From Cellvibrio sp. PSBB006 (lineage in GTDB: Bacteria; Pseudomonadota; Gammaproteobacteria; Pseudomonadales; Cellvibrionaceae), in contig NZ_CP021382.1 of assembly GCF_002162135.1 (NCBI RefSeq), positions 5,193,075 to 5,257,074 on the forward strand: a stretch of DNA of 64,000 bases, read 5' to 3'. The position numbers and the translations under genes were made by a program. This document shows, piece by piece, positions 1 through 64,000 of this stretch; positions within the stretch are counted from its first letter, which is position 1; each line of letters starts with the position of its first letter. The notes below the pieces were generated by a model. That model saw nothing but the letters and a program-made list of their open reading frames with translations. It was not told where the DNA came from and did no database searches.

Positions 1-60
1 AAGTGCTACCAGGCGCGTGGACAAGGCCTGCAATCGCTCCAGATAGGCTTGGTTTTTCAT
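1..60 (-). CDS. Truncated gene, N-terminal 20 codons only
   Basis: An ATG on the minus strand at 58-60 opens a frame that runs off the left edge of the window. The visible peptide begins MKNQAYLERLQALSTRLVAL, which suggests an amphipathic helix at the start of a soluble protein. A GGAA stands about 8 bases upstream of the ATG and could be a weak ribosome site. The gene is divergent from the Rieske gene at 309, and the palindrome at 99-128 lies between them. The family cannot be named from 20 residues. Confidence 0.4.
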   Translation of the reverse strand, partial: MKNQAYLERLQALSTRLVAL

Positions 61-98
61 AGGCAGGTTCCAACAACAGACCGGGTGACGCGTAACGA

Positions 99-128
99 AA
101 GGTATAAACTGGGAACAGTTTATACCTT
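99..128. promoter_or_regulatory. Perfect 13-bp inverted repeat between divergent genes
   Basis: The arms AAGGTATAAACTG (99-111) and CAGTTTATACCTT (116-128) are exact reverse complements around a GGAA loop. The element lies 39 bases upstream of the minus-strand ATG at 60 and 180 bases upstream of the Rieske gene. No T-tract follows it on either strand and both neighbouring genes point away from it, so an operator for a dimeric regulator is more likely than a terminator. The regulator is unknown. Confidence 0.45.
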
Positions 129-308
129 GGCGAACTGATTGTGAGCAAGGTCACTTAAATTCTTCCGAGCATGTCATGGGACTGACAAGGATAAGCGGTA
201 AAAAAATGCTGTCAGTGAGTTGTTTTTAACCAGCGGCTGGCTTTTATAATGGCAGCCCTTATTCGCGCCCTTGCTCGCAACCGTTATCCGACATCGGGGG
301 ACAGGTCC

Positions 309-620
309 ATGGCATACCTGGCACTGGAAAAACTGCATCAGCTATACGATGGTTACCGGCAACCCCTGCGTGTGGCCGGGCGCGAGTTACTCTTGTTGCA
401 GGAAGAGGGGCGGCTTTATCTGATTGCCAATCGCTGCCCGCATATGGATGCACCCTTGCACAAGGGCAGTGTGCGGCAACATCTGCTAAGGTGCCCAACC
501 CACGGGATCGAATTTGATCTGCGCGATGGGCGCGCCCAAGGTGGTGCGGCAGCGTGCGTCGGTTCGCTTGAATATATTCCGTTGGTTTATGAAGGGAACA
601 CCGTGGGTGTTGTGCTTTGA
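309..620 (+). CDS. Rieske [2Fe-2S] ferredoxin-like protein
   Basis: This 103-residue protein has both halves of a Rieske cluster site: CPHMDAPL supplies Cys and His, and CPTHGIEFDL supplies the second Cys and His. The domain fills nearly the whole protein, and there is no signal peptide or membrane segment, so it is a cytoplasmic small Rieske ferredoxin of the kind that passes electrons to oxygenases or other redox enzymes. The ATG at 309 was chosen because a GGGGGACAGG stretch precedes it; an in-frame ATG at 249 has no ribosome site and would add a 20-residue tail unlike the family. Its redox partner is not evident among the neighbours. Confidence 0.82.
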   Translation: MAYLALEKLHQLYDGYRQPLRVAGRELLLLQEEGRLYLIANRCPHMDAPLHKGSVRQHLLRCPTHGIEFDLRDGRAQGGAAACVGSLEYIPLVYEGNTVGVVL

Positions 621-737
621 TCTTTCGGGCGCCAGTGCGTCCTTTTGCTGTTTGCTCTATTTCCGTGTGGTCTCTAGCCACAATTTATCCAGGTATGCAT
701 TGCTGCCTTGGTTCACTTTTAATAACAGGAAATCATT

Positions 738-3569
738 ATGTCCGTCTTGTCCCGCTTGTTTGGTAAAACTAAAAAAAGCCAACCTGAAACCCGTATCAAT
801 AAAATTACCGCACTGGAAAGCCTGTCGCCTGATGCGCTGATGAGTATCGCCTTGGGTGAAAAAGGCGAGCAGGACGATCAGTTGCGTGTAGCAGCAATTG
901 AACGACTGGATGACGCAAATACTTTGCGCGATATCGCTTTCAGCTCCACCAGCAACCAGGTGCAGCGTATTGCGCGGCAGCGGCTTGCCGCGTTGGTTGA
1001 TACAGGCAAGATTGACTTCGATCAGTTGTCTACGCAATTAGGTGATCCGGTAAAACTTTTTGCGGTGATGAGTTTTTCCCAACAGGCTGATCGGCTTGAA
1101 CAGCTCTTGTCCTCCATCAATGACAATGAACTGCTGTATAAAATGGCTCGCGAAGGCGCTACGGTAAAGCTGCGACAAATTGCTGCCGAAAAAATTGAAG
1201 ACCGTGAACAATTACAGCACTTGTTAAAAGACACCAAAGGTAAAGACAAGGCCGTCTATAAAATCGTCAAGGATAAATGTGACCGTTTCCGTGAAGAGGA
1301 GAAGTCGATTGCGGCCACCCAAACGGCTATCGATACGCTCTTGCAATCGCTCGCGCAACACAGTCAGCGTGTGTTCGATGTTCATTACACCGCAAAATTT
1401 CATTTGTTACAGCAGCAGTGGCAAGCATTGGTTGAACAGGCAAATGAAACACAACAGCAGCAAGCAAACGAAGCCATCGCCGCATGTCAGGTAAAGGTAA
1501 ACGAGGTGGAAGCAGCAGAGGCGGAAGCCGAAGCTAAAGCGATTGAACTGGCCAGTGCGGATCAGCATCGCCAGGATATTTTGCAAGCACTTGCCGCCCT
1601 GGTAAAACAATTGGCCGTGGGTGAGCCGGTGGAGGATACGCAGATCCAGCAACTCAGTGCGCAATGGCAAGAAGCGGCAACACACAAGCCTGCTACAGCA
1701 AGCGAACAGAAATCTTATGTAACATTGACAGAAATGATTCCCGCCTTGCAGCAACAGTTGACGCGTTACGGCAGTATTGAAAACCATGTCGCATTATTGG
1801 CTAGCGCAGACAGCGATGCTGACGATCATCCGCCAGTCTATCGCCATCTCAAGCAACGCCTGGAAGGGAAAAAAATATTTGCAGGCGATACGGTTCCGCA
1901 AAATATTCTCGATGCACAGATCGCTTTGGAGGAATGGGACAAGCAGCGTCAGGCGAAAAAAGCCGAGCAACACCATCTGCAACGGCAAATTGGCGGTTTG
2001 ATTCGCAAAGCGAAGGACGCCAGTAGTACCGGTAAATTGCAGCAAGCCGCTGGTTTGCGGCGCGCCATTGAGGAAAAGTTGGCGCAAGCAAAAACAGTTC
2101 CTGCGCATTTGCAGGGCCAACTGCAGCAACTGGATGAAATGCTGGATAAATTGCAGGATTGGAAAGATTACGCTGTGCTGCCCAAAAAACATGAACTTAT
2201 TGCGCAGATGAAATCTTTCATCGGCAGCGAGGAGCATCCGGAGGCGCTCTCGATCAAGATCAAGCGCTTACAGGATGAATGGAAATCGCTCAGTAAAGGC
2301 GGCGGACTGCACAAAGAAAATCAGGAGCAGGATCAGGAACTGTGGGAGGATTTTCACCAGTCGGCACAAACAGCTTATCAACCCTGTCGCGAATATTTTG
2401 CTGAGCAGGCGGCTGTTCGTCAGCGCAATCTGGAAAGCTGCAAGGCCTTGGTCGAGCAATTAAAAACCTACGAACAGAATTATGCCTGGGATGCTGCTGA
2501 CTGGAAGGCAGTCGAAAAAGTTGTGCGTCTGGCGCGTCAGGAATGGCGCAGTTACTCACCCACCGAGCGCGCAGCAACTCAACCGGTATTGGCAGAGTTT
2601 GATGCCGTGCTTGAGCGCATCGATCAAAAGCTGAATGATGAGCGAAACAAGAATGCCGCGCAAAAACAAAACCTGATTGCGCGCGCAAAGCAATTATTGG
2701 AACAGGAAGATACCCGCGCAGCGATAGACGAGGTCAAACAATTGCAAGCGCAGTGGCAACAGGTTGGGGTGATGGCGCGTTCGCTTGATCAAAAACTCTG
2801 GCGCGAATTCCGCGCTGCATGCGATGCAATCTTTGCCAAGAAACAACAACAGACCGCAGAGTTTAAAGGGGAGCTGGAGGCTAACCTGACGGCGGCTGAG
2901 CAGCTAATTGCCCGGATGCGGGAGTTGACCGAACTGAACGGTCAGGCACTTATGGATGCACGTAAAGATGTAGACGAATTGCAGCAGCAATATACGGCGC
3001 TGGGATTTTTGCCCAAGGCGAAGGCAAACGGAATCAAGAGTGCATTCGTGCAAGCTGTCGATGCCTTCGAAACAAAAATAAAACGTGAACGCCAGCTCGC
3101 CCGCCAGCAGGTCTGGTTGAATTTGTTTGCAGCCAACGATCAACTGCGTGAGTGCCAATGGTCGTTGCTCAAGGTGACTGATGTTGAACAGGCGGATGCA
3201 TTGAAAGCTGATGCAATGGCAAATATACCTGCTGATCAATTGCCCTCGGGTGGTTTGAAAGCACTACAGCAAAAACTGGAATCTACTCTGGCGGAAACCC
3301 GGGTCGAGCAACATCTGGCAGATCTGCGATTGTTGTGTATTCGTGCCGAAATTCTTACCGGTGCGACCACACCGGCACAAGATCAGGCGTTACGGATGGA
3401 GTATCAGGTTAAACAACTTGAGCAGAACTTTGGTCAAAAACCGGCGGATGCGCGCACCGCATTCGATGGTTTGGTGTTCGAATGGCTGGCTGTCGGTCCG
3501 GTATCTGCCGCAGACTATGCGCCGCTTTTTACCCGGTTCCATAACTGCTGGTTGAACGTCGTCCGCTAG
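738..3569 (+). CDS. DUF349-containing coiled-coil protein
   Basis: This is a 943-residue, Gln/Ala/Glu-rich, almost entirely helical protein without signal peptide or membrane segments. At least two units resemble DUF349: one near residue 510 (LQDEWKSL followed by ELWEDFHQSA) and one near residue 668 (LQAQWQQVG followed by KLWREFRAACDAIF). The N-terminal part resembles a HEAT-like repeat region (AAIERLDDANTLRDIAF). Large DUF349 proteins are common next to core genes in pseudomonads and relatives, but no biochemical role is established that I can name. The start has AGGAAA eight bases upstream. mtgA begins 9 bases after the stop, so the two genes are probably cotranscribed. Confidence 0.85.
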   Translation: MSVLSRLFGKTKKSQPETRINKITALESLSPDALMSIALGEKGEQDDQLRVAAIERLDDANTLRDIAFSSTSNQVQRIARQRLAALVDTGKIDFDQLSTQLGDPVKLFAVMSFSQQADRLEQLLSSINDNELLYKMAREGATVKLRQIAAEKIEDREQLQHLLKDTKGKDKAVYKIVKDKCDRFREEEKSIAATQTAIDTLLQSLAQHSQRVFDVHYTAKFHLLQQQWQALVEQANETQQQQANEAIAACQVKVNEVEAAEAEAEAKAIELASADQHRQDILQALAALVKQLAVGEPVEDTQIQQLSAQWQEAATHKPATASEQKSYVTLTEMIPALQQQLTRYGSIENHVALLASADSDADDHPPVYRHLKQRLEGKKIFAGDTVPQNILDAQIALEEWDKQRQAKKAEQHHLQRQIGGLIRKAKDASSTGKLQQAAGLRRAIEEKLAQAKTVPAHLQGQLQQLDEMLDKLQDWKDYAVLPKKHELIAQMKSFIGSEEHPEALSIKIKRLQDEWKSLSKGGGLHKENQEQDQELWEDFHQSAQTAYQPCREYFAEQAAVRQRNLESCKALVEQLKTYEQNYAWDAADWKAVEKVVRLARQEWRSYSPTERAATQPVLAEFDAVLERIDQKLNDERNKNAAQKQNLIARAKQLLEQEDTRAAIDEVKQLQAQWQQVGVMARSLDQKLWREFRAACDAIFAKKQQQTAEFKGELEANLTAAEQLIARMRELTELNGQALMDARKDVDELQQQYTALGFLPKAKANGIKSAFVQAVDAFETKIKRERQLARQQVWLNLFAANDQLRECQWSLLKVTDVEQADALKADAMANIPADQLPSGGLKALQQKLESTLAETRVEQHLADLRLLCIRAEILTGATTPAQDQALRMEYQVKQLEQNFGQKPADARTAFDGLVFEWLAVGPVSAADYAPLFTRFHNCWLNVVR

Positions 3570-3578
3570 GGAATCGCT

Positions 3579-4295
3579 GTGGCCAATCCCTTATCTGTTG
3601 TGCGAGTGACCGGTCGCTATCTCAAGCGCGCGCTGCTGGTATGTCTGGTGTTACTGCTGGCATACCAGTTGTGGGTGTTTGCCAATTTGCTGTGGTGGAA
3701 GTGGTTCAACCCGGTGGAAACCAGTTTTATGGCGTTGCGCCTTGATGAATTGCGCGAGAAAAATCCTGACATCGAGCTGCGCCATCAATGGGTTCCCTAT
3801 GAGCGAATTTCCATTCACTTGAAACGCGCAGTGGTGGCGACGGAAGATGATAAATTCATTGACCATCATGGCTTCGACTGGGAAGGCATCAAGGTGGCGT
3901 TGGAAAAAAACCAGCGGCGCGGCCGCCTTTCAGCAGGCGGTTCTACCATCACCCAGCAACTTGCCAAAAATCTGTTTTTATCCCCTAAACGGAGCTACGT
4001 GCGCAAATTACAGGAAGCCGTCATCGCTGGCATGATAGAGGCGCTTTGGGATAAGCGCCGCATCCTGGAGGTTTATCTGAATGTGGTGGAGTGGGGCGAT
4101 GGGGTTTACGGCGCAGAGGCGGCCGCACGTCACTATTTTGAGACCTCCGCCGCGAATCTCAATAAAGCCCAGGCTGTGAGGATCGCCGTTATGCTGCCAA
4201 ATCCGCGGCGCTTCGAGCGACGCTATCCCGACTATCTGGTAACTCACTCCCGCCGTATTCAGGCACGTATGCACTACACCCGGGTGCCCGATTAA
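3579..4295 (+). CDS. mtgA: Monofunctional biosynthetic peptidoglycan transglycosylase
   Basis: MtgA (GT51 family) polymerises lipid II into glycan strands at the outer face of the inner membrane. The 238-residue length is normal for the family. One transmembrane anchor lies at about residues 14-35. The GT51 motifs follow: VVATEDDKFIDHHGFDW with the catalytic Glu, GRLSAGGSTITQQLAKNLF, and RRILEVYLNVVEWGDGVYGAE. There is no transpeptidase domain, which separates it from bifunctional PBP1. It starts at GTG with TAGGGA upstream, 9 bases after the DUF349 gene. Confidence 0.95.
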   Translation: MANPLSVVRVTGRYLKRALLVCLVLLLAYQLWVFANLLWWKWFNPVETSFMALRLDELREKNPDIELRHQWVPYERISIHLKRAVVATEDDKFIDHHGFDWEGIKVALEKNQRRGRLSAGGSTITQQLAKNLFLSPKRSYVRKLQEAVIAGMIEALWDKRRILEVYLNVVEWGDGVYGAEAAARHYFETSAANLNKAQAVRIAVMLPNPRRFERRYPDYLVTHSRRIQARMHYTRVPD

Positions 4296-4458
4296 GGGCG
4301 CCGGTCGTTTATCTTCTTTATATCTCCGGCTATGCACGAAACCACGGATGTTACGGTTCTCGCCTGCGGGCTTTTACGTTACAATCGCGCGTTTTTATAT
4401 TTCGGCAGTAGATGCCGGTTGAAAATCGTTAACCTGATGACTTCATGAGGTGATTGTC

Positions 4459-4743
4459 ATGCCTATTTACGAATACCTGTGTCAATCCTGTAACCATGAA
4501 TTGGAAGCGATTCAAAAGCTGAGTGAAGCTCCCTTGGTGGAGTGCCCGGCTTGTGCGCAACCGACCTTGAAAAAGAAAATTTCAGCAGCTGGCTTCCGTC
4601 TGAAGGGCGGTGGTTGGTATGAAACCGACTTTAAATCCGGCAACAAGAAAAATCTGGCGGGCGAGGGCAGCAAGCCGGCTGGCTCCGGTGATACCAAACC
4701 GGCCGCCGCACCCGCCGCCAGCTCTACGCCGGCCAGTGCGTAA
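4459..4743 (+). CDS. FmdB-family zinc ribbon protein
   Basis: This small 94-residue protein starts MPIYEYLCQSC and carries two Cys pairs (CQSC and CPAC), the FmdB/CxxC_CxxC_SSSS zinc-ribbon signature. The core is followed by GFRLKGGGWYETDFK and then a low-complexity Ala/Pro/Lys tail. I chose the ATG at 4459, nine bases after GAGG; the in-frame GTG at 4450 would add three residues that the family lacks. Proteins of this family are often found directly upstream of aspS in pseudomonads, as here. The function is regulatory or chaperone-like but not established. Confidence 0.88.
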   Translation: MPIYEYLCQSCNHELEAIQKLSEAPLVECPACAQPTLKKKISAAGFRLKGGGWYETDFKSGNKKNLAGEGSKPAGSGDTKPAAAPAASSTPASA

Positions 4744-4798
4744 TCGGCGTTCATGCCGCAACGTTTATCAGTGACTTTCAAGACAACAGGAAAATGCT

Positions 4799-6586
4799 AT
4801 GCGCAGTGAATACTGTGGCGCTCTAAATGCCTCTTTTATTGATCAGGAAGTGACCCTCTGCGGATGGGTTGATCGTCGTCGCGACCACGGCGGCGTTATT
4901 TTTATCGACCTGCGTGACCGTGACGGTATTGTGCAGGTGGTGTTTGATCCTGATGGCAAAGAGAATTTTGCGCTCGCGGACAAAGTGCGCAGCGAATATG
5001 TTTTGCAGGTCACTGGTAAGGTCCGTGCCCGCACCGCTGCGACGGTGAACCCGAACATGCCAACCGGTGAGATTGAGGTGTATGGCACGGGTTTGAAGAT
5101 CCTCAACGAAGCGGAAACCATTCCATTTCCCCTCGACAGCTATGCCAACGTCGGTGAAGACGTGCGCCTGAAGTACCGCTTCCTGGACCTGCGTCGCACC
5201 GAGATGCAGAAGAACCTGCGTTTCCGTTCGCAAGTAACCAGCGCCATTCGCCGCTACCTGGACACCAATGGTTTCATCGATGTGGAAACCCCGATACTGA
5301 CCCGGGCCACCCCGGAAGGCGCGCGCGACTATCTGGTGCCATCGCGTACTCACGATGGCAAATTCTTCGCTTTGCCCCAATCACCGCAGCTTTTCAAACA
5401 ATTGCTGATGGTGGCCGGCTTCGATCGTTACTATCAAATCGCCAAGTGCTTCCGCGATGAAGACCTGCGTGCGGACCGCCAGCCAGAATTCACCCAGATC
5501 GATATTGAAACCTCCTTTATGTCGCAAGAGCAGATCATGTCGGTAACCGAAGGCATGGTGCGCGAACTGTTCCGCGATTTGATGGGTGTGGAGTTCCCAG
5601 AGTTACAGCGCATGCCTTTCTCAGAAGCGATTGCCAAATATGGCTCGGACAAGCCGGATATGCGTATCCCGCTGGAGATGGTGGATATCAAGGATCTGGT
5701 TACCGATGTGGAGTTCAAGGTCTTTGCCGGTCCCGCCAACGATCCGAAAGCCCGCGTCACTGCGCTGAAAGTACCCGGTGGCAACGATAAATTGACCCGC
5801 AAACAAATCGACGACTACACCAAGTTTGTCGGCATTTATGGTGCAAAAGGTCTGGCCTATATCAAGGTCAACGATAAATCTGACCTGGAAGAAGGCTTGC
5901 AATCACCCATCGTGAAGAACCTGCCGGTGCCGGTGCGCGCGGCGATTCTGGAGCGCGTGGGTGCGGAAAACGGTGACCTCATCTTCTTCGGCGCTGACAA
6001 ACACAAGGTTGTCACTGAGGCACTGGGTGCTTTGCGCTGCAAGCTGGGTGCAGACCTGAACCTCTACACCTGCGAGTGGGCGCCATTGTGGGTGGTGGAC
6101 TTCCCCATGTTCGAAGAGGACGACAAAGGCAACTGGAGTGCGCTGCACCATCCGTTTACCGCGCCTTCTTGTTCACCCGAAGAGCTTGCTGCTAACCCCG
6201 GCTCCGCCCTGTCACAAGCATATGACCTGGTATTGAACGGCACAGAATTGGGTGGTGGTTCAGTCCGTATCCACACCCAACCCATGCAGCAAGCCGTGTT
6301 CAACCTGTTGGGTATTAATGAAGAAGAACAACGCGAGAAGTTCGGCTTCCTGTTGGACGCCCTGAAGTACGGCGCTCCACCACACGGCGGTTTGGCCTTC
6401 GGTCTCGACCGCTTGATCATGCTGATGACCGGCTCCAGCTCAATCCGCGACGTCATCGCCTTCCCCAAGACCCAGAGCGCCGCCTGCGTTATGACCGATG
6501 CACCGGGTGCGGTGGATGAGTTACAACTGCGTGAGTTGCACATTCGTTTGAGAAAGAAAGAGCAAGCAGCTCCGGTTTCTGAGTAG
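4799..6586 (+). CDS. aspS: Aspartyl-tRNA synthetase
   Basis: This class II aminoacyl-tRNA synthetase charges tRNA-Asp with aspartate. At 595 residues it matches the bacterial-type enzyme: an N-terminal OB-fold anticodon-binding domain (about 1-105, with [20 protein letters not shown]), a catalytic core with motif 2 ([18 protein letters not shown]), the bacterial GAD insertion in the middle, and motif 3 ([15 protein letters not shown]). It starts at ATG after ACAGGAAA. Whether it also charges tRNA-Asn cannot be judged from this window. A long inverted repeat and a REP copy separate it from yebC. Confidence 0.98.
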
Positions 6587-6598
6587 TATCGGAGTGGG

Positions 6599-6698
6599 GA
6601 GTTGGGTTGCGGGGTGCGAGACACGCCGTAAACCCATCCATGGGGGCTCAACAACGGCATCCATGCCGTTGATGGTCTCGCACCCCGCAACCCAACTC
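6599..6698. repeat. Long inverted repeat element, copy 1
   Basis: Perfect 24-bp arms at 6599-6622 and 6675-6698 (outer part GAGTTGGGTTGCGGGGTGCG) enclose a core with ACACGCCGTAAACCCATCC and a nested palindrome AACGGCAT-CC-ATGCCGTT. A related element lies at 62961-63065: it shares GTTGGGTTGC in the arms and GACACGC, GGCATCC and GGTCT in the core. The element sits in the aspS-yebC gap and would fold into a very stable hairpin in RNA. No coding capacity. Its dispersed occurrence suggests a small mobile palindromic element. Confidence 0.8.
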
Positions 6699-6719
6699 CT
6701 CGATGATGTGTAGAAGAAG

Positions 6720-6750
6720 TAGGTCGGATTAGCCGCAGGCGTAATCCGAC
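6720..6750 (+). repeat. REP-like palindrome, copy 1
   Basis: This imperfect palindrome runs from TAGGTCGGATTAG to GCGTAATCCGAC, with a GCCGCAG centre. Five other copies occur in the window (42720, 46401, 46479, 55070, 61706). It lies 26 bases upstream of the yebC ATG, an unusual position because the other copies sit at gene 3' ends. The family resembles extragenic palindromes of many proteobacteria that are moved by RAYT-type transposases; no such transposase is encoded here. Confidence 0.85.
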
Positions 6751-6776
6751 ACAATAAGAAAGTTTGGAGGAAAACC

Positions 6777-7523
6777 ATGGCTGGCCACAGCAAATGGGCA
6801 AATATCAAACACCGTAAAGCCCGTCAAGACGCCAAAAAAGGCAAAGTCTTCACCAAAGTTATTCGTGAACTGACCGTTGCAGCCAAAGGCGGCCCCAACC
6901 CGGCTGATAACCCGCGCCTGCGCGCTGCGGTCGATAAAGCGCTCAGCGAAAACATGAAGCGCGACACCATCGACAAAGCCATTGCGCGCGGCGCCGGTAC
7001 TGCTGATGGGGATAACTACGAGGAAATTACCTACGAAGGTTATGGTGTCGGCGGTGTTGCTTTTATCGTGGAATGCATGACGGACAACCGCAATCGCACC
7101 GTGGGTGAGGTGCGTCACGCTTTTACCAAACGCGGCGGAAACCTGGGTACCGACGGTTCGGTCGCCTATTTATTCAGTCGTAAAGGGCAGATCAGTTTCG
7201 AGCCAGGTATTGATGAAGACAAATTAATGGAAGCTGCATTGGAAGCTGGGGCTGACGATGTGATTACCAACGATGATGGTTCCTATGACGTGATGACGTC
7301 CTTTGAAGATTATCTCAATGTAAAAGATGCGCTCCTTGAAGCCGGGTTCAAACCAGCCAGTGCGGATATCGCGATGATCCCTTCAGTAACGGTTTCGCTG
7401 GATAAAGAGGGCGCGGAAAAAATCCTGGGGTTGGTCGATATGCTCGAAGATCTGGACGATGTACAGAATGTCTACACCAATGCCGACATTCCGGATGATG
7501 TAATGGAGCAACTTAACTCATAA
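6777..7523 (+). CDS. yebC: YebC/PmpR family regulatory protein
   Basis: At 248 residues, starting [18 protein letters not shown], this is a textbook YebC/TACO1 protein, cytoplasmic with three domains. Family members have been described as DNA-binding regulators (PmpR) and as translation factors relieving ribosome stalling; the sequence does not decide between these roles. The acidic C-terminal part ([20 protein letters not shown]) is conserved. A good AGGA site (TTGGAGGAAAACC) precedes the ATG. It lies between aspS and ruvC as in pseudomonads. Confidence 0.96.
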
Positions 7524-7638
7524 AACCACCTTCTCCTGCGGCAACTGGTGCTAGCCAGCTTGCCGCCGCTCTTGCGCTTGCGACAGGCGCCACTCCATGT
7601 GACACTTCCCCCACCTTTTAAGACGCGCACTTATCCTT

Positions 7639-8157
7639 ATGGCACTGATCTTGGGTATCGACCCTGGCTCCCGCAAAACCGGCTTCGGCATTATCAATGC
7701 TGTGGGGCGGAAGGCGGAGTATGTTACCAGCGGCGTGATTCGCGTTCCCGACCTCGACCTGCCCGAACGCCTCAAGATTATCTTTGACTCCGTTACCCAG
7801 ATTATTCAGCAGTATTGCCCCCAGGAGATGGCGATTGAACAGGTGTTCATGGCCAAGAATGCCAGTTCGGCACTCAAGTTGGGGCAGGCGCGGGGAGCAG
7901 CCATCGTGGCGGCAGTCGCCTTGGCCTTGCCGGTGTCGGAATATGAGGCGCGCAAGGTCAAGCAATCGGTGGTAGGGCATGGGGCGGCGGATAAAACTCA
8001 GGTTCAGCATATGGTGAAAACCCTGTTGAAACTGCCAGCTGAGCCTCAGGAGGATGCGGCGGATGCGTTGGCAGTAGCGCTGTGTCACGCCAATACGCAA
8101 CAACATTTGATTAAACTTGCCGGTTCCAGCAGCTTCCGCCGGGGCAGGGTGATTTAA
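7639..8157 (+). CDS. ruvC: Holliday junction resolvase RuvC
   Basis: RuvC is the dimeric endonuclease that cuts Holliday junctions made by RuvAB. The 172-residue length is usual. The acidic catalytic residues are visible in [14 protein letters not shown] (Asp8), MAIEQVF (Glu), and the C-terminal [13 protein letters not shown] (Asp pair). The ribosome site is poor, but the start residue matches the family. It heads the ruvCAB cluster, 48 bases ahead of ruvA. The 115-base gap after yebC shows no clear terminator. Confidence 0.97.
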
Positions 8158-8204
8158 TCGAACAATATCAGAGCCAGAAGCCGGATTAACCAGAGTGAGT
8201 TTTC

Positions 8205-8822
8205 ATGATAGGACGTTTACGCGGAACCGTTATTGAGAAGCAACCGCCATATTTGTTGCTGGATGTAAATGGTGTGGGCTATGAATTGCAGGCTCCTATG
8301 ACGACTTTTTATCGTTTGCCTGCACTGGGTGTTGAGGTGGTGCTGCACACGCATCTTTCTATTACCGAAAACCTGCATCAATTGTTTGCGTTCATTGATC
8401 AACGTGATCGCGCACTGTTTCGGACGCTGATTAAAGTGAATGGTGTCGGCCCCAAACTGGCAATTGCGATTTTATCCGGTATGGAAGCAGACGATATTGC
8501 GCGCTGTGTGCGTGAACACAATATTACGGCGCTGACCAAGCTTCCGGGAATTGGAAAAAAAACGGCCGAGCGATTGGTCATTGAATTACAGGATCGACTC
8601 AAAACCTGGGATTTACCCCACGCAGAACATCTGCCGGATAATCACCAGCAAGGCGTATTGAACACCAATGAGGTGTTGGCAGAAGCGGAAAGTGCATTGA
8701 TTGCCCTGGGTTATAAACCGGTTGATGCGGCGAAGATGATTGCCTCCGCAGCAAAACATCATCCGGAGGCGAGCAGCCAGGAACTTATTCGTTTGGCATT
8801 GCGCAGCATAGCGCCGGTCTAA
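8205..8822 (+). CDS. ruvA: Holliday junction branch migration protein RuvA
   Basis: RuvA is the tetrameric junction-binding subunit that loads the RuvB motors. The 205 residues comprise the N-terminal OB fold (MIGRLRGTVIEKQPPYLLLD), two helix-hairpin-helix motifs (LIKVNGVGPKLAIAILSG and LTKLPGIGKKTAERLVIEL), a flexible linker around residues 140-160, and the C-terminal RuvB-binding helical domain (EAESALIALGYKPVDAAKMI). ruvB starts 17 bases downstream. Confidence 0.98.
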   Translation: MIGRLRGTVIEKQPPYLLLDVNGVGYELQAPMTTFYRLPALGVEVVLHTHLSITENLHQLFAFIDQRDRALFRTLIKVNGVGPKLAIAILSGMEADDIARCVREHNITALTKLPGIGKKTAERLVIELQDRLKTWDLPHAEHLPDNHQQGVLNTNEVLAEAESALIALGYKPVDAAKMIASAAKHHPEASSQELIRLALRSIAPV

Positions 8823-8839
8823 CCTGATGGTGAAAACGT

Positions 8840-9865
8840 ATGATTGAAACAGATCGTTTGATTGCCCCCACCGCCAGAGATCGTGAAGATCAACTTGATC
8901 GGGCGGTGCGCCCGCGCAGTTTGGCCGACTATGTTGGTCAACCCGTGGTGCGCGAGCAGATGGAAATTTTTATCGGCGCAGCAAAAAAACGCAATGAAGC
9001 GCTGGACCACACGCTTGTATTCGGGCCTCCGGGTTTGGGTAAAACCACATTGGCGAACATTATTGCCAATGAAATGGGAGTTTCGCTGAAGAGTACCTCC
9101 GGTCCGGTATTGGAAAAAGCCGGGGATTTGGCTGCGCTGATGACCAATCTTGAACCGGGCGATGTGTTGTTTATCGACGAGATTCATCGTTTGAGCCCAG
9201 TGGTGGAAGAAATTCTTTATCCTGCAATGGAAGATTTTCAGCTGGATATCATGATCGGCGAAGGGCCGGCAGCGCGTTCGATCAAACTGGACTTGCCGCA
9301 GTTTACGTTGGTGGGGGCAACCACCCGCGCAGGTTTACTTACTTCTCCCTTGCGTGATCGGTTCGGGATCGTGCAACGCCTGGAGTTCTACAATGTTGCT
9401 GATCTCACTCACATTGTTGCGCGCTCCGCAGCATTGTTGGGGGTGAGTATGGAGCCTCAAGGTGCAGCTGAAATAGCCAAGCGTTCTCGTGGCACACCGC
9501 GTATCGCCAATCGCTTGCTGCGTCGCGTGCGCGATTTTGCCGAGATGAAAGGTGATGGCATAGTCAGTGCTGAGATGGCGGACGGTGCGCTTAATATGTT
9601 GAATGTCGATGATCGGGGTTTTGATCATATGGACCGTCGCTTGCTGCTCGCGATGATGAATAATTTTGATGGTGGGCCGGTAGGTGTTGAGAGTCTGGCG
9701 GCGGCCATTAGTGAAGATCGCGGAACAATAGAAGATGTCATCGAGCCCTATCTGATTCAGCAAGGGTTTCTGGCACGCACACCGCGCGGTCGTGTTCTCA
9801 CAGCAAACGCATACTTGCACTTCGGCATAACCATGCCCAAACGCTTGCAAGACGATACCGAATAA
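8840..9865 (+). CDS. ruvB: Holliday junction branch migration ATPase RuvB
   Basis: RuvB is the AAA+ hexameric DNA translocase of the RuvABC resolvasome. The 341 residues include Walker [13 protein letters not shown], Walker [13 protein letters not shown], sensor 1 region [19 protein letters not shown] with the arginine finger context, and the C-terminal winged-helix domain ([18 protein letters not shown]). The length and order match the family. Together with ruvC and ruvA it forms one transcription unit. Confidence 0.98.
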
Positions 9866-9899
9866 CTTTTCCAATGTTTTTGGTTATGGAATTTCACGC

Positions 9900-10310
9900 A
9901 TGACGGCTTTCGCATTACCGGTTCGTATTTACATAGAAGATACTGATGCGGGCGGTATTGTTTACTACGTCAACTATTTAAAGTTCATGGAGCGATCCCG
10001 TACAGAATTTTTGCGCAGTCTGGGGTATGATAAGCCCGCTATTTTGGACGAGGGTCTTTTACTTGTCGTTCACTCTGCACAAGTCATTTATCGGCGTCCG
10101 GCGCGCCTGGATGACCAGCTGGAGGTGACGACTGAGGTTGTCAAAATCGCGCGTACTTACGTGGAGTTTCAACAGAATGTTTTGCGCGGGAACGATTTAA
10201 TGTGCGAGGGTCTAATTCGCATCGCTTGCGTCAGCGGCGAGACAATGAAACCTAACCCTATTCCCATCGCCATGTTTGAACGCATCAAGTCGCATACCAA
10301 TACCAACTAA
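9900..10310 (+). CDS. ybgC: Tol-Pal system acyl-CoA thioesterase YbgC
   Basis: This 136-residue hotdog-fold thioesterase carries the 4-hydroxybenzoyl-CoA thioesterase signature EDTDAGGIVYYVNYLKFMERSR, including the catalytic Asp of the DTDAGG motif. YbgC is the first gene of Tol-Pal operons and hydrolyses short or phospholipid-derived acyl-CoA at the inner membrane. tolQ follows after 15 bases, so cotranscription is likely. Confidence 0.95.
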   Translation: MTAFALPVRIYIEDTDAGGIVYYVNYLKFMERSRTEFLRSLGYDKPAILDEGLLLVVHSAQVIYRRPARLDDQLEVTTEVVKIARTYVEFQQNVLRGNDLMCEGLIRIACVSGETMKPNPIPIAMFERIKSHTNTN

Positions 10311-10325
10311 GAGCTACAGAGTGTT

Positions 10326-11021
10326 ATGTCAGAAGCTGAAAATACCTTATCGATCTGGAGTTTGATTGCCGAAGCCAGTTTCGTTGTGCAACTGGTTATG
10401 TTGATTCTCTTCCTCGCTTCCATGGTTTCCTGGGTGATGATTTTTCAGCGCGGAATGTACCAGCGCAAAGCCCATAATTCCTTCCTCGCCTTTGAAAAAC
10501 AATTCTGGTCCGGCATCGACCTCAACCAGTTATTCCGCCAAGGCAATGGCCGCAATGATACCGACGGCGTGGAGAATATTTTCCGTGCCGGGTTCAAGGA
10601 ATTTACGCGTTTACGCCAACAGACCGGTGCTGACCCGGATGCAGTGATGGAAGGATCACAGCGGGCCATGCGTGTAGCGCTGGCGCGTGAGGAAGAAAAA
10701 CTGGAAGCCGGTTTGCCGTTTCTGGCCAGTGTTGCGTCTGTCAGCCCATACATCGGTTTGTTCGGTACGGTATGGGGAATCATGAATTCATTTCGTGGCC
10801 TGGCAAATGTGCATCAGACAACTCTGGCGACGGTTGCTCCAGGTATCTCCGAGGCGCTGATAGCTACCGCCATCGGGCTTTTTGCAGCAATTCCTGCGGT
10901 TCTGGCTTACAACCGCTACTCGACGCGCGCCGAAACCTTGATGGGAAATTACCAGACTTTCGCAGAAGAGTTTTCAGCTATTCTGCATCGCCAGGTACAC
11001 AGCAAGCAGGTTTCCGCCTGA
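10326..11021 (+). CDS. tolQ: Tol-Pal proton channel subunit TolQ
   Basis: TolQ is the inner-membrane stator that with TolR uses the proton motive force to energise TolA. The 231 residues have three transmembrane helices (about 15-37, 137-160 and 170-192) with the large cytoplasmic loop between helices 1 and 2. The MotA/TolQ/ExbB signature is visible as LPFLASVASVSPYIGLFGTV and ISEALIATAIGLFAAIPAV. A paralogous ExbB is encoded at 62166-62909. Confidence 0.97.
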   Translation: MSEAENTLSIWSLIAEASFVVQLVMLILFLASMVSWVMIFQRGMYQRKAHNSFLAFEKQFWSGIDLNQLFRQGNGRNDTDGVENIFRAGFKEFTRLRQQTGADPDAVMEGSQRAMRVALAREEEKLEAGLPFLASVASVSPYIGLFGTVWGIMNSFRGLANVHQTTLATVAPGISEALIATAIGLFAAIPAVLAYNRYSTRAETLMGNYQTFAEEFSAILHRQVHSKQVSA

Positions 11022-11049
11022 GTTAATCCAAATTTCATGGTTAAATGAT

Positions 11050-11478
11050 ATGTCCGGATTTGATCGGAAAGTAAAAAAGAAACCGATGGCTGAAATCAAC
11101 GTGGTGCCATACATCGATGTGATGTTGGTGCTATTGATCGTGTTTATGGTTGCTGCACCGATGCTGACACAGGGTGTGAAAGTGGAGTTGCCGCAAGCAG
11201 CCTCGGAGCCAATCGATAACAAGGATGAAGAGCCGGTTACGGTTTCTGTCAAAAAGGACGGAAGCTACTACATTACGCTGGGCGGCGATGCGGAGCAGGC
11301 TCGCCCTCTTGCTGAAATCAAGGATATGGTGAGTAAGGTGTTGCGGCAGAGTCCCAAGACGCTTGTTCTGGTGCAAGGTGACCATAGCGTTGATTACGGC
11401 GTGGTTGTGTCACTAATGAGCGAATTGCAGAGTGCCGGGGCACCTTCCGTCGGCTTGGTTACTGAGCCTCCCCGTTAG
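11050..11478 (+). CDS. tolR: Tol-Pal proton channel subunit TolR
   Basis: TolR is a 142-residue protein with a short cytoplasmic N-terminus, one transmembrane helix carrying the proton-conducting Asp (EINVVPYIDVMLVLLIVFMV), and a periplasmic ExbD/TolR domain ending LMSELQSAGAPSVGLVTEPP. It sits between tolQ and tolA, with tolA starting 6 bases after its stop. Confidence 0.97.
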   Translation: MSGFDRKVKKKPMAEINVVPYIDVMLVLLIVFMVAAPMLTQGVKVELPQAASEPIDNKDEEPVTVSVKKDGSYYITLGGDAEQARPLAEIKDMVSKVLRQSPKTLVLVQGDHSVDYGVVVSLMSELQSAGAPSVGLVTEPPR

Positions 11479-11484
11479 GTATCT

Positions 11485-12309
11485 ATGAAGCTGGACAGAT
11501 TTTTTACAGTACCGGTATTGCTCAGTGTAACCTTGCACACGGCATTGTTGATTTTTATTGCTGGTAATTGGATGCAAAGCAAACCGGAAGAAACGATATA
11601 CAAGCCGCATTATGTAAAGGCAACGCTGGTCGATATGACCCCCAAAGCCATCGCTGCTCCCCAGCAACCAAAACCTCAGGTGCTGGAGGCGCAACGAAAA
11701 CAGGAGCAGGAGCGTAAGCGTCAGGAAGAGCAAGAGCGCCAACAAGCCGAAGCAAAAAAAATCCAGCAGAAAAAAGATCAGGAAGCAAAAGCCAAGGCAG
11801 AAGAAGCGCGTCTGCAAAAAATAAAAACTGAGCAGGCTAAACAGGCAGCAGCAAAAGCTGAACAGCAGCGTAAAAAGGAAGAGGAAGAAAAGAAGCGTAA
11901 GGCCGAGGCTGAACGTAAAAAGCGTGAGCAGCAACAGCGTGAAGCAATGGAGCGGCTTGAGGCGGCCTTACAAAAGGAAGAGCAGTTTCTCAGTGAACGT
12001 AGTGACGATGCTAATGTCCAGAGCTACGAGGCGCTAATACAGGAGCGGATTATTCAAAACTGGAGCCGTCCGCCCTCCGCCAGAAACGGCATGCAGGCGA
12101 TTCTGGAAATCAACATGGTGCCGACGGGTCAGGTAGTGAACGTGCGGGTGATTAAAAGCAGTGGTGATGTCGCATTTGATCGTTCGGCCGAACAGGCGGT
12201 AAAGCGGGTTGATCGCTTTACCGAGATTATGGGTATGCCGTCAGATTTATTTGAACGTAACTTTCGAGTATTCCGATTATTATTCCAGCCAGAGGATTTA
12301 CGTCAGTGA
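11485..12309 (+). CDS. tolA: Cell envelope integrity protein TolA
   Basis: TolA links the TolQR motor to TolB and Pal across the periplasm. Its 274 residues show the three expected domains: an N-terminal anchor ([18 protein letters not shown]), a long charged Lys/Glu/Gln/Ala coiled coil (about 60-165), and the C-terminal TolA III domain ([18 protein letters not shown] to the end). The stop overlaps the tolB start by four bases, which suggests translational coupling. Confidence 0.95.
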
Positions 12310-13586
12310 AACGTTATTTGCTGTTTTTTGTGCTTTTGATTTCAGGTATGGCACAAGCCCAGTTAACAATACAGATTTCCCGTGGGGCGGATAATCCGAC
12401 TCGCATCGCGGTAGTACCTATGGCCACTCAAGGCTTGGCATTATCGGAAGATATCAGTGAAATCGTCAGTAATGATCTGGAGTTCACCGGTCAGTTTGCC
12501 GCAATTCCGCGAACTGATATGTTGTCTTTCCCACGTAACGAAGCTGAAGTGCATTATCGCGATTGGAATGTGCTCAAGGCAGAATATTTATTAATAGGCT
12601 CTGTAGAGCAGCGTGCAGGGCGTTATTACGCCAGCTATCAACTGTTTGATGTCCTGGGTCAGCGCAAAGTATTACCAAAATTGTCAGTTGATGGGACGGA
12701 AGCTCAATTGCGTGACCTGGCTCACCACATCAGTGACAAGGTTTATGAAACTATTACTGGTATTCGTGGCATATTTTCCACCAAGCTGATTTATGTAGAA
12801 GCTTTTCAACAGAAAGGCAGAAATGATAAATATCGATTGATGTTGTCGGACGTGGACGGAGCTCGTTCGCGATTATTGCTTGAATCCGGTGAGCCGATTA
12901 TGTCACCGATGTGGTCTCCGGATGGTCGTCGGGTTGCATATGTTTCTTTTGAATCGGATCGTCCTGCAGTTTATGTTCAGGAGATTGCAACAGGCAGAAG
13001 AGAGCAGCTGACAAATTTTAAAGGTTTGAATGGTGCGCCTGCATGGGCGCCTGATGGACAGCGTCTGGCATTGGTTTTGTCGAAGGATGGCAATCCGGAA
13101 ATTTACACGCTGAATATTATTACTCGACAACTGTCGCGCATGACAAATCATTTTGGAATTGATACTGAACCTGCATGGACGGCCGATGGTACTGGCATTA
13201 TTTTCACCTCCAATCGTGGAGGAAAGCCACAAATATACCAAGTAAATGTTGCAACTTTGCAGGTGGAGCGTGTAACCTTTGACGGCGAGCAAAACACTCG
13301 TGGTCGCGTCTCTCCTGATGGTAAAAGCTTGGTTATGGTTCATCAACGAGGTGGTACATATCACCTCGCTGCACAAGACCTTAAGACAGGAAATTTACGC
13401 ATTTTGACAGAGACAGATTTAGACGAGTCGCCTACTATAGCTCCCAATGGCGCTATGCTGATGTATGCGACTCGCTTTGGTGGTAAGGGTATACTGGCAG
13501 CGGTTTCCTTGGATGCCAGAACCAGAGTTCGTCTACCATCAAAACAAGGTGATGTGCGGGAACCCGCATGGTCACCATTTTTTTAA
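12306..13586 (+). CDS. tolB: Tol-Pal periplasmic protein TolB
   Basis: TolB is the periplasmic partner of Pal and TolA. The 426 residues comprise a signal peptide ([19 protein letters not shown]), an N-terminal anticodon-binding-like domain (about 25-160) and a six-bladed propeller of [30 protein letters not shown] and [10 protein letters not shown] blades. The length is normal. It overlaps the tolA stop and is followed 48 bases later by pal. Confidence 0.97.
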
Positions 13587-13634
13587 ATAAACCTCAGTAC
13601 TGCTAGTTCACCACTTGATTGGAGTTACACACAC

Positions 13635-14111
13635 ATGATCACTAAATCATTAAAACAAGGTTTAACCTTCGCTGTTATTATGTCTTTCCTGGTTGGTTGC
13701 TCCAGCAGCAGCACTCAGGAAGAGGAAACTACCACTACTGCTCCTGTAGTGCCTGAAGAAACTGTTAACGAAGTTGAAGAGCAAGCACCGCTCGAAACTA
13801 TCGTGTACTTCGACTTCGACCAAGCTACTCTGAAGCCTGAAACCCGTGCGCTGTTGTTGGCTCATGCAGATCGTCTGAAATCTTCTGGTGCTGCTACCCG
13901 TCTGGAAGGTCATGCTGACGAGCGCGGCTCTCGCGAATACAACATTGCTCTGGGTGAGCGTCGTGCGAACGCTGTGCGCGACTTCCTGGTACTGCAAGGT
14001 GTAAGCGCTTCTTCTTTGGAAGTTGTGAGCTACGGTGAAGAGCGTCCGCTTGCCACTGGCAGCGATGAGTCTTCCTACTCTCAAAACCGTCGTGTAGAAC
14101 TGAAGTACTAA
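13635..14111 (+). CDS. pal: Peptidoglycan-associated lipoprotein Pal
   Basis: Pal anchors the outer membrane to peptidoglycan. At 158 residues it has a lipoprotein signal peptide ending in the lipobox LVGC (Cys at about residue 22), a short acidic Thr-rich linker, and an OmpA-like peptidoglycan-binding domain ([43 protein letters not shown]). A GGAG site precedes the ATG by about ten bases. Codon use is strongly biased, as expected for an abundant protein. Confidence 0.97.
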
Positions 14112-14130
14112 TCAAGAGTCAACAACCCGT

Positions 14131-14883
14131 ATGTCGAAATACCTGTTAGCTGCTGTTCTGTTTATTGCAGTCCCTGCATCCCAGGCGCAAGTGCGGGTTG
14201 TTGAATCCTCGCCCCAGAGACCACTCTCTGGGGTGGCTCAACCGATTGAGTCGGTTAACGCTCAAACAAATGCGTATTTTGAACTCCAATCACTCAAGGA
14301 AGAAGTTTCTCTGCTACGAGGTTTGGTAGAGGAACAGGCTCACGAGATTTCTCGTTTAAAACAGCAGCAAATGGATAACTACCTTGATCTGGATAAACGC
14401 TTGAACGCCTTGTCTGGTGGTGGCAATCCTGCTCCTGTTGATACATCTCTTTTGCCACCGTCACCCGTTGAAAGCGCAGGTGGCGGTGTCTCTATTCCGA
14501 ATTCCAATAGTGCTCTCGGTGAAGCCGAGGTCTATGCTGCAGCATATAACCTGTTGAAACAGCGTCAGATTGATCCCGCCATTGCGGCCTTTAAAGACCA
14601 TCTCTCCCGTTTTCCCAACGGCGCCTATGCGGGCAATAGCTATTATTGGCTGGGAGAAATCTACCTGCTGAAGAATGAATTATCTGATTCGCGAAATTGG
14701 TTTACTCAATTGCTTGAGAAGTTTCCTAATGATCGCAAAGTACCTGATGCGAAGTTCAAGCTGGGTAAGGTATACCACTTGCTAGGGGAAGATGATCAAG
14801 GCAGAAAGTTGCTTGAAGATGTCGCTGCTGGCAGTGGTGATTCAGCTCGATTGGCTAAACAATATTTGCAGGAAAATTTCTAA
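14131..14883 (+). CDS. cpoB: Tol-Pal coordinating protein CpoB (YbgF)
   Basis: CpoB coordinates outer-membrane constriction with septal peptidoglycan synthesis through TolA and PBP1B. The 250 residues contain a signal peptide (MSKYLLAAVLFIAVPASQA), a trimerising coiled coil (about 50-95, LKEEVSLLRGLVEEQAHEIS), a Pro/Gly-rich linker and C-terminal TPR repeats (AYNLLKQRQIDPAIAAFKDH, NSYYWLGEIYLLKNELSDSR, KLGKVYHLLGEDDQ). It closes the tol-pal operon 19 bases after pal. Confidence 0.95.
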   Translation: MSKYLLAAVLFIAVPASQAQVRVVESSPQRPLSGVAQPIESVNAQTNAYFELQSLKEEVSLLRGLVEEQAHEISRLKQQQMDNYLDLDKRLNALSGGGNPAPVDTSLLPPSPVESAGGGVSIPNSNSALGEAEVYAAAYNLLKQRQIDPAIAAFKDHLSRFPNGAYAGNSYYWLGEIYLLKNELSDSRNWFTQLLEKFPNDRKVPDAKFKLGKVYHLLGEDDQGRKLLEDVAAGSGDSARLAKQYLQENF

Positions 14884-14923
14884 AGGTGTCGGGTTTATTT
14901 TTATAGGCCGATATTCTTGATGT

Positions 14924-14959
14924 AAAAAAAGAGTGGGGCCAACCTTGCGGTTAGCCCCA
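14924..14959 (-). terminator. Intrinsic terminator on the minus strand
   Basis: Read on the minus strand, TGGGGCTAACC and GGTTGGCCCCA pair (11 bp, one G-T wobble) around a GCAA tetraloop, followed by CTC and seven T. The T-tract exists only on the minus strand (A-tract at 14924-14930), so the terminator serves a minus-strand transcript, most simply the candidate sRNA; it could also act on long trxB read-through. Confidence 0.85.
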
Positions 14960-15200
14960 TAGCTTTCCAGCTCCTCTCCAGGTTTTACTTTAATTGCTAA
15001 AGAATTTAGTAATTAAAACTCAGCGTCCTGCTGACCAACCTTGCTGTTCCACTCTTGTGCCTGTCCTTCCGTGTTTACAACGTCCTTATACGGCACACAT
15101 TCCTTTGTATTTCCTTAGATAGAGTGGGGCGCTTCCTTTGACCTTTCTTGGCCTGGGTACATCAATGTGTACTTCCTTGTTAAAAGCTATTCTCCAGAAA
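14924..15200 (-). ncRNA. Candidate CsrA/RsmA-sequestering sRNA (CsrB/RsmZ type)
   Basis: On the minus strand this 280-base stretch carries 13 GGA trinucleotides (plus-strand TCC between 14966 and 15195), several times the chance level. At least three lie in hairpin loops: TCAGC-AGGAC-GCTGA (15020-15034), AGCT-GGAA-AGCT (14961-14972) and CCT-GGAG-AGG (14973-14982). Others appear as AAGGA in single-stranded stretches. The 3' end is an intrinsic terminator on the same strand (14959-14934), an 11-bp stem with a GCAA tetraloop and then CTCTTTTTTT. Repeated GGA in loops plus a strong terminator is the hallmark of CsrB/RsmY/RsmZ RNAs, which titrate CsrA. The 5' end near 15200 is a guess, no clear promoter was found, and no sequence family match could be tested. 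Confidence 0.6.
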
Positions 15201-15462
15201 ATGAGGTGTCGCAGATAGTCGAGAAAATCGCTATTTTTTGTAGGAAATTGACTACAGGATGGCGCGGATATCGGGATCTTATCCGACGTGATTGTCATCA
15301 CTTTGGAATTTAAAGCTTTTGAAATCAAGCAATTAAGGTATGCCCGATAGGGAAAAGAGGATTGCTGATTGAGTGCGGCAGCGCACGTTATGTTAGTTGG
15401 AGGGGGCTTAAAGAGCGGTGAGGGCAGGATTGCCTCTGTAGAGAGACAATCCTGAGGAGCGT
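15201..15462. other. Non-coding stretch between candidate sRNA and trxB
   Basis: No convincing gene is present. A short inverted repeat CGGATA-N9-TATCCG at 15265-15285 lies about 65 bases upstream of the presumed sRNA start and could be an activator site. A second hairpin, AGGATTG paired with CAATCCT (15426-15453), lies 10 bases after the trxB stop and may stabilise or end the trxB mRNA, but it lacks a T-tract. Confidence 0.4.
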
Positions 15463-16533
<1,071 letters not shown>

Positions 16534-16667
16534 CTATAGGGTATCGGCCGCTCAACAGTTATCTTTTATTGCATGAATGTTGGATGCTTCTCTTTATATG
16601 GTGGTAAAAACCACGTTAATTATTACAATAGGGCGCGAAATACCGTCCATTACTTGGGAATGTGCTT

Positions 16668-19025
16668 TTGAAATCAAATACTTCCAGTCGTAAAACTGCT
16701 CCTGCGGCACCTGAATCCGGCATTTTCCTGCGGATCGTGAAAGAAGGTGCGCTGATCGGTTTTGTGGCCATTTGTCTATTTTTATTGTTGGCGATGTTCA
16801 GTTACGACCCCGGCGATCCGGGCTGGTCGCGCACTGGTGCCAATATTCGCATACAAAATGCGGGTGGTCCCTTTGGTGCATGGATCGCCGATGTGTTTTT
16901 CTCGTTGTTTGGCTATCTGGCATACCTCTTCCCCGTTATGTTGGCTTATCGGGCCTGGATTGTTTTTCGCGATCGTGCCCATCAAACCACACCGGACTGG
17001 ATATTAATCGGCTTGCGTTTGGTCGGCTTTATCCTGGTGATGGTTGCGGGTACTGGCCTGGCGGCTATGAATTACGGCAGTGAAATATCTGATCTCCCTT
17101 ACTCTCATGGCGGGCTTTTAGGTGCATCTGTATCCGATGCGGTGAGCGGTGCCTTTAGCTATACCGGCGGTACTTTGCTGTTGATCGCCGTATTTCTGTT
17201 TGGTATGACCATCTTTACCGATTTGTCCTGGTTGGCGCTGATGGATGAGATCGGTCGCATCACCTTGTTGCTAATCAGCAAAATGCAGGAAAAGTGGTTG
17301 CACTTCCAGCGGCGGCGCCATGAGAAAAAATTAGCGAGTGAAGCTCAACAACATCGACGGGAAGTGGTTGCGCAACACGCCAAAGTGGAAGCCAAACGCA
17401 TTCCACCAGTTATCACAGAACCACCCAAAAAGCCGACACCCAGTCCCCGTGTGCAAAAAGAAAAACAGGCATCGTTATTCGAGACTCTGGATACCAGCGT
17501 AGTGGGCGAACTGCCAGCGCTGAATTTGCTTGATCCAGCGGATAAACGTAGTGACAAAGGCTTTTCAAAAGAATCGCTGGAAGCTATGTCCAAGTTGCTG
17601 GAATTAAAACTTAAAGATTTCGGTATCGAAATCGAAGTGGTTTCAGTGCAACCTGGTCCGGTTGTTACCCGTTTTGAAATCCAGCCCGCACCCGGTATCA
17701 AAGCCAGTCGTATTTCCGGTTTGGCGAAGGATCTGGCACGTTCACTGGCTGTGATCAGTGTGCGAGTCGTTGAAGTGATTCCCGGCAAATCTGTTATGGG
17801 TATCGAAATCCCCAACGAGCATCGCGAGATTGTGCGTTTAAGTGAGGTCATCGCGTCAGAGACCTACGAGAACTCCCGTTCGCCCTTAACCATGGCTTTG
17901 GGACATGACATTTCTGGCGAGCCTGTCATTGCAGATTTGGCCAGGATGCCGCACTTATTGGTAGCGGGTACCACCGGCTCTGGTAAGTCTGTGGGCGTCA
18001 ACGTCATGCTGTTGAGTCTTCTCTACAAGTCGACACCTAAAGAAGTGCGTCTGATTCTGGTAGACCCGAAGATGCTGGAGTTGTCTGTTTACGAAGGCAT
18101 TCCCCATTTGCTGACGCCGGTCATTACCGATATGAAAGACGCCGCCAATGGTTTGCGTTGGTGTGTGGGCGAGATGGAGCGACGTTATAAGTTAATGGCT
18201 GCTTTGGGTGTGCGTAATCTGGCAGGTTTTAATCGCAAAATTGATGATGCGAACAAAGCCGGTACGCCTATTGCTGATCCACTGTTCAAGCCGGAGGAAA
18301 ATTTCGAAGCAGGTGAGGCGGAAGCAACCGCGCCTAACCTCGAAACCTTGCCGATGATTGTCGTCGTGATCGATGAATTTGCCGATATGATGATGATTGT
18401 TGATAAGAAAAAAGTAGAGCAATTGATTGCGCGCATTGCGCAAAAAGCGCGGGCCGCCGGCATCCATTTAATACTGGCTACCCAGCGCCCCTCGGTAGAC
18501 ATCATCACCGGTCTCATTAAAGCCAACGTACCTACACGCATGGCATTCCAGGTATCTTCCAAGATAGATTCACGCACAATCCTTGATCAGGGTGGTGCCG
18601 AACAATTATTGGGGCATGGCGATATGTTGTACTTGCCACCCGGCACCAGTATTCCCGTGCGGGTTCACGGCGCTTTTGTGGATGATCATGAAGTGCATAA
18701 AGTGGTGGGAGATTGGAAAAAACGCGGTCAGCCAAATTATATTGACGGTATTACCGATGACAGTAACAACAGTATCCCGGTGCCTGGCATCAGTGGCGGC
18801 GAGGAAGGCGAGGGTGATAACGGTGAAGGCGATGCGCTTTACGATGAAGCCGTTGCCTTTGTTATTGAATCACGCAAGGCTTCAATTTCCTCGGTGCAGC
18901 GCAAACTGCGCATTGGTTATAACCGGGCCGCGCGTTTAATTGAAACAATGGAAGCTGCCGGTGTCGTATCTTCCGCAGGCCACAATGGTAACCGCGAAGT
19001 CCTGGTGCCTGGTGGCAGTCGTTAA
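16668..19025 (+). CDS. ftsK: DNA translocase FtsK
   Basis: FtsK couples septation to chromosome segregation by pumping DNA to XerCD at dif. The roughly 785-residue protein has four N-terminal membrane helices (about 25-190), a short Lys/Pro linker (about 210-280), the alpha/beta RecA-like motor with Walker [14 protein letters not shown] and Walker [14 protein letters not shown], and a C-terminal gamma winged helix ([20 protein letters not shown]) that reads KOPS. Two start codons are possible: GTG at 16662 is only two bases after GGGA, while TTG at 16668 is eight bases after it, so I prefer TTG. lolA follows after 18 bases. Confidence 0.96.
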
Positions 19026-19043
19026 TTATCTATTGGAACAACT

Positions 19044-19664
19044 ATGTTAATCAGAATATTGTTGGTATGCAGTGCACTTTTTACGACGGCGGCCTTCGCT
19101 GAGCAGGATCAAAGTGCTGCACAGCTGCGCAAGCAGCTGGATGCTATGACGACCTTGCAAGGTAAATTCAGTCAAAGTCTGTATGATGAAAAAGGTGAGA
19201 AACTGGAAGAAAGCCAAGGCAGTTTTGCTTTGCAGCGTCCGGGTAAATTCTATTGGAAAACGGAAGCACCTTTTCCGCAGCTGCTGGTGTCTAACAATAA
19301 AACTATCTGGTTGTACGATCCGGATCTTGAAACCGTTAATGAGCGCCCCTTCACCAACGATCTGCAACAAACACCTGCCTTATTGTTGAGTGAAGATATT
19401 GATAAGCTGCGACAGAATTTTACGGTCACCCATAAGACGGTCGATAAAAATATCCGCTTTACTTTGGTTCCCAAGGTGACGGATGGATTATTTCAGCAAC
19501 TGATTCTGGTATTTGCAGGCGATGATCTGAAGGAATTTCATATTCAGGATAGCCTTGGCCAGTCATCGCAATTTATGCTGAGCAATGTCAAACGAAACCA
19601 ACCACTAGATGCATCATTATTTGAATTTACGCCTCCACCGGGTGTGGAAATATTGAGAAATTAA
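19044..19664 (+). CDS. lolA: Outer-membrane lipoprotein carrier LolA
   Basis: LolA ferries lipoproteins across the periplasm from LolCDE to LolB. The 206 residues have a signal peptide ([19 protein letters not shown]) and the LolA fold, seen in [44 protein letters not shown] and [11 protein letters not shown]. The stop codon overlaps the rarA start by one base, so the two are translationally coupled. Confidence 0.95.
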
Positions 19665-21007
19665 TGAGCCGCGATCTATTTGGCACACCTCCTGTATACC
19701 AGCCGCTTGCTGCACGCATGCGGCCGCGCAACCTTGATGATTATATTGGCCAGGAACATTTATTGGGGCCAGGCAAGCCTTTGCGTGAGGCCGTTGTGCG
19801 CGGCCAGTTGCACTCCATGATCCTGTGGGGCCCGCCCGGTGTGGGCAAAACGTCACTGGCTAAATTATTTGCCGAACAGGCTCACGCACGTTTCGAAACC
19901 TTGTCAGCGGTACTGGCGGGCGTCAAGGAAATCCGGGCCGCCGTTGCTGTAGCAGAACAGGAACGCGCCGGCAGTGGTCGCAAAACGATCCTGTTTGTCG
20001 ACGAAGTTCATCGTTTTAATAAATCCCAGCAAGACGCTTTTTTGCCTTATGTGGAAGACGGAACCTTAATCTTCATCGGCGCAACGACGGAAAATCCTTC
20101 TTTTGAATTAAACAACGCACTCCTGTCACGCTGTCGTGTTTATGTATTGCGCGGCTTGGGACAGGAACAATTGTGTCATGTATTGCAGCAAGCGCTGCAT
20201 GATGACGAGCGCGGATTGGGCAATCAGCAAATTCATATTGACGATGAAACCTTGAATACGCTCGCGTTGGCTGCTGATGGTGATGCGCGTAAAGCGCTCA
20301 ACCTGCTTGAGATAGCGGCGGATCTTGCTGATGATCAGCAAGGTGAAAAAACGATCAATCATGCTGTGTTGGCCGAGGTGCTCGCCAGCGATGTCCGTCG
20401 TTTTGATAAAGGTGGCGATCTGTTTTATGAACAGATCTCGGCGTTACATAAAGCCGTGCGCGGCTCCTCACCAGACGGTGCGCTCTACTGGCTGGCGCGT
20501 ATGTTAGACGGTGGATGTGATCCGTTGTACATTGCCCGGCGGGTTGTGCGGATGGCGACCGAGGATATCGGTAATGCCGATCCTCGTGCCTTGCCCTTGG
20601 CATTGAGCGCCTGGGATACCCAGGAGCGCCTGGGTAGTCCGGAAGGTGAATTGGCGATAGCCCAGGCGGTGGTTTATCTGGCGGCAGCGCCTAAAAGTAA
20701 TGCTGTGTATAATGCGTTCAAACAAGTGATGGCCGATGTTCAACAGTTGCCTGCTTATGATGTGCCGGTACATTTGCGTAACGCACCGACTAAGTTGATG
20801 AAGTCCATGGATTACGGCGCTGAATATCGCTACGCTCACGACGAACCGGGGGCGTATGCGGCGGGTGAAAATTATTTACCGGAAGACATTGCTGATCGTC
20901 GTTACTACCAGCCGGTGGATCGCGGTCTGGAATTGAAAATTCAGGAAAAATTAGCGCATTTTCGCGCACTGGATGCCAGCAGTTCTACCCAGCGCTATAG
21001 AAAATAA
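19664..21007 (+). CDS. rarA: Replication-associated recombination ATPase RarA
   Basis: RarA (MgsA, relative of WRNIP1) is an AAA+ ATPase acting at stalled forks. The 447 residues contain Walker [13 protein letters not shown], Walker [22 protein letters not shown], sensor [20 protein letters not shown], and the C-terminal tetramerisation region ([25 protein letters not shown] and [16 protein letters not shown]). The lolA-rarA-crcB-serS order is as in pseudomonads. Confidence 0.97.
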
Positions 21008-21028
21008 TCTTTTTACGGAAACATCCTC

Positions 21029-21403
21029 ATGCAATGGTTAGCCGTCGCAATTGGTGGCGCTTTGGGAGCCATGGCCCGTTATGGTGTCGTGAGTTATTTG
21101 GCGCCGATTACCGGCAATCGTTTTCCCTTGGGGACACTCTGTGTCAATATCTCGGGTTCTTTTTTAATCGGAATATGTTATGTATTGCTCGATGAAAAAC
21201 TCGCGGCGTCACCTGAATGGCGCTTGTTGAGCATGACGGGTTTTCTCGGCGCCTTCACCACATTTTCAACCTTCTCTCTTGATGCCTTGGCATTATGGGA
21301 AAACGACCTGGCGATGACAGCAATCGCCTATGTACTGGCCACTGTCATCGGTTGCCTGATAGCGGTAACTGCCTCGGTTTTGTTGACGCAGCGATTGTTT
21401 TAA
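21029..21403 (+). CDS. crcB: Fluoride channel CrcB/FluC
   Basis: This 124-residue four-helix membrane protein exports fluoride as an antiparallel dimer. Family signatures are visible: GGALGAMARYGV in helix 1, GTLCVNISGSFLIG in helix 2, and GFLGAFTTFSTFS with the Phe box in helix 3. Only 21 bases separate it from rarA, so no fluoride riboswitch fits in front of it; expression should follow the operon. Confidence 0.95.
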   Translation: MQWLAVAIGGALGAMARYGVVSYLAPITGNRFPLGTLCVNISGSFLIGICYVLLDEKLAASPEWRLLSMTGFLGAFTTFSTFSLDALALWENDLAMTAIAYVLATVIGCLIAVTASVLLTQRLF

Positions 21404-21433
21404 CCTTGTATATTCCTATTAACCTTTACGTAA

Positions 21434-22723
<1,290 letters not shown>

Positions 22724-22731
22724 ATTCCAAA

Positions 22732-22759
22732 GAGCAGGTTGTGGATTCATAACCTGCTC
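22732..22759 (+). terminator. Hairpin after serS
   Basis: GAGCAGGTT (22732-22740) and AACCTGCTC (22751-22759) pair perfectly around a 10-base loop, 8 bases after the serS stop. The following GTCAATTTGTC is only weakly T-rich, so it may be an inefficient terminator or a 3'-end stabiliser before cysG. Confidence 0.55.
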
Positions 22760-22827
22760 GTCAATTTGTCAATCGGGTCGCAGCGGTTCGATTCACTGTA
22801 TCGATACTATCTTTCTTGCGTAGCACT

Positions 22828-24213
22828 ATGGATTACTTTCCCGTCTTCCTTGATCTCAAACAACGTCGCTGCCTGCTGGTTGGTGGCGGCGATGTGGCTA
22901 CACGCAAAGGACGTTTGCTGGCAAAAGCCGGGGCAATTTTGCGGGTTGTTGCACCACAAATATCACCTGAATTGCGCGACTTGGTTCAACAATGCCAGGG
23001 CGAAATTCATCTGCGCGAATATCAGGCTTCGGATGTTGATGATTGCGTTCTCGCGATTGCCGCGACGGATATCGATTCACTTAACCAAGTCATTTCCGAG
23101 GATGCCAAAGCCAACAACATACCGGTAAATGTGGTCGATAGTCCGGCGCTATGCACCTATATTACGCCCGCTATTATCGACCGCTCACCCTTGGTGATTG
23201 CAATTTCCAGCGGCGGCGAGTCACCGGTGTTGGCACGTCTGATCCGTGCCAAATTGGAAATCCTGATACCTAACAGTTACGGTGTGCTTGCGCAATTTGC
23301 GAGCCGATGGCGCGAGCGAATAAAAAACCGATTCGCCGATACTGATCAACGTCGGCGTTTCTGGGAAAAAATTTTGCAGGGTCCAGCGGCAGAACTGGTA
23401 TTTAACGGACAGGATGCGCAAGCTGACAAACTATTGTCCGACGCAATCCAGCAGGACGATGCAAGCCTGACGCAAGGTGAAGTGTATCTGGTGGGCGGCG
23501 GCCCGGGCGATCCTGAATTATTAACACTGCGCGCACTGCGTTTGATGCAACAAGCCGATGTGGTGCTTTATGATCGTTTGGTCTCCGATGGTGTGATGGA
23601 GCTGGTGCGACGCGACGCAGAAAGGATTTACGTGGGCAAGCGACGCAGTGAACACATTATGGAGCAGGAAAATATCAATCAACTTCTGGTTGATCTGGCT
23701 CAGCAAGGCAAACGTGTATTGCGGCTGAAAGGCGGCGATCCTTTTATTTTTGGCCGCGGTGGCGAAGAAATTGAATTGCTTGCACAACATCATATTCCTT
23801 TTCAGGTTGTGCCGGGCATTACAGCAGCCTCCGGTTGTGCGGCCTATGCCGGTATTCCGTTAACCCATCGCGATTACGCGCAATCGGTGCGGTTTGTTAC
23901 CGGTCATTTGAAAGACGACAGCACCAATCTGCACTGGCCGGAGCTGGCTGTGCCGGGCCAGACGTTGGTGTTTTATATGGGCCTGGTGGGCTTGGCCGAC
24001 ATCTGTGCGGCATTAATAGCTCACGGGCGCGCGCCCGAGACGCCGGTGGCACTGATAGAGAAAGGAACCACACGCGATCAGCGAGTGTTGATCGCTGATT
24101 TATCCAGTATCGCCGAGACTGTGGCTCAAAATGATGTCCATGGTCCGACCTTGTTGATCATCGGTGAGGTGGTCAAACTGCATGCTTCATTGCGATGGTT
24201 TTCCCCGCACTAA
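22828..24213 (+). CDS. cysG: Siroheme synthase CysG (trifunctional)
   Basis: CysG makes siroheme, the cofactor of sulfite and nitrite reductases, from uroporphyrinogen III. The 461 residues join an N-terminal precorrin-2 dehydrogenase/sirohydrochlorin ferrochelatase half ([26 protein letters not shown], about 1-210) to a C-terminal SAM-dependent uroporphyrinogen methyltransferase ([56 protein letters not shown]). I chose the ATG at 22828, which matches the family start; an in-frame TTG at 22816 would add four residues. Confidence 0.97.
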
Positions 24214-24416
24214 CTCGTTGTGATTGAACTATCCTGGTGCCGCAACATTCTCAGATACTGATGCGATGCCACTGTTATAACCAGGATTTACGAAATACCG
24301 TCATTCAGAATGAGATAAGCATCACAAGATCTAAATAGCGCCATTAAGTTGACTGTGTTGATGCCGATATGTTGGTTATAGACAAACGGTGTAACAGCAA
24401 TATTGAAGGTGAAATC

Positions 24417-24656
24417 ATGGTTTATCTGGGACCTATCAACACTCTGAGTTTGACTGCCAAGACCAAGGCAGTGAAAGGCTATTCCGCAGAACAGGACATG
24501 CCGGTCAATAAGCCAGTGGATAGTACGGTGCATATAGCACCTATGGTGGATCGTCGCAAAGCGCACGATCGACGTCGCGAGCAGCGCGATACCATGGTGG
24601 AAACCCGTGTCAGTGGTGATCGCCGCAAGCGGCCCAGGATTGATGTAAACGTTTAA
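24417..24656 (+). CDS. Small basic protein with DRR motifs, unknown function
   Basis: This 79-residue protein begins MVYLGPINTLSLTAKTKAVK. Its C-terminal half repeats basic motifs: VDRRKAHDRRREQRD and SGDRRKRPRIDVNV. No signal peptide or membrane segment is present. The ATG at 24417 has GAAGGTG six bases upstream; an in-frame ATG at 24369 lacks a site. The clustered DRR motifs suggest nucleic acid or acidic-surface binding, but I do not recognise a named family. It stands alone between cysG and gor. Confidence 0.7.
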   Translation: MVYLGPINTLSLTAKTKAVKGYSAEQDMPVNKPVDSTVHIAPMVDRRKAHDRRREQRDTMVETRVSGDRRKRPRIDVNV

Positions 24657-24818
24657 CGACCTTCCGCATTCTATCTTTCCTTTCTGTTTTCTATTCCGGC
24701 AGGCACTTTGCCTGCTATACCTGTCTAAACTTCCATTGTTTAATGTCGATGTCTGCCAGCCTGACTGTGCCAGCGCTGCTTTTATTTGCCGAGAGGCGAA
24801 AAGGGATTGGAGGAGAAA

Positions 24819-26180
24819 ATGTCTGAATATGCTTTTGATTTATTTGTTATAGGTGCAGGTTCCGGCGGCGTGCGGGCCAGCCGCACTGCTGCACAACTGG
24901 GCGCCAGGGTGGCCGTCGCTGAAGAACGATATCTCGGTGGTACCTGTGTCAATGTGGGGTGTGTGCCGAAAAAATTATTGATGTACAGCGCACACTACCG
25001 GGATCTTTTGCAATTGGCTGCGGGTTTCGGTTGGGATATTAAGCACGCTCGTTTTGACTGGAAGACTTTGCGTAAAAATAAAGACCAGGAAATCACACGT
25101 CTCAATCAGGTTTATCACAACTTATTGATTAACGCGGGCGTAACCTTATTGGAAGGGCATGCTCATATTGTTAATCCTCATTGTGTAAAAGTCGGCGAAA
25201 AAATTTATACAACAGAGCGCATCTTGATTGCGACAGGTGGGCATCCTGTCGTGCCGGAATTTTCCGGCAGTGAACATGCTATCACCTCGAACGAAGCTTT
25301 TTATCTGGATGAGCTGCCGGAAAAAATTCTTATCGTCGGTGGTGGTTATATCGGTGTGGAGTTTTCGGGTATTTTTAACGGCTTGGGTGTGGAAACCCAT
25401 TTATGCCATCGTGGTGATGCGTTGCTAAAAGGTTTTGATCAGGACATTCGTCAGATGATTGCCGAAGAATTAACTAAAAAAGGCGTGCAGCTCCATTTTA
25501 ATACCGACATTGCACGCATTGAAAAGGTCGACGATAACCACTTTACCGCGTATGCCAATGATGGGCATGAGTGGCACGTCAATAAAGTGATGTTTGCTAC
25601 GGGTCGCAGCCCAAATCTTACTAACCTTGGACTGGAAAATACGGCTATTCAACCGAATAAAAATGGCACCATTAAAGTTGACCAGCATTATCAAACGATT
25701 GAGCCTTCTATCTATGCCGTGGGCGATGTGGTTGGGCATTTGGCGCTGACACCAATTGCTCTGGCAGAGGGAATGATTCTTGCGCGTCACTTGTTTGATA
25801 AACCGCAACATGCATTGAGTTATCAGGACATTCCAACAGCCGTCTTTTCCCAGCCACCGGTTGCCAGTGTCGGGTTGGCCGAGGCTGATGCCCGCGAAAA
25901 ATATGCAGCGGTTGATGTTTATCAAACTCGCTTTAAACCCATGGCGTTTTCATTATCGGACACTGATGAACGGACGTTTATTAAGTTGTTGGTAGATCGC
26001 CATACCGATAAAGTGATCGGTTGCCACATGTTAGGGCCTGATGCTGCGGAGATAATGCAAGGACTGGCGGTTGCCTTGACCGCTGGTGCAACCAAAAATG
26101 ATTTCGACAGAACAATTGGTATTCACCCAACGCTGGCGGAAGAATTTGTCACCCTGCGTAAACCGCATAATGCTATGTAA
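24819..26180 (+). CDS. gor: Glutathione-disulfide reductase
   Basis: Gor keeps glutathione reduced with NADPH. The 453-residue flavoprotein has the FAD motif LFVIGAGSGGVRASRTAAQLG, the redox disulfide GGTCVNVGCVPKKLL, the NADPH motif ILIVGGGYIGVEFSGIF, the second FAD motif IYAVGDVVGHLALTPIALAEG, and the C-terminal catalytic His in IGIHPTLAEEFVTL. The start at 24819 was chosen because GGAGGAG lies just upstream; the longer TTG reading lacks this support. The plant/gammaproteobacterial-type Gor is the closest match, ahead of other class I pyridine nucleotide-disulfide oxidoreductases. Confidence 0.95.
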   Translation: MSEYAFDLFVIGAGSGGVRASRTAAQLGARVAVAEERYLGGTCVNVGCVPKKLLMYSAHYRDLLQLAAGFGWDIKHARFDWKTLRKNKDQEITRLNQVYHNLLINAGVTLLEGHAHIVNPHCVKVGEKIYTTERILIATGGHPVVPEFSGSEHAITSNEAFYLDELPEKILIVGGGYIGVEFSGIFNGLGVETHLCHRGDALLKGFDQDIRQMIAEELTKKGVQLHFNTDIARIEKVDDNHFTAYANDGHEWHVNKVMFATGRSPNLTNLGLENTAIQPNKNGTIKVDQHYQTIEPSIYAVGDVVGHLALTPIALAEGMILARHLFDKPQHALSYQDIPTAVFSQPPVASVGLAEADAREKYAAVDVYQTRFKPMAFSLSDTDERTFIKLLVDRHTDKVIGCHMLGPDAAEIMQGLAVALTAGATKNDFDRTIGIHPTLAEEFVTLRKPHNAM

Positions 26181-26555
26181 TCAAAAATGTTGAAAATTGT
26201 GACACCTTGGAAGAGTTATTTTGTCGAGATTTACAACTGACCATGTGTGGTAACTGCGCAGGTACTTGCTTCTTCCAAACAGACTGTGCGCTTTCTTAGA
26301 AGCAAATTACTTTTTATTGTTGTTTTTCTTTCGGAATATTCGTCCCGGATGAATATTATTGTGTGATTTTGTTGAAACACTTCACATTTTTTGCCGAATC
26401 AGGCAATCTTACGCAGCCAAAAAATTCGCTGTTATCCCCGCTCTTTTGAGATCCGATCAGTAAGTCATCCTTGGCATGGTGTATTCGCGCCGCGTTCAGT
26501 ATTGTCAGTCGCAATTCTGCCTGGACTCCAATTTTTATGTGTACGGAAGCCTTTG
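26181..26555. other. Intergenic region gor to EAL protein
   Basis: No gene is supported here. An 8-bp inverted repeat TTGGAAGA (26207-26214) and TCTTCCAA (26271-26278) with a 56-base loop lies 26 bases after the gor stop and could fold, but no T-tract follows. The rest is AT-rich and presumably holds the promoter of the downstream signalling gene. Confidence 0.4.
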
Positions 26556-28859
26556 ATGTTGTCATTGTTGCGTAAATTTCTGTTACTTAACCCATCCGAT
26601 CTCTCATCCCCACATCCTTATAACTGGCAGCTCAGTGCGTTGCGCATAATTGTATTTTCAGGAATATGCCTGGTGTTTGTGATTGCGGTTCACAGCTCAT
26701 GGCAGGCGTATCAGTTAGGGTTCTATTACATTATTGCGCTGACCAGTGGGTTCTATTTTTCCTTATTGCTGGTCCTGTACATTTCACGCAGAAAATTGTT
26801 TGCCAGCGCCGTCGGGTTGACGCTGATTGTGCTGATGGCAGCCCTGTGCATCTTGCTCTTTATTGATGATATTGATCTTGCGCAGTACGGTGCACTCTTT
26901 CTCTACAGTTTGCCTCTGGTAGCATTATTGTTCTTTGGCCCTAAAGCAGCCTACCTGGCTATTGCCTTTAACCTTGTGCCATTTTTGTTGTTGGTTAATA
27001 AACAGTTACCGGTAGGTTATTTTGACTTTTCGATTACCTTGCCTGGTGCGCATGTTTATATCCACGGGTTAATGTTTCTGTTTTTTAATTTCTGTATTCC
27101 CTTGGCGACAATTCGTATCCTGCAAACCTTGACGATCAATTCCCGCCGTTTAAAAAGTCTCAATAACGAACTGGATTACAGCCATCAATTGTATGAGGAA
27201 ATGTTCGATCATATTGCTTTCCCCACGTTACTGTGTGACCGTCAGGGCAAGATCTTAAAAGCCAATACACTGGCGCACTCACTCTTGAATGTGCCGGATG
27301 CAGAATTATTGAATACGCGATTGGATGAATGGCTGATTCGTCTTCCTGCGGCTGATGCATCCCTTGATAGTATTCCACCGGTAGGTATCGAGTATCAACT
27401 GAAACGCAATCCGCAATGCACCATTCTGGTGAAGGAACAGGAGTTGACCCGTCATCAAAATGGCGTGATTCATTTGGAAGATATCAGTGATGTTAAACGT
27501 CTCGCCTCGCAGCTGAGTGAAGCTCGGCAGGAACAGTTGTTCACCAATTATGATTACTTGACGCAATTGCCCAGCAGTATCCTGTTTATGGATATGGTCA
27601 CTGATCAGGTTAAAGCGTTTAATAAAAATAATTTTATGTTGTTGGCCATCGTGAAGATTTGCCAACTTAAAATGATCAATCACGAATACGGCTATGAGTT
27701 CGGTAATCGGCTGTTGAAAGCCTTTACCAAAAACGTCAAACAACAGTTGCCGGATAATGCATTGTTCTGCCGGTTGCGCGGCGTAAAATTTGCCATCGCC
27801 ATTCCCGGCGATTTAAATACCGCGGACCCGCAGCGTTTATCACAATCATTGCGGCAGCTTTTGCCCGACACTTGTAATGTGGATGATGAAATGGTGGTGA
27901 TGGATTACCGCATCGGTATTACATTCAGTTTAACGCCGAGAAGCCATATTGAAACCGGCATTGAAGAATGTGAGATTGCACTGGATCAATGTACTGCACA
28001 GGAAGCTTGCATGCTGTTTGATAAGGCCCAGGCGTCGCAGATGAATAACGATTTCCATATGGCGCAATCCTTGCGAGAGTCCATTCAGCAGCGGCAGTTT
28101 GAACTATGGTTGCAACCCAAGGTGAATCATCTTGGTGAGATCAGCGGCTTTGAAGCACTTATTCGGTGGCCGCAGTTGGATGAAATTATTATGCCGGATG
28201 CATTTATCCCGCTGGCGGAACGCTTGGGGTTGATTCCGGCGATTTCACGTCAGGTACTGGAGCGCGCTGTGGAATTACTCAAAGATTGGCGGCGCGTCAA
28301 CGCGAGTTACTCACTTGCCATAAACCTGGCTGGCGCAGAATTGCAAGACGAAGAGTTTTTTCATGAGTTGGTCATGTTGAGTAAAGAAAGCCCCTGGCTG
28401 GTGGAAAAGCTGGAGCTGGAAATTACTGAAACCCATTTGACCATGCTGAACCCCTACGTGAATAAACGCTTGCATGAATTAAAGCAACTTGGTTATCGCC
28501 TCGCCATTGATGACTTTGGTACCGGCCACGCATCTCTCGCACAACTTATTGATATTCCTGCCGACGCGATAAAACTCGATAAGCGTTTTATCGATAAACT
28601 GACTTCAGACGCACAACATATCAAAATTGTTTACACCACGCTCAGTTTGGCGCAGTCGTTGAATGTTGAACTGGTGGCTGAGGGGGTCGAAAATGAACTA
28701 CAGTATCAATACCTGGTGGATATGGGTTGCCAGATGATGCAGGGTTATTATTTCTCCCGGCCGCGGCCTGCCGGTGAATGGCTGGATCGTATTATTGCCG
28801 CCGAAGGCCAGGCAATCAATATGATGCGTGAACCTGAATCTGCGCTGCTAGTGGATTAA
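26556..28859 (+). CDS. Membrane EAL-domain c-di-GMP phosphodiesterase with degenerate GGDEF
   Basis: This 767-residue protein has six to seven N-terminal transmembrane helices (about 25-195), a PAS-like segment (MFDHIAFPTLLCDRQGKIL), a GGDEF-type domain whose active-site loop reads RGVKF instead of GGDEF, and a C-terminal EAL domain. The EAL catalytic set looks intact: GFEALIRW (Glu533), NLAGAELQ, LELEITETH, IDDFGTGHASL (Asp652, Asp653), IKLDKRF (Lys673) and VAEGVEN. It should therefore degrade c-di-GMP and use the degenerate GGDEF as a sensor or GTP-binding regulator. The ATG at 26556 follows CGGAAG; a TTG frame extension to 26391 is open but unlikely. It has no operon partner on its strand. 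Confidence 0.9.
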   Translation: MLSLLRKFLLLNPSDLSSPHPYNWQLSALRIIVFSGICLVFVIAVHSSWQAYQLGFYYIIALTSGFYFSLLLVLYISRRKLFASAVGLTLIVLMAALCILLFIDDIDLAQYGALFLYSLPLVALLFFGPKAAYLAIAFNLVPFLLLVNKQLPVGYFDFSITLPGAHVYIHGLMFLFFNFCIPLATIRILQTLTINSRRLKSLNNELDYSHQLYEEMFDHIAFPTLLCDRQGKILKANTLAHSLLNVPDAELLNTRLDEWLIRLPAADASLDSIPPVGIEYQLKRNPQCTILVKEQELTRHQNGVIHLEDISDVKRLASQLSEARQEQLFTNYDYLTQLPSSILFMDMVTDQVKAFNKNNFMLLAIVKICQLKMINHEYGYEFGNRLLKAFTKNVKQQLPDNALFCRLRGVKFAIAIPGDLNTADPQRLSQSLRQLLPDTCNVDDEMVVMDYRIGITFSLTPRSHIETGIEECEIALDQCTAQEACMLFDKAQASQMNNDFHMAQSLRESIQQRQFELWLQPKVNHLGEISGFEALIRWPQLDEIIMPDAFIPLAERLGLIPAISRQVLERAVELLKDWRRVNASYSLAINLAGAELQDEEFFHELVMLSKESPWLVEKLELEITETHLTMLNPYVNKRLHELKQLGYRLAIDDFGTGHASLAQLIDIPADAIKLDKRFIDKLTSDAQHIKIVYTTLSLAQSLNVELVAEGVENELQYQYLVDMGCQMMQGYYFSRPRPAGEWLDRIIAAEGQAINMMREPESALLVD

Positions 28860-28879
28860 TACCCGCGTAAGTTTTTTGT

Positions 28880-31096
28880 TTACGCACACTCAACTGCAAT
28901 AGCCACTGATTTAAATGCCGGTGTTTTGCTGCGCGGGTCTTGCGCTGTGCCGATTAATATATTGGCTTCCGGATAATACGCCAGCAGGTTTTTGCGCGGC
29001 ACATCAAACACAAACACCTTTACCGCCTGCATTTCGCCAAAGGGTGAGCGCAGGTTGACATAATCGCCAGCGGCAAGGCCGAGCTCGGCAATATCGTCTG
29101 CATTCATAAGCACCGACCAGCGCGTATCGGTACCGCGATAGCTGTCGTTCTCTTCGTAAATAATCGAATTAAATTGTCCTTCACTGCGAATGCTCGCAAG
29201 CATAAAAGGAAAGTCGTGATTGGCCTCCGGCGACCTAAGCGAATTAATCTTGAATTCCGCCTTACCCGATGAGGTTGGGAACTCCGGTGTGTGTAACACA
29301 CGTTTATCGATAGTAAATTCCTGCCGCGTAGTACCGATGTCGGCAAGGGCTTCCATGCCGGGTACGGTGGCCGCAATGGCGGCGCGAATTTTTTGATGCT
29401 GTTTGAACTCGTCAAAATCCAGCGGGCAATCCGGTAATAATCGTTTGCCGAATTCACACAGGATGCTGACCTCCGGCCGGATATTACTTAAACGATTGAT
29501 ACCGCCATCGCTCAAGCGCACATAATTGAACATAGACTCTTGTGTAGTTGCTTGCCACTCTTCATCGCGAGCAGTGACCGGTAAAACCAACGCTTCACTT
29601 GTTTCAATACCGGTGACATGACCACGGTTGAGTGTGGTGGTCATAAACACTTTGAAGCCGATGCGATCCAGCGCGGTACGCGCCCAGCTTGCATGGGGTG
29701 TAGCAGAAAATAAATTTCCGCCCATCAATAGCGCTGTATCAATGGCGCCATCATGAGCTGCTTGCAGACAGGCGAGGGTATCCATGCCAGCCGCGGTCGG
29801 TAATTGAACGCCCAAAGTCTGTTCGAGTTGATGAAAAACATCTTCCGGTAACACCGGTTTAACACCGATAGTACCAATGCCCTGAACATTGCTGTGGCCG
29901 CGCAGTGGCAGTAAGCCTGCTGCCGGTTTGCCGATCATGCCGCGCAACAACGCAAGATTGGCAATGGCCTCTACATTGTCTACGCCCTGTAAATGATGGG
30001 TAATGCCCATGCCCCAGGCAAAGACAGCGCGTTCGGCGCGCGCGTAGCAGTGGGACAGATGTTCAATACGTTCCTTATTAATACCGCAGCTCGCGGTCAA
30101 GCTTGCCCAGTCGGTGTTGCGTAAACTTTCTTCGTAAGCCGAAAAGTTTTGTGTATGCGCGGCAATAAAATCCTGCTGAATCTGTGCATTTTCCAGCAAC
30201 GCTTTGGCGATACCGGTAAGCAGTGCGAGGTCGGAGCCAATACGCGGTTGCACATAGTCAGAGGCAATCCAGGTGCCGCCACTGAGCAGGGATTTGGCAC
30301 TTTTGGGTACAGCAAAACGCACCAGCCCCGGTTCTTTCGCAGGGTTGATCACAATGACCTGACCGCCCCGATCGCGACAATTTTTCAGTTGATGCACAAA
30401 GCGCGGGTGATTGGATGCCGGATTCGCACCAATGACAAAGATCAAATCGGTTTGCCCCAAATCTTCCAGTGAAATAGTAGCCGTGCCCGTGCCTATGACA
30501 TTGTGTAAGCCAACGCCGGTAGCTTGATGACAGTAGTAGGAACAATTGTTAACGTTGTTGGTGCCGTAAAGTCGAGCGAGCAGTTGCAAGACAAAACCGG
30601 CTTCGTTGGATGAGCGCCCCGAGCTATAAAAAAAGCTGCGCTCCGGTGGTGTGTCGGCAAAATGCTGAGCCATCAATGTCAGCGCCTCGTCCCAGGATAT
30701 TGGTTGATAACGATCACTTCCGGCCGGTTTGTAAATCGGCTCGTTCAGCCGCCCGAGGTGCTCCAATTCATAAGCGGAAAGTTGCTGAAAATCCGCCAGC
30801 GGATGATCAAAAATTTCACGTGGAATCGGTGATTGAATATCGGTGGATTGCGCCTGGATGCTTTTATTGCAGACCGAAGGAAACTCATCCAGTTCGTTGG
30901 TCATGCCGCCCCGTTGGCCACCCATCCCCAGGCCGCAGGCCTTGCAAGCATTGCGGCTATTCAATGCCTTGGCGGAATTTAATAATCCAATACGCCCGAC
31001 CGTCTTCAGGGTGTACAGGATTTTTTTAGGGCCGCCACCGACAATCCGAACGGGGTGTGCCGGTTGCGTGGGTTGGGTTGAGGTTTTTTCTGACAT
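28880..31096 (-). CDS. FdhF/YdeP-family molybdopterin oxidoreductase
   Basis: This 738-residue protein belongs to the molybdopterin oxidoreductase superfamily, in the branch with E. coli YdeP (oxidoreductase alpha (molybdopterin) subunit). Visible landmarks are CKACGLGMGGQRGG near residue 50, YQPISWDEALTLMAQHF, FFYSSGRSSNEAGFVLQLLA, and NNCSYYCHQATGVGL before the cofactor region. A classical four-cysteine iron-sulfur site of formate dehydrogenases is not obvious: only CKAC and isolated Cys are seen. No signal peptide, so cytoplasmic. E. coli YdeP is linked to acid resistance; the substrate is unknown. The AraC-type gene upstream on the same strand may regulate it. Confidence 0.88.
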   Translation of the reverse strand: MSEKTSTQPTQPAHPVRIVGGGPKKILYTLKTVGRIGLLNSAKALNSRNACKACGLGMGGQRGGMTNELDEFPSVCNKSIQAQSTDIQSPIPREIFDHPLADFQQLSAYELEHLGRLNEPIYKPAGSDRYQPISWDEALTLMAQHFADTPPERSFFYSSGRSSNEAGFVLQLLARLYGTNNVNNCSYYCHQATGVGLHNVIGTGTATISLEDLGQTDLIFVIGANPASNHPRFVHQLKNCRDRGGQVIVINPAKEPGLVRFAVPKSAKSLLSGGTWIASDYVQPRIGSDLALLTGIAKALLENAQIQQDFIAAHTQNFSAYEESLRNTDWASLTASCGINKERIEHLSHCYARAERAVFAWGMGITHHLQGVDNVEAIANLALLRGMIGKPAAGLLPLRGHSNVQGIGTIGVKPVLPEDVFHQLEQTLGVQLPTAAGMDTLACLQAAHDGAIDTALLMGGNLFSATPHASWARTALDRIGFKVFMTTTLNRGHVTGIETSEALVLPVTARDEEWQATTQESMFNYVRLSDGGINRLSNIRPEVSILCEFGKRLLPDCPLDFDEFKQHQKIRAAIAATVPGMEALADIGTTRQEFTIDKRVLHTPEFPTSSGKAEFKINSLRSPEANHDFPFMLASIRSEGQFNSIIYEENDSYRGTDTRWSVLMNADDIAELGLAAGDYVNLRSPFGEMQAVKVFVFDVPRKNLLAYYPEANILIGTAQDPRSKTPAFKSVAIAVECA

Positions 31097-31198
31097 ACAC
31101 CTACCGCTTCAAGACAATAAACGAGAGCACTATCGGCCCGGTGTCGGGAGGCTAAGGCGAATTACCTGACGATGCAATACGTTAAATGCCCCGAAGGC

Positions 31199-32395
31199 TC
31201 AGGCATTGGCATGTTTTCCGTCCGGCTCGGCCTCCGTCAGGTATTTCTTACGAAATTGGCCAGGTGTCATTTGCGTAAACTTCTTAAAGAAGCGATGGAA
31301 CGCCGACTTGGAATTAAAGCCTGATTCCTGCATGACACTTTGCATATCCAGATTCTTGTCGAGGTTGTTCATTAAAAGCTGTTTGGCATGTTCAACACGG
31401 TAATAGTTAATGAACTCAAAGAAATTCTGCCCGAAGTCGCTATTGATGGTCGCTGATAAGGCTTTGGGTGAAATGGCTAACTTATCCGCCAGTTGTTCCA
31501 GAGTGATATCTACCACCATATAAAAACGATTTTCCTGCATGGCATTTTTCAGCAATTCCCCATAGGTTGGTGGCAGGCTCTCCACCACTTCCGGTTCGCT
31601 CGCGGGTGCCGGGGTTTCCATGTGAATGCCCGAAAAAACACCTGAATGACTCAGGCTATAGACCACCAATGCATTGACCAACATCAGTGTCAGGTAATTA
31701 TTGGTGACGCCCATGGCGCTGCTGACGCTGACCGGAGTGAATTGGGCGAGAACATGGGTAGCAAGCGCCCATAGCCAAGCCAGTAGGAATAACCACAATA
31801 GGAGATTGAGCCAGGAAAAATCGATGTGTGTGGTATCTGAATAAGTGTTTTCAATACGCCGCCGGTAGCTGACCATCTGCTTGATGGCGAAAATGCCGTA
31901 GATCAGCGGCGACAGTTTTTGAGCCCAAATGTAAACGGCGAAATGATCCAGTCGACTCATCGTCAGATAGTCGTAAATCAATACCAGTTGATACTCCTCG
32001 TCGTGGCGGTAGACGCTGAAGTAAATAAAGAAGGGATAAACAAAGAAGGGTATCAGATGCAGCAGGTCCGACCGTTTCCAGTGGAAGTCACGATAAAGCA
32101 GCGACTTGGTATACCAGTAGAGCATCGGTCCCTGCAGGAAATAAGCAAAACCCATCACAAAAAACAGGGCGGGGGACATCTCCGCCAGGATATCCCTGAG
32201 TGGCACGCACCAATAAATAAGGACATCGAAGGCAATCGCCGCACTGAGGAACAAAAATAGTCCCAGCAACAGGTTGCTGAGGTTACGTTTGGTAAAGATA
32301 GTCATTAACGAGAGGATCAGCCCTTCAATAATGACAACGATCAGGACCAGATCATGGAAATTGAAAAGTACTTTGTTCAAGACGACCGACTCCAC
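31199..32395 (-). CDS. AraC-family regulator with N-terminal membrane domain
   Basis: The 398-residue protein has about seven hydrophobic helices in its first 240 residues (LVLIVVIIEGLILSLMTIF onward) and a C-terminal AraC/XylS DNA-binding domain (LEQLADKLAISPKALSATIN and MQESGFNSKSAFHRFFKKFT, ending MTPGQFRKKYL). It is therefore a membrane-bound one-component sensor of the type often found beside polysaccharide or nutrient genes. The start is a GTG with no strong ribosome site; a TTG six codons later has GGAG nine bases upstream and is a possible alternative. It lies upstream of the YdeP-like gene and diverges from the protease at 33035. Confidence 0.85.
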   Translation of the reverse strand: MESVVLNKVLFNFHDLVLIVVIIEGLILSLMTIFTKRNLSNLLLGLFLFLSAAIAFDVLIYWCVPLRDILAEMSPALFFVMGFAYFLQGPMLYWYTKSLLYRDFHWKRSDLLHLIPFFVYPFFIYFSVYRHDEEYQLVLIYDYLTMSRLDHFAVYIWAQKLSPLIYGIFAIKQMVSYRRRIENTYSDTTHIDFSWLNLLLWLFLLAWLWALATHVLAQFTPVSVSSAMGVTNNYLTLMLVNALVVYSLSHSGVFSGIHMETPAPASEPEVVESLPPTYGELLKNAMQENRFYMVVDITLEQLADKLAISPKALSATINSDFGQNFFEFINYYRVEHAKQLLMNNLDKNLDMQSVMQESGFNSKSAFHRFFKKFTQMTPGQFRKKYLTEAEPDGKHANA

Positions 32396-33034
32396 AAAGG
32401 CTACTTGTTATTTTTCCCGGTCTCTCGGCATATCCGTCGTGCGATGGGGTACGTCAATGTACCGGTGAGATGGCGGTGGCTCAATCTGAGCGGGTGAGTG
32501 TGCATTACTATCGCCTAAAACGCTGCCTTTTAAAAGCACTCAATGGTTGAGGTGGCCGGTCATCTTCTGCCGGAATCGTCCCACATCGACAAAATAAAAA
32601 GTGAGACGCCCGGTTTTCGCGGCTATGCGCACCACGGGTTTCCGTGTCGATCGCAGCATTCGCAATAAAAAGAAAATCTTATTATTCAGTGGATTTATAT
32701 AAACAAATGACTGATGTCCCAGATTAATAGTGGGACTTTCGGACTTTCACCGCTTTTTCACCCCGGTAATTCCCACTTAAACCCGTAACTGGGAATATTT
32801 GCAGGTTGTGATTGAAGTTCTGTACATGATTTTAGGGATGGTGGTACTTTTTTTCATGTGAGAGGTGTCAGTTTTGGTACTTAATTTGGTCGGGTCAGGC
32901 TCGAAGTTGGGGTAGTGGGTTAGACCCGCCTTGTGCAGGAAGTGCGATCTTATGCCAATCACAGCCTTGGGGGCTGCTTCCCCTAAACATAATTCATTCA
33001 ACTCGTAAGAAATAGAACCAATAGAGGGTGAGCA
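32396..33034. other. Long divergent intergenic region, AraC gene to protease
   Basis: No gene is supported in these 640 bases. Small palindromes are visible: GGTAC-GTCAAT-GTACC near 32450, GTCCCA-N9-TGGGAC (32716-32736), and CAGCC-TTGGG-GGCTG near 32970. The last lies about 60 bases upstream of the protease start and may be in its leader. The region presumably contains both divergent promoters. Confidence 0.4.
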
Positions 33035-34435
33035 ATGAAAGCGAAAACGATAACAACAGCGGTAAAAAAATCGGTAATGGTGGCGGGCGTAGCAATGAGT
33101 TGTGCCTTTGCCAGTCTGGCTCAGGCTGTCACCGTTGATCTTCTTGTCTTATACGATGATTACACAGCCAACTACTTCGGTGGCGATCCCCAAACCGCAA
33201 TGAACAGCTGGGTTAACCAGATGAACGCCGCCTACGCGGATAGCCAGATTGATGTGCAATTGCGTTTGGTCGGTGTACGCCGCAACCAGCAGGCCGGTTC
33301 TAATATGACTGACGTTCTGCACGCGGTACGCCAGAATGCCGCCGTCGGTGCGATGCGTGACCAGTTGGGTGCTGACTTTGTAGCCCAATTACACCAGACC
33401 GGTGCCTGCGGTGTGGGTTATGTGGCGGTAGACAGAAACTGGGCATTTAATGTCTCGGCCCCACAGTGCGGCCCGATCGTGATGGCGCATGAGTTGGGTC
33501 ATAACATGGGGCTGAACCACTCCCGCCGTCAGGGTGATACGTCCGGCGCACGCTATCGTTATGGCGTTGGTTACGGCGTTCAAAACGTATTCGTGGATAT
33601 CATGGCTTACGAAGGTGTGTTCAACGCCTCCCGTGTTAACCGTTTCTCCAACCCCAATCTGACCTGTCGCGGCTTACCTTGCGGTCTTCCCGTAGGGCAC
33701 CCGGAAGAGGCCTACGGCGCACTGGCGATTCACAATGTGCGTAACGACATTGCTGCATTCCGTCCTACAGCCGGCACCAGCGGCCCTGTAACGCTCGCAG
33801 AGCATTGCAACTATGGCGGTTACAACGTGGGGCTTCCTGTCGGCAACTACACCTTGGGTCAGCTGCTGGCGCGTGGTGTTCGCAACGACGATATTTCTTC
33901 GCTACGTGTGCAAAGCGGGTATCGCATAACGCTCTACGAGCATGACAATTTCACCGGTAATGCCGTCACCAAAACTGGCGATGACAGCTGTCTGGTTGAT
34001 GAAGGCTTCAATGATCTGGCCACTTCCGTGGTAGTTGCGCAAAACACCAGCGGCTTTAACCGAACTGTCCAGGCGGAGAGCTATTTTTCCAGCCAGGGCG
34101 TACAGCTCGAAGCGACCACAGACAATGGCGGTGGCCAGAACGTAGGCTGGATTGAAACCGGCGACTGGATGGCATACAGCAATATCAATATTCCTACCTC
34201 TGGTACTTACACCATTGAATACCGGGTTGCCAGTCCAAACGGCGGCGGTCGTATTTCGCTGGACCTGAATGGTGGTACCACCGTGCTGGGACAGATCAAT
34301 GTGCCCAATACCGGTGGATGGCAGAACTGGACCACCATTTCCCACACCGTCAACATCAATGCCGGTACCTATAACTTCGGCCTCTTTGCGGCTGCGGGTG
34401 GTTGGAATATCAATTGGTGGCGCATCAGACGTTAA
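33035..34435 (+). CDS. Secreted reprolysin-like zinc metalloprotease with crystallin-like and CBM6-like domains
   Basis: This 466-residue exoprotein has a signal peptide (about 1-32, ending SLAQA), then immediately a reprolysin/M12B-like catalytic domain beginning VDLLVLYDDYTANYFGGD. The zinc site is HELGHNMGLNH (His152, Glu153, His156, His162) and the Met-turn is DIMAYEG (Met190). A beta/gamma-crystallin-like segment follows (about 250-340, CNYGGYNVGLPVGNYTL and ITLYEHDNFTGNAV), and then a CBM6/35-like module (about 345-466, VQAESYFSSQGV to INWWRIRR). Relatives usually have a propeptide before the catalytic domain; here it is absent, and a propeptide-like protein is encoded by the next gene. 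A GAGGGTGAG ribosome site supports the start. Confidence 0.9.
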   Translation: MKAKTITTAVKKSVMVAGVAMSCAFASLAQAVTVDLLVLYDDYTANYFGGDPQTAMNSWVNQMNAAYADSQIDVQLRLVGVRRNQQAGSNMTDVLHAVRQNAAVGAMRDQLGADFVAQLHQTGACGVGYVAVDRNWAFNVSAPQCGPIVMAHELGHNMGLNHSRRQGDTSGARYRYGVGYGVQNVFVDIMAYEGVFNASRVNRFSNPNLTCRGLPCGLPVGHPEEAYGALAIHNVRNDIAAFRPTAGTSGPVTLAEHCNYGGYNVGLPVGNYTLGQLLARGVRNDDISSLRVQSGYRITLYEHDNFTGNAVTKTGDDSCLVDEGFNDLATSVVVAQNTSGFNRTVQAESYFSSQGVQLEATTDNGGGQNVGWIETGDWMAYSNINIPTSGTYTIEYRVASPNGGGRISLDLNGGTTVLGQINVPNTGGWQNWTTISHTVNINAGTYNFGLFAAAGGWNINWWRIRR

Positions 34436-34750
34436 GCGCACGCGTGTATAAAAGTTGCTGCATCGGTGCAATGTGATGCGGCAACCCATCAGATTTTCCA
34501 CGGAAGAGTTGGTGTCTCAGGGTTGGTTTTCTTGCAGTAGGCCACTGTTCACCACTCCGCTAATGCAGGGAACGGTATCAATGCATAACAAATTAATCAG
34601 GTGATGCACCTGTAATCAGACATCCTAAATATCGGCAATGGGTGTGTTGATGGTTTTATGTATTACGGAGTGGTGCTTTTTAGTGTGGCGATCCAGATAT
34701 CAAACAATTAAATAATTCACCGGAAATCTTGGCCCGCTAAGGCAAATATT
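34436..34750. other. Intergenic region between protease and propeptide-like gene
   Basis: These 315 bases contain no supported gene and no convincing terminator. Cotranscription of the protease with the downstream membrane protein is possible but the distance also allows a separate promoter. Confidence 0.4.
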
Positions 34751-35533
34751 ATGAAAGATAACAAATTTTATTGGGCGGCCATTGTTGTTGTGGCTGCTAT
34801 TGGAACCTTGCTCTTCGTTAATCGCTCAGGCGAACCCGTTGAACCTGCTGTCGTTGCCGAGCCTCCTGCCGAACAGGCTCAGCCGCCTGTAGCTGTTTCT
34901 GAACCCATGACGGCCGCGCGACCGACGCCCGCTGCAACGCAGACCAAGCCCGCACAAACAGCAACCAATGTATCTGAAAATGCTGGCGACATTTCATTTG
35001 ACGAACGGCTGACGGCAATGCAGGAACGGCGACCCAATCAGCATTTTGATCCGGTGGCTGTTGAAGCGGCGATGAAGCGTCAAACCGCTTGGGCTACCGC
35101 TGAAGAAGTGCCTGAAGAGTTACCACTGCAACCGGAAGAGTTTACGGATGGCCGACAATTTATTGAGCTGGATAGTTTAAAGATAGAAACCTTGATGCCG
35201 GGTGATGCGGTGAAAGTCACCATCGACGAAACCGGCGCAGATTACAGCGTGACGGTGGATCGTATTGAAAAACACGATTACAACAGCATCAGCTGGTACG
35301 GCCATATAGAAGGCGCGGATGGACAAAATTATAGTGTCAGTTTTACCCGTGGCGAAAAATTAACGGTCGGCGGGCTGGATACACCGGAGGGCCATTATGT
35401 GCTGCAAGCTCACGGCAATAACGGATGGCTTGCCTCCAGTGCGCTGCTCTTCAAGATTGACCCGAATGTGGATGATGCCATCTATCCCCACGAGGTTGAA
35501 CAACAGGTAAACCACGACGACCACTCCCATTAA
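34751..35533 (+). CDS. Membrane-anchored protein with metalloprotease-propeptide-like domain
   Basis: This 260-residue protein has a single N-terminal membrane anchor (about 7-24, FYWAAIVVVAAIGTLLFV), a long Pro/Ala/Thr-rich linker (25-80), and a C-terminal domain (about 149-240) with LMPGDAVKVTI, ISWYGHIEGADG, and GGLDTPEGHYVLQAHGNNGW. This pattern (basic-site strand, SWxGxxxG, G-x-I/L-x-T-P-x-G-x-Y) resembles the propeptide of bacterial reprolysin-like proteases. It follows such a protease that lacks a propeptide, and a paralogue (55100-55750) lies near the second such protease. I infer a separately encoded inhibitor or folding partner at the periplasmic face. A His/Asp tail (NHDDHSH) ends the protein. 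Confidence 0.75.
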   Translation: MKDNKFYWAAIVVVAAIGTLLFVNRSGEPVEPAVVAEPPAEQAQPPVAVSEPMTAARPTPAATQTKPAQTATNVSENAGDISFDERLTAMQERRPNQHFDPVAVEAAMKRQTAWATAEEVPEELPLQPEEFTDGRQFIELDSLKIETLMPGDAVKVTIDETGADYSVTVDRIEKHDYNSISWYGHIEGADGQNYSVSFTRGEKLTVGGLDTPEGHYVLQAHGNNGWLASSALLFKIDPNVDDAIYPHEVEQQVNHDDHSH

Positions 35534-35538
35534 TACTC

Positions 35539-35580
35539 AAGCAATAGCCCAAAAATCTGGGCTATTGCTTTCCTCTTTTC
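35539..35580. terminator. Bidirectional intrinsic terminator
   Basis: AAGCAATAGCCC (35539-35550) and GGGCTATTGCTT (35559-35570) form a perfect 12-bp stem with an 8-base loop, followed by TCCTCTTTTC. It sits between the convergent 3' ends of the propeptide-like gene and ectR and can serve both. Confidence 0.9.
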
Positions 35581-35582
35581 TT

Positions 35583-36056
35583 CTAACCTCTATCCAGTTC
35601 CCCTGTAGCTAAAAACGGTGAAGCATCAATATCCTGTGCATCCATCATGTGCGCGATACGTTGTAGCGCGGTGAGGATCATGGTTTGCTCCCAATCTTTC
35701 AGCGCATCGAATTTTTGCACAAATTCATTTTGTAGGGCAGTGGGTGCGTTCTGCAAAATGTCATGGCCTTGTGGTGTCAGGTGTACATGCACTTTGCGCT
35801 TGTCCGTCTCCGAACGCTGGCGATAAATCAATTCGCGTTTTTCCAATCGATCGAGAATAGTGGTTACGGTGGCCTGGCTCAGGCTTACATCATTCGCCAA
35901 TTTGCTGATGATGGCGTTTTCCTGCCGCTGAATTGCCTGCATCAACAAAAGTTGTGGTGCGGTGACTTTGGCGGTTTTGATTAATTGTTTGGAATGCAAC
36001 TCTGTTGCGCGTATCACGCGCCGTAAGGCAACCAATACATCTTCTGCTCTATTCAT
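35583..36056 (-). CDS. ectR: MarR-family regulator of ectoine genes, EctR-like
   Basis: This 157-residue MarR-type winged-helix protein (APQLLLMQAIQRQENAIISK, LSQATVTTILDRLEKRELIY, SETDKRKVHVHLTPQG) is divergent from ectA. EctR in halotolerant methylotrophs is a MarR-type repressor encoded upstream of ectABC-ask, in the same arrangement. A sequence close to the published EctR site lies between the genes at 36181. The symbol rests on family plus position. MarR proteins bind as dimers to palindromes and lose affinity on signal. Confidence 0.85.
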   Translation of the reverse strand: MNRAEDVLVALRRVIRATELHSKQLIKTAKVTAPQLLLMQAIQRQENAIISKLANDVSLSQATVTTILDRLEKRELIYRQRSETDKRKVHVHLTPQGHDILQNAPTALQNEFVQKFDALKDWEQTMILTALQRIAHMMDAQDIDASPFLATGELDRG

Positions 36057-36180
36057 AACATCGTGTCTGTAGTCATTCGTTTTAATCGTTCGGCGAATTG
36101 TAGGCGGTTTCGCGGTGAAACCCTATCCATATAACCGATTGTCATAGTTGGCCCCTGGGTCCCGGGTAGAAAAATAATAA

Positions 36181-36198
36181 TACTTAGTGTACAATGCA
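36181..36198. promoter_or_regulatory. Candidate EctR operator
   Basis: TACTTAGT-GT-ACAATGCA has two 8-base half-sites split by GT. The EctR site I recall from Methylomicrobium is TATTTAGT-GT-ACTATATA, with the same architecture and 12 of 18 identical bases. It lies 115 bases upstream of the ectA ATG and 125 bases from ectR. A TTGGCA at 36212-36217 could be the -35 of the ect promoter. Confidence 0.6.
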
Positions 36199-36312
36199 TT
36201 TAATTTGAGCATTGGCAGACAATAATGCTTTAAATTGTAACAAATAAGCCATATATACGTGATATTCATCGCAATATTTACTTTTATGTCTAAGTAATAC
36301 GGGATACCAGTT

Positions 36313-36849
36313 ATGCACGCTATTACAGAAAGTACGGAAACCTCTGAACCGACACACTCGCAACACGCAGGCAAGGCGCGCCTGCGTAAACCCACACCGG
36401 ATGATGGTTTTGCCCTTAATCAACTGGTTGCTGCCAGTCCGCCGCTCGACCCCAATTCTATTTATTGCAACCTGCTGCAATGCACACACTTCAGCGATAC
36501 CGCCATTGCGGCAGAAGCGAATGGTGAATTGGTGGGCTTTGTGTCCGGCTATATTCCTCCCAACAAGCCAACCACCTTATTTGTCTGGCAGATTGTGATT
36601 GCCAAAACGATGCGTGGACAAGGTCTGGCCAAACAAATGTTGGCGCAATTGCTGCGCAACCTTGCCGGGAAAGTTCGCTTTATTGAAACCACGATTACGC
36701 CGGATAACCAGGCATCATGGAATTTATTCCGCAGCCTTGCGCGGGATCTGGATACACCGCTGGAGAGCCGCGTCTTTTATGCGCGTGACCGTCACTTCGG
36801 TGGTCAGCACGACGATGAGCATTTGTTGCAAATAGGGCCCATAACCTGA
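36313..36849 (+). CDS. ectA: L-2,4-diaminobutyrate N-acetyltransferase
   Basis: EctA acetylates L-2,4-diaminobutyrate with acetyl-CoA, the second step of ectoine synthesis. The 178-residue GNAT protein shows LRKPTPDDGFALNQLVAASPP, DPNSIYCNLLQCTHFSDT, and the acetyl-CoA loop VIAKTMRGQGLAKQML. It is followed by ectB after 137 bases that contain a long hairpin. The weak GGGA upstream of the ATG suggests modest initiation. Confidence 0.96.
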   Translation: MHAITESTETSEPTHSQHAGKARLRKPTPDDGFALNQLVAASPPLDPNSIYCNLLQCTHFSDTAIAAEANGELVGFVSGYIPPNKPTTLFVWQIVIAKTMRGQGLAKQMLAQLLRNLAGKVRFIETTITPDNQASWNLFRSLARDLDTPLESRVFYARDRHFGGQHDDEHLLQIGPIT

Positions 36850-36900
36850 GTTTTGCATTACCTCGCGATAACCCCATTTGATTTATTAACGACTTTATCT

Positions 36901-36955
36901 GGAGCCGACAAAGGTCAAGATAACAAGCAGGACTACAACCTGCATTTGTCGCTCC
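36901..36955 (+). other. Intercistronic hairpin between ectA and ectB
   Basis: GGAGCCGACAAA (36901-36912) pairs with TTTGTCGCTCC (36945-36955), with one bulged C, and an inner stem GCAGG/CCTGC closes a 7-base loop. The structure ends 32 bases before the ectB ATG. It may act as a processing or attenuation site that sets the EctA to EctB ratio; no T-tract follows, so it is not a classic terminator. Confidence 0.6.
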
Positions 36956-36986
36956 GAATTAGCCAACTTACAAAGAGGAAAGCACC

Positions 36987-38261
36987 ATGAAAATTTTTAA
37001 TGAGATGGAATCTGCTGTTCAAAGTTATGCCCGTTCGTTTCCCGTTGTATTCAATCGTGCGCGCGGCAGCTATTTATTTGATGCCGAGGGTAAGGCGTAT
37101 CTGGATTTTCTGGCTGGTGCCGGCTCACTTAACTACGGACACAACAATCCGCTGCTGAAAAAAGCTTTGCTGGATTATATCGAGCAGGACGGTATTACTC
37201 ACGGTCTGGATATGCACACTGATGCCAAGGCCAAATTTTTGCAAAGCTTTCGCGATCTTATCCTGACGCCGCGTGGCCTGGATTATCGTATGCAGTTTAC
37301 TGGACCTACCGGTACCAACGCGGTAGAAGCAGCATTAAAAATCGCGCGTAAAGTAAAAGGGCGCAATAACATTATGTCGTTTACCAACGGCTTCCACGGT
37401 GTATCGCTGGGTGCTGTTGCTGCTACGGGTAATCAGCACCATCGTGGCGGTGCCGGTGTCGAGTTGAATAACATAACGCGTATGCCATTCTGCGGTTACC
37501 ACGGTCGCGATGCAGATACCTTAAAGATGATCGATAAATTGCTAAGTGATCCATCCAGTGGTGTTGATCTTCCAGCCGCCGCTATCGTCGAAACTGTACA
37601 AGGTGAGGGCGGTTTGAATGTGGCGGAAAAAACCTGGTTACAAGGTTTGGAAAAACTGTGTCGCAAGCATGACATTCTGTTGATTGTAGATGACATTCAG
37701 GCCGGTTGTGGTCGCACCGGTACTTTCTTCAGTTTTGAACCCGCCGGTATCAAACCTGACATCGTTACTCTGTCCAAATCCTTCAGCGGCTTTGGTTTGC
37801 CCATGGCAGTAGTCTTGCTGCACCCCGAACTGGACCAGTGGTTGCCCGGTGAACATAACGGTACCTTCCGTGGGAATAACCACGCGTTTGTTACCGCAAC
37901 AGCGGCATTGGAGCATTACTGGAAAGATAATGCGTTTGCTGAAGAAATTCAGGCCAAAGCGCAAATCGTTACCAAAAAATTCAAGGCTATCAGTGAGAAG
38001 CACGGTGTAACCGAATTGCGCTTGAAAGGTCGTGGTTTAATGCAGGGTCTGGAATGTCGCAATGGCGAGGTTGCTGAAAAAATCAGTCGCGCAGCCTTTG
38101 AGCGTGGTTTGATTATTGAAACTGCCGGTAACCGTAGCCAGGTTGTGAAATGTTTTTGCCCGCTGACGATTCATGAAAAAGACCTGAATCAAGGGCTCGA
38201 TATTCTTGAGCAAAGCATCGATCACGTCTTTAAACAAAATATCCTGAGTAAAGTGGGCTAG
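36987..38261 (+). CDS. ectB: Diaminobutyrate-2-oxoglutarate transaminase
   Basis: EctB converts aspartate semialdehyde and glutamate into L-2,4-diaminobutyrate with PLP, the first committed step of ectoine synthesis. The 424-residue class III aminotransferase shows [36 protein letters not shown] and the PLP lysine in [24 protein letters not shown] precedes the ATG. Next gene is ectC after 82 bases. Confidence 0.98.
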
Positions 38262-38343
38262 AGCTGCTCGATTCAGCTTCCCCATTGAATACTGCTCACT
38301 TTTTAAAGATCAACTGTTTAAAGATTAACAGAGAGGTACCAAG

Positions 38344-38742
38344 ATGATTGTCAGAAATTTGAAAGAAGCCGAAGCTACTAACCGTCGCATTGTGTCGCAA
38401 GGCTGGGAAAGTACTCGTTTGTTGTTGAAAAACGATAACGTCGGTTTTTCGTTTCATATCACCACGATTTATAAAGACGCTGAACTGCATATGCACTACC
38501 AGAACCATTTCGAGTCAGTGTATTGCATCAGCGGCAAGGGTGAGATTGAAGACTTGGCGACCGGCAAAAAGCACTCGATTGCACCAGGCACCATTTATAT
38601 TCTGGACAAGCATGACAAGCATATCCTGCGCGCCGAAGAAGAAATGAAGATGGCCTGTGTATTCAATCCACCACTACATGGCAAAGAAGTGCATAACGCC
38701 GACGGTGTATACCCGCTTGAGGCAGAAGTGGTAGCGGATTGA
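38344..38742 (+). CDS. ectC: Ectoine synthase
   Basis: EctC cyclises N-gamma-acetyl-diaminobutyrate to ectoine. The 132-residue cupin protein starts [18 protein letters not shown] and shows the metal-binding cupin motif [19 protein letters not shown] and [18 protein letters not shown]. An AGAGAGGTACC site precedes it. No ectD hydroxylase gene is present, so the organism probably makes ectoine rather than hydroxyectoine from this locus. Confidence 0.98.
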
Positions 38743-38816
38743 GTCTGTGAACACTGTAAAAAATTGCATAGTTAAAAAGCATAATCAAAAAGGATGAAGA
38801 AAACAGGAGGCCTGTT

Positions 38817-40253
38817 TTGTCCCATACCGTTGAAAAAATTGGTGGCACGTCCATGTCGGATTACGCTGCCGTGCGCGATAACATTGTTTTAAAAAATGGC
38901 AAGACCGAGGATCTGTACAACCGTGTTTTTGTGGTGTCTGCCTATGGTGGTTTGACCAACCTGTTGTTGGAAAACAAGCACAATGGCCAACCGGGTGTGT
39001 ACGGTTTTTTTGCCAGTACCGATAACGATGCATCCTGGCAGGAAGCATTCATTGCGTTGCGCCAACGCGTCCTGGTCATCAACAGTGAGCTCTTTGGTGA
39101 CTCTGAGCTGCGTCAGCAAGCCGATGATTTTATTCGTCAGCGCCTTGATGATGCCGAGCGTTGCCTGAGTGATCTGCAACGTCTGTGTCAGCACGGCCAC
39201 TTTGAATTGACCTCGCATTTGTTTACCGTGCGCGAGATGCTCGCCAGTATCGGTGAAGCACACAGTGCCTGGAACATGACGCAGTTATTGCGCCGCGATG
39301 GTGTTAACGCACGGTTTGTGGATCTAACAGGTTGGCGCGCTGAACAGGCGGAAAACCTGGACGATATGATTCGCCAGCAATTTGCTGATGTGGATTACGC
39401 CAACGAACTGCTGATTGCCACCGGTTATACCCATTGTTCAGAAGGCTTGATGGCCAGTTTTGATCGCGGTTACAGCGAGATGACCTTCAGCCGTATTGCG
39501 GTACTAACGCAGGCGCGCGAAGCGATCATCCATAAAGAATATCACTTGAGCAGCGCCGATCCACGCCTGGTGGGTGACAGCAAAGTGGTACCCATCGGCC
39601 GTACCAATTACGATGTTGCAGATCAGTTAGCGAACCTGGGTATGGAAGCGATTCACCCCCGTGCTGCCAAAGGTTTGCGTCAAGCGGAAATTCCCTTGCG
39701 AATTAAAAATACCTTTGAGCCGGAGCATCGCGGTACCTTGATTACCGGTGACTATGTCAGCGATACACCGCGGGTAGAAATTATTGCCGGGCGCAAACGG
39801 GTTTATTCCATCGAACTGTTTGATCAGGACATGATGGGCAACATCGATAAATACGATTCTGGCATTCTCGCCATACTTGCGCGTTTCAAAGCGCATGTGG
39901 TGAGCAAAGACATGAACGCCAACACCATTACCCACTATGTGGCAGCGAATTTAAAAACCGTAAAACGTATTCGTGAAGTGCTGGAAGAAAAATACACCGG
40001 TGCAGAAATTAATACGCGCAAAGTGGCTGTAATATCGGCCATTGGCAGTGATATGAAAGTGCCGGGTATGCTGGCAAAAACAGTGTCTGCATTAGCGGAG
40101 GTTAACATCAGTATTCTCGCTATGCATCAATCGATTCGTCAGGTGGATATGCAGTTTATTATCGATGAAGACGATTACGATCTTGCTGTACAAAGCTTGC
40201 ATCGCTGCTTGATTGAAGTTCACGATCACGGGATCGCTATATGCGCCGCCTGA
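38817..40253 (+). CDS. ask: Ectoine-specific aspartokinase
   Basis: Ask_ect phosphorylates aspartate to supply aspartate semialdehyde for ectoine and is thought to escape normal lysine/threonine feedback. The 478 residues start with VEKIGGTSMSDY (in place of the usual KFGGTS) and include an insertion typical of this subfamily (NKHNGQPGVYGFFASTDNDA), the catalytic core, and two C-terminal ACT domains (VISAIGSDMKVPGML). The start is TTG, supported by AGGAGG nine bases upstream. The 3' end overlaps the next gene by 13 bases. Confidence 0.95.
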   Translation: MSHTVEKIGGTSMSDYAAVRDNIVLKNGKTEDLYNRVFVVSAYGGLTNLLLENKHNGQPGVYGFFASTDNDASWQEAFIALRQRVLVINSELFGDSELRQQADDFIRQRLDDAERCLSDLQRLCQHGHFELTSHLFTVREMLASIGEAHSAWNMTQLLRRDGVNARFVDLTGWRAEQAENLDDMIRQQFADVDYANELLIATGYTHCSEGLMASFDRGYSEMTFSRIAVLTQAREAIIHKEYHLSSADPRLVGDSKVVPIGRTNYDVADQLANLGMEAIHPRAAKGLRQAEIPLRIKNTFEPEHRGTLITGDYVSDTPRVEIIAGRKRVYSIELFDQDMMGNIDKYDSGILAILARFKAHVVSKDMNANTITHYVAANLKTVKRIREVLEEKYTGAEINTRKVAVISAIGSDMKVPGMLAKTVSALAEVNISILAMHQSIRQVDMQFIIDEDDYDLAVQSLHRCLIEVHDHGIAICAA

Positions 40254-41143
40254 TCATCGCGGGAGCGATGTTATTCCTGACGTTGGCAAATATTGCCGGC
40301 GCTCAGGAAGCGGCCGACACGGATTCCACCGTCCAGCAGCAACAAGCCGAAAACCATGTAGAACAACTACAGGAACCGCTCTACAACCCTTTTGTTGAGC
40401 GCTACGTGTTGGATGAGCTCAAGCAATTACGCACTGACATGGCAAACCAGCGAGTAGAAATTCTGCAGCAAATTGTTGATCGCCACGTTGAGTCGGTGGA
40501 TAAAGGCGTAACCTATGCCACCAACACCATCACCTATTTTTTCTATCTGATCGCCGGTGTCAGCTCCATCCTGGTGCTGGTTGGATGGACGTCTATTCGC
40601 GAGATCAAAGAGCGGATGGGCACCCTGGCCGATGAAGAAGTGCGCAAACTGGTAGAAATTTATGAAGGGCGCTTGCAAGGTATTGAAAAACAACTGACGC
40701 AAAAAACGCAGCATATTGAATCCAACCGCGAAGAAATTGAACGCACGCAGGAAATTCATTCACTCTGGTTGCGTGCCGCCCAGGAAACAGCGCCGGCCAA
40801 TAAAATTGCGGTATACGATCATATCCTGACGATCAAGCCGGGCGATTGCGAAGCCCTAACCTACAAAGCAGATGCTGTGTTAGAGCTGGGCGAGCCGCAA
40901 TGGGCGGTTAACCTGTGCCAGCAAGCGCTGGCGATTGATTCAGATAACGCTCATGCGTTTTATCAGTTGGCCTGTGCGCACACCGCGTTAAGTCATTACG
41001 ATGAAGCGATTCACTATCTGCAACAAACCCTGTCGCGGGTTGAGAGTTATCGTGATCAACTTGCTGAAGATGCAGCCTTGCAGCCACTTGCCGACTTCCC
41101 GGCATTTAAGGAGCTGCTTGGTCAGCGCGCACCCGAGCAATAG
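40241..41143 (+). CDS. Membrane TPR protein of the ectoine locus
   Basis: This 300-residue protein has a signal-like N-terminus (MRRLIIAGAMLFLTLANIAGA), one transmembrane helix (about 95-120, YFFYLIAGVSSILVLVGWTS), a coiled coil (about 125-175, LADEEVRKLVEIYEGRLQ) and C-terminal TPR repeats (ALTYKADAVLELGEPQWAVN, AFYQLACAHTALSHYDEAI). It overlaps the ask stop by 13 bases and precedes the BCCT transporter by 65, so it is probably cotranscribed with both. The function is not known; a scaffold for the transporter or for osmotic signalling is a guess. Confidence 0.8.
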   Translation: MRRLIIAGAMLFLTLANIAGAQEAADTDSTVQQQQAENHVEQLQEPLYNPFVERYVLDELKQLRTDMANQRVEILQQIVDRHVESVDKGVTYATNTITYFFYLIAGVSSILVLVGWTSIREIKERMGTLADEEVRKLVEIYEGRLQGIEKQLTQKTQHIESNREEIERTQEIHSLWLRAAQETAPANKIAVYDHILTIKPGDCEALTYKADAVLELGEPQWAVNLCQQALAIDSDNAHAFYQLACAHTALSHYDEAIHYLQQTLSRVESYRDQLAEDAALQPLADFPAFKELLGQRAPEQ

Positions 41144-41208
41144 ATCTTTCAATATCAGCATAAACCGCTGTGTTAAATAAAACGCTCTGATAATAAAAGG
41201 AAAACGCC

Positions 41209-42732
41209 ATGTTTGATCGATTGGCCAAAGCGTGCGGATTAAGTGCCGTTCCACAAATCTTTTTTATCGCTGCCGCTTTGGCAGTTTTGTTTGTCATCTT
41301 CGCGATTCCGTTTAACGCGGAATTCGCCCGTTTTTTTGGCACCTTGGGTAGTTTTACCTTTTATTATTTCGGCTGGTTTTATGTGCTGAGCGTAACGGCA
41401 TTACTGGTTTTTCTTATCTGGATCGCTGTCAGCCGGTATGGCGATGTGCGACTGGGCGGTAATGATCAGCAGCCGGAGTATTCCACCACTACCTGGTTTG
41501 TTATGTTGTTCGCGGCGGGCATTGGCACCATTCTGATGTTCTGGGGCGTAGCAGAGCCCTTGTCGCACTTCATCAAGCCGCCGTTTGTTGATGTCGAACC
41601 GCAAACGCGCGACGCAGCAAAAGCCGCGATGAATATCGCGTTGTATCACTTCGGTTTACACACCTGGACGATCTTTACCCTGCCTGCAGTAGCCATCGGC
41701 TATTTCAGCTATCGCAAGGGGTTACCCATGCGAATCAGCAGTGTATTTTACGGGGTATTGGGCGAGCGCATTTATGGCCCGATCGGTTGGGTGATTGATA
41801 TTATCGCGCTGCTCGGCACCTTGTTCGGTGTGGCGGTTTCGGTGGGGCTGGGTACATTGCAGTTAAACAGTGGCCTGTTTTATTTGTTTGATTTTTCAGT
41901 ATCGCCGCTGTCGCAGATGATCATTATCGCCGTCATTACTATGGTGGCAACCGCATCAGTTGCGCTTGGTCTGGATCGTGGCATCAAGCGTTTGTCTTAC
42001 CTCAATATCGGTTTGGCGATCTTGCTGTTGCTATTTATCTGGGCGGTTGGGCCAACCTTATTTATCACCTCGGGCGCGGTGCAAAACCTCGGTATTTATG
42101 TGCAAAACCTACCCTGGATGTCGCTGTGGACTGAGGCATACCAAGGCACCAGCTGGCAACAAAGCTGGACAGTTTTCTACTGGGCCTGGACCATTTCCTG
42201 GGCGCCTTACGTGGGATTATTTATTGCCCGTATCTCCAAAGGCCGCAGTATTCGCCAACTGATTGTGGGTGCACTGGGTGCGCCGCTGTTATTTACGCTG
42301 ATCTGGTTTTCAGTATTTGGTTTGTCAGCCATTGACCTGGAATTAAATTACGGTGTGGATCTGGCGACGCAGGTAAAAGCCGATGTATCCATCGCATTGT
42401 TTACCTTCCTTGAACAATTTCCGTTAGCAACACTGACATCGGTCGTCAGCGCGGTCATCATCGTGATTTTTTTAACCACTTCGGCGGATTCGGCGGCGTT
42501 AGTGATGGATTTATTATCGCGCCGCGAAAACCAGGCGTCGCGCACCTGGCAGCGAGTGTTCTGGATGTTACTGCTCGGCACACTCTCCGCCACCTTATTA
42601 TTAGGCGGCGGCTTACCTGCCTTGCAGAATGTGATTACCGCACTGGGTTTCCCTTTTTGCGTTCTCCTGGTATTCATGGCCATCGCCCTGACCAAAGAAC
42701 TAAAAAAAGAAAACACCAGTAGGTCGGATTAG
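41209..42732 (+). CDS. BCCT-family compatible-solute transporter
   Basis: This 507-residue transporter has 12 membrane helices and the BCCT signature WTVFYWAWTISWAPYVGLFIARISKGR. An MFWGVAEPLSHF segment in helix 3 and FLTTSADSAALVMDLLS near helix 10 are also typical. Members import betaine, carnitine, choline or ectoine; position after the ectoine genes suggests an osmoprotectant. Its last codons and stop (TSRSD, TAG) lie inside a REP palindrome, so the native C-terminus may have been replaced. The ribosome site is AAAAGGAAAACGCC. Confidence 0.92.
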   Translation: MFDRLAKACGLSAVPQIFFIAAALAVLFVIFAIPFNAEFARFFGTLGSFTFYYFGWFYVLSVTALLVFLIWIAVSRYGDVRLGGNDQQPEYSTTTWFVMLFAAGIGTILMFWGVAEPLSHFIKPPFVDVEPQTRDAAKAAMNIALYHFGLHTWTIFTLPAVAIGYFSYRKGLPMRISSVFYGVLGERIYGPIGWVIDIIALLGTLFGVAVSVGLGTLQLNSGLFYLFDFSVSPLSQMIIIAVITMVATASVALGLDRGIKRLSYLNIGLAILLLLFIWAVGPTLFITSGAVQNLGIYVQNLPWMSLWTEAYQGTSWQQSWTVFYWAWTISWAPYVGLFIARISKGRSIRQLIVGALGAPLLFTLIWFSVFGLSAIDLELNYGVDLATQVKADVSIALFTFLEQFPLATLTSVVSAVIIVIFLTTSADSAALVMDLLSRRENQASRTWQRVFWMLLLGTLSATLLLGGGLPALQNVITALGFPFCVLLVFMAIALTKELKKENTSRSD

Positions 42733-42750
42733 CCAAAGGCGTAATCCGAC
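42720..42750 (+). repeat. REP-like palindrome, copy 2
   Basis: TAGGTCGGATTAGCC to GCGTAATCCGAC. The TAG at 42730-42732 inside the repeat is the stop of the BCCT gene, and the aldo/keto reductase stop on the other strand is 7 bases past the repeat. It therefore sits exactly between two convergent 3' ends and may act as a transcription or mRNA-protection element. Confidence 0.9.
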
Positions 42751-42756
42751 AACAAA

Positions 42757-43770
42757 CTACCGCAAAATCGCTTCAATTTTTTCCAACTCTGTCGCACTAA
42801 ATTCCAGGTTATCCAGCGCTTTAACCGAGTCTTCAATTTGCTCAACCCGGCTTGCCCCAATAATCGTGCTGGTGACGGCATCATTATTCAATACCCAAGC
42901 CAGCGACATCTGCGCCAATGATTGCCCGCGCACTTGAGCAAGCTCATTCAACGCTTGCACCTTGGCAATTTTTTCTGGCGTAATATCTTTACTGCCCAAA
43001 TAAATTTGCTCCGCACGCGCTGCGCGTGAACCCGCAGGAATGCCATTCAAATATTTGTTAGTCAGTACCCCTTGAGCCAGCGACGAAAATGCAATCGCAC
43101 CCACGCCTTCTTCTTTCAATACATCCGTCAAACCATCTTCAATCCAGCGGTCAAGCAGGTTGTAGCGCGGTTGGTGAATCAATAGGGGTGTTCCGAGAGA
43201 TTTGAGAATCTGGGCAGCTTCGCGAGTTTTCTCCGGCGTGTAGTTGGAGATGCCTACATACAGCGCACGACCGGAACGCACAATGTAATCCAGAGCCTGC
43301 ATGGTTTCTTCCAGCGGTGTTTCCGGGTCCATGCAGTGGGAATAAAAAATATCAAAATAGTCCAGCCCGGTGCGTTGCAAACTCTGATCGCAACTGGCTA
43401 CCAGATATTTACGCGAGCCGCCGATGCCGTAAGGGCCGGGCCACATGTCATAACCGGCTTTGCTGGATATAATCAATTCATCTCGGTAAGACGCGAGATG
43501 TTGTTTGAAGATGGTACCAAAGGTGGATTCCGCCGAACCGAAATTCGGACCGTAATTGTTGGCGAGATCAAAATGGGTAATGCCAAGATCAAACGCGCGC
43601 TGAATCATCGCGGTGGCATTGCTAAGGGAATCCACGGCGCCAAAGTTTTGCCACAAACCCAAAGACATCCGCGGCAATTTCAAACCGCTCTTGCCGCAGC
43701 GCTGATATTTCATGCGCTGGTAGCGTTCGGGGTGGGCAACATAGCGTGGATTGGGTTCGTGGGTAATCAT
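42757..43770 (-). CDS. gpr: Aldo/keto reductase, L-glyceraldehyde 3-phosphate reductase type (YghZ)
   Basis: This 337-residue protein is very similar to E. coli YghZ/Gpr, which detoxifies L-glyceraldehyde 3-phosphate and methylglyoxal with NADPH. Shared landmarks are CGKSGLKLPRMSLGLWQNFG, GITHFDLANNYGP with catalytic Asp and Tyr, LIISSKAGYDMWPGPYG with Lys, and DYFDIFYSHCMDP with His. The C-terminus stops at EAILR, some residues shorter than in E. coli, and a REP copy lies 7 bases beyond. No cotranscribed gene. Confidence 0.93.
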   Translation of the reverse strand: MITHEPNPRYVAHPERYQRMKYQRCGKSGLKLPRMSLGLWQNFGAVDSLSNATAMIQRAFDLGITHFDLANNYGPNFGSAESTFGTIFKQHLASYRDELIISSKAGYDMWPGPYGIGGSRKYLVASCDQSLQRTGLDYFDIFYSHCMDPETPLEETMQALDYIVRSGRALYVGISNYTPEKTREAAQILKSLGTPLLIHQPRYNLLDRWIEDGLTDVLKEEGVGAIAFSSLAQGVLTNKYLNGIPAGSRAARAEQIYLGSKDITPEKIAKVQALNELAQVRGQSLAQMSLAWVLNNDAVTSTIIGASRVEQIEDSVKALDNLEFSATELEKIEAILR

Positions 43771-44130
43771 GAAGCGCCTCTTATTTATAGGGTGACCGAA
43801 TGGCGCGTTATCTTAGCCTAAAGGGGCGGTTTGCATGAAGGGCGCTGTGTAAAGGGCTTGTAAAGAAAGGGTAGGGAGCTCTTGCGGTGTTCATACTTTG
43901 GCCAAGCCGATGACGACACAAAAAATTCCCTGCACAGGCGTCGACAGATGGCGTTGACTGCTGCATTATCTGCGACCTTGCCCGGCCATAGAACAGCGCC
44001 TGTTTGAGATTGTCCTAAACTGCATCAAAAGCCTAAACTAAACCGAAGAGAGACCTGGTGCGCCCCGGCACCTGAACACGCACCCCGCCACCTGCGGGGT
44101 TTGATTTGACGCAAACCGTGTGGAGACCCC
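43771..44130. other. Leader and promoter region of decarboxylase gene, two hairpins
   Basis: No gene is supported. Two GC-rich hairpins precede the decarboxylase ATG: GGTGC/GCACC (44057-44072) and ACCCCGC-CACCT-GCGGGGT (44082-44100), the second followed by TTGATTT. They lie in the probable 5' leader and could form a terminator-like attenuator. The left half is the upstream region of the aldo/keto reductase. Confidence 0.5.
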
Positions 44131-46383
44131 ATGAAATTTCGCTTTCCGATAGTCATTATTGACGAGGATTTTCGCTCTGAAAACACATCCGGCCTGGGCA
44201 TTCGCGCCCTCGCGGACGCGATTCAGCAAGAGGGGATGGAGGTTCTCGGGGTTACCAGCTACGGCGACCTGTCGCAGTTTGCTCAGCAACAATCCCGCGC
44301 CTCGGCTTTTATTCTGTCCATCGACGATGAAGAATTCGGTACTGGTTCGCTGGAAGAAACCGACCACGCCCTGAAATCCCTGCGCGCCTTTGTGGAAGAA
44401 ATTCGCTATAAGAACGCCGACATCCCGATTTATCTCTACGGTGAAACCCGCACCTCGCGCCATATTCCCAATGACATCCTGCGCGAGCTTCACGGCTTCA
44501 TCCACATGTTTGAAGACACGCCCGAATTCGTGGCGCGCCATATCATCCGCGAAGCCAAGTCCTATATGGATGGCTTGTCGCCACCGTTTTTCCGCGCGCT
44601 GGTGCACTACGCGCAGGACGGCTCCTATTCCTGGCACTGCCCCGGTCACTCTGGCGGCGTGGCCTTTTTGAAGTCACCCATCGGCCAGATGTTCCACCAG
44701 TTCTTTGGTGAAAACATGCTGCGCGCGGATGTGTGTAACGCGGTAGAAGAGCTGGGCCAACTGCTCGACCACACCGGCCCGGTGGCGGCGTCCGAGCGCA
44801 ATGCGGCGCGTATCTTCAATGCGGACCATTGCTACTTTGTGACCAACGGTACGTCGACATCGAACAAGATGGTGTGGCACTCCATGGTGGCGCCGGGCGA
44901 TATCGTGGTAGTGGATCGCAACTGTCACAAATCCATACTGCACTCCATCATCATGTGCGGCGCGATTCCGGTGTTCCTGATGCCCACGCGCAACCACCTG
45001 GGTATTATCGGCCCGATTCCGCTGGAAGAATTCACCCCGGAAAGTATCGCGCGCAAGATCGAAGCTAACCCCTTTGCCCGCGAAGCCAAGAACAAAAAGC
45101 CGCGTATTCTGACCATCACCCAGTCCACTTACGACGGCGTGATTTATAACGTTGAGCGCCTGAAAGAAATGCTCGACGGCAAGATCGACACGCTGCATTT
45201 CGACGAAGCCTGGCTGCCGCACGCCACCTTCCACGACTTCTACAAAAACATGCACGCCATCGGCAAAAACCGCCCGCGCGCAAAAGAGTCGCTGATCTTC
45301 TCCACCCAATCCACCCACAAATTGTTGGCCGGTTTATCCCAGGCATCGCAAATCCTGGTGCACGATTCCGAGAAGGTGAAACTGGATCAGGACGCGTTCA
45401 ATGAAGCTTATCTGATGCACACCTCCACCTCGCCGCAGTACGCCATTATTGCGTCCTGCGATATTGCGGCGGCGATGATGGAAGCACCCGGCGGTCACGC
45501 ATTGGTGGAAGAGTCGATTCTTGAAGCGCTGGATTTCCGCCGCGCCATGAAGAAAGTGGACGAAGAGTGGGGTCAGGATTGGTGGTTCCAGGTATGGGGC
45601 CCGGATGCCTTCGCCGCCGAAGGTATGGGTGAGCGCGACGATTGGATGTTGCGCAGCGAAGACAACTGGCACGGCTTCGGTAAACTGGCGCCGGGCTTCA
45701 ATATGCTCGACCCCATCAAAGCCACCATCATCAACCCCGGATTATCGCTGGACGGTGAATTCGCGGAGTCCGGCATCCCGGCGTCTATCGTCACCAAATA
45801 CCTGGCGGAAAACGGCGTGATCGTGGAGAAATGCGGGCTTTACTCCTTCTTCATCATGTTCACCATCGGCATCACCAAAGGCCGCTGGAACACCCTCGTG
45901 GCCGCCCTGCAACAATTCAAAGACGACTACGACAAAAACCAGCCCATGTGGCGCATCATGCCGGAGTTCGCGCAAGCCAACCCGCGCTATGAAAAACGCG
46001 GCCTGCGCGATCTGTGTCAACAGATCCACGACTTCTACAAAGTCTACGATGTTGCACGCCTGACTACCGAGATGTACCTGTCCGACATGCAGCCGGCCAT
46101 GAAACCCTCGGACGCCTTCGCCAAGATGGCCCACCGCGAAATCGAACGCGTCGCCATCGACGAACTGGAAGGGCGCATCACCTCGATTTTGCTGACGCCA
46201 TACCCGCCGGGCATTCCGCTGTTGATTCCCGGCGAACGCTTCAACAAAACTATCGTGGACTACCTGAAATTCGCCCGCGATTTCAACGAACGCTTCCCCG
46301 GCTTCGAAACCGACGTGCACGGTCTGGTCAAACGCGAAGTCGACGGCAAACGCGACTACTTCGTCGACTGCGTCCGCCAATAA
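44131..46383 (+). CDS. Orn/Lys/Arg decarboxylase, biodegradative type
   Basis: This 750-residue PLP enzyme has the three-part layout of E. coli AdiA/CadA: an N-terminal wing domain (FRFPIVIIDEDF, 1-130), the aspartate-aminotransferase-fold core (GTSTSNKMVWHSM, VLVDRNCHKS-like VVVDRNCHKSILHSII, PLP Lys in STQSTHKLLAGLSQ), and a C-terminal domain (LTPYPPGIPLLIPGERF). It should remove CO2 from arginine or lysine, consuming protons and yielding agmatine or cadaverine; the substrate cannot be decided. The base composition is visibly GC-richer than in neighbouring genes. No antiporter gene is adjacent. The start follows GTGTGGAGACCCC. Confidence 0.93.
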   Translation: MKFRFPIVIIDEDFRSENTSGLGIRALADAIQQEGMEVLGVTSYGDLSQFAQQQSRASAFILSIDDEEFGTGSLEETDHALKSLRAFVEEIRYKNADIPIYLYGETRTSRHIPNDILRELHGFIHMFEDTPEFVARHIIREAKSYMDGLSPPFFRALVHYAQDGSYSWHCPGHSGGVAFLKSPIGQMFHQFFGENMLRADVCNAVEELGQLLDHTGPVAASERNAARIFNADHCYFVTNGTSTSNKMVWHSMVAPGDIVVVDRNCHKSILHSIIMCGAIPVFLMPTRNHLGIIGPIPLEEFTPESIARKIEANPFAREAKNKKPRILTITQSTYDGVIYNVERLKEMLDGKIDTLHFDEAWLPHATFHDFYKNMHAIGKNRPRAKESLIFSTQSTHKLLAGLSQASQILVHDSEKVKLDQDAFNEAYLMHTSTSPQYAIIASCDIAAAMMEAPGGHALVEESILEALDFRRAMKKVDEEWGQDWWFQVWGPDAFAAEGMGERDDWMLRSEDNWHGFGKLAPGFNMLDPIKATIINPGLSLDGEFAESGIPASIVTKYLAENGVIVEKCGLYSFFIMFTIGITKGRWNTLVAALQQFKDDYDKNQPMWRIMPEFAQANPRYEKRGLRDLCQQIHDFYKVYDVARLTTEMYLSDMQPAMKPSDAFAKMAHREIERVAIDELEGRITSILLTPYPPGIPLLIPGERFNKTIVDYLKFARDFNERFPGFETDVHGLVKREVDGKRDYFVDCVRQ

Positions 46384-46400
46384 AAATACTCCCACATCCG

Positions 46401-46431
46401 TAGGTCGGATTAGCCAAAGGCGTAATCCGAC
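46401..46431 (+). repeat. REP-like palindrome, copy 3
   Basis: The repeat lies 17 bases after the decarboxylase stop, in the same orientation as copies 1 and 2 and with the same AAAGG centre as copy 2. With copy 4 it makes a head-to-head pair 47 bases apart. Confidence 0.9.
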
Positions 46432-46478
46432 TACCCCTTCCCAAACAATCCAACCCTACCCAAACGCTGACCAAGCTG

Positions 46479-46509
46479 TCGGATTACGCTAACGCTAATC
46501 CGACCTACC
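46479..46509 (-). repeat. REP-like palindrome, copy 4
   Basis: GTCGGATTACGCTAACGCTAATCCGACCTAC is written here only by its ends: GTCGGATTACG at 46479 and TAATCCGACCTAC at 46497. It is inverted relative to copy 3. Such inverted pairs (BIME-like) are typical of REP families and may mark the mobilised unit. Confidence 0.9.
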
Positions 46510-46635
46510 GGCGGCCTCGGCTCGACCATAGCCTGCTCTCTTACCAACCCACAAATCCCTCAATTGCCCGTTGCCAACCCGGAACACCCTCGCCATACTG
46601 CGCGGCTCAAAAAGCAATAACCTCTGGAGACCACT

Positions 46636-47133
46636 ATGCAAATCGGTGCGGACAAAGTTGTCAGCTTCCACTACCGCCTCAGCGAAACCAACGGCGAACT
46701 CCTCGAAAGCTCACACGACGCAGAACCAACACTCTACCTGCACGGCCACAACAACCTGTTGGCCGCCATGGAACACGCCATGGAAGGAAAACAAGCCGGC
46801 GATAAATTCACCGTCGAACTCACCCCCGAACAAGGCTACGGCCAACGCAAAGAAGGCGCGGTGCAACGCATCCCCATCAAACATTTGCTCGACTACGCCA
46901 AACTGAAAAACAAACTCAAACCCGGCATGAAAGTCGCGGTAAACACCGAACACGGCCCCTGGGAAGCCGTGGTATTAAAAGTGGGTAAATTCAATGTCGA
47001 CATCGACAGCAACCATCCCCTTGCCGGAAAACAACTAATTTTTGAAATCGAAGTTGTTGAGGTCCGCGAAGCCACCGAAGAAGAACTCGCCCACGGCCAC
47101 GCCCACGGCGTAGGTGGTCATCACCATCATTGA
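46636..47133 (+). CDS. SlyD-like FKBP peptidyl-prolyl isomerase
   Basis: The 165-residue protein has an FKBP domain split by an insert-in-flap chaperone domain (VVSFHYRLSETNGELLESS; LYLHGHNNLLAAMEHAMEGKQ; VELTPEQGYGQR; IPIKHLL; MKVAVNTEHGPWEAVVLKV; VDIDSNHPLAGKQLIFEIEV). The His-rich tail HGHAHGVGGHHHH is expected to bind nickel or zinc, as in SlyD, and could serve metallochaperone roles. The ATG at 46636 follows CTCTGGAGACCACT. It is monocistronic between a REP pair and a gene-free region. Confidence 0.93.
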   Translation: MQIGADKVVSFHYRLSETNGELLESSHDAEPTLYLHGHNNLLAAMEHAMEGKQAGDKFTVELTPEQGYGQRKEGAVQRIPIKHLLDYAKLKNKLKPGMKVAVNTEHGPWEAVVLKVGKFNVDIDSNHPLAGKQLIFEIEVVEVREATEEELAHGHAHGVGGHHHH

Positions 47134-47800
47134 CTTATTTCTTTTGCGGGAGCGGTGTTGGTTGGTGGCATCGCTTTTGTGAGTTTTCCCCAGCTTTTCC
47201 TTCTGCTTTTTCTGCCTTCGTTATTTTCCTGTCTGGTTGGTCAAATTCTCCCATAAAGATTATTGGTAATCTGGTGTAATTTTCATTGGCGTAAAAAGGG
47301 TTGATAGTCTTTACTTGTGTTGTGAGAGTGTTTGGTAGCTGTTTTTTTCGTGCAGACAGAGTTTAATTTGGGGGCACGCACTCTTTATTCTGATTTACGC
47401 GGATATAAGGAAGGATATTTCGAAAAGTGATATGTGATGGTAAAAAAATACCTGAATCTCTAGAGTAGCAGGCGCTAAGACTTTTTATCAAGACAGGAAG
47501 TTATTGGTAAGAGAGCGAACAGCTAGGATGCCTGTGCTCTAAAAATTCAATAATGTCTTGGCTATACATACAACATAAAAAGGTGGGAATCCGATATCAG
47601 GAAAGCTCCTGGCTTTAAAAAATACATCGTGTCGTGCGGAAGTAAAAAACGATAGACGACATATTGCTGGGGTGCTCTGAGTCTAACGTAGCTCTTGTAA
47701 TGCATTCACATAAAACAAAGACCATCGGGATTTGATGCTGGAGAATTTTGAAACAATTTAGCAGTCTAGCTAAATATTTAAAGATAAAAGGAGAAGTTAT
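47134..47800. other. Gene-free AT-rich stretch at the left edge of the accessory island
   Basis: No gene, RNA or clear terminator was recognised in these 667 bases. Base composition drops in GC from the slyD-like gene onward. The last 50 bases hold the ribosome site of the next gene (AAAAGGAGAAG). Confidence 0.4.
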
Positions 47801-48112
47801 ATGGCATTTTGTAATCTTGCAGTTTCAGCGCATATTAATGGTAAAGAACAACCAAATAAGTTATATGTTCATGGTTCAGTTCTTGTTTACACGATGGCAA
47901 CTGAAGTTAACGTTTCAGAAGCCGTCCCCCAAGGAATTAATTCCCAAATACTTATTTTAAATGTTACGGTTAAACATGTTGACGGACCAATGAAGGGAAC
48001 ATGCCGACCCTTTGAGTATGTAAAGGAAGTAAATGGTCGCCAATATGACCAAGTAACTATAAATATTGAGGGCGGCCAAAGTTCAACAGTTATAGTTTCT
48101 TACATGGGTTAA
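47801..48112 (+). CDS. Orphan small protein, unknown function
   Basis: This 103-residue protein begins MAFCNLAVSAHINGKEQPNK and is predicted mostly beta (YVHGSVLVYTMATEVNVS, QILILNVTVKHVDG, DQVTINIEGGQSSTVIVSYM). No signal peptide or membrane helix is seen. A strong ribosome site (AAAAGGAGAAG, eight bases before ATG) supports expression. I do not recognise the family. Codon use is AT-richer than in the core genes, consistent with recent acquisition. Confidence 0.65.
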   Translation: MAFCNLAVSAHINGKEQPNKLYVHGSVLVYTMATEVNVSEAVPQGINSQILILNVTVKHVDGPMKGTCRPFEYVKEVNGRQYDQVTINIEGGQSSTVIVSYMG

Positions 48113-48378
48113 CAGACTTACGATCAAAGCGTAGGTATGAATTTCACTTTTTTACCTTTAGCTGTTGTGGAAAGCTACTGAAATCGATCTTGCAAAGGGA
48201 GATAATTTGTTCTTGCCCTGCGGGAGTCCGTTGGATAGCTCACTTTGCGTATTATATGCGTATTTTGTTTCGTTCTCATTTTTTCGTATAAAGTGCCCAA
48301 GATGGTTGCCGCTGGTTAACAATTACCAAGCTGCGACGAAATTTTTGTAGTAGTCGCTTTTATAAAAAGGAAATCGCT

Positions 48379-48723
48379 ATGATTACAAAACTACTTAAAG
48401 TTAATAATATTGATTTGGCATTGCTTAAAAGTAATCCGCCGCAGCTGAGCATTACCGTTTTTGGTTCGGCACCAACAACAGGTTGGACGGATGCTCGTCT
48501 GATACCCTATGTTTACATTGTGCCCCCTGTAGATGGTGTTTATGATTTTGACTTCGTTGGGGCTCCTCCATCGGGGCCAGCTGGAGAAATGATATCTCCA
48601 GCTGTTGCATATTATATTTGGCCAGAATTTCCACATGATCTTAAAGGTATTCGGGTACATGCCTCTATAAATAAAGAGGAAGAAATGGTGGTTGATGATA
48701 CAAAGTCTATTAATTACGACTAA
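48379..48723 (+). CDS. Orphan small protein, unknown function
   Basis: This 114-residue protein begins MITKLLKVNNIDLALLKSNP and continues LSITVFGSAPTTGWTDARLIPYVYIVPPVDGVYDFDFVGAPP. The pattern VFG-x-APTTGW, then PP-x-DG-x-YDFDFV, looks like a compact beta domain with conserved aromatic residues. Ribosome site AAAAAGGAAATCGCT is strong. No named family is recognised. It lies 266 bases after the other orphan gene and in the same direction, but a shared operon is uncertain. Confidence 0.65.
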   Translation: MITKLLKVNNIDLALLKSNPPQLSITVFGSAPTTGWTDARLIPYVYIVPPVDGVYDFDFVGAPPSGPAGEMISPAVAYYIWPEFPHDLKGIRVHASINKEEEMVVDDTKSINYD

Positions 48724-49160
48724 CTTGAACACTTAACAAACAAAAGCATAAGATATTTCGCACTTCTGGTTTGAATTTGTGCCGAGCATGGCAATTAACT
48801 GGAGAGGTGAAAGTCGAGCCCTCCAAAAAGGTAGACATTTCACTGTCGCACAATCAGTGTTTAGAAATTTCAAAGAAAATTCGAAAGACACCGGCCCATA
48901 GAGGGCGTCGTTGGCCAATTTTTTGAATTAGGGTTCTATGAATACAAAGAAGATAAAACAGATAAAACAGAGGGTCTATAAAATTCTATTCACGTAGATT
49001 TTATTTGAGAGTATTGCAGGGTAAACCGTTTTGAAAATCGATATATAACGGCGGGAAAATATAAACGCTGCTATTTTGTGTATGTCGCTGTGCTGGATTA
49101 CGGTGCAGAATAGCTCTGCTCCATTCCCGTTGTGGCTGGCGTCAGATTAAAGTTGAGATA
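48724..49160. other. Gene-free stretch in accessory island
   Basis: No gene is supported. Some of the sequence just left of 49161 may be the decayed N-terminal part of the SDR pseudogene, but no Rossmann motif can be read in any frame. Confidence 0.35.
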
Positions 49161-49537
49161 GTGATCGGAATTATTCTGGTAGTTTTTGATCTTGATGAGC
49201 CTATCTCGTTTGTCCAGCGGCGTGTTGTTGGTTTAATTCGTCTGCTATTACCACCGCATGTTGATAATGAGCAGGCTGCGGATTATCTGCACACCAGCGG
49301 TAGCGTGAGTGATAAATCAGTCGAGTGGGTTGTTGTCAGGCCGGATACGCTAATCGATGAGGCGCGCGGTTCTGAATATGTGGTTTGTCCATCGCTACGC
49401 GCAGTGCTATTTTCAATCCAGGGAAAACCAGCCGCATAAATGTTGCGCATTTTATGGCTGATCTGATAACGAATGACGATGCATGGAATCGGTGGAAAGG
49501 GCACATGCCGGTAATCTATAACAAAAGCTTTTCATAA
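49161..49537 (+). pseudogene. Remnant of an SDR-type NAD(P)-binding oxidoreductase
   Basis: The frame from 49161 reads LDEPISFVQRRVVGLIRLLL and VEWVVVRPDTLIDE, typical of the C-terminal half of atypical SDR/NAD-dependent epimerase proteins, but has no N-terminal Rossmann glycine motif. At about 49395-49402 the frame shifts: the other frame continues SAIFNPGKTSRINVAHFMADLI and MPVIYNK up to a stop at 49537. Both a 5' truncation and a frameshift are therefore present. It ends 11 bases from the NQO-type reductase on the opposite strand. Confidence 0.7.
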
Positions 49538-49547
49538 CTGAATGCAG

Positions 49548-50318
49548 TTAATCATCAATATGAATAGTCAACCCCGTTTTTCCTTCTGCGATATGTTCGG
49601 CCAGCATATTTTGCTGGTACTGCCCACTGTTTTGACGCCGAAACGGAATAGGTGATTCATCAAAAAGTTGTTCTAGGCGGTGACGCCAAGCGGTCAATTC
49701 TCTATCCACTGTCTCCTTCGATAGGTTGCCAGCGCCATAGACGGCATGTGTCCGTAATACATCCATACCAGGAAAAAATAATGCGCCGTGAGTAATGGGG
49801 AACAACAATTCTTCCAACGGGCCATTAATGCCACGAGGCGAGTAATCTGTTTCTGGTCCGCCCACCATAACTGACAGTAGCGCGCGTTTGCCTTTGAGGA
49901 TGCCGTCGCCATAACGGTAGCGGTTACCTTCGCCTTTGTATCCATATGCGAATCCGTAGGCGTACACGCGGTCTATCCAGCCCTTGAGAATGGCCGGCAT
50001 ACCAAACCACCACAGGGGAAACTGCAATATCACGGCGTCGGCCGCGAGCAGCTTGTGCTGTTCCGCTGTTACATCTTCTGTTTGTTGATCAGTGGCATAA
50101 GCGTGCCCCGACTCTTGCACATAAGCAAACCGCTCCGGGTTTACTCGATGGGGAAAGTCCTGTTCATCAAATACGGCTTTCCAGCCCATACTGTACAGAT
50201 CCGACTGCAATAGGGTGTGGCCTTGCTGTGTCAGCGTTTGCTCCGTCGCTGCAACGAACAGGCGGGTTAGCGATGTGGGTTCCGGGTGTGCATACACAAG
50301 CAATACGGTTTTGGACAT
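49548..50318 (-). CDS. Flavodoxin-fold NAD(P)H-dependent quinone oxidoreductase
   Basis: This 256-residue protein has the NQO1/KefF/MdaB-type flavodoxin fold: VLLVYAHPEPTSLTRLFV at the FMN phosphate site, DAVILQFPLWWFGMPAILKGWIDRVYAYGF, and ALLSVMVGGPETDYSPRG. It should reduce quinones or electrophiles with two electrons from NAD(P)H. It diverges from a LysR gene 110 bases away, the usual arrangement for a regulator and its target. Confidence 0.9.
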   Translation of the reverse strand: MSKTVLLVYAHPEPTSLTRLFVAATEQTLTQQGHTLLQSDLYSMGWKAVFDEQDFPHRVNPERFAYVQESGHAYATDQQTEDVTAEQHKLLAADAVILQFPLWWFGMPAILKGWIDRVYAYGFAYGYKGEGNRYRYGDGILKGKRALLSVMVGGPETDYSPRGINGPLEELLFPITHGALFFPGMDVLRTHAVYGAGNLSKETVDRELTAWRHRLEQLFDESPIPFRRQNSGQYQQNMLAEHIAEGKTGLTIHIDD

Positions 50319-50428
50319 AACAGTTATCCTTTATCGGGTGGTGGGATTTATGTGTAACGGGTAGGGTGATGGTGTGCGGAAATGAGCTATAAGTGAAATT
50401 CGTTATTTTTTGATCTAGTATCCAGCAT

Positions 50429-51325
50429 ATGAATACCAAGCGACTTGATCTCAATTTACTCGCAACGCTGGAGGCTCTGCTTGAGGAGCAGAATGTCACC
50501 AGGGCTGCTGCGCGCCTGCATCTGAGTCAGCCGGCTGTTAGTGCTCAGCTGAACCGTTTGCGGGATATGTTCAATGATCCGTTATTGATTCCAACCCAGC
50601 GGGGAATGATGCCGACCGCTATGGCTCTGGAGCTGCTCGCCCCGTTGCGCGTTGCACTGGATCAGGTGCGCGATACCGTGGCAACGCATCAGCAATTTGA
50701 TCCAGGGTTTGCGAAGCTGACCGTGACGATTGCGTGCACTGATTATCTTCAAACCGTCATTGGTCGGTCGCTTATCCAGACGTTGAGAGCGCAGGCGCCG
50801 GGTATCAGAATTAGCATACGTAACCTGGAGCCGCGTCGACTGGATACGCAAATGATGCACGGCGAGGTGGATCTTGCGTTGATGACGCCGGACGATGCTC
50901 CCCCGGTCCTCCGTACCAGACATCTTTACGACGAACACTATGTGCTGATTGGCCGAAAGGATCACCCGCAACTGCGTGACAGCATCACGCTTGAAGAATA
51001 TGTACAACTCGAACATGTGGTGGTATCGCTCAACGGCGGCGATTTTTTCACGCCGGTAGATCAAGCTCTCAAAGCAATGGGCTACACGCGCAACCTGGTG
51101 TTATCCGTTGCTTCATTCTTATTTATCCCGGAAATTGTTGCGCAATCAGATTTGGTGGCACTGGTGCCCTGGCGGCTGGTAGCGGGGCGAGGTGATCTCA
51201 CAATAATTAAAGCGCCCGACGTTTCTACAGGATTTTCGGTGGGTATGGTGTGGCATGAGCGTAATCACAGGCACACTGCGCACTGCTGGATTCGTGAGCA
51301 AGTAATCGATGTGTTAGCAGATTAA
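50429..51325 (+). CDS. LysR-family transcriptional regulator
   Basis: The 298 residues begin with the LysR winged helix (LDLNLLATLEALLEEQNVTRAAARLHLSQPAVSAQLNRL) and continue with the substrate-binding-like effector domain (about 90-298, VTIACTDYLQTVIGRSLI). The effector is unknown. It is divergent from the quinone reductase at 49548 and probably controls it; aromatic or quinone compounds would be reasonable inducers. The NodD/SyrM-type subgroup seems closest, from LEPRRLDTQMMHGEVDLALM. Confidence 0.93.
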   Translation: MNTKRLDLNLLATLEALLEEQNVTRAAARLHLSQPAVSAQLNRLRDMFNDPLLIPTQRGMMPTAMALELLAPLRVALDQVRDTVATHQQFDPGFAKLTVTIACTDYLQTVIGRSLIQTLRAQAPGIRISIRNLEPRRLDTQMMHGEVDLALMTPDDAPPVLRTRHLYDEHYVLIGRKDHPQLRDSITLEEYVQLEHVVVSLNGGDFFTPVDQALKAMGYTRNLVLSVASFLFIPEIVAQSDLVALVPWRLVAGRGDLTIIKAPDVSTGFSVGMVWHERNHRHTAHCWIREQVIDVLAD

Positions 51326-51390
51326 AAACGACTAATAAATCTGAGGCCAGTGGAGCAATCGGATGATTGCTCGCGCGTTTTTAGTTCGGC

Positions 51391-52206
51391 TCAAACGGCA
51401 ATACCAACATCAAGCGTTGCAACATAACCTTCACTAACAGAGCCAGTAACACTTGCTATTTGATAAGTCACGCCATCGCTGAATACATTGTCAGCGGCAA
51501 AGCTACTCACCGATGTGTTTTGCCCATGCTCGCTATAAAGATCTGAGTTATAAACGTCGCGTGTGATGTCTTCTGGAAAAGCCAATTGCGAGGTGACCGA
51601 TGCGCTGGTTGAGGTATCGTTGTAAAGAAAAATCTGGAAATGAATGTGGGTGATGCGGCCGGTATACCAGCCGGGATAGATGGTAGTGAATACCACCTCG
51701 CCATTCTCGTTCACATCCTGAACACCGCGACAAAATGTTTCACCAACTGTATTTACACCGGGCTGGGCATAACCCGAATAGACACCGTCTTTATCGCAAT
51801 GCCACACATAAATTGATGCATAGGTAAACGGTGAACAATCACTGTTGATATTGACCAGACGCAGTTTTAACGTGAGCGGCACGCCGGTTTTACCTTCGGT
51901 AAGGTCCGCGCGAAAAATGGCAGAGTTGCTTAATATCGCCGTCAAGGGGTAGGGGCCTTGAGTTTCGGAGGGAATCAACACGCAGCTACCTGTCGCACTG
52001 GAACTTGATGTCGAGCTGCTGGTGCTGGATGACAAAGAATTACCGGCAGATGATGCTGCCGCGTTATTGCCTCCGCTGCCGCCACAACTAACCACACCGG
52101 TGAGTAAGCCCAAAGTGCCTAGCGCACTCAAGGTCTTACGTCGGGCGAAGTCAACGGAAGTGATATTTTGTGATGCAGAAGAGCAATCAACGTTATTTTC
52201 TTTCAT
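51391..52206 (-). CDS. Tat-exported intradiol-dioxygenase-like lipoprotein
   Basis: The 271-residue protein has a twin-arginine signal (FARRKTLSALGTLGLLTGVV, Arg22-Arg23) ending in a lipobox with Cys41, then a Gly/Ser-rich linker and an intradiol ring-cleavage dioxygenase fold. Non-heme iron ligands are plausible in IYVWHCDKDGVYSGY (Tyr), IYPGWYTGRITHIHFQIF (Tyr, His, His). A lipid-anchored periplasmic or surface protein is implied. The family includes uncharacterised secreted protocatechuate-dioxygenase-like proteins, and the substrate is unknown. I chose the ATG at 52206 because the Tat motif falls near the N-terminus; the frame is open to 52356. Confidence 0.85.
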   Translation of the reverse strand: MKENNVDCSSASQNITSVDFARRKTLSALGTLGLLTGVVSCGGSGGNNAAASSAGNSLSSSTSSSTSSSSATGSCVLIPSETQGPYPLTAILSNSAIFRADLTEGKTGVPLTLKLRLVNINSDCSPFTYASIYVWHCDKDGVYSGYAQPGVNTVGETFCRGVQDVNENGEVVFTTIYPGWYTGRITHIHFQIFLYNDTSTSASVTSQLAFPEDITRDVYNSDLYSEHGQNTSVSSFAADNVFSDGVTYQIASVTGSVSEGYVATLDVGIAV

Positions 52207-52424
52207 AGATATAATCTCGGCAGATGGATTGTTGGCACAAGGCCGCCAGCAATGCTCTGACGTTAAGAAAAGAAAAACGTTGGCGTTGAAATGTGCAAAG
52301 AATATGGAAGCTGTTTCAGATAGACCCATATTCGAATTGGTGCCAGAGATTATCAACCCTATTGTTCGAATTCGTTGTAAGCGATAATATCCTTGTAATT
52401 TATAACTCCCAAAAGGAACTTATT

Positions 52425-52835
52425 ATGACTATCGTCGTTAATGCTTATGAGTTGGTAAATGACCGTGGAAGTCTTTCCTGGCGCAATAAATATAATGGTG
52501 GCGTAGGCAATAAAAGCAAAGATGATCAGCACGCTGAGCGTTTAGCCTACAAAAGTATTCTGACGCGAAGCCCTAGCGTTATCCATCTGGTTCAAAATGC
52601 CTTTCCCTGCTCAAAATGTGACGATTTCTTTAAAAGCGCCAGTATACCCATTGTTATGCTCGTAACGGCGAATGAAGGAAAATATTCAAGCGAACATGGC
52701 CTTCCCGCTAATGCCGCCTGCCCGGTGGTTATCTACTATTACAACGGCACGAAAAAAATGGTGGGAATGTGGTCAGGCCGCGACAGTGAGCCTCCCGCCG
52801 GATTTCCTGCACATGCAGAAGTGCAGGAGGATTAA
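52425..52835 (+). CDS. Small deaminase-fold protein
   Basis: This 136-residue protein has the zinc motifs of the cytidine deaminase superfamily: QHAERLAYKSIL (His-Ala-Glu) and NAFPCSKCDDFF (Pro-Cys-x-x-Cys). Start MTIVVNAYELVNDRG follows AAAAGGAAC. No signal peptide, secretion module or pre-toxin domain is seen. Such short deaminases occur as toxin tips of polymorphic toxin systems and as free nucleotide or nucleic acid deaminases. The substrate is unknown. It lies upstream of a propeller-like protein and two further deaminase-like genes. Confidence 0.75.
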   Translation: MTIVVNAYELVNDRGSLSWRNKYNGGVGNKSKDDQHAERLAYKSILTRSPSVIHLVQNAFPCSKCDDFFKSASIPIVMLVTANEGKYSSEHGLPANAACPVVIYYYNGTKKMVGMWSGRDSEPPAGFPAHAEVQED

Positions 52836-52899
52836 TAATGCTCGCAGAACTTACATTTGTAGAACACGGTTTCAAATCATGAGAGGATGGCGGTAGAGA

Positions 52900-53679
52900 T
52901 TGAAAACAAATAATAGCTTTCCTGCCAGAATCTTTATTTTAATTCCAGAAAAAGATCACAGGGCCATCGTAATCCGTCGTGGCCCTGCTGAGAAAACCGG
53001 CATCTATAGCTGGAATATAAAAACGGACCAAGTCCGTGTTTCTCAGTGGCTCAAGGGTAGGGTTTACGAGTACTTCAGTGATGTATCACCAGATGGAGAT
53101 CATTTTTTATATTCGGCAAATAAAAAGGGTTTTGGTTATACGGTTGTCTCACGAGCACCTTGGTTAAAAGCAATTACGTTAACCAGAAACGTGGGCGGGC
53201 TTGGTAGTGGAATTTTTGCCAGTAATAACAGCTATATGCTTGGTGATGGAAATGATTGTTATAACGAGTTCGCTAGCCCCAAATTTACCTCAATAAAACG
53301 CGATTTTGAAATGCATAAATATGGCGTATATTGCGCGAGATTGCGTAAGAGAGGATGGGTAGTAAAGTCGATAAATAGCGCTCGTATAACATTGCTTAAA
53401 CGGATAGACCAACATACCTCCCTTGAAAAATTAATAAACCATAATTCCAGAAGGAAGGGTAAAGGTAGCTGGTGGGAGTTTCATCGTTTAATTTACAAGG
53501 GTGTGGTCTACGAGAAGCCTGATTGGGAATGGTGCGAATGGTTGAATAATCAACTGGTATGGACGGAGGGAGGCATTTTATATCGAGGGCGTATTTCTGT
53601 TGCCTCTCGCTCTTTAACCGGAAAGCTTATTTATAATTTTAACCTGGATAGTTTCATCGAAGTCACTGCGCCTTATTAA
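52900..53679 (+). CDS. Propeller-like protein next to deaminase genes, unknown function
   Basis: This 259-residue protein contains GIYSWNIKTDQVRVSQWLKGRVYEYFSDVSPDGDHFLYSANKKG, a conserved block of a widespread hypothetical family, and WWEFHRLIYKGVVYEKPDW with WLNNQLVWTEGGILYRGRI. The repeated pattern of short beta strands with aromatic ends suggests blades of a propeller. No signal peptide. The best start is a TTG at 52900, with only a weak ribosome site. Relatives are, from memory, often encoded near polymorphic toxin genes, so an immunity or adaptor role is possible but unproven. Confidence 0.65.
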   Translation: MKTNNSFPARIFILIPEKDHRAIVIRRGPAEKTGIYSWNIKTDQVRVSQWLKGRVYEYFSDVSPDGDHFLYSANKKGFGYTVVSRAPWLKAITLTRNVGGLGSGIFASNNSYMLGDGNDCYNEFASPKFTSIKRDFEMHKYGVYCARLRKRGWVVKSINSARITLLKRIDQHTSLEKLINHNSRRKGKGSWWEFHRLIYKGVVYEKPDWEWCEWLNNQLVWTEGGILYRGRISVASRSLTGKLIYNFNLDSFIEVTAPY

Positions 53680-53796
53680 TCCCAAAACGTTTAATTGCCG
53701 TAATCCCCTGTAATTCACATCCCCCGCGAACCGGTAGATAGTCTTCATTTTCAGGAAATAGCCTGATATCAAGACTATCAATTGGAGGATCGTCCT

Positions 53797-54324
53797 ATGC
53801 CGGCCAAGTACAGCTACGGTAAGTCAAAAGACAAACTGAGCAATCAGCAGTGGTTCCGTTCGGGCATGTCGACCCACGGGAGTGCCTATCTGTTTAATCG
53901 ATCAAATTCGAATGGTTTGTCCTTGGGGATAATGAAAAACAATAAATCCAAGCGGCATGGCTGTGAGCATGCCGAAGATGTTTTTATTCGATACATTAAG
54001 ACAAATGTTGGGTTGTTGCGAACCTCGCCCTCGGTAAACACCATTGTCCTGAGCATTTCAAAGTCCCCGTGTAGTTCTACCTACGGTACCTCGAATAAAC
54101 CGCTTGGTTGTGCGGAGGAATTGATTAATTTTCAGAATAATCCTTATCGATGCCCCATTACCGGTAATGAATACATTTTTAAATTAATTGTGATAGCTCG
54201 GGCGCTTTACAAGCAGAGCAGTGGTTCGCGTAAAGCGCTAACGATGATGAAGCTTAATGGTATTGAAGTGACGACCGATGTGCATCGCAAGAAAGATGGC
54301 TCGTCTATGGCGAAGGAGTATTAA
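53797..54324 (+). CDS. Deaminase-like protein, first of a tandem pair
   Basis: The 175-residue protein begins MPAKYSYGKSKDKLSNQQWF. HGCEHAEDVFIRYIK carries His-Ala-Glu, and SKSPCSSTYGTSNKPLGCAEEL carries Pro-Cys and a second Cys 13 residues later; together they suggest a zinc-dependent deaminase fold with an enlarged Cys loop. It ends VHRKKDGSSMAKEY. The ATG at 53797 lies nine bases after GGAGG; the TTG reading at 53782 overlaps that site. The gene is about 55-60 percent identical in protein to the next gene. Confidence 0.7.
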   Translation: MPAKYSYGKSKDKLSNQQWFRSGMSTHGSAYLFNRSNSNGLSLGIMKNNKSKRHGCEHAEDVFIRYIKTNVGLLRTSPSVNTIVLSISKSPCSSTYGTSNKPLGCAEELINFQNNPYRCPITGNEYIFKLIVIARALYKQSSGSRKALTMMKLNGIEVTTDVHRKKDGSSMAKEY

Positions 54325-54522
54325 TACCCGCTAAGTGCATATTCGCTGCTGGTCATATTGATTGCCTCGTTGGTGTTCTCACATATTGCGTCTCTTCGCG
54401 AAATAGCTAGCGATGGCATATATTATGTTAGGGGACTTTTTGCTGAGTCCCGTAATTTCCTGTAATTCCCATTGTCATTAAATATTGAATAGTCATCACT
54501 TCGAGACGCATGGAGATCAAAA

Positions 54523-55062
54523 ATGCCACCTAAATACACATTTGGAAAGTCAGACGGTGATTTAAGTAATCAGCAGTGGTTCCATTCTGGCATGGAAACG
54601 CACGGTAGTGCCATTTTGATCAACAATAAATATCCTGAGGGTAAATCACTGGGGATAATGAAAAACAATAAGTCGAAAACGCATGGTTGTGAACATGCGG
54701 AAGACGTTTTTATCAGAACCATTAAAGGAGATACCGGTTCTTTATCTGTGTCTCCGGCGGTTAACAAAGTCATTCTCTGTATTTCAAAATCGTCTTGCAG
54801 TTCCACTTATGGCACATCCAATAAACCAGTGGGGTGTGCGGAAGAATTGATCAACTTTCAGAATAATATTTACAAAGCGCCTATCAATGGCAATGAGTAT
54901 ATTTTCAAGGTTATCGTGCTTGCGCGCGGGGTTTATAAACAATCCACCGGTTCCCACAATGCGTTGGATTTGATGCGTGACAATGGTATCGATGTTGCGA
55001 CGGATGTGCATCGTAAGAAGGATGGTTCGTCTATGAAGAAAGAATATGATATGGAGATTTGA
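54523..55062 (+). CDS. Deaminase-like protein, second of a tandem pair
   Basis: The 179-residue paralogue of the preceding gene begins MPPKYTFGKSDGDLSNQQWF. Conserved blocks are SLGIMKNNKSKTHGCEHAED, SKSSCSSTYGTSNKPVGCAE, LINFQNN, GNEYIFKVIVLARG and TDVHRKKDGSSMKKEY. The Pro before the first Cys is Ser here. The duplicated segment includes part of the upstream region, where both genes have a similar CCCTGTAAT/CCTGTAATTC stretch. Function unknown; see the neighbouring entry for alternatives. Confidence 0.7.
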   Translation: MPPKYTFGKSDGDLSNQQWFHSGMETHGSAILINNKYPEGKSLGIMKNNKSKTHGCEHAEDVFIRTIKGDTGSLSVSPAVNKVILCISKSSCSSTYGTSNKPVGCAEELINFQNNIYKAPINGNEYIFKVIVLARGVYKQSTGSHNALDLMRDNGIDVATDVHRKKDGSSMKKEYDMEI

Positions 55063-55069
55063 TGGGGTT

Positions 55070-55102
55070 GTCGGATTACGGCGTGCCGCCTAATCCGACC
55101 TA
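55070..55102 (-). repeat. REP-like palindrome, copy 5
   Basis: GTCGGATTACGGCGTGCCGCC with TAATCCGACCTA at its right end. It lies between the convergent 3' ends of the second deaminase-like gene and the propeptide-like gene. The CTA at 55100-55102 is the TAG stop of the minus-strand gene. Confidence 0.9.
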
Positions 55103-55750
55103 GGGTTTGGTGTGCTGCGGGATTTCCATAAAGTCTTCGGTGCCGGGTTTTGAGAGTTCGGCGGTGGCCGGGTTTTTGTAGATCCAGCCGCTGCCGTTGA
55201 TAGATTCCAGGGCATAGCTACCTTGTGGGGTGGTGATGGTGGCGAAGATGGAGCGGTGTCCGTAAGTCACTACTATAGGGTAATCATCGCCGTAACCGTC
55301 AAGGTTGCCGCGCCAGGAGTAGTCGCCATTGGGGCTTATGTGATGAGTGGTGACAGTAACCTGTGCGTTTTCTGCTTCAGGTAGGGGTATGGCAAGCTTG
55401 TCACCGGGAAGCGGGTAGGGGGCGTCCATATTCAATGAAACGGGTTCATAAATCACAACACCTTCCGGTAAAGGAAACACCGGCAGTGCATCTGTGTCAT
55501 TAATTTGCCAAAGTGGTTTGTAGCTTGTTTTTTCTGCTGAGGAATTTATAGCATCTTGCTTAATTGCTAGTGGGGTATTTTTTTTATCGGTACTTACCGA
55601 TTTTAATGTGTTGTACGATTTTTCTGCCAAAATTTTCTGTTCAGCGGGCATGTGTTGTGTTGTCGTTTTTTTCTCATAGGCCAAATAAAAATAGACAATG
55701 CCGATCACGATTATAAAAAAGATAATAAGCGATTTTTTATTACTTTTCAT
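55100..55750 (-). CDS. Membrane-anchored propeptide-like protein, second copy
   Basis: This 216-residue protein has an N-terminal anchor (about 8-26, LIIFFIIVIGIVYFYLAYE), a linker, and a C-terminal domain with YPLPGDKLAIPL, YSWRGNLDGYGDDYP, ATITTPQGSYALESINGSGW. It aligns with the domain of the 34751-35533 protein (PGD-x-h, SWxGxhxG, TPxGxYxL, GxGW) although overall identity is low. That pattern resembles bacterial reprolysin propeptides. The gene is the last of the minus-strand group that starts with the second propeptide-less protease. Its TAG stop lies in REP copy 5, so the C-terminus may have been altered. The ATG at 55750 is preferred over an upstream TTG. Confidence 0.75.
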   Translation of the reverse strand: MKSNKKSLIIFFIIVIGIVYFYLAYEKKTTTQHMPAEQKILAEKSYNTLKSVSTDKKNTPLAIKQDAINSSAEKTSYKPLWQINDTDALPVFPLPEGVVIYEPVSLNMDAPYPLPGDKLAIPLPEAENAQVTVTTHHISPNGDYSWRGNLDGYGDDYPIVVTYGHRSIFATITTPQGSYALESINGSGWIYKNPATAELSKPGTEDFMEIPQHTKP

Positions 55751-55804
55751 GGTGACCAACAGGTTTAATGTATTTGTGATAGCTGCATATTCTTCAATGT
55801 TTTT

Positions 55805-55845
55805 ACAAACATCAAAGGCAGCACCATGCTGCCTTTGATGTTTGT
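55805..55845 (-). other. Perfect 18-bp hairpin after the thrombospondin-repeat gene
   Basis: ACAAACATCAAAGGCAGC (55805-55822) and its exact complement at 55828-55845 surround a 5-base loop, starting 9 bases beyond the stop of the TSP3 gene on the minus strand. The 3' arm on that strand ends TTTGT and then AAAAAC, so a pure T-tract is missing; it may still act as terminator or 3'-end stabiliser. Confidence 0.7.
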
Positions 55846-55853
55846 TGGCTACG

Positions 55854-58625
55854 CTAAAGTGGAGGCGGTGCTACACACATCGCATACACATTCAGATTAG
55901 ACAATGCACCTAGTACGGCAGCTTTTTCAATTTCTGCTTCATCGAAGTCCGCCGTCGTTTCCATGATCACCATTTGCCGTGTGGCATCTCCTGTCAGGTT
56001 AAGCAGTTGCAAGCCGAGTAACCCGCCGCTGGCACTGCTCTCCTGTGCGACACCGTCCAGATAGGTGGTGATCTCCAGGCTGTTCAGCAAGCTCAGGTCC
56101 AACACACCGACTGGCAGTGACACGAGGAAGCCGACGCGCTGATTGCCGGTATAAGTCATTGCGGTATCTTCCACGCTTGCCCACACGGATGCCGCCACCG
56201 CGACCGGTGTTGACATAACCGCAGCATCATCCAGCGTATTAACCAGGTTCGCCGGATTAAGCACGCCGCAACCGATACACAATACACCACGTAAACCGGT
56301 GTCGACACTCGTACTTGCGCCCAATACCGGTTCGAACAATAAACCCGGACCACAGGCGACATTTTCTACCGGGTCGCAGGCGTCTCCGATGCCATCGCCA
56401 TCAATATCCGCTTGTGAAGGGTTGTTGTTGATAGGGCAATTGTCGAGTGCATTGGTGACGCCGTCACCATCCAGATCATCATCGCAAACATCGCCGATGT
56501 TATCGCCATCCGCATCAAGTTGATCCGCGTTGGCAACCAATGGGCAGTTGTCCAGGTCATTGGTAATCCCGTCGCCGTCACTGTCGGTGTCGCACGCATC
56601 GCCGATATCGTCGCCATCACCGTCTTCCTGGCCGGGGTTGGCCACCAGAGGACAATTATCGCTATCGTTCAATACGCCGTCGTTGTCCGTGTCAGTATCG
56701 CAGCTGTCGCCGATGGCGTCGCCGTCGGTATCCGTTTGCAGGGGGTTGGCAACGAGCGGGCAATTATCCAGCGCGTCATCAATGCCATCATCGTCGCTGT
56801 CGGTAAGGGGATCGCACAGATCGCCGATACCATCAGCGTCGGTATCCGTTTGATCGGCGTTGGCTGTCGTCGGACAGTTATCGCTGGCGTTTACCACGCC
56901 GTCACCATCCAGATCGTTATCGCAAGCGTCGCCGATGCCATCGCTATCGGCGTCGGCCTGATCAGTGTTGGCAATTAACGGGCAATTATCTGATGCGTCA
57001 TCAATGCCATCGTCATCGCTATCGGTGTTGGCATCACAAGCATCGCCGAGACCATCATTGTCCGTATCCAATTGATCGGCATTGGCGGCGAGCGGGCAAT
57101 TGTCCAGCGTATTGATAATGCCGTCGCCATCAAGATCTGTATCGCACAGGTCACCGATACCGTCGTCATCCGTGTCGGTTTGGTCAGCGTTGGTAAGCAA
57201 CGGACAGTTGTCGGTGTCGTTGGCTACACCGTCGCCATCCAGGTCGGTATCGCAGGCATTGCCTTGTCCGTCACCATCCAGATCGGCCTGGTCAGTGTTG
57301 GCAACCAGAGGGCAATTGTCGACAGGGTTGAGTACACCGTCGCCGTCAATGTCTGTGTCACAGGCATCGCCTACGCCGTTGTTGTCGAGGTCGGCCTGGT
57401 CGTCATTGGCGATTAACGGGCAGTTATCGCTGGCATCATCAATACCGTCGTTATCGCTGTCGGTATTGTCATCGCATAGGTCGCCCGTACCGTCGCCATC
57501 GGTGTCGGTTTGATCCGGGTTGGCGGTGTTCGGACAATTGTCGGCAGTGTTGTCGATACCATCACCGTCGCGATCGGTATCGCAGACATCACCGATACCA
57601 TCTCCGTCGCTATCCATTTGATTCAGATTGGCAATCGAGGGGCAGTTGTCGGTGGTATTGCTGATGCCATCACCATCGCGATCATCATCACAGGCATCAC
57701 CGAGGGTGTCATTATCGGTATCCAGTTGGTCGGGGTTGGCTACCAGGGGGCAGTTGTCGAGTGTATTGGTAATACCATCGCCGTCAGTATCGTTGTCACA
57801 CACATCGCCCACGCCATCGTTGTTTAGGTCTGCCTGATCAGCATTGGGTGTGTTGGGGCAGTTATCCGTGTCGTTGGTCACGCCGTCGTTATCGTGGTCA
57901 TCATCACAGGGGTTACCAATACCATCGTTGTCAGTGTCTTCCTGTGCGCTGTTGCTGATGAGGGGACAATTATCCTCGCCGTCATCAATGCCGTCGCCAT
58001 CGGTGTCGGTATTGGTGTCGCACACATCACCGATGTCATCGCTGTCGGTGTCGAGTTGATCCGCATTGGCGTTAGTCGGGCAGTTGTCAGAGGCATTGGG
58101 AATTCCATCGCCGTCGCTATCACTGTCGCACACATCGCCGATGCCGTCATCGTCCTGATCGGCTTGATCCGCGTTGGCTACCAGCGGGCAATTATCTTCA
58201 TCGTTGGGGATGTTGTCGTTGTCCAGATCCGTGTCACAAGCATCGCCAATACCGTCATTGTCGGTATCGACTTGCGCCGGGTTGCCGGTGGTGGGGCAGT
58301 TGTCGAGAAGGTTCACGACATTATCACCGTCAGTATCGTTATCGCACGCATTGCCGATACCATCTGCATCGTCATCGGCTTGATCGGTATTGGCGATCAA
58401 TGGACAGTTGTCGGTTATATCGGAGATACCATCACCATCCTGGTCAGGTAATTCGCCAGGATCAATGGGTGGCAATGACGATGACGCAGAAGATGAACTG
58501 GATGTTGGGACAGACGAGGCTGAGCCGCCTGAACCATTGCCGTTTTGGGGAAATCCATCATCACCACCGCAGGCTGTTAAACCCAGGATGGCAATCAGCA
58601 GTAAATATATCGAAAAATTTTTCAT
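55854..58625 (-). CDS. Thrombospondin type 3 repeat lipoprotein
   Basis: The 923-residue protein has a lipoprotein signal with lipobox LTACGG (Cys near residue 19), a Ser-rich spacer (30-50), then 19 calcium-binding thrombospondin type 3 repeats (each 36-39 residues, core DxDGDGxxDxxDNCP followed by LVANADQxDxDxDGxGDxCD), to about residue 770. A C-terminal domain of about 150 residues (GVLCIGCGVLNPANLVNTLDD) follows. The repeats should bind many Ca ions and form a rigid, acidic stalk outside the outer membrane. Adjacent OmpA-type porin is on the same strand 33 bases upstream. Long open antisense frames in this region come from the repeat periodicity and are not genes. Confidence 0.92.
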   Translation of the reverse strand: MKNFSIYLLLIAILGLTACGGDDGFPQNGNGSGGSASSVPTSSSSSASSSLPPIDPGELPDQDGDGISDITDNCPLIANTDQADDDADGIGNACDNDTDGDNVVNLLDNCPTTGNPAQVDTDNDGIGDACDTDLDNDNIPNDEDNCPLVANADQADQDDDGIGDVCDSDSDGDGIPNASDNCPTNANADQLDTDSDDIGDVCDTNTDTDGDGIDDGEDNCPLISNSAQEDTDNDGIGNPCDDDHDNDGVTNDTDNCPNTPNADQADLNNDGVGDVCDNDTDGDGITNTLDNCPLVANPDQLDTDNDTLGDACDDDRDGDGISNTTDNCPSIANLNQMDSDGDGIGDVCDTDRDGDGIDNTADNCPNTANPDQTDTDGDGTGDLCDDNTDSDNDGIDDASDNCPLIANDDQADLDNNGVGDACDTDIDGDGVLNPVDNCPLVANTDQADLDGDGQGNACDTDLDGDGVANDTDNCPLLTNADQTDTDDDGIGDLCDTDLDGDGIINTLDNCPLAANADQLDTDNDGLGDACDANTDSDDDGIDDASDNCPLIANTDQADADSDGIGDACDNDLDGDGVVNASDNCPTTANADQTDTDADGIGDLCDPLTDSDDDGIDDALDNCPLVANPLQTDTDGDAIGDSCDTDTDNDGVLNDSDNCPLVANPGQEDGDGDDIGDACDTDSDGDGITNDLDNCPLVANADQLDADGDNIGDVCDDDLDGDGVTNALDNCPINNNPSQADIDGDGIGDACDPVENVACGPGLLFEPVLGASTSVDTGLRGVLCIGCGVLNPANLVNTLDDAAVMSTPVAVAASVWASVEDTAMTYTGNQRVGFLVSLPVGVLDLSLLNSLEITTYLDGVAQESSASGGLLGLQLLNLTGDATRQMVIMETTADFDEAEIEKAAVLGALSNLNVYAMCVAPPPL

Positions 58626-58658
58626 GATAATTACCTGGCTCGAATTGGATAAGCGTTA

Positions 58659-59693
58659 TCAGGGTTGTGTTTGTGTGCCGGTGATAATGAATTCCACACG
58701 TCGGTTTCTGGCCCTGCCTTCATCGGTGTCATTGTCGGCAACTGGCTGATCTTCACCCATGCCGAAGACTTTTATTCGATCCAGAGTGACCCCTTTCGCG
58801 CGGAGATATTTAGCAACCACATTGGCGCGTGTTTCCGAAAGGCGTTGATTGTATTCAGCAGAGCCACGCGCATCGGTGTGACCGATGACGCTGACTTGCA
58901 AATACGTTTTTTCCAATAGCATATCGACCACTTGATCGATCGCCGCGGTATTGCGGATTTCAGCTTTATCAAATTCAAATAATGGCCCGCCCATTTCTTC
59001 ATCGATAACAATGCGCAAAGGTTCCGGTTCAGGTTGCGGCTCAACAATGGGTTCCGGCTCCGGTGCTACTGCAACAACCGGTGGAGGTGGCTCGCTGGGT
59101 TTAGCCGGTGGGTTGAGCGGCGAGAAATGCCATACCAGTGCTAACCCCAAAAAGTGTGGGTTGGCGTGGCCCATGGTGTCATTGCCGATTTGATCGATGT
59201 ATTGATATTCGAACCGGCCGATCAAATGCGCCGACAGAGGTACTTGAATGCCAGCACCAAGCAATGGACGAAAACCATCGTCTTTTATGGAAATATTATT
59301 GCCGGAGACTTCTGCATCCCAATAAGCGGCACCGAGTTTTCCGTAAATATCCCACTGCTTCCATAACGGGTGGGTGTATTTCAGGGAAAGGTCGGCGGAG
59401 CGTAAATCGCCGTCGAGTGCACCGTCGGGATAACGCGCTTTTGAATCACCGATATCATTGAGCGAAAACTCCAATCCCCAGCGCGGATTGAAGTCATAAC
59501 CCCCAAAGATCCCATAACCGACATCATCCTTGTCGCAGTCCATATTGGTTTCCAGGCAGGATTCCTGGTTATAGGAATAACCTGCACGGGCGCCCAGATA
59601 GGCGCCTTCTTCTCGCACATCAGCCAATACCCACTGACACGTTGCCATCAGGGAAAAAGCTGAAAACCGGGTTAGAAAATTAAAGGTATTCAT
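58659..59693 (-). CDS. OmpA-family outer membrane protein
   Basis: This 344-residue protein has a signal peptide (about 1-24), an eight-stranded barrel domain (about 30-190, EGAYLGARAGYSYN to FLGLALVWHFSP), a Pro/Glu/Pro linker (PPAKPSEPPPPVVAVAPEPE), and an OmpA-like peptidoglycan-binding domain (GGPLFEFDKAEIRNTAAI, VIGHTDARGSAEYNQRL, RIKVFGMGEDQPVADN). It anchors the outer membrane to peptidoglycan. It lies between the metalloprotease and the TSP3 lipoprotein on the same strand. Confidence 0.95.
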   Translation of the reverse strand: MNTFNFLTRFSAFSLMATCQWVLADVREEGAYLGARAGYSYNQESCLETNMDCDKDDVGYGIFGGYDFNPRWGLEFSLNDIGDSKARYPDGALDGDLRSADLSLKYTHPLWKQWDIYGKLGAAYWDAEVSGNNISIKDDGFRPLLGAGIQVPLSAHLIGRFEYQYIDQIGNDTMGHANPHFLGLALVWHFSPLNPPAKPSEPPPPVVAVAPEPEPIVEPQPEPEPLRIVIDEEMGGPLFEFDKAEIRNTAAIDQVVDMLLEKTYLQVSVIGHTDARGSAEYNQRLSETRANVVAKYLRAKGVTLDRIKVFGMGEDQPVADNDTDEGRARNRRVEFIITGTQTQP

Positions 59694-60169
59694 AAACAGC
59701 CCTCGTAAAGGTGAGCATCACCCTGACAAAAGAATGTTGTAATGGACAAGCGACAACGGCTATCACCTGCGCTAAAACAGGTAATCAAATGTTGGCTTGG
59801 AATGTATGGGGATTGAAGATGACTTCCGTCAATCTGGTGGGGAATTCAGAGCGTGGTTAAGTAGGTAGAGGTGAAACACAAAAAGGCATAGGTTGATCAC
59901 AGTCAGCTCCTTCACAGTCCAGCTTGCTCACATCGCATCTTTCAAAAATTTAACAAGATGCTCTTCCAGAAATCCAATAAGACATACTGCTACAACATTG
60001 ATGCTAGTGAATAATGAAAAGATAGCAATGGCTGTTCAAGATCTAGTTTTTATAAAAATATTTTTTTCACAACGAAAAATTTTAATTATTCATAATAAAA
60101 AAATCTGTAATGCGCTGTAATTTATTTCAAAAATACAATCGCGCATGATTAACGTTTTTTTAAAATTTT
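59694..60169. other. AT-rich gap between protease and OmpA genes
   Basis: No gene supported. The right half is strongly AT-rich (runs of A and T around 60050-60180) and likely includes the 3' end of the protease mRNA; the left half should hold the promoter of the OmpA gene. Confidence 0.4.
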
Positions 60170-61186
60170 TTAATTTTTATTTCTTAACTGAATCATTGTT
60201 GAAAGTGCCGACAGAATGCACAGCATGAGGATATTAACTGCACCGCCGCCGCCCCCATTGCTGCTGTTGGTGGCGGACTCTGTTGCTGGTGGATTATTAA
60301 TGTTCGCATTGTTGCTGTTTTCAGTGGAATTGCTGAGCGAGCTCGCACTTGATGAACTTGACGACGAAGGCGGAACATTGTCGGCAGCAATATAAAAGTC
60401 GGCAATTTGCGGAGTTGTGACAGACAACGCATAACGTGCATCAGCGCCGTCATGTATGTCATCACGCGACACACCACAGGGAAGGCCTTTGCACAATAAA
60501 TCCGGGCTGGAAAATTTGTAGGCTTTTCCATCCCAGTAATCCGCATTAAAGGTGCTTTGGTAGGCCATGATAGTGGCAAATTTATTCATTTCTCCGTGGC
60601 CTAATGCGAAATCAAATGTGCCACCTTTGCCGTCTTGCAAGCGTGAGTGTCTGAGCCCCATATTGTGACCCAGTTCATGTGCGGTAGAAAAATCACCGCA
60701 GCTGTTGATCGGAATATGTGAGTACATATAGTGCTTCTCATGCTCGGCAGAAAAATGTCCCTGACTGTCAGCGCCGCCCACCCATGCCTGGCCACAACTG
60801 CCATGCACATCTTTAAACGGGCGATAGAAAATCACCATGTCGGCTTTTGTTGCTTCTCGTGTAGCCTGTACATCTTTCAGGGCCGCGTCGCGTGCAAAGG
60901 TAATGTCCTGTAATGCGGTTGCTGCGTCATTGTCATCGGTGTAATTCACCTGCATGAGTCCCGCCAGGTGAAGCTCCACATCAAGTTGGCTATCGCGGTA
61001 TATCTGATTGGTAAATTGAATGAGGTGGTTGATGCGCGTCTCGGTATCTTCACCATAGATGTCATAAACCCCTTGGGTATAAACCACGAGGACATCAATG
61101 GTGTTGTTTGCTGCAAAGCAGGGTGAGGTCAGGGCGAAGAAAAAAACACAGGCAAGCGTTTTCAATTTTTTTAGAAAATTGAGCAT
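60170..61186 (-). CDS. Secreted reprolysin-like zinc metalloprotease with GlyGly-CTERM-like tail
   Basis: The 338-residue protein has a signal peptide (MLNFLKKLKTLACVFFFALT, cleaved near FAANN), then directly the catalytic domain (IDVLVVYTQGVYDIYGED). The zinc motif is HELGHNMGLRH (His170 onward) and the Met-turn is IMAYQSTF. DLLCKGLPCGVSRDD matches NLTCRGLPCGLPVGH of the 33035 protease, so the two are paralogues. No propeptide is present. The C-terminus is a Ser-rich linker, then SSNGGGGGAVNILMLCILSALS and a basic end, like GlyGly-CTERM sorting signals cut by rhombosortase. The start at 61186 gives a proper signal peptide; the frame is open to 61270. A weak ribosome site precedes it. Confidence 0.88.
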   Translation of the reverse strand: MLNFLKKLKTLACVFFFALTSPCFAANNTIDVLVVYTQGVYDIYGEDTETRINHLIQFTNQIYRDSQLDVELHLAGLMQVNYTDDNDAATALQDITFARDAALKDVQATREATKADMVIFYRPFKDVHGSCGQAWVGGADSQGHFSAEHEKHYMYSHIPINSCGDFSTAHELGHNMGLRHSRLQDGKGGTFDFALGHGEMNKFATIMAYQSTFNADYWDGKAYKFSSPDLLCKGLPCGVSRDDIHDGADARYALSVTTPQIADFYIAADNVPPSSSSSSSASSLSNSTENSNNANINNPPATESATNSSNGGGGGAVNILMLCILSALSTMIQLRNKN

Positions 61187-61750
61187 GGAGGAGTTCTCTT
61201 TTGTTGGCCTCCTCCGTGAAATAATCAAAATATCGATAAATGCTGTACAACAGGCACAGCGATAGCGCAAGAATTAAAAAATTCTTGTGTAACCCTTGGG
61301 TGTCAGGAACTCTTAGCAGCAAGTGCCTTTTGTGCGAGTGCCGGTTAAGGCATCCTTTTCAGACTGGCATCGGTGATGCCATAGGTGGTGCCGGATGAGG
61401 CTATTCAGGTAACGAATAATGCCGGCAGTGGCTCTGTTGGTTATCCTTGAGAGTTGTGGGTATATTAGTTGAATATTGCGCCACAGGCAATCCGCTTCAC
61501 TTGGATCTTCCCGTTGTTTTTATAAAATTTTGCGGGCCTATATCAGGAAACTATGAAGAATTGTTTGTTTGGGGTCATAACATCAGGGGTTGGTAATAAA
61601 TGAGGCGTTATTCCGGTTTTTGGGGAATATCGGGCTGCTGTAAGGCTTATGCTTTTTCTGCAAAATTGTTGTTTAGAATGTTAATTGGGTTATAGCGAGT
61701 GTGTTGTCGGATTACGCTGACGCTAATCCGACCTACGGGTTTTATTAAAT
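61187..61750. other. Intergenic region between exbD and the protease
   Basis: No gene is supported in these 564 bases. A short hairpin TGGCATC-GGT-GATGCCA lies near 61366. The right part holds REP copy 6, 15 bases beyond the exbD stop. The left part should contain the protease promoter. Confidence 0.4.
61706..61735 (-). repeat. REP-like palindrome, copy 6
   Basis: GTCGGATTACGCTGACGCTA and CCGACCTA, in the same orientation as copies 4 and 5. It lies 15 bases past the exbD stop, the 3'-end position usual for REP sequences. Confidence 0.9.
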
Positions 61751-62164
61751 TTACTGTGCGGGTTCGGTGACGAAGCCGAGTTTTAAAATACCGGATTTTT
61801 GCACGGCGGCCATGGCTTTGATGACGTGTTCATAATCCACTTGTCGATCGCCACGAATATGAATTTCCGGTTGTGGTTCTTGTTTCGCCGCGACGCTCAA
61901 ACGCTGTTCCAGTTCTTCCAGGGTGACCTGGGTTTCGTTCCAGTAAAATAATCCATCGGCGGTCACTGCGAGGTTGACCGTTTCCGGTTTTACATTGTTG
62001 ACGGTGTTGTCCGCGCGTGGCAGATCCACCTTTACCGAGTGGGTGAGTACCGGTACGGTGATGATAAAGATGATCAACAATACCAACATGACGTCCACCA
62101 GGGGCGTCATGTTGATTTCGCTCATGACTTCTTCGTTGTCGTCGAGTCCGCCGCCGAATGCCAT
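61751..62164 (-). CDS. exbD: TonB-system proton channel subunit ExbD
   Basis: ExbD works with ExbB to energise TonB. The 137 residues have a short cytoplasmic start, the membrane helix with the proton Asp (EINMTPLVDVMLVLLIIFII), and a periplasmic ExbD/TolR domain ending VQKSGILKLGFVTEPAQ. It is the last gene of the minus-strand unit, starting just after the exbB stop. Its paralogue TolR is at 11050. Confidence 0.96.
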   Translation of the reverse strand: MAFGGGLDDNEEVMSEINMTPLVDVMLVLLIIFIITVPVLTHSVKVDLPRADNTVNNVKPETVNLAVTADGLFYWNETQVTLEELEQRLSVAAKQEPQPEIHIRGDRQVDYEHVIKAMAAVQKSGILKLGFVTEPAQ

Positions 62165-62165
62165 C

Positions 62166-62909
62166 TTAGCTCACCTCTTTCTGTGCAATTTTGCGTGCAT
62201 CCAGTTTGGTCACCGGCGCAGTGGATTTACTGCTAGCCGGTGGTGCACCGGTAATCAGGTAGGCGTGTAACTGGTGTGCAAAACGATTGAGTTTTCCGAG
62301 AATGCCTTTGTTGCCGCGATTCAATGCGTTGTAACCCAGCACCGCCGGAATCGCTACCGCAAGACCGAAAGCGGTCATGATCAAGGCTTCACCCACCGGA
62401 CCCGCGACTTTATCAATACTGGCCGAACCGGACACACCGATGCCTACCAGTGCGTGGTAAATACCCCACACGGTACCGAACAAACCAATAAAGGGTGCCG
62501 TTGAACCAACAGAAGCGAGGATCGCCAGACCGCGTTGCAAACGCTCTGAACTTTCATCAATTGAGCCGCGCAAGCAGGCGGTCAACCATTCGGCCAAGGG
62601 CAAGTGTCCGTGCAGATCGGTTTTGTGATTGGTGTGATGATCCAATGCGGCCTGACCTTCTTCAGCTAAACGACGAAACGGATTATCGTCGCGATTGTCG
62701 CCAAGAATATGTAAACCTTCCGCAAAACTTTGCGCATGCCAAAAGTCGCCCAAGGCGCGCGAGGGTTTGCGCAATCTGAATAATCCCCAGGAGCGCACCG
62801 CAATCACATACCAGGACGCGATGGACATCAACAGCAGCATTACTGCTACTGATTTGATTACCATGTCGCCCTGACTCCAAAGGGCTTCGATGCCATAGGG
62901 GTTATTCAT
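62166..62909 (-). CDS. exbB: TonB-system proton channel subunit ExbB
   Basis: The 247-residue MotA/TolQ/ExbB protein has three membrane helices (MVIKSVAVMLLLMSIASWYVI; LAILASVGSTAPFIGLFGTVW; GEALIMTAFGLAVAIPAVLG) and the cytoplasmic loop between helices 1 and 2. The start MNNPYGIEALW at 62909 has GAGGAAACG upstream; an in-frame ATG at 62930 lacks this support. A long inverted repeat separates it from tonB. Confidence 0.96.
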   Translation of the reverse strand: MNNPYGIEALWSQGDMVIKSVAVMLLLMSIASWYVIAVRSWGLFRLRKPSRALGDFWHAQSFAEGLHILGDNRDDNPFRRLAEEGQAALDHHTNHKTDLHGHLPLAEWLTACLRGSIDESSERLQRGLAILASVGSTAPFIGLFGTVWGIYHALVGIGVSGSASIDKVAGPVGEALIMTAFGLAVAIPAVLGYNALNRGNKGILGKLNRFAHQLHAYLITGAPPASSKSTAPVTKLDARKIAQKEVS

Positions 62910-62960
62910 AACCGTTTCCTCAATGTTCATTCATGTAGTTCAGATTTGTTCGGCTAGACC

Positions 62961-63065
62961 GAGCAGCAGGGTGTTGGGTTGCCAGACACGCTGTGAATAC
63001 ATCCCTGTACGCTCGGCGTCGGCATCCTGCCTCCGACGGTCTTGCAACCCAACACCCTGCTGCTC
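62961..63065. repeat. Long inverted repeat element, copy 2
   Basis: Perfect 22-bp arms at 62961-62982 (GAGCAGCAGGGTGTTGGGTT) and 63044-63065 enclose a core GACACGCTGTGAATACATCC with CGTCGG-N10-CCGACG nested inside. The core resembles the element at 6599-6698 although the outer arms differ. It lies between the tonB stop and the exbB start and would separate their translation or terminate between them. Confidence 0.8.
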
Positions 63066-63087
63066 TCATCACTTTGTTGCGAGAGTT

Positions 63088-63789
63088 TTAACGCAACGAA
63101 AATTCCAGCGGCTGCAAATACCAATAAGCGATAGGCTCATTACCGCGTCTCGCCGGTGTATATTTCCACTGCTTGACTGCTTTTACTGCTGTGTCATCCA
63201 GCCGTTTGAAACCGCTGGATTCCTTAATTTTTACTTCACCGACCGTGCCGTCCGGCAAGATCAAAATCTCTAACAACACGATGCCTTGCTCACGCAGGCG
63301 GCGCGACAACGCCGGGTAGGCCGGGCGCGGGTTGTTAAGTTGATGCGCATCTTCCCTTGGTGGCGTAACCGGCGCACCCATGCTGTCGTTTTCTTCCGCC
63401 GTGGGTGTTGCAACCGGCGGTGGGGGCGGTGGCGGTGCACTGTCTTCTTCGGGCGGTGACTCTTCCTGCGTAATGGCTTTTTCCGACGGCGGCGCTTCGG
63501 GTAGCGGCTCGGGTTTTGGCTTGGGCTTCGGTTTAGGCTCCGGCTTTTTTGGTTTTGGTTTGGGCTTTTCCGGTTCCGGTGGTGTTGGTTCTACCGGTGG
63601 CGGGGTCTTTTTGGCGCTTGGGGTTTGCACAGTTTCTGCTGGTGGGGCGGGGATCAGGATGCCTTGCACCGTCGGCAAAACCAGTTCTTCCGTCTTGGGG
63701 GCGGGCGCCCACACTGCCAGGCCGATGGCGCCCGCATGTATCGCCAGGACGCTGATGAACGCGATGCTTGAAGTCCACTTATTGTTCAT
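63088..63789 (-). CDS. tonB: Energy transducer TonB
   Basis: TonB couples the ExbBD motor to outer-membrane receptors. The 233 residues comprise a short N-terminus with one membrane anchor (about 8-28, SIAFISVLAIHAGAIGLAVW), a Pro/Lys/Glu-rich spacer (about 55-135, KPKPKPKKPEPKPKPKPKPE), and the C-terminal TonB domain (RPAYPALSRRLREQGIVLLE; GTVGEVKIKESSGFKRLDDT; AVKAVKQWKYTPARRGNEPI). Its start overlaps the stop of the preceding gene by four bases. Confidence 0.95.
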   Translation of the reverse strand: MNNKWTSSIAFISVLAIHAGAIGLAVWAPAPKTEELVLPTVQGILIPAPPAETVQTPSAKKTPPPVEPTPPEPEKPKPKPKKPEPKPKPKPKPEPLPEAPPSEKAITQEESPPEEDSAPPPPPPPVATPTAEENDSMGAPVTPPREDAHQLNNPRPAYPALSRRLREQGIVLLEILILPDGTVGEVKIKESSGFKRLDDTAVKAVKQWKYTPARRGNEPIAYWYLQPLEFSLR

Positions 63790-64000
63790 AGCCCCGTTCC
63801 TGTGCCGGAGAGCTTCATTACCAACGCAAAACTACCGCTGAGCAGGGCAGGCACCAGAAGGCCGAGGATGGCTTTATCAATGGATTTAACCGAAAACGCC
63901 CAGAGTACGGCGGCCGCGTAGATTGCTCCGCTGGCCAGCAAGGCTGTCATCAGCGCATCGCTCTGGGGCATGGGAAGTAATGGCGTCAGTAAGGTGGCGC
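63786..64000 (-). CDS. Partial membrane protein upstream of tonB, DUF3649-like
   Basis: The frame is open to the right edge of the window, so the N-terminus may lie outside; an internal ATG at 63971 is a possible start. The visible 70 residues form two hydrophobic helices (ALLASGAIYAAAVLWAFSV and AILGLLVPALLSGSFALV) with SVKSIDK between. The pattern LLPMPQSDALMTALLAS then AAVLWAFSVKS resembles the DUF3649 membrane family found in siderophore TonB clusters. The stop overlaps tonB by ATGA. The function is unknown, probably iron or siderophore related. Confidence 0.6.
   Translation of the reverse strand, partial: ATLLTPLLPMPQSDALMTALLASGAIYAAAVLWAFSVKSIDKAILGLLVPALLSGSFALVMKLSGTGTGL

Follow-up and report, generated by a model that had tools for sequence, protein, structure and literature searches.

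A probable CsrA-sponge small RNA gene beside cpoB in Cellvibrio sp. PSBB006 and related RNAs in the Cellvibrionaceae

The gap between cpoB and trxB

The window analysed here comprises 64,000 nucleotides and corresponds to the last 64 kb of the 5.26-Mb single-contig genome of Cellvibrio sp. PSBB006. Between trxB, which ends at 15463, and cpoB, which ends at 14883, the minus strand carries a stretch that the original prediction had described as an unannotated CsrB/RsmZ-like regulatory RNA. The features that we assign to this stretch and to its surroundings are compiled in Table 1.

Table 1. Features of the region between cpoB and trxB, with positions in the window and the basis of each assignment.
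Feature	Position	Strand	Basis
cpoB, convergent neighbour, conserved landmark	14131..14883	+	name from the original prediction, homologues by search
sRNA gene (putative), about 259 nt, 12 GGA	14924..15182	-	start placed by the putative -10 element and end by the terminator; GGA count, fold, cpoB-side homologues
Intrinsic terminator	14924..14959	-	stem of 11 pairs at 14959-14934, 4-base loop, then CTCTTTTTTT
Small hairpin AGCU-GGAA-AGCU	14961..14972	-	minimum-energy fold
Small hairpin CCU-GGAG-AGG, 3 pairs	14973..14982	-	minimum-energy fold
Hairpin UCAGC-AGGAC-GCUGA, CsrA-type site (predicted)	15020..15034	-	compensatory changes in relatives, fold
5' hairpin GGCC-AAGAAA-GGUC of the shared head	15140..15153	-	alignment A1 of 22 heads
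Putative -10 element GAGAAT	15189..15194	-	alignment of 22 heads
18-base GacA/UvrY-type palindrome TGTAGTCAATTTCCTACA, starts near -74	15239..15256	-	box conservation in the genus, consensus likeness
trxB, upstream neighbour, not kept beside the RNA	15463..16410	-	reading frame, locus comparison

Two statements about the neighbourhood had to be revised. The stretch had been said to have no protein gene ahead of it for 500 bases, which is wrong, as trxB, on the same strand, stops at 15463, only 263 bases from 15200. The gap between cpoB and trxB had also been named as the orthologous place to align in relatives; the conserved neighbour is cpoB and not trxB, which was found at only one of 22 loci, the window's own, when the 1500 bases beyond cpoB were inspected.

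The presence of trxB upstream on the same strand, together with an 80-aa frame that overlaps the 5' part of the RNA, could also mean that the stretch is no free sRNA but a leader with a regulatory role or the remnant of a protein gene. We regard this as highly improbable, since the gap contains its own promoter module and terminator, both kept where trxB is absent, and since the longest closed frame measures 27 aa in the RNA of the window and 20-65 aa in those of the relatives.

The position of the putative -10 element, at 15194-15189, places the start of the RNA near 15182 and the start of the upstream palindrome (the box) near -74. In 14 of the 22 aligned copies the sequence of the element is GATAAT or CATAAT, and its bases A64, A66, A67 and T68 are invariant in all 22 heads of alignment A1, whose rows had been selected with a search pattern containing part of the head motif. 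A generic sigma-70 scan found no promoter at this place, which would fit an activator-dependent promoter.

Density of GGA motifs

The claim that thirteen GGA motifs lie within about 230 bases of one strand was confirmed; on the minus strand, the first of them lies at 15195 and the last at 14966. The GGA at 15195 stands beside the putative -10 element and is therefore counted as promoter DNA, so that the RNA has 12 GGA and not 13. A first-order Markov model of the window predicts 3.4 GGA per 276 bases, and none of 5000 samples reached 13. Stricter backgrounds gave 6.1 expected GGA (P 0.0064) with a Markov model of the stretch itself and 6.0 (P 0.0016) with base shuffles of it. The stretch is the densest 230-base place for GGA on the window's minus strand. 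It shows one mark of the CsrA-sequestering sRNA class, a GGA content far above expectation in a putative non-coding RNA.

A denser place exists on the plus strand at 2109-2385, with 14 GGA in 230 bases; it lies inside a 943-aa reading frame and is coding sequence, not an RNA gene.

Conservation beside cpoB in the genus

CpoB was found in all 21 Cellvibrio genomes, at 22 loci. At 15 of these, the window's own included, a box followed by a GGA-rich stretch and then by a terminator-type hairpin lies downstream of cpoB and convergent with it, the boxes having 0-4 mismatches to that of the window. The genome of Cellvibrio mixtus J3-8 is among those with this cpoB-side copy. The terminator-type hairpin precedes cpoB at all 15 RNA loci, at one of them (L064) without a clear T run. 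The other seven loci (L065-L070 and L078) have no box-like RNA and were left out of the GGA and loop counts given below.

These cpoB-side RNAs measure about 217-376 nt, and little of their middle part can be aligned by eye. Together they contain 291 GGA against 130 expected from base composition, and 21 TCC against 31 expected; each relative has 11-26 GGA, compared with 12 here. The original prediction had staked its case on the conservation of the GGA loops in relatives, and what we find kept at 15 of the 22 cpoB loci is the position, the box, the GGA density and one GGA hairpin. This conservation, with the covariation described in the next section, leaves as the least probable of the readings that we considered the one in which the GGA cluster arose by chance and the terminator belongs to something else, even though GGA-rich places also occur in coding sequence, as at 2109-2385 of the plus strand.

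Predicted fold, hairpins and covariation

The 276-base stretch folds better than its dinucleotide shuffles (z -2.5, with 1 of 200 shuffles as good), and it ends, as had been predicted, in a strong intrinsic terminator on the same strand. An intrinsic terminator is a feature of CsrB and CsrC and another mark of the sRNA class.

The original prediction had further placed at least three GGA in the loops of small perfect hairpins. The AGGAC, GGAG and GGAA loops are indeed present in the minimum-energy fold, with the reservation that the GGAG hairpin has only 3 pairs and that, for the window sequence alone, 3 GGA in loops against 1.3 in GGA-keeping shuffles is not significant (P 0.14). In the predicted ensemble, the GGAs at 15176, 15136, 15050 and 14974 are mostly paired, and several others are mostly single-stranded. 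The 5' hairpin of the head has no GGA in its loop here, while in several relatives this loop contains AGGAAA.

The excess becomes clear when the 15 cpoB-side RNAs are taken together: 50 GGA lie in perfect hairpin loops, compared with 26.2 (sd 4.9) in shuffles that kept the GGAs in place, of which the highest of 1000 reached 41. A hairpin with an AGGAN loop recurs near the 3' end of the cpoB-side RNAs, 81-106 bases from the end, and was used for a covariation test on the 13 distinct versions among the 15 hairpins. Changes on both sides were seen in four of the five pairs (shuffles 1.9 on average, with 8 of 500 reaching 4), and the number of cells with both-side changes was 8 against 2.3 in shuffles, a value that none of 500 attained. 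Paired cells amounted to 86% against 75% in shuffles (0 of 500), a percentage biased toward structure because the hairpins were mostly picked for having a stem: 12 of the 15 had been selected for at least 3 stem pairs, and the remaining three lack a stem of that length. When the partner was slid by one column, pairing dropped from 86% to 45% or 22%. The number of further pair types was not unusual (6 against 4.8 in shuffles, 110 of 500).

As the 3' hairpins were found through their AGGA, the invariance of the loop motif follows by construction and is not independent evidence. Unlike this invariance and part of the pairing, the double changes are independent evidence for the predicted hairpin. 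GGA in hairpin loops, a further mark of the class, is thus found over the 15 orthologues as a set and, by covariation, for the 3' hairpin.

The GacA/UvrY-type box

The consensus of the UvrY/GacA site is given as TGTAAG-N6-CTTACA (PMC4682653, PMC4950607). The sequence TGTAGTCAATTTCCTACA agrees with it at 9 of the 12 fixed positions and differs at 3, so that, as judged by sequence, the 18-base inverted repeat of the class lies upstream of the putative RNA. A box with at most one mismatch is present in 19 of the 21 genus genomes, against 0 of 21 for a control with the reversed pattern. This box, which the original prediction did not mention, strengthens the case for a putative CsrA sponge.

We rejected the box as stand-alone evidence. 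With at most 2 mismatches allowed, the loose consensus is matched 4 times in the window, against an expectation of 4.2, and since such a match is not significant, it is the conservation of the box that counts. The exact box is no proof either, because 11 of 20 named loci that carry it have only 4-9 GGA in 442 bases. The remaining nine, of Cellvibrio or Saccharophagus, have 11-31 GGA; one of the nine is labelled only as Cellvibrionaceae and one only as Gammaproteobacteria. Among the 20, the stretch of L106 covers 77 bases only.

Copies elsewhere in the genus, family and order

In much of the genus, a DNA search with the box plus the RNA matched several sites per genome. From the 22 heads we built a model of the promoter plus the 5' end, R1, and searched 100 Cellvibrionaceae genomes with it. 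Matches were found in 59 genomes at E<=0.001 and in 68 at E<=0.1, a threshold at which about 10 chance matches per 100 genomes are expected because the E-values refer to single genomes. The matches at E<=0.1 cover all 13 genus genomes, 55 of the 87 other family genomes and 23 of 32 genera. In an order-wide sample, 6 of 194 genomes matched at E<=0.001, three of them from the Cellvibrionaceae.

The family hits were also rich in GGA. Among the best 30, of which 12 come from the genus and several of those belong to the model itself, 28 have at least 8 GGA in the 260 bases from the predicted start; the mean of the 30 is 12.3, compared with 1.4 on the antisense strand. All 18 hits from other genera pass this limit, with 9-18 GGA, and the two that fall below it, with 6 and 7 GGA, are both from the genus.

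Three R1 matches in a row, with starts 257-376 bases apart, occur in three genomes (G101 C1:1754738-1755535, G088 C1:805928-806675 and G069 C1:2896589-2897324) and are possible tandem genes for Csr-type sRNAs.

The 22 copies, which come from many different loci, align in the head, between the -10 element and GCGCC, and not in the rest of the RNA; such a conserved head is more than a plain string of GGA requires. It could therefore be argued that the RNA, although produced and able to bind CsrA, has another main task, for example pairing with mRNAs through its 5' head, with CsrA acting on the RNA and not the reverse. We consider this very improbable, because part of the head motif was built into the pattern that selected the rows of the head alignment and because the rest of the RNA keeps its GGA density while its sequence is lost, as would be expected of a sponge.

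CsrA and GacA in the host genome

Two CsrA homologues, both above the cut-off, were detected in the host genome (86.9 and 64.4 bits). The first starts with MLILTRRIGE and lies after a gene that by eye resembles an aspartokinase gene. The second and shorter CsrA-like protein (MLVLGRREQETINIY...; L147 at about 1130-1330, C1:4202171 of the genome) is encoded near an AlkB-like gene, also by eye.

The best UvrY/GacA match scored 277.1 bits, below the NCBIfam cut-off of 280, and is regarded as a gacA candidate; it precedes a frame that by eye is uvrC-like. The order gacA then uvrC is a known gacA arrangement. CsrA is thus accompanied in this genome by a GacA that is a candidate under the cut-off, the combination associated with this class of sRNA.

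Teredinibacter turnerae belongs to the same family. Its genome paper reports GacS, GacA and two CsrA homologues and, in the available part of its text, mentions GacA-controlled small RNAs only in general.

Comparison with catalogued sponges

The search with the Rfam covariance models that the original prediction had proposed gave no match to the stretch. Among the 4227 families of Rfam 15 searched, none was found in the window at the gathering threshold, and no Csr/Rsm family matched the stretch at E<=10. The threshold was likewise not reached by PrrB_RsmZ, RsmY and CsrC, nor by the other Rfam 15 families. No family reached its threshold on 18 genus loci, and 15 named loci gave no Csr/Rsm match, with only tmRNA and C4 appearing in two of them. 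The CsrB model (RF00018) matched 12 of the 21 genus genomes at E<=1 and none over its cut-off, the best score being 37.3 bits against a cut-off of 71, at another type of locus (G006:C153). As a control, 1 of 14 control genomes exceeded the cut-off, in a list of matches that begins with E. coli. The lack of an Rfam match places the RNA in a functional class and not in a catalogued family as modelled.

CsrB and CsrC of the enterobacteria resemble the RNA in their many GGA and their intrinsic terminator. They also share the 18-base inverted repeat for UvrY upstream (PMC4682653). They differ in that no RF00018 match exists here, and in that the csrB repeat is centred at -183/-182 (PMC4682653), whereas our box starts near -74. 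The RsmY, RsmZ and RsmX RNAs of Pseudomonas come closer in this respect, as they also have an 18-base GacA site, located at -75 for rsmY (PMC4950607) and at about -74 here. They further resemble the RNAs described here in that many relatives of the host have several copies per genome. The four Rsm RNAs of P. brassicacearum have 6-10 GGA (PMC7911923), compared with 12 in about 259 nt for our RNA. Unlike the Pseudomonas RNAs, ours has no Rfam match, has its own conserved head, and is recognized by its own model, R1, at E<=0.001 in no more than 6 of the 194 genomes sampled from the order.

Halomonas sp. McH1-25 (L094) has an identical 18-base box followed, by eye, by a short stretch with GGA hairpins and a terminator-like hairpin. 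This stretch lies at about 4340-4585 on the minus strand; 9 GGA are found in the 442 bases after the box, and no Rfam match of the Csr/Rsm kind exceeds the threshold.

Proposed function

The reading of the stretch as a CsrB/RsmZ-like regulatory RNA is supported by its conservation beside cpoB, by the box and by the copies in the genus and the family. Based on these comparisons of sequences, we estimate a probability of about 93% that the minus-strand stretch is an sRNA gene whose product works like CsrB or RsmZ, as a CsrA sponge. This kind of RNA is well known in other bacteria; the version described here escapes Rfam and recurs in many relatives.

According to the model that we propose, phosphorylated GacA (UvrY), activated via its sensor, would bind the palindrome at 15256-15239 and activate the promoter with the putative -10 element at 15194-15189. 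The RNA would be made without being translated and would end at the terminator, 14959-14924. By analogy with the class, CsrA dimers would then bind to several of the 12 GGA, those accessible in loops or in single-stranded parts, and CsrA would be lifted off the leaders of its target mRNAs.

Sponges of the Csr/Rsm kind can change the entire life style of a bacterium, and Cellvibrio serves as a model for the degradation of plant polysaccharides. It is conceivable, if rather unlikely, that the Cellvibrionaceae possess CsrA sponges of a separate and uncatalogued class, in which the promoter plus the head has been duplicated to one or several copies per genome, some of them in tandem, with the head kept because it has its own task (as a fixed high-affinity start for CsrA docking, or in RNA-RNA contact) and with the whole set controlling polysaccharide-degrading enzymes. 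A title search of the open-access literature, including the terms CsrA, CsrB and GacA, gave no paper on a Csr sRNA in Cellvibrio; a computational study of CsrA-regulating RNAs was reportedly published in 2006 by Kulkarni and co-workers and may hold an earlier prediction for a Cellvibrio relative. With a defined RNA, a box and a list of copies, it can be tested directly whether GacA-Csr controls the Cellvibrio enzyme arsenal, and a new Rfam family could be built from the alignments.

Other box-like sites in the PSBB006 genome

Boxes with at most 3 mismatches were found at five places of the host genome, the window's included (2 for the reversed control), and only the one in the window is followed by a GGA-rich stretch. 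The same holds for R1, which at E<=10 gave 6 rows, only the window's then being GGA-rich. After the ppnN-like gene (identified by eye), the host has no copy, though a locus of a relative (L004) carries one there. The RNA of the window is thus the only one detected in its own genome, where copies with a divergent head and box could be missed; some boxes in relatives have 5 mismatches.

A near-perfect palindrome, TGTAGGAGATTTCCTACA, precedes a small reading frame at C1:4701473 (L035, 1501-1518), with no GGA-rich RNA. A second exact box, at C1:729028-729045 (L031, 1501-1518), also lacks a GGA-rich RNA. Its neighbours, judged by eye, are a gene whose end is TonB-like and one that encodes a lipoprotein-like repeat protein, so that GacA may control the mRNA there directly. 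Finally, a box-like site, TGTAGGCAATATCTCACA, with a weak R1 match (E 0.002), is located near C1:3219066 (L145, about 767-784) and stands ahead of a small protein frame with ACAAGGAUCAUG in its leader, which makes this a possible GacA-driven and CsrA-bound mRNA.
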